Shown here: positions 1-7,150 of the stretch, piece by piece | How positions within the stretch are numbered: the first letter of the stretch is position 1 | How the letters are laid out: the number at the start of each line of letters is the position of its first letter | Assembly (NCBI GenBank): GCA_023249255.1 | Contig: JAHFCY010000173.1 | Span: forward strand, 1 to 7,150 | DNA: 7,150 nt | Direction of reading: 5' to 3' | Source of the DNA: Candidatus Lindowiibacteriota bacterium | Lineage (GTDB): Bacteria; Lindowbacteria; 2-12-FULL-62-27 | The notes under the pieces: generated by a model | The model's database searches: none | What the model was told of the DNA's origin: nothing | What the model saw: only the letters and a program-made list of their open reading frames with translations | Made by a program: the position numbers and the translations under genes

Positions 1-390
1 GAACAGGAACTGCAGGACGTGCTCTCCAGAATGTCTCCCCTCCGGTATGACTTCGTTGCCAAAGGCGATTACACGCTCCTCGATTTCGTCGGAGACCTGA
101 CGCCCGACATGCGGGACAAGGTTTTGTCCGCCTGCCAGGCCGCCGCCAGCTCCCTCCGGCCGTGCATTTTCCGGCTGGATGGGCTCAGAGCCATCGACTA
201 CAACAGCATGGCGCACCTGGTGTCGTGTTTTCAGAATTTGAAAACAAAAGAGGGTGTGGCGGTGTATGTGGTTGCCAAAAAAAAGAACGTGCAGGACGCC
301 TTTCGCGCCGTCCGGGGCCACCAGGTCTGCGGCCTGTACGACCGTCTGGACAGCGCCCTCGGCGCGATCCGCGCCTCCGGCCAATCATAA
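1..390 (+). CDS. STAS-domain protein, diverged (5' end may lie outside the window)
   Basis: A reading frame open from the left edge ends in TAA at 388-390. The protein is about 119 residues from the ATG at 31. A GTG at 19 is also possible, and the frame continues to base 1, so it could be the C-terminal domain of a longer protein. The pattern is that of a STAS (anti-sigma-factor antagonist-like) domain: a first strand pair (YDFVAKGDYTLLDFVGDLT), a helix, then strand CIFRLDGLRAID, the loop at the phosphorylation site, a helix, strand GVAVYVV and a last helix. At the loop where SpoIIAA has Asp-Ser-Ser-Gly this protein reads Asp-Tyr-Asn-Ser-Met (D56-M60 from the ATG at 31). The regulated serine is therefore not clearly present, and the protein may not be switched by phosphorylation. 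It converges on the minus-strand operon and is not part of it. The fold call is fairly sure; partner and function are unknown. Confidence 0.7.
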   Translation, partial: EQELQDVLSRMSPLRYDFVAKGDYTLLDFVGDLTPDMRDKVLSACQAAASSLRPCIFRLDGLRAIDYNSMAHLVSCFQNLKTKEGVAVYVVAKKKNVQDAFRAVRGHQVCGLYDRLDSALGAIRASGQS

Positions 391-391
391 C

Positions 392-417
392 CCGCCGCAC
401 TTTCACCCGCGCGGCGG
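392..417. terminator. GC-rich hairpin between convergent genes (possible weak terminator)
   Basis: A perfect 7-bp inverted repeat, CCGCCGC at 392-398 and GCGGCGG at 411-417, encloses a 12-nt loop. It fills most of the 31-nt gap between the TAA of the plus-strand STAS gene and the stop of the minus-strand HDOD gene. The placement suits a bidirectional terminator. Neither side has a T-run, so intrinsic termination would be weak, and in GC-rich DNA such a repeat could arise by chance. Confidence 0.35.
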
Positions 418-421
418 CTCG

Positions 422-1696
422 TCACCCCCCGATCATCGTTGCAAGCTGGCCGAAATTCGCCTCGACGCGCTCGGCCATCTCGTCCATGTTGATTCTCTCG
501 CCTATCTTGAGCGGCTGGCGATATTTTCCGGCAAGCTTTTCCAGAGTTTCGCTGTAGGCCAGCGCGTCAAGCGTCGGATCCAGCTCGCAGATGGCGCTCG
601 CCATGTGGATCACGATCACCGATTCCGAGAGGTTCGGCATGTTCACCAGAAGCTGAAGGTCGTGGTGGTGGAACATGGCGCTCTGGACGGTTTCCTTGGG
701 CATCTGCCAGAGATTGAACAAAAATCCGCCAACGTCGGCGTGCGTGCCGCCAAGAACTGTCTTCTCGGCGACAATCGGCTGTCGGCCCGCCTGGATCATC
801 CGGTCGATTTCGGCCTGCTGGGGCCGGAAGTATTGCATGATGACAAGATAGCCGATGTTGTGCAGCAGACCGCAGATGAACAGCTCGTCCGCCTCCGACA
901 TGCCCCGATGGACCCCGATCTCTTTGGACCACTGCGCGGTTCGGATGGAATTCTCCCAGAATTTTTGCGCGAACCCCGCCGGCACCCCCTGGAACTTCTG
1001 CATGACCGCGGCGGCCACGACCAGCTGGCGCAGTTTTTTCATTCCCAGCACGACGACCGCCTTCGACGCGCTGGCGACTTTTTCGCGCAATCCGTAAAAA
1101 GCGGAATTGACGACGCGAAGCATCGTCGAGGTGAGGCCGGGATCCAGCGACAACACGTCGCCGATCCGCTCCAGTTCCACGTCCGGATTGTCCAGCATGC
1201 TCACGACGCGGTGCGCGGTTGCCGGCAGAGGAGACACTTCTTCGATGTTGCGAAGAATCGAACGCGTCTCGCGGGCAAGCTGGATGTTTTCTTCCGTCGG
1301 CGCCGCCGCCTCCTCCACGGCCATGTCCGGATTGGCGTGCAGATAAGCCTTGATGTGCCCGATGATTTTGTCGATCGTGGTCAGCTTCTGCGTCACAGAC
1401 GCCTGCGCGAACAAAAACAGGTCGTCTTTCTGAAGTTTCAGAAGGAGCATCACTTGCTGGTCGGTCATGAGTTTCAGGCGGACGGCGCATTCGCCGAATC
1501 GCGTGCCGCTGCGGGCCTGCTCCAGCAGGATCACGTTGATCTGCTCGGGCGCGATGTATCCCCGAAATGCCCCGAGGTGCCCGAGGCGGCGGTCAAAGGC
1601 GCTCATCTGGCGGATGGCGCGCAGAATGTCTTCCTGGGCCATGATGTTGCTCGCCCGCAGATACTGGATGAACCCCTGAAGTTTGGCGAGGCTCAT
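422..1696 (-). CDS. HDOD-domain protein with N-terminal MshEN-like (cyclic-di-GMP-binding type) motifs
   Basis: This 424-residue protein is the last gene of the operon. Residues about 147-355 form a HDOD domain, a non-catalytic relative of HD phosphohydrolases found in signalling proteins. The diagnostic stretches are SPLPATAHRVV (155-165), LSLDPGLTSTMLRVVNSAFYGL (182-203), VLGMKKLRQLVV (216-227), GLLHNIGYLVI (276-286) and a later FHHHD. The HD pair is His279-Asn280 and the upstream His is missing (FWENS), so hydrolase activity is not expected. Residues 37-60 and 66-89 each match the 24-residue MshEN motif (RLG, a Gly at position 10, hydrophobic residues at 17 and 21, Gln at 24), separated by the usual 5-residue spacer. 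That domain binds cyclic di-GMP in type II secretion and pilus ATPases. The match is imperfect, so binding is an inference. The ATG lies 6 nt after the upstream STAS stop with no clear Shine-Dalgarno sequence, suggesting translational coupling. Confidence 0.9.
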   Translation of the reverse strand: MSLAKLQGFIQYLRASNIMAQEDILRAIRQMSAFDRRLGHLGAFRGYIAPEQINVILLEQARSGTRFGECAVRLKLMTDQQVMLLLKLQKDDLFLFAQASVTQKLTTIDKIIGHIKAYLHANPDMAVEEAAAPTEENIQLARETRSILRNIEEVSPLPATAHRVVSMLDNPDVELERIGDVLSLDPGLTSTMLRVVNSAFYGLREKVASASKAVVVLGMKKLRQLVVAAAVMQKFQGVPAGFAQKFWENSIRTAQWSKEIGVHRGMSEADELFICGLLHNIGYLVIMQYFRPQQAEIDRMIQAGRQPIVAEKTVLGGTHADVGGFLFNLWQMPKETVQSAMFHHHDLQLLVNMPNLSESVIVIHMASAICELDPTLDALAYSETLEKLAGKYRQPLKIGERINMDEMAERVEANFGQLATMIGG

Positions 1697-1702
1697 GCTA
1701 CA

Positions 1703-2032
1703 TCAGGGGGACTTGGGCGCCGGATCCGAAGACGACTCGATGATCATGTCCAGCCTCGAAAATTTGAGGATGCGTTTCAGATTGTCTCCCGAGCCCCAGA
1801 TCTTGAGATCGCCCCCGTTCTGGCGGATTTTCTGCGTCGCAAGAGCCGTCACGCCGATGGCCCAGGACGACAGATGTTCCACGCCGGTCATGTCCACGTG
1901 CAGGATGAACGTTTTCCGCTCGCAGTATTCATATAATTTTTTCCGGTAGCCTTCGATGTTTTCGGGCCGGACGTCACCGCCCACGACAAAAACGGTGGCG
2001 GCATCCGAGAGCGGCCGGCTGTCAAATGGCAT
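1703..2032 (-). CDS. STAS-domain anti-sigma-factor antagonist-like protein
   Basis: This 109-residue protein is a single STAS domain, the usual size for a SpoIIAA/RsbV-type antagonist. It shows strand ATVFVVGGDV (12-21), a helix, strand TFILHVDMTGVEHL (41-54), the site loop SSWAIGV (55-61), a helix, strand GDLKIWG (74-80) and a C-terminal helix starting at NLKRIL. Aligned with SpoIIAA, Ser56 falls on the phosphorylated serine, while Trp57 and Ala58 replace the usual Ser-Gly. It is therefore probably phosphorylatable but not textbook. The gene overlaps the upstream phosphatase-kinase gene by 11 nt and has its own strong ribosome binding site inside that gene. This points to it being the substrate of the adjacent fused kinase and phosphatase, which is inferred from position only. 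Confidence 0.85.
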   Translation of the reverse strand: MPFDSRPLSDAATVFVVGGDVRPENIEGYRKKLYEYCERKTFILHVDMTGVEHLSSWAIGVTALATQKIRQNGGDLKIWGSGDNLKRILKFSRLDMIIESSSDPAPKSP

Positions 2033-4394
2033 GGCCGGTCTCCTCCGGCGCGCGCCGGGCCCGCTGCGGCGGCCGCTGAATCAATCGCTTCACCAGCCGG
2101 ACGACCGTTCCGCCGCCCGGCGTGCTCTGGATGTCCACGTCATCCATGAACTGGCGCATCATGAACAACCCCCGGCCATTCGAACGGTACAGGTCCTGAT
2201 CCGATTCGAACCGCGGAATCCGATCGATGTCATATCGAAATCCGCGCCCGCGGTCGGTTATCGTGAGGACAAGCCGGTCGGGTTCGCGGCGGGCTTCAAT
2301 GGTTACGGAACCGTCCGGGCGGCCCTCATAGCCGTGCTGGATCGAATTGACGGCGGCGTCCTCGACCGTGAATTCGACCGCGAACGCATCTTCCGTCGAC
2401 AGGCCATCCAGCCTCCGAATCACGTTGTCGATGAACACCCTGAGAGTCGGCAGATGGCGGACGTCCGAGGGAATCGTCAGCGTCCTCAGGTCCGGTTCCG
2501 GCTGTTCCCGCCTCGCCGCGATTTCGGCCGGAGGCGAAATCAGAATGGCAGTGCAGTCATCTTCTTGAGGCCGCGCATCGATCGCGCCAAGCAGTAGTTC
2601 ATGGAGCAGGTCCAGAACGGGCCGGCCGCACGGGCCGCGTCGAATGTGTTGAAGAGCCGTCTCGCGCCATCCTCCGCCCAACACGGCGCTTTCACAGCCG
2701 TCGGTGTATAGAATCAGGAGGTCATCAGGCTCCAGATAAATGGTTTCCTCGGAAAATCGGATATTGGGAACGCAACCGAGAAACAGTCCGCCGGCGGGAA
2801 GCTCGAAAACTTTGGCGTCCTGGGCGCGCAGAAGCAGCGGATAATCGATGCCGGCCGAGGAGTATGTGAATGACCAGTCCCGGGGATCGAACACGCCGTA
2901 GAAAACAGAGACGGGGATTTCGCTTTTCTGGTTTTTCAACAGCACCGCATTGAGATTTTCCAGAACGTCTGCGGGCCGGCTTGCCCGGTCGTGATCGTCC
3001 GACGTCGCGATTTTCTGAAGCTGTTCCCGGATGGCGTAAGTCCAGATCGCCGCGGGAATGCCATGCCCGACGACGTCCGCCAGAACGACGGCCTGCCTGC
3101 CGTCCCGCAGATCATGAAAATCGTAGAAGTCACCGCCAACTCTGTGCGCCGGCCGGAACAGCACGCGCCGCTGGAGATGTTCTTTCCGCGCGCACTGATC
3201 GGCTGGAGTATCCTGGATGAGCGTGGAGAGATTCGAGTCCCAGTCCCAGAGCGTGCCGCTCTCCCTCGCATTGAAACTGTCCAGCATGTTCAGCATCCCG
3301 ACGATTTGATGGTTCAGGATTTCGATGAATTTGATGTCGGCGGCTTCCAGGCGGATATCTTCGTCGCGCCCCATGTAGACCAGCGCGTCAGCCCGGGTTT
3401 GCCTGCCGTCCGGCGTATCGGTTTCCCGGGACAATATCCAGGCCAGCGAATAGCCCTGGCGGCCCAGAATATTTCCGCGATTCAGCTCCCGATGATCTTT
3501 GATGTTCACCCAGAGTTGATTCTTCGGCATCTCGTCCACTTCGATGATGTCGGGCATGGACCCCCGCTCAGGCCGGCCTTTCAATAGAAACATTCTGAAA
3601 CAATTCGAAGGCAGTGTAGCCGCGTAAATCGCGGCGCGCTTCAGCCGCAAACGCCCCATGATGGTCAAAAGATATGTGTTGAACAGATCGAAGAGGCTCG
3701 ATCCGCTTTTGAACCGAAAGGCGATGTCTTGAAGCGTCTGGAAATTCCGGGTGTCCAGGAGAGCCTCGCGGGTCCGCCGCCCAACGGTCGACTGCCGCCC
3801 TTCGCCCCGGGCGAGATCGGACCTCCGGCCCAGATCCACCAGGCGCCGCAGCATGTCGCCCATGTGCCGTTCAAGCGTTTCCTCCGCCTGGCGGCCGAGC
3901 AGATCCAGAAATTGTTCGTCGGCCTGATTCGGCTCAATCATCCGGTCTGATCCGGTGATGACGAGAATGGACAATGCGGAATCCTGAATCGTCACGCCCG
4001 CCCCCCGCGTGGCGCCTGCGGAATCCTTCCAGCGGATCGCGTGGAGGTTCGAAAATCCCGCGGCCTCGATTTCGGCTTGGGAAGATTCAGACAGGATGTC
4101 GGACAGGGACATCCACCGGCGGTTCGGGGGAATCTGCAATAGCTCGATGGTTTCCGGGAGTTCTCCGGCGGCGTGGCCTTTGTGAAGAAACAGGCGCGAT
4201 TTGCCCGCGTCGGCGGTCGGGATGTAGACAGCCGCCCGGCGGAGCATCATCCGTCCCATCAGGGTCAGAAGGTAGATGTGAAATAATTCGGCCGGGGTCG
4301 ATTTGTGGCGAAATTTGGACGAGATTTCCCGGAGCGTCCGGACGTCGAACCGCGCCAGCTTCTCCGTGCGCGCTTCCCCCCGCAAATCGGTCAT
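2022..4394 (-). CDS. Bifunctional signalling protein: GAF-like x2, SpoIIE/PP2C phosphatase, RsbW-like kinase
   Basis: This 790-residue protein has no membrane segment and is expected in the cytosol. Residues about 15-180 and 212-372 are two related GAF-like sensor domains: YLLTLMGRMMLRRAAVY at 41-57 matches YLLTIMGRLRLKRAAIY at 241-257, exactly 200 residues later. Residues about 405-622 are a SpoIIE-type PP2C phosphatase with its metal-binding acidic residues: GGDFYD (D422), LADVVGHG (D440), SSAGIDYPLLL, YTDGCE (D565) and EDDCT (D612-D613). Residues about 638-770 are a HATPase_c_2 (RsbW/SpoIIAB-like) domain with N box VEDAAVNSIQHGY (N683, H687), DRGRGF (D714) and NGRGLFMMRQF (739-749). The protein should both phosphorylate and dephosphorylate a STAS partner, probably the product of the next gene, under control of the GAF-like domains. 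Asp679 sits where RsbW-type kinases usually carry the catalytic Glu. The start codon overlaps the stop of the previous gene (ATGA), so translation is coupled. Phosphatase-kinase fusions are known, for example HsbR of Pseudomonas and CrsR of Shewanella, but those carry receiver domains. Confidence 0.92.
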   Translation of the reverse strand: MTDLRGEARTEKLARFDVRTLREISSKFRHKSTPAELFHIYLLTLMGRMMLRRAAVYIPTADAGKSRLFLHKGHAAGELPETIELLQIPPNRRWMSLSDILSESSQAEIEAAGFSNLHAIRWKDSAGATRGAGVTIQDSALSILVITGSDRMIEPNQADEQFLDLLGRQAEETLERHMGDMLRRLVDLGRRSDLARGEGRQSTVGRRTREALLDTRNFQTLQDIAFRFKSGSSLFDLFNTYLLTIMGRLRLKRAAIYAATLPSNCFRMFLLKGRPERGSMPDIIEVDEMPKNQLWVNIKDHRELNRGNILGRQGYSLAWILSRETDTPDGRQTRADALVYMGRDEDIRLEAADIKFIEILNHQIVGMLNMLDSFNARESGTLWDWDSNLSTLIQDTPADQCARKEHLQRRVLFRPAHRVGGDFYDFHDLRDGRQAVVLADVVGHGIPAAIWTYAIREQLQKIATSDDHDRASRPADVLENLNAVLLKNQKSEIPVSVFYGVFDPRDWSFTYSSAGIDYPLLLRAQDAKVFELPAGGLFLGCVPNIRFSEETIYLEPDDLLILYTDGCESAVLGGGWRETALQHIRRGPCGRPVLDLLHELLLGAIDARPQEDDCTAILISPPAEIAARREQPEPDLRTLTIPSDVRHLPTLRVFIDNVIRRLDGLSTEDAFAVEFTVEDAAVNSIQHGYEGRPDGSVTIEARREPDRLVLTITDRGRGFRYDIDRIPRFESDQDLYRSNGRGLFMMRQFMDDVDIQSTPGGGTVVRLVKRLIQRPPQRARRAPEETGHAI
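2039..2046 (-). promoter_or_regulatory. Ribosome binding site for the second STAS gene
   Basis: The minus strand reads GGAGGAGA with its last base 6 nt before the ATG at 2032. This near-perfect Shine-Dalgarno sequence lies inside the end of the upstream coding region. It supports the ATG at 2032 and suggests the STAS protein is made at a higher level than the enzyme encoded before it. Confidence 0.75.
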
Positions 4395-4885
4395 GCGCGG
4401 TCTCGCCGCCCTTGCGCGGCCTTCACAGGTTTGCCGAAATATTTGACCAGAGACAGATTGTTCTCGCCGGTGTCGCTTCGGACATACTCACAGCGGTCCA
4501 TCAACGATTTGATCAAATGAATCCCGTATCCGCCCCGGGCCCTTGCCCGCAGAGACCTTTGGACCATGTCCCTGGACGGATATTCGTTGAAGTCGAAGGG
4601 CCGGCCCACGTCCCGGATCAGCACATGGACGCGGTTGCTCGTGGTTTCGATCATCACGTTTAAAGGGTTTGTGGTGCGCCGGTCGTAGGCGTGGCGGATG
4701 ACGTTGGAACAGGCTTCCTCCACAGCCAGAATCACGCGATAAATCCGCCGCCCGTCAATGCCGAGCGATTTGGCCTGGGCCAGGATGGCGCGCCGGATTT
4801 CGGGCAGACTTTTCAGGCTCGCCACGATCTCAAACGCGGCCGACGTCCGCCGTTTAAACAGAGGCTTTTCGCGCTTCCTTTTCAC
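4391..4885 (-). CDS. RsbW-like anti-sigma-factor-type serine/threonine kinase
   Basis: This is a stand-alone HATPase_c_2 domain of 164 residues from the GTG at 4885, a typical length for RsbW/SpoIIAB proteins. Numbered from that start, the N box AVEEACSNVIRHAY carries Glu57, Asn61 and His65; the G1 box is RDVGRPFDF (D92, G94); the G2 box is GGYGIHLIKSL (118-128). The expected role is ATP-dependent phosphorylation of a STAS serine, most likely the product of the overlapping upstream gene, and sequestration of an unknown partner. The start needs care. An ATG at 4936 would give 181 residues but would read 83 nt of the upstream STAS gene out of frame and add an unlikely N-terminus. The GTG at 4885 has a GGAG 10 nt upstream and gives a 32-nt overlap. 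The stop overlaps the next start as ATGA. No sigma factor gene is adjacent, so its target is unknown. Confidence 0.88.
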   Translation of the reverse strand: MKRKREKPLFKRRTSAAFEIVASLKSLPEIRRAILAQAKSLGIDGRRIYRVILAVEEACSNVIRHAYDRRTTNPLNVMIETTSNRVHVLIRDVGRPFDFNEYPSRDMVQRSLRARARGGYGIHLIKSLMDRCEYVRSDTGENNLSLVKYFGKPVKAAQGRRDRA

Positions 4886-5201
4886 TCTTGTATATCTCCA
4901 TGATTTCCGGCACGCCCAGCAGGTCGAAAGACTCATAGACCTCTTCGGAGAGATTCATGGCCTTCAAAGATCCGTCTCCCTCGACTTCGCTCAGCAGTAC
5001 CATGAATACGCCGATGCCGGCGCTTGAAATAAAATCGAGCTTCTCGCAGTCAATCAGCAGTTTTCGCCTGCCTTTTTCAATCAGCCCCATCGCCTCTTTT
5101 TCGAAGGCCGGCGCCGTCTGCGCGTCAACCGAACCGCAGAGTCTCACAATCGTCATTTCGGAATCCCAATCCGCGGGTTTTGAATCCACTTTGAAATCCA
5201 T
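4854..5201 (-). CDS. STAS-domain anti-sigma-factor antagonist (RsbV/SpoIIAA-like)
   Basis: This is a 115-residue single STAS domain, the classic antagonist size. Seen are strand EMTIVRLCGSVDAQTAPAF (15-33), a helix, strand KLLIDCEKLDFI (47-58), the phosphorylation loop SSAGIGV (59-65), a helix, strand SLKAMNL (78-84) and a final helix containing the LLGVPEI turn (94-100). Ser60 aligns with the phosphorylated serine of SpoIIAA. When unphosphorylated it should bind the RsbW-like kinase encoded next; phosphorylated, it should release it; the membrane phosphatase encoded before it should reset it. These pairings follow from gene order and family knowledge. An in-frame GTG at 5225 would add 8 residues, but the ATG at 5201 has a well-placed GAGGTG and is preferred. 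Confidence 0.92.
   Translation of the reverse strand: MDFKVDSKPADWDSEMTIVRLCGSVDAQTAPAFEKEAMGLIEKGRRKLLIDCEKLDFISSAGIGVFMVLLSEVEGDGSLKAMNLSEEVYESFDLLGVPEIMEIYKSEKEARKASV
4896..4899 (-). promoter_or_regulatory. Candidate ribosome binding site for the RsbW-like kinase
   Basis: The minus strand reads GGAG 10 nt before the GTG at 4885, inside the end of the STAS gene. The spacing is at the long end of the normal range. It is the main evidence for choosing GTG 4885 over ATG 4936, together with the position of the first kinase strand. The ATG at 4936 has a shorter GAGG 4 nt upstream, so the choice is not settled. Confidence 0.4.
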
Positions 5202-5207
5202 GCTTTG

Positions 5208-5213
5208 CACCTC
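5208..5213 (-). promoter_or_regulatory. Ribosome binding site for the first STAS gene
   Basis: The minus strand reads GAGGTG, complementary to the 16S rRNA tail, 6 nt before the ATG at 5201. It lies in the 20-nt gap after the phosphatase stop codon and decides the start in favour of ATG 5201 over GTG 5225. Confidence 0.7.
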
Positions 5214-5221
5214 GCCTTTCG

Positions 5222-6781
5222 TCACACGCGTTTAATGGCTACCATCGTGATATCGTCATAGGGCGGATTGCCGGCCGTGAATGCCGTGACCCGCTCCAGA
5301 ATCTCCCGGACAATCTCCTGCGCGTCCAACTTGCCCGACTCCCGCAGAACCTGCAGGAGGCGCGGCGTGCCGAACCGCTCTTCATTGGAATTCATCGCAT
5401 GCTGGATGCCGTCCGTGTATTGAAAAAAGACGTCGCCGGGATTGAGGTCCAGCCGGCGCGTTTCGATCAACCGGTCGAATATATCGATGTCTCCAATGCC
5501 CATCGCCATGCCGCCGCACCGGATGGATTCGATGACCCCGCTTGCGGCCCGATAAACCAGCGTCGGATTGTGTCCGGCGCTCGAGAACTCCACCGCGGCG
5601 TTGGCCGCGTCCAGCAGCCCGTAAAAAACGCTGACGAACATGCCTTTTTTCATGTCCGGCAGAAGAATGGAATTGGTCAATCTTAAAATGTCGGCCGGCG
5701 AGGATTCACCTCTGGCGGCTTTGGCCCTTAGAACGCTTCGCGTCACGGTCATCATGAACGCGCCGGGAATGCCCTTCCCCGAAACGTCTGCGACAACGAC
5801 GCCGATTTTTGAATGGCCGTTGTTCGTGGGGACCGACAAAAAATCATAATAATCCCCGCTGACCTCCCGGGCCGCGGCGTAGGCCGCGCCGAACGTGTAG
5901 CCGCTGACCTGCGGAAGTTTCTTCGGCAGTAGGTTGTGCTGGATCTGCGTGGCGATTTTCAGCTCCTGGTCCAATTTTTCCTTCTCGATCAGCTGAATCC
6001 GGTCCTCGCGGATGTTTCGGGTCATGACGTTGAACGTCTTCGCCAGATCGCCCACTTCGTCGTTCGAATCCACCCGGACCTCATGATCCAGATTGCCTTC
6101 GCCGATGATCTTCGCCCCCTCCGCCAGAACGTTCAGCGGACGGATGACGTAGGTGATGAGCATGAACGCCGCGACTATGGCAAGAATGGAAAAAATCAGC
6201 GTGGCGAACGTCAGGCTGTGGCGGGCGTCCCGGACAAAATATTTCATCCGGTCCTGCGCGGCGGCAATCGCGTCCTGGATGGGCCGCCGGGAAATCACGA
6301 CGTAGGCGTCCGCCACCCGGACGTTGATGCTTTTGTCGACGATCGGACCGGAGACCACCAGAAGTTTCTGTCCATCCGGCAAATCTTCGAGATCAATCCG
6401 AAGATCGCCGGTGGTGTGTTCGATCCACGCCGGAAGTACGGCCGGCGGGCCGCCCGACGGGGCCGATATCGGCACCGTCACTCTCCCCTTCTGGACAATG
6501 TTGATGAGAACGACGTCGGGACTTTTTTTCAGCTCCCGGACGACGGCGTCAACCGTCAAATAATCGCCGACTGCGATGGCCTCGGCGTTCGCCTCCAGGA
6601 TCGTGAAGATATCCCGCGCCCGTTTCTGAAGCTCTCCCCGCATGGACGTCTGTTGCTGGTCTACGATGGCGCCTTCCAGTTGATTCTGCTGGCGCACGCT
6701 CATCCACCAGATCGATCCCATCACGACGAGAATCAGGATCAGAAGAAGAACGCTGAATTTCGTCCGCAAGGACACCCGCAT
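5222..6781 (-). CDS. Membrane-bound HAMP-PP2C (SpoIIE/RsbU-type) serine phosphatase
   Basis: This 519-residue protein is the first gene of the operon. A short basic N-terminus leads into a transmembrane helix at about 10-27. An extracytoplasmic region of about 160 residues follows (about 30-188), then a second helix at about 190-212 and a HAMP domain at about 213-265 (RPLNVLAEGAKIIGEGNLD, then DEVGDLAKTFNVM). After a coiled linker ending in ATQIQHNLLP comes the PP2C domain. Its metal-binding sites are GDYYDF (D310), VVVADVSGKGIPGAFMM (D332), SSAGHNP (400-406), YTDG (D457) and PYDDIT (D509-D510). The protein should sense an external or membrane signal and dephosphorylate the STAS protein encoded next, as RsbU does for RsbV. 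After YTDG the usual Thr-Glu-Ala reads Gln-His-Ala; this position is not a metal ligand. The ATG at 6781 has an AGAGGTG 7 nt upstream. The sensed signal cannot be told; the periplasmic part resembles a PAS/Cache-like region in size only. Confidence 0.94.
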   Translation of the reverse strand: MRVSLRTKFSVLLLILILVVMGSIWWMSVRQQNQLEGAIVDQQQTSMRGELQKRARDIFTILEANAEAIAVGDYLTVDAVVRELKKSPDVVLINIVQKGRVTVPISAPSGGPPAVLPAWIEHTTGDLRIDLEDLPDGQKLLVVSGPIVDKSINVRVADAYVVISRRPIQDAIAAAQDRMKYFVRDARHSLTFATLIFSILAIVAAFMLITYVIRPLNVLAEGAKIIGEGNLDHEVRVDSNDEVGDLAKTFNVMTRNIREDRIQLIEKEKLDQELKIATQIQHNLLPKKLPQVSGYTFGAAYAAAREVSGDYYDFLSVPTNNGHSKIGVVVADVSGKGIPGAFMMTVTRSVLRAKAARGESSPADILRLTNSILLPDMKKGMFVSVFYGLLDAANAAVEFSSAGHNPTLVYRAASGVIESIRCGGMAMGIGDIDIFDRLIETRRLDLNPGDVFFQYTDGIQHAMNSNEERFGTPRLLQVLRESGKLDAQEIVREILERVTAFTAGNPPYDDITMVAIKRV

Positions 6782-6788
6782 CAGGATA

Positions 6789-6795
6789 CACCTCT
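6789..6795 (-). promoter_or_regulatory. Ribosome binding site for the HAMP-PP2C phosphatase
   Basis: The minus strand reads AGAGGTG 7 nt before the ATG at 6781, and the same GAGGTG core precedes the first STAS gene. It supports the ATG at 6781 as the true start. Confidence 0.7.
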
Positions 6796-6819
6796 ACACA
6801 TGCACATGGACATCCCGCG

Positions 6820-6849
6820 AGTGTATCACGCCTCGAAGGAACCTTGCAA
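6820..6849 (-). promoter_or_regulatory. Candidate sigma70-type promoter for the signalling operon
   Basis: On the minus strand, TTGCAA (6849-6844) and TACACT (6825-6820) are separated by 18 nt, with an extended -10 TGA directly before the -10 box (6828-6826). Each box matches the consensus at 4 of 6 positions. It is the only gap of useful size upstream of the operon, and it would leave a leader of roughly 30 nt before the ATG. The -35 box abuts the stop of the upstream membrane-protein gene. There is no clear terminator between the two genes, so some read-through from upstream is also possible. Confidence 0.4.
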
Positions 6850-7150
6850 TTACGCGGAAACCTTGATTTTCAGATACAGATAAACCACGGCGAGAGCCGC
6901 GTAGGCGGTGAACGAAATTCCCAGCAGTACCTTCGATAAAAGTCCGGGCTTGAGCGGCTCCGGCAGGCCACGCCGCAGGGGGCCGTGAACCACGAGGATC
7001 AGCGCGCCGGTGTAGATCACCGTGCCGATGAACCCCAAAATTGCGGACAGGATGATGAGCGTGCCGGGCTGGTCGATCAGCATCGTCACGCCGGTCACCA
7101 CCGTCAGGAAAACAATCATCCACCGGTACCAGACCGTTTCGTTAACGGCC
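6850..7150 (-). CDS. C-terminal fragment of a multi-pass membrane protein, possibly Nramp-family metal transporter
   Basis: The frame is open to the right edge of the window and ends in TAA at 6852-6850, so the 5' part is missing; about 100 residues are visible. They hold three hydrophobic segments: MIVFLTVVTGVTMLI, LIILSAILGFIGTVIYTGALILV, and VLLGISFTAYAALAVVYLYL near the end. Between the last two is a cytosolic-type loop, RRGLPEPLKPG. The Asn-Glu-Thr at the start, the Leu-Pro-x-x-Leu-(Lys/Arg)-Pro loop and the final helix resemble the C-terminal helices of Nramp-like divalent-metal transporters as I know them. The identification rests on this short fragment alone and other multi-pass transporters are possible. 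An internal ATG at 7119 would give 89 residues, but the upstream frame stays open and hydrophobic helix 1 starts there, so a truncated longer gene is more likely. It appears to belong to a separate transcription unit. Confidence 0.6.
   Translation of the reverse strand, partial: AVNETVWYRWMIVFLTVVTGVTMLIDQPGTLIILSAILGFIGTVIYTGALILVVHGPLRRGLPEPLKPGLLSKVLLGISFTAYAALAVVYLYLKIKVSA

Follow-up and report, generated by a model that had tools for sequence, protein, structure and literature searches.

Two putative partner-switching modules share one conserved operon in Candidatus Lindowbacteria

Introduction

Partner-switching genes in contig JAHFCY010000173.1, from a Candidatus Lindowbacteria draft genome, raise the question of whether two switches can be held together in one operon and what their output might be. 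The whole contig, 7,150 bases long, is the window analyzed here. A sequence-only reading had described six tightly packed, co-directional genes at 422–6781, without a sigma factor, and had proposed two linked switches that feed a shared or HDOD-based output.

Gene content and catalytic residues

The packing was confirmed, and all six genes are on the minus strand in the order RsbU-like phosphatase, STAS1, RsbW-like kinase, PPK, STAS2, and HDOD. The features of the window are as follows:

6850..7149, minus strand: upstream membrane protein, C-terminal part, cut by the contig end; this neighbour is not conserved
5222..6781, minus strand: RsbU-like membrane phosphatase, 519 aa, with two TM segments, HAMP, and SpoIIE/PP2C
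4854..5225, minus strand: STAS1, RsbV-like substrate; GTG start, with an in-frame ATG at 5201 as the alternative
4391..4885, minus strand: RsbW-like serine kinase of the HATPase_c_2 type; its start is uncertain, and the longest frame opens at 4936
2022..4394, minus strand: PPK, 790 aa, with two tentative GAF-like domains, a SpoIIE phosphatase, and a HATPase_c_2 kinase in one chain
1703..2032, minus strand: STAS2, with phospho-acceptor candidate Ser56
422..1696, minus strand: HDOD protein with an N-terminal MshEN-like c-di-GMP motif (Pfam HDOD and motif match)
392..417, minus strand: terminator-like hairpin of 9 pairs, 8 of them G-C, 3' of the HDOD stop
1..390, plus strand: convergent gene truncated at the contig end; the remaining part encodes the STAS-like C-terminus of a REC-STAS protein

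The genes overlap by 4–32 nt, and the last gap measures 6 nt. The individual spacings are −4 (RsbU/STAS1), −32 (STAS1/RsbW, with the GTG start at 4885), −4 (RsbW/PPK), −11 (PPK/STAS2), and +6 nt (STAS2/HDOD). No terminator was found between STAS2 and HDOD, and the HDOD gene is probably co-transcribed with the operon here. Eight terminator-like sites were found against 6.8 expected, and the hairpin at the HDOD end is therefore weak by itself. The convergent REC-STAS-like protein has no Ser at the phospho-site itself, where its sequence reads IDYNSMAH.

Pfam matches, with scores well outside the range of chance, and motifs bore out the two phosphatases, two RsbW-like kinase domains, and two STAS proteins that had been read from the sequence. 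The first phosphatase matched SpoIIE (1e-44) and HAMP (8e-14), RsbW matched HATPase_c_2 (5e-26), and PPK matched both SpoIIE (3e-35) and HATPase_c_2 (8e-26). STAS1 and STAS2 matched STAS (1e-15 and 2e-7, respectively), and the last protein matched HDOD (7e-53). The catalytic motifs are intact in all four enzymatic domains: both phosphatases carry the PP2C Asp motifs GD[FY]YD, ADV.G[HK]G, TDG, and DD.T, and the two kinases (RsbW and the PPK C-terminus) each have an N box as well as DxG and glycine motifs. The kinase scores as RsbW/SpoIIAB-like. Ser68 of STAS1, in FISSAGI, aligns with RsbV Ser56, and Ser56 of STAS2, in LSSWAIG, occupies the corresponding position; both are phospho-acceptor candidates. 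Chlamydial RsbV proteins are phosphorylated at YMSSAGL and its variants, and FISSAGI corresponds to the chlamydial motif Y[MIL]SSAG[IVML] (PMC11619594). Three sequence features of a partner-switching module, the SpoIIE/PP2C Asp residues, the HATPase_c_2 kinase motifs, and the STAS Ser in a conserved loop, are present.

Hydrophobic segments (at about residues 1–31 and 188–220) occur in the RsbU-like phosphatase only, with none in PPK. They bracket an extracytoplasmic part of ~150 residues, followed by HAMP and SpoIIE; a Pfam search with this extracytoplasmic domain gave no match. The N-terminal 390 residues of PPK are a duplication, as residues 5–214 align with residues 204–391 of the relative from genome G001. 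A low-depth AlphaFold model (three sequences) folded this N-terminus into two alpha/beta blocks of pLDDT 70–85, within a model of mediocre overall quality (mean pLDDT 59, pTM 0.36). Phytochrome GAF-region structures were among the Foldseek matches of the N-terminus, and on these blocks and matches we tentatively assign two GAF-like domains to it. A REC match was looked for in the PPK N-terminus, and none was found. In a search of 386 genomes, the N-terminal half was not found outside Lindowbacteria.

Conservation in the phylum

The window was compared with G001 (MFPR01000013.1, Candidatus Lindowbacteria RIFCSPLOWO2_12_FULL_62_27) and G002 (JACQOF010000103.1), which belong to the same family. 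The order RsbU-STAS1-RsbW-PPK-STAS2 is kept in all three available Lindowbacteria genomes, which represent three genera and are all drafts. The G002 contig begins inside RsbU and retains its last 86 residues. Identities to the window copy are 58% for RsbU (G001), 61–64% for STAS1, 51–56% for RsbW, and 43–47% for PPK. Within the operon, conservation is highest for STAS2, at 71–72% between genera. A scan of 84,980 species genomes with a narrow pattern matched the full PPK at the two known Lindowbacteria loci only, and its other matches were to single domains. The two halves of the operon, whose separation in most relatives would have spoken against the sequence-only reading, stand together in 3/3 genomes.

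The genes downstream of STAS2 are convergent in both relatives, an IMPase-like one in G001 and respiratory ones in G002; the HDOD gene is missing at both loci. G001 carries a TPR/outer-membrane gene 31 nt upstream of RsbU, together with a large surface-protein gene. Because the relatives' loci lack the HDOD gene, it falls outside the conserved unit, which consists of the first five genes.

The HDOD gene

The N-terminus of the HDOD protein contains an MshE-like c-di-GMP motif (5.8e-8, below the curated cut-off for this member), which is matched by 17/17 paralogues, and it resembles the PilF N-terminus. Members of this MshEN-HDOD family are dispersed, with 5, 9, and 5 copies in the three genomes, where HDOD matches of all kinds number 8–12 per genome. 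In the tree, the window copy groups with five others located elsewhere, and most of the family lies elsewhere than beside switch genes. The HDOD gene as operon member or output was thus not borne out: the relatives have convergent genes after STAS2, and the gene comes from a dispersed family. Its role as a conserved output was rejected on the same loci. The gene was probably inserted later, out of an expanded family of paralogues, and would not be essential to the unit; with three genomes, its loss in the two relatives is the alternative. No sign of an assembly chimera or a foreign gene was seen (G+C 0.598 vs 0.592 for the contig), the adjacency coming from one draft contig.

Two further family members stand beside switch genes. 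At locus L083, a 27-nt gap separates the HDOD gene from a following RsbW kinase gene, whose product shares 48% identity with the RsbW of the operon. At L084, it is divergent from a SpoIIE-HATPase gene accompanied by STAS; L039, the counterpart of L084 in the window genome, is without an HDOD gene. Within the family, the copies at L083 and L084 form a sister pair in one subclade and the window copy lies in another. Since the first two are sisters, two independent occurrences were counted. For at least two independent HDOD–switch adjacencies, a rough Poisson estimate, made post hoc with hand-counted switch loci, was 0.002. A functional link between HDOD proteins and the switches is possible, and we treat it as a lead and not as a result. 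The gene may link this locus to c-di-GMP in the window genome specifically.

Sigma factors and modules elsewhere

In agreement with the sequence-only reading, no sigma factor gene is adjacent to the operon in the window, on both flanks in G001, or on the downstream flank in G002. Among the sigma genes of the three genomes are RpoD, a second group resembling RpoD, and FliA, the last in the flagellar cluster. Those found are on other contigs and none is at the operon locus, and a nearby sigma factor was rejected as an explanation. Outside the phylum, 4/4 loci of this kind inspected (L184–L187) hold STAS with a SpoIIE-HATPase fusion or a STAS-kinase-SpoIIE set. Because these single-set loci, from four distant genomes, are also without a sigma neighbour, the absence of a sigma gene is ordinary. 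The earlier view, in which a locus with several sets and no sigma gene stands out, was weakened by these loci, by L204 (three SpoIIE proteins with RsbW and STAS), and by the published rsb and icfG systems.

Parts of the operon also occur separately. Close paralogues of the RsbU-STAS1-RsbW part (module 1) are found apart in the same genomes, as STAS1-RsbW at L155 (51/48% identical) and RsbU-RsbW at L156 (50/43%). Further combinations in these genomes are STAS-RsbU-PAS/HTH (L157) and REC-RsbW (L154). A PPK-type fusion with STAS, which corresponds to module 2 (PPK-STAS2), is a common two-gene unit elsewhere (L184–L186 and L203, where REC-SpoIIE-HATPase is followed by a STAS2-like protein). In 20 other SpoIIE-bearing genomes, a close SpoIIE pair turned up only once more (G011:C64), with no STAS or kinase match at its locus. 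Operons with two phosphatases and two STAS proteins are therefore uncommon and built from common units.

Comparison with known systems

The best structure match of the enzymatic half of PPK is Rv1364c of Mycobacterium tuberculosis (PDB 3ke6), which likewise combines RsbU and RsbW domains in a single polypeptide. Its input domain is a PAS and an RsbV domain is fused to it, whereas STAS2 is a separate gene here. RsbX is part of the phosphatase count of the rsb operon. This operon, rsbRSTUVW-sigB-rsbX of Bacillus and Listeria, likewise links two partner-switch tiers and encodes two kinases, two phosphatases, and several STAS proteins (PMC8256260). It differs in containing sigB and the stressosome proteins RsbR and RsbS, and in having no phosphatase–kinase fusion; no multi-domain RsbR was found in the Lindowbacteria operon. 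The icfG cluster of Synechocystis is similar in that one operon holds an Rsb-type kinase, a phosphatase, and two STAS proteins with no sigma gene among the named genes, but it has one kinase and one phosphatase, and this kinase serves the two STAS proteins of the operon plus a third from elsewhere in the genome (PMC12329169).

Two further systems come from Pseudomonas aeruginosa. SiaABCD also has a HAMP-PP2C membrane phosphatase, a kinase, and a STAS-like substrate without a sigma factor, and SiaA is the best NCBIfam match of RsbU, far below the cut-off. SiaABCD has one set only, and it acts through a diguanylate cyclase, SiaD, whose gene is part of the operon (PMC8457831). In the HptB pathway, HsbR resembles PPK in joining PP2C and HATPase in one chain, with one adjacent STAS protein, HsbA, for which it is both kinase and phosphatase (PMC5085249). 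The hsbA-hsbR-hptB operon also has no sigma gene, and HsbA links to FlgM and a c-di-GMP enzyme; the phosphorylated form binds the c-di-GMP synthase HsbD (PMC5085249). HsbR differs in having a REC input where PPK has the GAF-like tandem, and no RsbU-STAS-RsbW trio precedes the HsbR system.

Discussion

We consider it fairly likely that two ordinary partner-switching modules have been joined at this locus into a composite with a single transcription unit. In module 1, membrane RsbU, receiving an extracytoplasmic input via HAMP, would dephosphorylate STAS1, and the RsbW kinase would phosphorylate it. In module 2, cytosolic PPK, sensing via its tandem GAF-like domains, would both phosphorylate and dephosphorylate STAS2. 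The unphosphorylated STAS proteins would bind or release a partner encoded elsewhere, such as an unlinked sigma or anti-sigma factor or a c-di-GMP-related enzyme. Co-expression would allow a signal from the envelope to be integrated with one from the cytosol; both this integration and the target are what we infer. Gene order, together with published precedents (HsbR-HsbA, IcfG, and Rsb), suggests the kinase–STAS pairing, and cross-talk is possible by analogy with IcfG, with one kinase serving several STAS proteins. As STAS2 is highly conserved, it is the more likely contact to the target. Of the two linked switches proposed earlier, two complete sets in one operon, one membrane-bound and one cytosolic, hold; their linkage in series would be an interpretation.

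Two switches that merely share a promoter, with their own targets and no cross-regulation, appear rather unlikely to us. Both modules are complete and single modules of each kind are common, and SpoIIE and RsbU strongly discriminate substrates in B. subtilis (PMC11418112). However, linkage and order kept in three genera at 43–64% enzyme identity suggest selection for joint action, although operon inertia is possible with three genomes. We regard as unlikely a serial cascade in which RsbW, freed from STAS1, binds the N-terminal part of PPK instead of a sigma factor and STAS2 is the sole output. Its model is the activation of RsbU by RsbT in the Bacillus stressosome, and the two-tier Rsb system sets a precedent (PMC8256260). 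The gene order runs from the membrane input to STAS2, and the conservation of STAS2 (71–72% vs 43–64%) fits a node that contacts several partners, but the kinase is RsbW/SpoIIAB-like and a specific RsbT signal was not found.

An output in which STAS2 or RsbW binds the HDOD protein, passing the signal onward via the c-di-GMP motif, is improbable. The 6-nt spacing without a terminator and the family genes beside switch genes at L083 and L084, with the post hoc Poisson value, speak for it. Related proteins also connect to c-di-GMP: the HDOD protein SadB binds it and acts on flagellar synthesis (PMC6543031), and HsbA binds HsbD as described above. These points are countered by the absence of the gene from the two other operon loci and from L039, and by the many family members elsewhere. 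A broader idea, which we hold to be very doubtful, is that the expanded MshEN-HDOD family of Lindowbacteria supplies exchangeable clients or readers of RsbW/STAS switches, tying partner switching to c-di-GMP without a sigma factor; the operon would then be one docking site, with two switches on one HDOD output.

The composite of two modules, our preferred reading, makes the locus a genuine arrangement of known parts, conserved and specific to the lineage, in which no part or mechanism is new. The mechanism of the HDOD domain is not established (PMC6543031), and the recurrence of HDOD proteins with a c-di-GMP motif near switch genes offers a lead on it. The operon itself is a conserved example from nature of two partner switches kept together with no target encoded beside them, in a phylum that has no cultured members. 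Communication between the modules, if it occurs, would show how envelope and cytosolic signals are combined in bacteria at the level of the STAS proteins.

Genomic Neighborhoods of Related Switch Components

Components related to the window operon were located in the window genome (G000) and in two related Lindowbacteria genomes (G001 and G002), at the following loci (L; C, contig):

window 1-390 (+), convergent REC-STAS protein
L036 (G001:C13) 3-6325, large surface protein (FlgD-like C-terminus) and TPR/PorV-like protein
L158 (G002:C105) 1656-8314, the same pair
L077 (G002:C68) 5741-6085, orphan STAS2-like protein
L041 (G000:C115) 661-260, orphan STAS2-like protein
L039 (G000:C161) 7524-2979, GAF-SpoIIE-HATPase, STAS and Mla-like genes
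L084 (G001:C28) 7105-2621, the same set
L162 (G002:C126) 10498-6057, the same set

The STAS domain of the REC-STAS protein has no serine at the phospho-site (IDYNSMAH). A homologue of this protein (L079, 8463-9617) lies inside a G001:C6 cluster, where several MshEN-HDOD proteins are grouped with REC-STAS proteins. MshEN-HDOD proteins underwent a lineage-specific expansion (5-9 per genome, genome-wide, in all three genomes); outside the phylum, their N-terminal domain gave only weak matches (386 genomes).

An RsbU-like phosphatase is directly preceded by the surface protein and TPR/PorV-like pair at L036 and L158, which is not so in the window. The orphan STAS2-like proteins (motifs FCSWALG and ICSRALG), near which genes for repeat-rich surface proteins are found, are possible second substrates of the phosphatase-kinase PPK.

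In all three genomes, Mla-like lipid-transport genes come after the GAF-SpoIIE-HATPase and STAS genes; MlaF, MlaD and, at some of the loci, MlaE were identified among them by eye. The DSSG site of the STAS protein is intact. This conserved arrangement suggests that an MlaB-like STAS subunit is under phospho-control.
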